A program made the position numbers and the translations under genes. From NCBI GenBank assembly GCA_024244665.1, contig JAAEOI010000712.1, positions 1 to 6,482 on the forward strand: a stretch of DNA of 6,482 bases, in the 5' to 3' direction. Of this stretch, positions 1 to 6,482 are shown one piece after another. The notes beneath the pieces are model-generated. The model was not told where the DNA came from. It ran no database searches and was given only the letters and a program-made list of their open reading frames with translations. Numbering within the stretch: position 1 is the first letter of the stretch; each line of letters begins with the position of its first letter. Source of the DNA: Bacteroidota bacterium (lineage in GTDB: Bacteria > Bacteroidota > Bacteroidia > Bacteroidales > GCA-2748055).

Positions 1-2
1 AG

Positions 3-311
3 CTGAACCAGGTATGGACCAACCTGATAAATAATGCAGCATATGCTATAGACTATCGAGGTACAATTGAAATTAGCGCTAATCAAACAAATAAACACGT
101 GAGTGTTAAGATAAAAGAATCAGGGAAAGGGATCCCCAAAGATATTGCAGATAGAATATTCGATCCGTTTTTTACAACCAAACCCAGGGGAGAAGGTACG
201 GGTATAGGTTTAGATATTGTAAAGAAAATTATTGACAAACATAATGGAACAATTGAGTTTGAAAGCAGCCCGGGCAAAGGAACGGAATTTACTATAACTA
301 TACCTGTATAA
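3..311 (+). CDS. Sensor histidine kinase, C-terminal fragment (ATP-binding domain)
   Basis: This is the 3' end of a two-component sensor histidine kinase; the gene begins before the window, so sensor and phospho-acceptor His regions are not visible. Such kinases autophosphorylate on His using ATP and pass the phosphate to a response regulator. The frame is open from position 3, and the GTG at 99 is internal, not a start. The visible 102 codons cover the HATPase_c fold: N box (LNQVWTNLINNAAYAI), G1 box (ESGKGIP), F box (IFDPFFTTKP), G2 box (GEGTGIGLDIV), and the usual final strand ending TITIPV. The G1 box has Glu where the family has the adenine-contacting Asp (DxGxG), and Ser for the usual Asn. 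The protein ends at the normal domain boundary, so the C-terminus is complete and no receiver domain is fused. The family call is secure; the signal sensed cannot be known from this piece. Confidence 0.93.
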   Translation: MNQVWTNLINNAAYAIDYRGTIEISANQTNKHVSVKIKESGKGIPKDIADRIFDPFFTTKPRGEGTGIGLDIVKKIIDKHNGTIEFESSPGKGTEFTITIPV

Positions 312-982
312 TTAATCGACCACGAAGTAGAAATTCTATTCAAGCCTGCCGACTATCCATATTTTGTTCATGTTCTTTGAATATAGCAATATGAAAATAC
401 CAAAGAGTTTTTGACAGGGCATATCCAAGAATAAAAGCAAGAAGCAGTTCGAACAATAACTTCTATTGCTGTCTGAGTGAAAGGGCCTTTAGCCCGCATT
501 TCATTTACCACTGCTATAATTGATGCCGGAGAACGTGCAACAAACTGGTCGATCTCATTCCATAAAATCTAGATCTACAGAAGTACTCCTGAAATCCCCT
601 TGGGCAGTGTAGATCGTCGGACGGATACGGTAAAAATACCTTTCTGACACAAGGATTTATACGCATATTCTATAAGTAATACTATTGTAATATCGAGTGT
701 TTCTCCCTTTTATGTTCGATAGATGTTGAAGATCTTTGCATATATATTCTCACTAACTAAAGCTTCGCCATTCTTTAAAATGTTGAAAACTAACATGATT
801 TAGAGTGCGTTGAAGATGTTCTGGCGAGCCATATCCCTAATAAGCTTGGGATGAAAAATGCAGCTTAACCGAAAGCGGAAGCATTAAAACATTGATATAC
901 TAACATATAGAGCATGAGTTCAAATTGTAAACGGTTGAATTTATGTGCATTGAAAACAAGTGCGAAACTTTAATAACTAATT
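312..982. other. Intergenic gap of ~670 bases
   Basis: The gap lies between the kinase stop and the ribosome binding site of the large gene. Apart from the minus-strand relic described separately (340-796), I see no tRNA, riboswitch or repeat array. There is a short perfect palindrome TAGAAATTCTA at 328-338. Positions 797-982 should hold the promoter of the large gene, but I could not place a convincing Bacteroidota -33/-7 pair (TTTG and TAnnTTTG). Confidence 0.6.
340..796 (-). pseudogene. Possible decayed gene, frame-broken, unrecognised membrane-protein relic
   Basis: No intact gene lies here, but the minus strand reads as protein-like in pieces. From an ATG at 796-794 it gives MLVFNILKNGEALVSENIYA and continues to a TAA at 712-710. 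The same frame then continues (KGETLDITIVLLIEYAYKSL) to TAG stops at 577-575 and 571-569. A second frame, open 656-558, gives RPTIYTAQGDFRSTSVDLDF. The first frame resumes at 568 with WNEIDQFVARSPASIIAVVN and MRAKGPFTQTAIE. A third frame, open 462-343, gives a hydrophobic helix (LLLAFILGYALSKTLWYF), then a charged tail KEHEQNMDSRQA and a TGA at 342-340. Joining the pieces needs about three frameshifts and one nonsense change, and yields a protein of roughly 150 residues with one C-terminal membrane segment. I recognise no family. It could also be chance in a noncoding gap, since this was read by eye. Confidence 0.38.
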
Positions 983-987
983 GGAGG
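983..987 (+). promoter_or_regulatory. Shine-Dalgarno sequence of the large protease gene
   Basis: GGAGG lies four bases before the ATG at 992, inside TTGGAGGAATT. Many Bacteroidota genes lack a recognisable Shine-Dalgarno sequence, so a consensus-like one is worth recording. It fixes the start, because the encoded protein begins immediately with a classical signal peptide. Confidence 0.8.
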
Positions 988-991
988 AATT

Positions 992-1066
992 ATGAGAAAG
1001 TTATTGTCGCAACCACGCTGCCTGTTCCTGTTACTGGCAGTTTCAATTACATTGGTATCATCAGCT
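992..1066 (+). other. Sec signal peptide (residues 1-25)
   Basis: Basic start MRK, a hydrophobic core LFLLLAVSITLV, and a probable signal peptidase I site after SSA, before Q26. The Cys at residue 10 lies ahead of the core and there is no lipobox at the cleavage point, so a lipoprotein is unlikely. Confidence 0.88.
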
Positions 1067-4000
1067 CAGAAAAAGAAAATCCGGGATGTCGAGATCATAC
1101 TAGAGTGTGTAGAATATATCGGGAATGAAAAATTCATAGCGAATTTCGGATATTATAACCCAAATAGTGCTGATGTAACTGTTGCTGACAGCAGCAGTGT
1201 CCTGATTTTCAATCAGGGTAATGACAAATGCAAAGCAGTAAATACATTTAAATCAGGGCGGCAATCTAATGTGCAAAGCAAAGAATTCTCATCCAAAGAC
1301 AGGGTTCTATGGCATATGGTCATGCCCAATGGAAAAGTAAAGGAAGTTACCGCCAGTGCCAATTCGAATCACTGTAGTGGTGCAGGGACTATCTCACCCT
1401 ATTATACCCCTCCGCCTGGTGATAAGCTTGATGGCATACCTATAGGTCCTGAGCTTAACGCATTATATGAGACATTTATGAGTCTGGGAAGTGCTGAATC
1501 AGATGAAATTTTTCAGATTAAAGAAGATTCTGTATTGATTGAGATTGCAGTGATGGCGAATCAATTTGAGGCCCTCCTGCTTAAGCTTGTCAATGAATAT
1601 GGTTTGAGGATTGTGTACAGTGAAGCAAATGACCTGGTTATTGTTGGTTGGATACCCATTGTTAACCTTTTTTCATTAAATGATCTGACTCTGTATATTA
1701 TTTTCGCCCGGCCTGCTTTCCCACCAATCCTGGAAAATTCCGGCGTGGCGATTAATCTAGGTGACTATTCAATGAGGTCGGATTTTGCACGTAATGGTTA
1801 TGATATTGATGGAGCAGGGTTCAAGGTTGGAGTATTATCCGACAGTTATAACACCCAGGGTGGAGCAGCTCTGGATGTTAGAAACGGGGATCTTCCCGGG
1901 CCAGGACCTCTTAATACCAATCTAAAGCCTGTTGATGTCCTGCTTGATTATCCAATTACATTCGGCTCCTTATCTGATGAAGGAAGAGCGATGCTGCAGA
2001 TAGTGCATGATATAGCACCCGGGGCTGAACTGGCTTTTCGTACCGGTTTTATCAGTGCCGGGGATCTGGCAGTCGGCATCAGGGAGCTGGCCTACGAAGC
2101 CGAATGTGATATCATTGTGGATGACATAACCTATATCAATGAACCCTTTTTCTCAGACGGAGTAGTCGCCCGGGCCGTTGATCAGGTGAGCGGAGATGGA
2201 GTAACCTATTTTTCGGCTGCAGGGAATTACGGCAGCAGGTCTCATGATGGTGTTTTTACGGTGGCGAAAGGAAATACCTCCAGGGATGTTCCAGGTGACG
2301 CCCATGATTTCGGAGGAGGTGATATATATCAAAGCATTTCCGTCGACGTAGGAAGCTACATTATTGTGTTGCAATGGGATGAAGTGAAACCCGCAGAAAC
2401 AGACCTTGACATATACCTTTCCAATGAAGATGGAACAACCCTCTTTGGGTTTAACCAGAACAATATTGGCAAGGAAGCGGTGGAAGTCCTTCCGTTTTTT
2501 GTAACTGGTGGCACTACTTCAACTAACATACTGATCAAAAGAGCCTCGGGATCGGCGGATGTTAATTTCAAATACATTGTATTCAAGGGTCTCCTTTCTA
2601 TCAATGAGTACAATTCTGGAAGTTCTACTATTGTGGGCCAGGCAAATGCCGCAGGAGCAATTACTGTCGGTGCGGTAAAATATGACAATACACCTGTATA
2701 CGGTGTGGATCCTGCCACGATTGCCTCCTTCTCCTCAGTGGGAGGAACACCTGTAGCTGGTGAGATCAGGGAAAAGCCGGATTTCACAGCCCCCAACGGA
2801 GTGGAAACAACCGTGGTTTTGAGCACTCATGATAGCGATGGTGATGGGTATTTCGACTTCCACGGTACATCCGCTTCTGCTCCACATGCAGCTGCGGTGG
2901 CTGCTTTGTTGAAGGAAGCCAAACTCAGGTACGATAGCGCGGGACTAAGTCCTGAAGAAATCAGGCTGATGATGCGGAACACCGCCCTGGATATGGGTGC
3001 ACCCGGCTTTGATTTTACAAGTGGATATGGATTTATACAGGCTGATGCAACCCTCTTAACATTTGTAGAGCCCACGCCTGTACTGGACCTTTTAGTAGTT
3101 CCGGAAGGGATTACCCCTGGAGAAGTGGAATTTACTGTAATTGCGAAAGGAGAATTCCTGACGAAAAGGACACAGATAATGTTCAGGGGTGAGGCCGTGG
3201 CATCTACATTTATAAATGAAAACGAACTGGAAGCTGTCATACCTGTATTCACCGGGAATCCGCCAATCCAGGCATTTACACCTCCAAAATCAAGCTCAGG
3301 GCTTGATGGTGGATTGACTGAGCCAGTCTTATTCTACGAAATTGAAAAACGTACTATAACAATAGTTGCGGACGATGCTACGAAAAAATATGGTGAAGGA
3401 ATTCCTGATCTGACCTTCTCCATTCTGGTTGACTCGGAGCCTTTGCAGCAAAACGACCTTTCCCCGGATGAGAAATCCCGGTTTTCAAGCATAAGCTTTG
3501 CAGAGGTTCCGTCCAGTACAGATGATGTTGGGAATTATGTTTTCAGACCTTTTATTGATCCCCCTCTGGGTTCGATAACAGACGAATCTGATACATTATA
3601 TGGGCTTGATATCGGGATCAGCGAAAAATTTGTAGTGGAATTCACGAATGGCATATTAAGGATTGAAAAACTATCACTGACAATAATTCCTGATAACCTG
3701 GAAATGACTTATGGTGATACAATTGTTGAATCCATGCTTTCATTTTCCTATGAACTTGAAGGATCAAGTGGTACAATAAGTGAAGAGGACAAACTAACAA
3801 TTCTGAATGCTGTAGAGGCCGAGCATACGGGGGCACTGACCGATGGTATAGCCCTTGTCAACGGCATAGCCCTTGTCAATGGTATAGCATTGGTTAATGG
3901 TATAGCTCTTGTCAACGGAATAGCCCTTGTCAATGGCATAGCGCTGGTGAATGGGGTTGAGGTAAAGGTAATAGACGGGCAAACAACCATAGGCGGAGAA

Positions 4001-6379
4001 CCGGTGGATCCATTATCACCTTTCTCGGATGGTATTGCACTGGTAAATGGCATCCCGCTTGTTAGTGCATTGGACATAACTAATGGAACTGCAATGATCC
4101 TTGGTATGGCAGTCGATATAGTCTTAGGGAAAATGGTCGCAATTGACGGTATCGCTCTGTCAGAAGGGATCGCTCTTGTGAATGGAATAGCGTTAGTGAA
4201 CGGAATTGCCCTGGTTAATGGTACAGATAGGATATTCGTTGATGATGGGCAGACCTACGTAAACGGAGATCTCGTTGATATCAACACAAATGAAGTGAAT
4301 GGCATTCCATTCATTAATGGGATTGCACTGGTGAATTCTGAAGACATTATCGATGGAACAGCAATGCTAAATAACACTGAGCTTGCCGTGGTTGATGGAA
4401 TTGCCCTTGTCAACGGAATTGCTCTTGTAAATGGGATTGCACTGGTCAACGGCATTGCCCTTGTAAACAGCGAGGGTAATACGGACATTGTTGATCTTGA
4501 GAATATGAACCTTATGGCAAGTGGTTTAGCTCTTGTCAATGGTCTTTCGCAAGCAAATGGAATAGCTCTTGTGAATGGGATTGCTCTGGTGAATGGCATA
4601 AACGAAAATATTCCTGGTGAATCGCTTGTCTCAGCTGCAAATTATCAGCTTCCTGATGGTACGGTAACGGACAGTGAAGGGAACGAAATTACTAGTGGAA
4701 TTGCACTTGTGAATGGGATTGCTCTGGTCAACGGCATTGCCCTGGTGAACAGCTCCATATTGGTGGATGGAATCGCACTGGTCAACGGAGTCCCATATAA
4801 TAGTGACGGCCCTCTTGCCAACAATGTGCCTTCTGCGGACAGCACAATAGTAAATGAGGAAAGCAATGCGGGTACCATCTTTGTTTTTGATGAGGATGAT
4901 TTTGAGGTGGCACAGGATGAAATCGTTTTTAATCCGATCAGCCTGATAACGGGTACTGAAGCCGGGAAACACTGGATTGTCCCCGGAACATACATCTCGA
5001 ATAATTTCAATATATCATACGGGTTGGGTATGCTAACTGTGTATAAGGCCGATATTGAGGTAACGACCGATAATATGGCTAAAACCTATGGTATGGATGA
5101 TCCGGATACTCTCACCTTTGGTATTACCCAGGGAGAGCTATTCGGTGAAGATCAGTTCAGCGGTTTATTGACCAGGGTGGAAGGGGATAATGTCGGGACA
5201 TATAACATTCTACAGGGAGATCTGAAAGCCGGTTCTAACTACGATCTCACTTTTAAGACTGGATTATTTACCATCAATGAGGCCAGTATAACCATCACTG
5301 CCGCTAATGCGAGCAAAACATATGGTATGGATGATCCTGATCTCATCTATGAGATTACAGGTGATTATGTAGAAGGAGATCTGATCAGCGGGGCATTGAA
5401 AAGAGAGACTGGGGATAATGTCGGGACTTATAACATTCTACAAGAATCACTGACGGCTGGAAATAATTACATAGTTACTTTTACAGGAGGGACTTTCACA
5501 ATTGAAAAAGCAACTCTTACGGTGACGGCTGATCTTCAGGTTATATTGGCCGGAGACGATCTGCCCGACTTTACCTTCACCTATACGGGTTTTGCATATG
5601 ATGAGGATGAAATGGATATATTCGGAGCAGACGGGCCATCACATTTACTTGAACCCGAATATTTGGGTAAGGCTGGAAGCTATCAGATAACAGCAGAAGG
5701 TGATGCATCGAATTATGTTATTACTGCAGTTTCCGGCACTCTGTATGTGAATCCTTCTGACAATCACACCAGGGCTGTCAGACCAGTATTAACATGTATT
5801 GAAGAATCAACTGATCAGCCTGGATTTACGTATGTGGCACACTATGAATATCAGAACAGGAATGCAACTGATATCTACTTGCCCGTTGGAGAGGATAATC
5901 TTATTATTGCTGAAGGAGACTACCAGGCAGTAGATCATCCGGTACTGTTTAAATCAGGGGGAGGCGATTTCGACGTGTATTTTAACGGGAGTAAACTGAC
6001 CTGGAAGATCACCAGTCTTGAATCGGGACGAAAAACTTCTGTCGCTTCTGATGCCAGCTCCGGTTCAACTCGTTGTAAGAAAGACAATGGCAAGAAGTCA
6101 GCAACCACGAGTTTGTCTGAAGTCACAACATTCCCGGACGAGGCATTTGGGGCATATCCCAACCCGGTTACAGATAGACTCATCATAAACCTGGAAAGCG
6201 AACCTAATTCTGAAAATGTCTATCTGATTGATGTACTGGGTAAGGTATCTCTCATACAGGCGGTACGTAAAGGGGAAAGAATCCTGGAGGTAGATATGGC
6301 CGAATTGAATTCTGGTATATATATGATTGGAGTTGATATGGGTGATTCGAGTAAATTATTCAGGATCATGAAGCACTGA
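992..6379 (+). CDS. Secreted S8/S53-like serine protease with MBG domains, IALVNG hexapeptide repeats and T9SS sorting domain
   Basis: This is a 1795-residue multidomain protein probably exported by Sec and then carried across the outer membrane by T9SS. Order by residue: signal peptide 1-25; Cys-bracketed β-sandwich ~32-130; probable propeptide ~175-245; subtilisin-fold peptidase ~250-690 with D284, E330, oxyanion N412 and nucleophile S627; β-sandwich insert ~420-533 inside the peptidase; IPT/TIG-like domain ~697-786; MBG1 ~788-894; MBG2 895-1353, split by the IALVNG region 952-1266; MBG3-5 ~1354-1588; second Cys-bracketed β-sandwich ~1594-1697; sorting domain ~1716-1795. The start is set by GGAGG at 983 and the signal peptide; the gene ends TGA followed by TAA. 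Likely role by inference: a cell-surface or released protease on a long β-rich stalk. The Glu in place of the catalytic His points to a sedolisin-like triad (known for S53), not yet shown for this protein. Substrate is unknown. Few genes are visible nearby, so operon context is silent. Confidence 0.93.
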   Translation: MRKLLSQPRCLFLLLAVSITLVSSAQKKKIRDVEIILECVEYIGNEKFIANFGYYNPNSADVTVADSSSVLIFNQGNDKCKAVNTFKSGRQSNVQSKEFSSKDRVLWHMVMPNGKVKEVTASANSNHCSGAGTISPYYTPPPGDKLDGIPIGPELNALYETFMSLGSAESDEIFQIKEDSVLIEIAVMANQFEALLLKLVNEYGLRIVYSEANDLVIVGWIPIVNLFSLNDLTLYIIFARPAFPPILENSGVAINLGDYSMRSDFARNGYDIDGAGFKVGVLSDSYNTQGGAALDVRNGDLPGPGPLNTNLKPVDVLLDYPITFGSLSDEGRAMLQIVHDIAPGAELAFRTGFISAGDLAVGIRELAYEAECDIIVDDITYINEPFFSDGVVARAVDQVSGDGVTYFSAAGNYGSRSHDGVFTVAKGNTSRDVPGDAHDFGGGDIYQSISVDVGSYIIVLQWDEVKPAETDLDIYLSNEDGTTLFGFNQNNIGKEAVEVLPFFVTGGTTSTNILIKRASGSADVNFKYIVFKGLLSINEYNSGSSTIVGQANAAGAITVGAVKYDNTPVYGVDPATIASFSSVGGTPVAGEIREKPDFTAPNGVETTVVLSTHDSDGDGYFDFHGTSASAPHAAAVAALLKEAKLRYDSAGLSPEEIRLMMRNTALDMGAPGFDFTSGYGFIQADATLLTFVEPTPVLDLLVVPEGITPGEVEFTVIAKGEFLTKRTQIMFRGEAVASTFINENELEAVIPVFTGNPPIQAFTPPKSSSGLDGGLTEPVLFYEIEKRTITIVADDATKKYGEGIPDLTFSILVDSEPLQQNDLSPDEKSRFSSISFAEVPSSTDDVGNYVFRPFIDPPLGSITDESDTLYGLDIGISEKFVVEFTNGILRIEKLSLTIIPDNLEMTYGDTIVESMLSFSYELEGSSGTISEEDKLTILNAVEAEHTGALTDGIALVNGIALVNGIALVNGIALVNGIALVNGIALVNGVEVKVIDGQTTIGGEPVDPLSPFSDGIALVNGIPLVSALDITNGTAMILGMAVDIVLGKMVAIDGIALSEGIALVNGIALVNGIALVNGTDRIFVDDGQTYVNGDLVDINTNEVNGIPFINGIALVNSEDIIDGTAMLNNTELAVVDGIALVNGIALVNGIALVNGIALVNSEGNTDIVDLENMNLMASGLALVNGLSQANGIALVNGIALVNGINENIPGESLVSAANYQLPDGTVTDSEGNEITSGIALVNGIALVNGIALVNSSILVDGIALVNGVPYNSDGPLANNVPSADSTIVNEESNAGTIFVFDEDDFEVAQDEIVFNPISLITGTEAGKHWIVPGTYISNNFNISYGLGMLTVYKADIEVTTDNMAKTYGMDDPDTLTFGITQGELFGEDQFSGLLTRVEGDNVGTYNILQGDLKAGSNYDLTFKTGLFTINEASITITAANASKTYGMDDPDLIYEITGDYVEGDLISGALKRETGDNVGTYNILQESLTAGNNYIVTFTGGTFTIEKATLTVTADLQVILAGDDLPDFTFTYTGFAYDEDEMDIFGADGPSHLLEPEYLGKAGSYQITAEGDASNYVITAVSGTLYVNPSDNHTRAVRPVLTCIEESTDQPGFTYVAHYEYQNRNATDIYLPVGEDNLIIAEGDYQAVDHPVLFKSGGGDFDVYFNGSKLTWKITSLESGRKTSVASDASSGSTRCKKDNGKKSATTSLSEVTTFPDEAFGAYPNPVTDRLIINLESEPNSENVYLIDVLGKVSLIQAVRKGERILEVDMAELNSGIYMIGVDMGDSSKLFRIMKH
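1085..1381 (+). other. N-terminal Cys-bracketed β-sandwich domain, copy 1 (residues ~32-130)
   Basis: The domain starts ILECVEY (C39), has YYNPNSADVTV and FKSGRQSNV in the middle and LWHM near the end, and closes SANSNHC (C128). It has an extra Cys at 80. The pattern 'x-x-C, YxNPN, FxxGR, LxW' recalls a small β-sandwich found in bacterial secreted proteins, but I cannot give a firm family name. A related copy stands near the C-terminus (5771-6082). Confidence 0.65.
1514..1726 (+). other. Probable protease propeptide (residues ~175-245)
   Basis: The segment lies just before the peptidase and alternates β and α: VLIEIAVMANQ, then FEALLLKLVNEYG, then LRIVYSEANDLVIVGWIP, then a short helix and ending TLYIIFARPAFPP. 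That order fits the intramolecular chaperone and inhibitor regions that precede subtilisin-like enzymes. Whether it is cleaved is unknown. Confidence 0.55.
1739..3061 (+). other. Subtilisin-fold peptidase domain with Glu in the His position (residues ~250-690)
   Basis: The Asp motif is KVGVLSDSYN (D284). Where S8 enzymes have HGTxVA, this has DEGRAMLQIVHDIAPGAEL, with E330 in the His position; the downstream IAPGA matches the usual VAPxA. The oxyanion segment is FSAAGNYG (N412), and the nucleophile motif is HGTSASAPHAAAVAALL (S627). The triad is therefore Asp-Glu-Ser, as in S53/sedolisin enzymes, but the oxyanion residue is the Asn typical of S8. A D-x-D-x-D-G loop (D614, D616, D618) just before S627 could bind calcium. 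The family assignment is strong; activity is inferred. H339, in IVHDIAP, is a less likely alternative base because it lies past the expected place. Confidence 0.85.
2249..2590 (+). other. β-sandwich inserted in the peptidase (residues ~420-533), PPC-like
   Basis: The distance from oxyanion N412 to S627 is 215 residues, against about 65 in subtilisin. The extra piece reads as β-strands resembling a bacterial pre-peptidase C-terminal (PPC) domain: YQSISVDVGSYIIVLQWDE, then TDLDIYLSNEDG, then TNILIKRASG, then FKYIVF. After it the peptidase resumes with GAITVGAV. The PPC name is by resemblance only. Confidence 0.6.
3080..3349 (+). other. IPT/TIG-like Ig domain (residues ~697-786)
   Basis: The segment VEFTVIAKGEFLTKRTQIMF followed by RGEAVASTFINENELEAVIP matches the IPT/TIG pattern (strand, G-x-F, strand, test of 'name and value' strands, ending in a xxVIP strand). 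These are spacer or carbohydrate-associated Ig folds. It is linked to MBG1 by a Ser/Gly-rich stretch. Confidence 0.55.
3353..3673 (+). other. MBG-type domain 1 (residues ~788-894)
   Basis: It opens TITIVADDATKKYGEGIPDL and closes VVEFTNGILRIEK, the start and end motifs of MBG domains (the YG-x-x-x-P and F-x-x-G-x-L-x-I pattern). A middle insertion makes it longer than domains 3 and 4. Confidence 0.72.
3674..3844 (+). other. MBG-type domain 2, first half (residues 895-951)
   Basis: It opens LSLTIIPDNLEMTYGD, a proper MBG start, and runs through LSFSYELEG to EAEHTGALTD. No closing GxLxI motif follows; the IALVNG region begins instead. The missing half appears at 4790-5050. Confidence 0.65.
3956..4222 (+). 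repeat. Higher-order repeat, copy A (residues 989-1077)
   Basis: Order of landmarks: VKVIDGQTTIGGEPVD, then SDGIALVNGIPLVS, then DITNGTAM, then MVAIDGIAL, then three IALVNG units. The same order occurs in copy B. The DGQT motifs start at residues 995 and 1085, 90 residues apart. Confidence 0.8.
4223..4471 (+). repeat. Higher-order repeat, copy B (residues 1078-1160)
   Basis: Order of landmarks: IFVDDGQTYVNGDLVD, then NGIPFINGIALVNS, then DIIDGTAM, then LAVVDGIAL and a run of four IALVN units. It aligns to copy A with a few residues missing in the middle. The later part of the region (4472-4789) keeps the hexapeptides but not the DGQT and GTAM landmarks. Confidence 0.8.
4790..5050 (+). other. 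MBG-type domain 2, second half (residues 1267-1353)
   Basis: After an acidic, low-complexity linker the chain reads WIVPGTYISNNFNISYGLG and closes MLTVYKA. That is the GTY...NY...G.L.V end of an MBG domain, which lacks its own start motif and so completes the half at 3674-3844. Confidence 0.65.
5051..5755 (+). other. MBG-type domains 3, 4 and 5 (residues ~1354-1588)
   Basis: Three tandem domains of about 76-80 residues. Domains 3 and 4 share KTYGMDDPD and GDNVGTYNIL and close LFTINEA and TFTIEKA. Domain 5 (TLTVTADLQVILAGDDLPDF ... SGTLYVNP) is more divergent, with the YG pair replaced by AG. Such domains usually serve as stalk or adhesive modules in surface proteins. Confidence 0.82.
5771..6082 (+). 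other. C-terminal Cys-bracketed β-sandwich domain, copy 2 (residues ~1594-1697)
   Basis: It starts VRPVLTCIEES (C1602), has YEYQNRNATDIYLPV, then LFKSGGGDF and LTWKI, and closes GSTRCK (C1695). The landmarks align with copy 1 at 1085-1381: L-x-C, Y-x-N/Q-x-N, FKSG, L-x-W, final Cys. The spacing of first to last Cys is 93 residues here and 89 in copy 1. Confidence 0.7.
6137..6376 (+). other. T9SS type A sorting domain (residues ~1716-1795)
   Basis: The domain opens AYPNPVTDRLIINL, continues YLIDVLGKV and LNSGIYMIGVD, and ends LFRIMKH, as the type A C-terminal signals do. Substrates with it cross the outer membrane through T9SS and are usually anchored or released after the domain is cut off. 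A Lys/Ser-rich linker precedes it. Confidence 0.93.
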
Positions 6380-6400
6380 TAAATCTGATATTTTACTACT

Positions 6401-6416
6401 TTCGTATGAGTACGAA
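6401..6416 (+). terminator. Small hairpin after the protease gene, weak terminator candidate
   Basis: TTCGTA, loop TGAG, TACGAA: a perfect six-base stem 21 bases after the stop codon. No run of T follows, and the stem is AT-rich, so an intrinsic terminator is only possible. A separate ten-base palindrome, TTCATATGAA, lies at 6420-6429. The remaining bases to 6482 show nothing. Confidence 0.25.
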
Positions 6417-6482
6417 TGCTTCATATGAATGTTCAGGCATAAAATATTTCTGTATTTGCTTATTATTTTCACCTCAATAAAC

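Follow-up and report, generated by a model that had tools for sequence, protein, structure and literature searches.

A hexapeptide array with lineage-specific units in large secreted proteins of the S8 type

The window, the whole stretch of 6,482 nucleotides of Bacteroidota DNA analysed here, encodes a protein with an array of IALVNG-type units. Comparison with relatives shows the array to be an insert in one MBG domain, with units that differ by lineage, in large S8-type proteins that form a family, are secreted and have a T9SS tail. The units are largely uniform within proteins and different between them, a pattern suggestive of selection for likeness among the copies. Known domains flank the array. 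In open-licence PubMed Central texts, no description was found either of such arrays as a family or of a rule by which units match each other and not a fixed sequence. Repeats are usually alike through recent copying, or variable at positions of no importance. Here the units stay identical at all six positions despite scrambling of their codons, yet have switched jointly in another lineage, which makes selection for a protein's internal self-consistency testable.

The host protein and its array

From its N-terminus the protein consists of a likely signal peptide, an S8-type protease domain, a set of MBG domains in which the array lies, and a T9SS C-terminal tail. The main features, in window coordinates, are:

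992..6379, + strand: single long gene (one open reading frame) for a secreted protein of 1795 residues (ORF list, Pfam, NCBIfam)
992..1066, + strand: likely signal peptide, residues 1-25 (MRKLLSQPRCLFLLLAVSITLVSSA), read by eye
2618..3031, + strand: S8 (subtilase) Pfam match, residues 543-680 (PF00082, 63.5 bits, cut-off 21.8)
3677..3838, + strand: MBG domain hosting the array, N-terminal half, residues 896-949 (alignment to relatives; block pLDDT 78-85)
3845..4789, + strand: array of 21 IALVN, one LALVN and spacers, residues 952-1266 (motif count, alignment)
4868..5047, + strand: MBG domain hosting the array, C-terminal half, residues ~1293-1352 (ISLITGTEAGKHWIVPGTYISNNFNISYGLGMLTV and the preceding part; alignment to the relative L006)
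5288..5500, + strand: best MBG_2 match, residues 1433-1503 (PF18676, 152.9 bits, cut-off 25)
6155..6352, + strand: T9SS type A sorting domain, residues 1722-1787 (PF18962, 37.4 bits, cut-off 27)

Four stretches of the protein match MBG_2 (PF18676) above the cut-off, and the C-terminal tail was also matched by TIGR04183 of NCBIfam (38.1 bits, cut-off 23, residues 1722-1794). With a type A C-terminal sorting domain above cut-off, the protein classes as a type IX secretion cargo, and with PF00082 above its curated cut-off it is S8-type (subtilase-like) by Pfam. A preliminary description of this DNA had called it a secreted protease, and these Pfam matches support it as protease-like. The Ser motif, GTSAS, is at residue 625. 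S8 peptidases have an Asp-His-Ser triad with a His motif of the HGTH type, and the sole HGT of the window protein lies inside the Ser motif (FHGTSAS). The S8-type domain may have an altered active site, perhaps like that of sedolisins, or may be inactive. A separate motif, DEGRA[ML], is present at residues 329-334 (nucleotides 1976-1993) and in 165 of the 191 proteins collected below; placed by eye, it falls approximately where the S8 His motif is expected. Upstream, the 3′ end of another gene at window positions 3-311 resembles, by eye, the ATP-binding end of a sensor histidine kinase (FDPFFTTKPRGEGTGIGLDIVKKII).

Within the array, the motif count and run analysis placed the units as follows:

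3848..3955, + strand: six-unit IALVNG run, with a trace of 54-bp homogenisation inside (TRF and run analysis)
4034..4051, + strand: lone IALVNG unit (motif count)
4169..4222, + strand: three-unit run (motif count, run analysis)
4322..4339, + strand: lone IALVNS unit (motif count)
4400..4471, + strand: four-unit run (motif count, run analysis)
4526..4543, + strand: LALVNG unit (motif count)
4562..4597, + strand: two-unit run (motif count, run analysis)
4700..4753, + strand: second three-unit run (motif count, run analysis)
4772..4789, + strand: final IALVNG unit (motif count)

The recount returned the 21 IALVN and one LALVN first reported for these 315 residues, 18 of the units being full IALVNG. 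The eight clusters with runs of up to six units were also recovered for the 21 IALVN (runs of 6, 1, 3, 1, 4, 2, 3 and 1 units), with LALVN, at residue 1179, standing separately outside them. The count is beyond chance, because neither 2000 shufflings of the whole protein nor 5000 of residues 950-1266 yielded more than one IALVN. The spacers, 174 residues in total, had been described as acidic and Asn-rich. They contain 31 D/E, 3 K/R and 16 N, and are acidic (18% D/E, compared with 13.5% in the whole protein); the enrichment in Asn is modest (9% compared with 6.5%). TRF detected imperfect periods of 18, 36 and 54 bp only, with 76-89% matches. Minus-strand open frames over the array (3748-4077, 4255-4599 and 4645-5010) read as LTRAIPL-type repeats because of its 18-base periodicity.

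Alignments indicate that the array is an insert that splits one MBG domain into two halves. The arrays of relatives sit at the corresponding place of the protein, and the order of spacers is kept among eight aligned arrays. In an AlphaFold model of this slice of the window, block pLDDT was below 50 for most of the array (29-73 in its first hundred residues), and climbed from about 30 to 84 along the second half of the split MBG domain. AlphaFold2 placed short strands in the array with no confident fold, and structural comparisons of folds were weak; the hairpin, β-meander, cross-β and left-handed β-helix proposed in the preliminary description are thus all candidate folds. Neither Pfam nor NCBIfam gave an above-cut-off match to the array stretch, the array profile A4 had no matches in the PDB up to an E value of 1, and a hexapeptide-repeat model was absent among the five Pfam families that matched the window protein at E up to 0.1. 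These searches agree with the first impression of an array from no recognised family; no described repeat family of known fold was matched with confidence, the outcome named at the time as one that would speak against it. A sub-threshold Pfam match to the Pam3 baseplate plug gp18 (PF22479) was noted at array residues 1128-1173, and matches to the same family are precomputed for some relatives, for example P0010, P0011 and P0016.

Relatives and their units

A search with residues 900-1345 returned 82 proteins at E ≤0.001, most of which also contain the S8 and T9SS-tail Pfam domains; one member, P0078, is listed as from Owenweeksia hongkongensis. Searches with the relatives P0007 and P0070 returned 138 and 159 proteins respectively, and the best 120 of each were collected; each search scored the some 8000 candidates with the most shared words. 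In 185 of the 191 collected proteins, including that of the window, some five-letter word recurs four or more times inside a 400-residue stretch, which is an upper figure as a few of those words stem from other repeats. Long-class arrays are inserts of about 350 residues with some 20 units, often 12 apart (for example RGIALVNGIPVV), and short-class arrays have mostly four to eight TALVN-type units that may be single and dispersed. The nearest relative is L006, from a Bacteroidota MAG, with 58.5% identity across 1589 aligned residues; it is the sister of the window protein in a tree of 62 chosen proteins from which the array was left out. Many places with IALVNG in the window have IPLVNG in L006.

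In a sample of 395 genomes of the phylum, an array-profile search matched four, one of them falsely, and a short-class query also matched four; both counts include the centre genome G001, which was picked for having an array. Among relatives of single genomes, 15 of 99 matched for G306, 15 of 198 for G002 and 4 of 198 for G001, the centre being included and the matches having been read in part. The array is frequent in some groups.

In the place of the window's IALVNG, five related genomes each have seven copies of LRGIVS. Other relatives have GYALVN (16 copies), IKSVVN (5), GKAIVA (6), ARPLVN (6), NGVPFI (13), GIPMVD (25), FAMVN (7), MPIVN (11), RQLVN (8), KAIVN (10), RALVN (11), TALVN (5) and VAMVN (5), or LALVN (11, as GQALALVN with a spacing of 8), GTVRSN (6, spacing 8 where adjacent) and TRAN (10, spacing 6 or 7 where adjacent). 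Across relatives the unit spacing is 6, 7, 8 or 12. Units largely agree within a protein, though some proteins contain variants of their unit: L039 also has ARALVN, L040 has VPY and VPL, and L042 has AVRSN and TTRAN.

Agreement between units was compared in 45 aligned rows and 19 unit columns of the long class. At the third unit residue it was 0.884 within a protein (6584 pairs), compared with 0.734 in the same column of different proteins (16245 pairs) and 0.731 in other columns; 500 within-column shuffles, which ignore relatedness, gave at most 0.745. At the first residue agreement was 0.446 within a protein, 0.386 in the same column and 0.270 otherwise, a protein effect together with a position effect. 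The Asn position had a pairwise identity of 0.987-0.988. The short-class alignment had 82 rows and 7 unit columns; here there was a within-protein effect at the first residue (0.829 compared with 0.734), a small one at the third (0.906 compared with 0.881) and none at the second (0.808 compared with 0.811). Two proteins of one assembly, L001 (IAL/IPL) and L003 (TAL/LAL), differ in their units; L005 and L007, which share another assembly, also differ, though less markedly.

Switches of the unit were followed in six protein pairs. P0051 and P0166, which are sisters in the tree described above and 80.7% identical overall, differ by GTALVN to GVAMVN in all five units, and P0051 and P0060 by GTALVN to GSALVN in five of five units at the same five places. 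LKAIVN is replaced by LKAVVN in eight of ten units between P0188 and P0191, and GLALVN by QSALVN in five of six between P0111 and P0165. The unit is unchanged in 11 of 14 cases between P0040 and P0043, and R is replaced by K in part of the units between P0074 and P0055. These pairs show that all units can change together between related proteins. L061, 71.8% identical to L060, looks half-way between units: the third residue is L in 20 of 21 units of L060, and among the 20 units of L061 it is V (12 units), M and L (3 each) or I and F (1 each). Some mixture of units is tolerated. In L066, mixed GFGMVN and GFAMVN units have unusually similar DNA (4 distinct words among 7 FAMVN), in an array that is partly unread (X); possibly a young unit switch is under way there.

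In the LRGIVS orthologues the units are frozen, with no residue change in 42 unit residues in any of the ten pairs among the five proteins. In the same pairs, 14-32 of the 42 unit codons differ synonymously, and outside the units between 44 of 993 and 371 of 919 residues of the frame are different (4-40%).

Codon diversity and DNA copying

The 18 IALVNG units of the window are encoded by 18 different DNA words, with a mean pairwise difference of 4.17 bases compared with 4.32 ± 0.18 for random synonymous choice. The window array as a whole is therefore neither a recent duplication nor a likely artefact of repeat assembly. At 12 named loci, every copy of the commonest hexapeptide has a different DNA word in ten. 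At 15 further loci the departure from random synonymous choice ranged from z +0.7 to −3.0; among these, L036 has 16 distinct words for 16 copies and a mean difference of 4.03, the value for random choice. Scrambled synonymous codons without a single residue change argue that it is the unit peptide that selection holds. A DNA- or RNA-level signal, or recent copying, is unlikely to be what makes the units alike, since their residues are frozen while their codons differ.

Traces of copying were nevertheless found. Unit DNA diversity was below random choice in 10 of 12, 12 of 15 and 7 of 8 loci in three locus sets. The likeness was strong in L004 (2.75 compared with 4.15 ± 0.35 expected) and L002, and likewise in L008, L063 and L066 (z −4.5, −3.4 and −4.2 respectively). 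In the six-unit run of the window, a 54-bp offset gave 4 differences compared with 10.8 expected (P 0.001, one of 12 tests). Duplication or conversion therefore does occur at times, and may be the route by which a new unit spreads. In L063, with 25 copies of GIPMVD, blocks with similar spacers (PFVN..., YARVNG...) were seen by eye to occur twice, as if whole blocks had been duplicated as well as units. In the close pair L043 and L044, the one in which the comparison is clear, third bases were identical at 0.62 of sites between orthologous units (21 sites) and 0.33 between non-orthologous units, with 0.73 in the rest of the gene. For 17 pairs pooled, most of them saturated or nearly so, the values were 0.485 and 0.440 for orthologous and non-orthologous units.

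Interpretation and comparison with known systems

The explanation that we favour, although we give it slightly less than an even chance, is that self-matching units stack like-on-like as β-structure within the molecule. Each unit would be a short β-strand with a tight turn, and the units would stack on one another as a solenoid, arcade or sheet, with the side chains of each unit resting on the same side chains in the next. The working constraint would be equality with neighbouring units, not a fixed sequence. Any self-compatible hexapeptide would serve, a lone mutant unit would be penalised, and switches would sweep all units. We prefer this explanation because it would account for a motif that is arbitrary and uniform, stays frozen within lineages and is replaced in all units at once. 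Spacings of 6 or 12, and of 8 in others, suit strand-turn units, and the different units of L001 and L003 in one assembly speak for intramolecular contacts and not for one cell-wide partner. In a review (PMC9201691), parallel cross-β structures are described as stacking identical residues and forming amide ladders. The fold and function are what we infer; the AlphaFold predictions do not show stacking. By extension, the stack could be a stiff or adhesive element on the cell surface next to the protease domain. A bolder proposal, which we consider quite doubtful, is an arbitrary self-matching code, in which selection acts on the equality of copies and lineages drift between codes. If in such a code the matching were between molecules, the array would serve homotypic recognition or polymerisation at the cell surface, with tags specific to a species or strain. 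For studies of β-sheet packing and materials, the arrays supply a natural set of hexapeptides that may stack on themselves, among them IALVNG, GYALVN, LRGIVS and IKSVVN.

The main rival, in our view unlikely, is a multivalent motif array in which each unit docks one external partner, such as a receptor, a glycan-adding enzyme, a chaperone or a prey surface. The partner would fix the hexapeptide, and all units would follow when it changed, which fits the uniformity, the LRGIVS freeze and the coordinated switching; the single, dispersed units of the short class are also easily accommodated. However, L001 and L003 would require at least two partners, and no position effect is predicted, yet the first residue has one (0.386 compared with 0.270). 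LRGIVS runs were moreover confined to the array protein in all five genomes searched, though a partner need not bear the motif.

Polymerisation between molecules is improbable, although the sequence evidence that suggests stacking, and the hydrophobic, strand-like character of the units, would serve it equally. Here the arrays of neighbouring molecules or cells would join in register as a functional amyloid, the unit deciding who joins. In-register stacking of identical residues is, according to the review cited above (PMC9201691), almost always the case in parallel amyloids. Nothing in the evidence separates such contacts from intramolecular ones, but units bearing Asp or Arg (GIPMVD, LRGIVS) would stack like charges, and the conserved order of spacers in the eight aligned arrays is as in a folded domain. 

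DNA-level concerted evolution alone, by unequal crossing-over and gene conversion with little functional meaning, is likewise quite improbable. It would account for the 54-bp likeness in the window and for the residual homogeneity of L004, L002, L008, L063 and L066, with a similar lean in most loci. Against it, synonymous diversity is at or near saturation without residue change, and the closer third-base agreement of orthologous units in L043 and L044 points to no recent exchange. Units as short and dispersed as those of the short class are below the length for ordinary recombination. Least probable by far is a multi-copy precursor from which hexapeptides are cut, perhaps by the protein's own protease, as species-specific signals: the many uniform, lineage-specific copies, scrambled codons, linked protease domain and the Arg that often precedes the unit in relatives (RGIALVNG) would fit, but that Arg is missing in the window, L006 and L008, runs are head-to-tail without separators, the first residue depends on position, and spacers are conserved among relatives.

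The array can be set beside several known systems. MBG domains (PF18676 MBG_2, PF18887 MBG_3) are the neighbours of the array and, by alignment, its host; their models do not describe the array, which cuts one MBG domain in two. Precursors such as those of yeast α-factor and FMRFamide contain many identical short peptide copies, with diverged codons and species-specific sequences, as the array does, but the array has runs without separators, conserved spacers and position effects. The hexapeptide repeats of left-handed β-helices (LbetaH) share with it a six-residue period of aliphatic and small residues. The array differs from them in matching no Pfam hexapeptide family, in the spacings of 7, 8 and 12 among its relatives, and in the wholesale replacement of its units. 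Parallel in-register cross-β and β-solenoid amyloids such as HET-s (PMC9201691) stack like on like, which would explain uniform units; unlike them, the array has its copies in one chain inside a domain of a surface protein, and is known here from its sequence.
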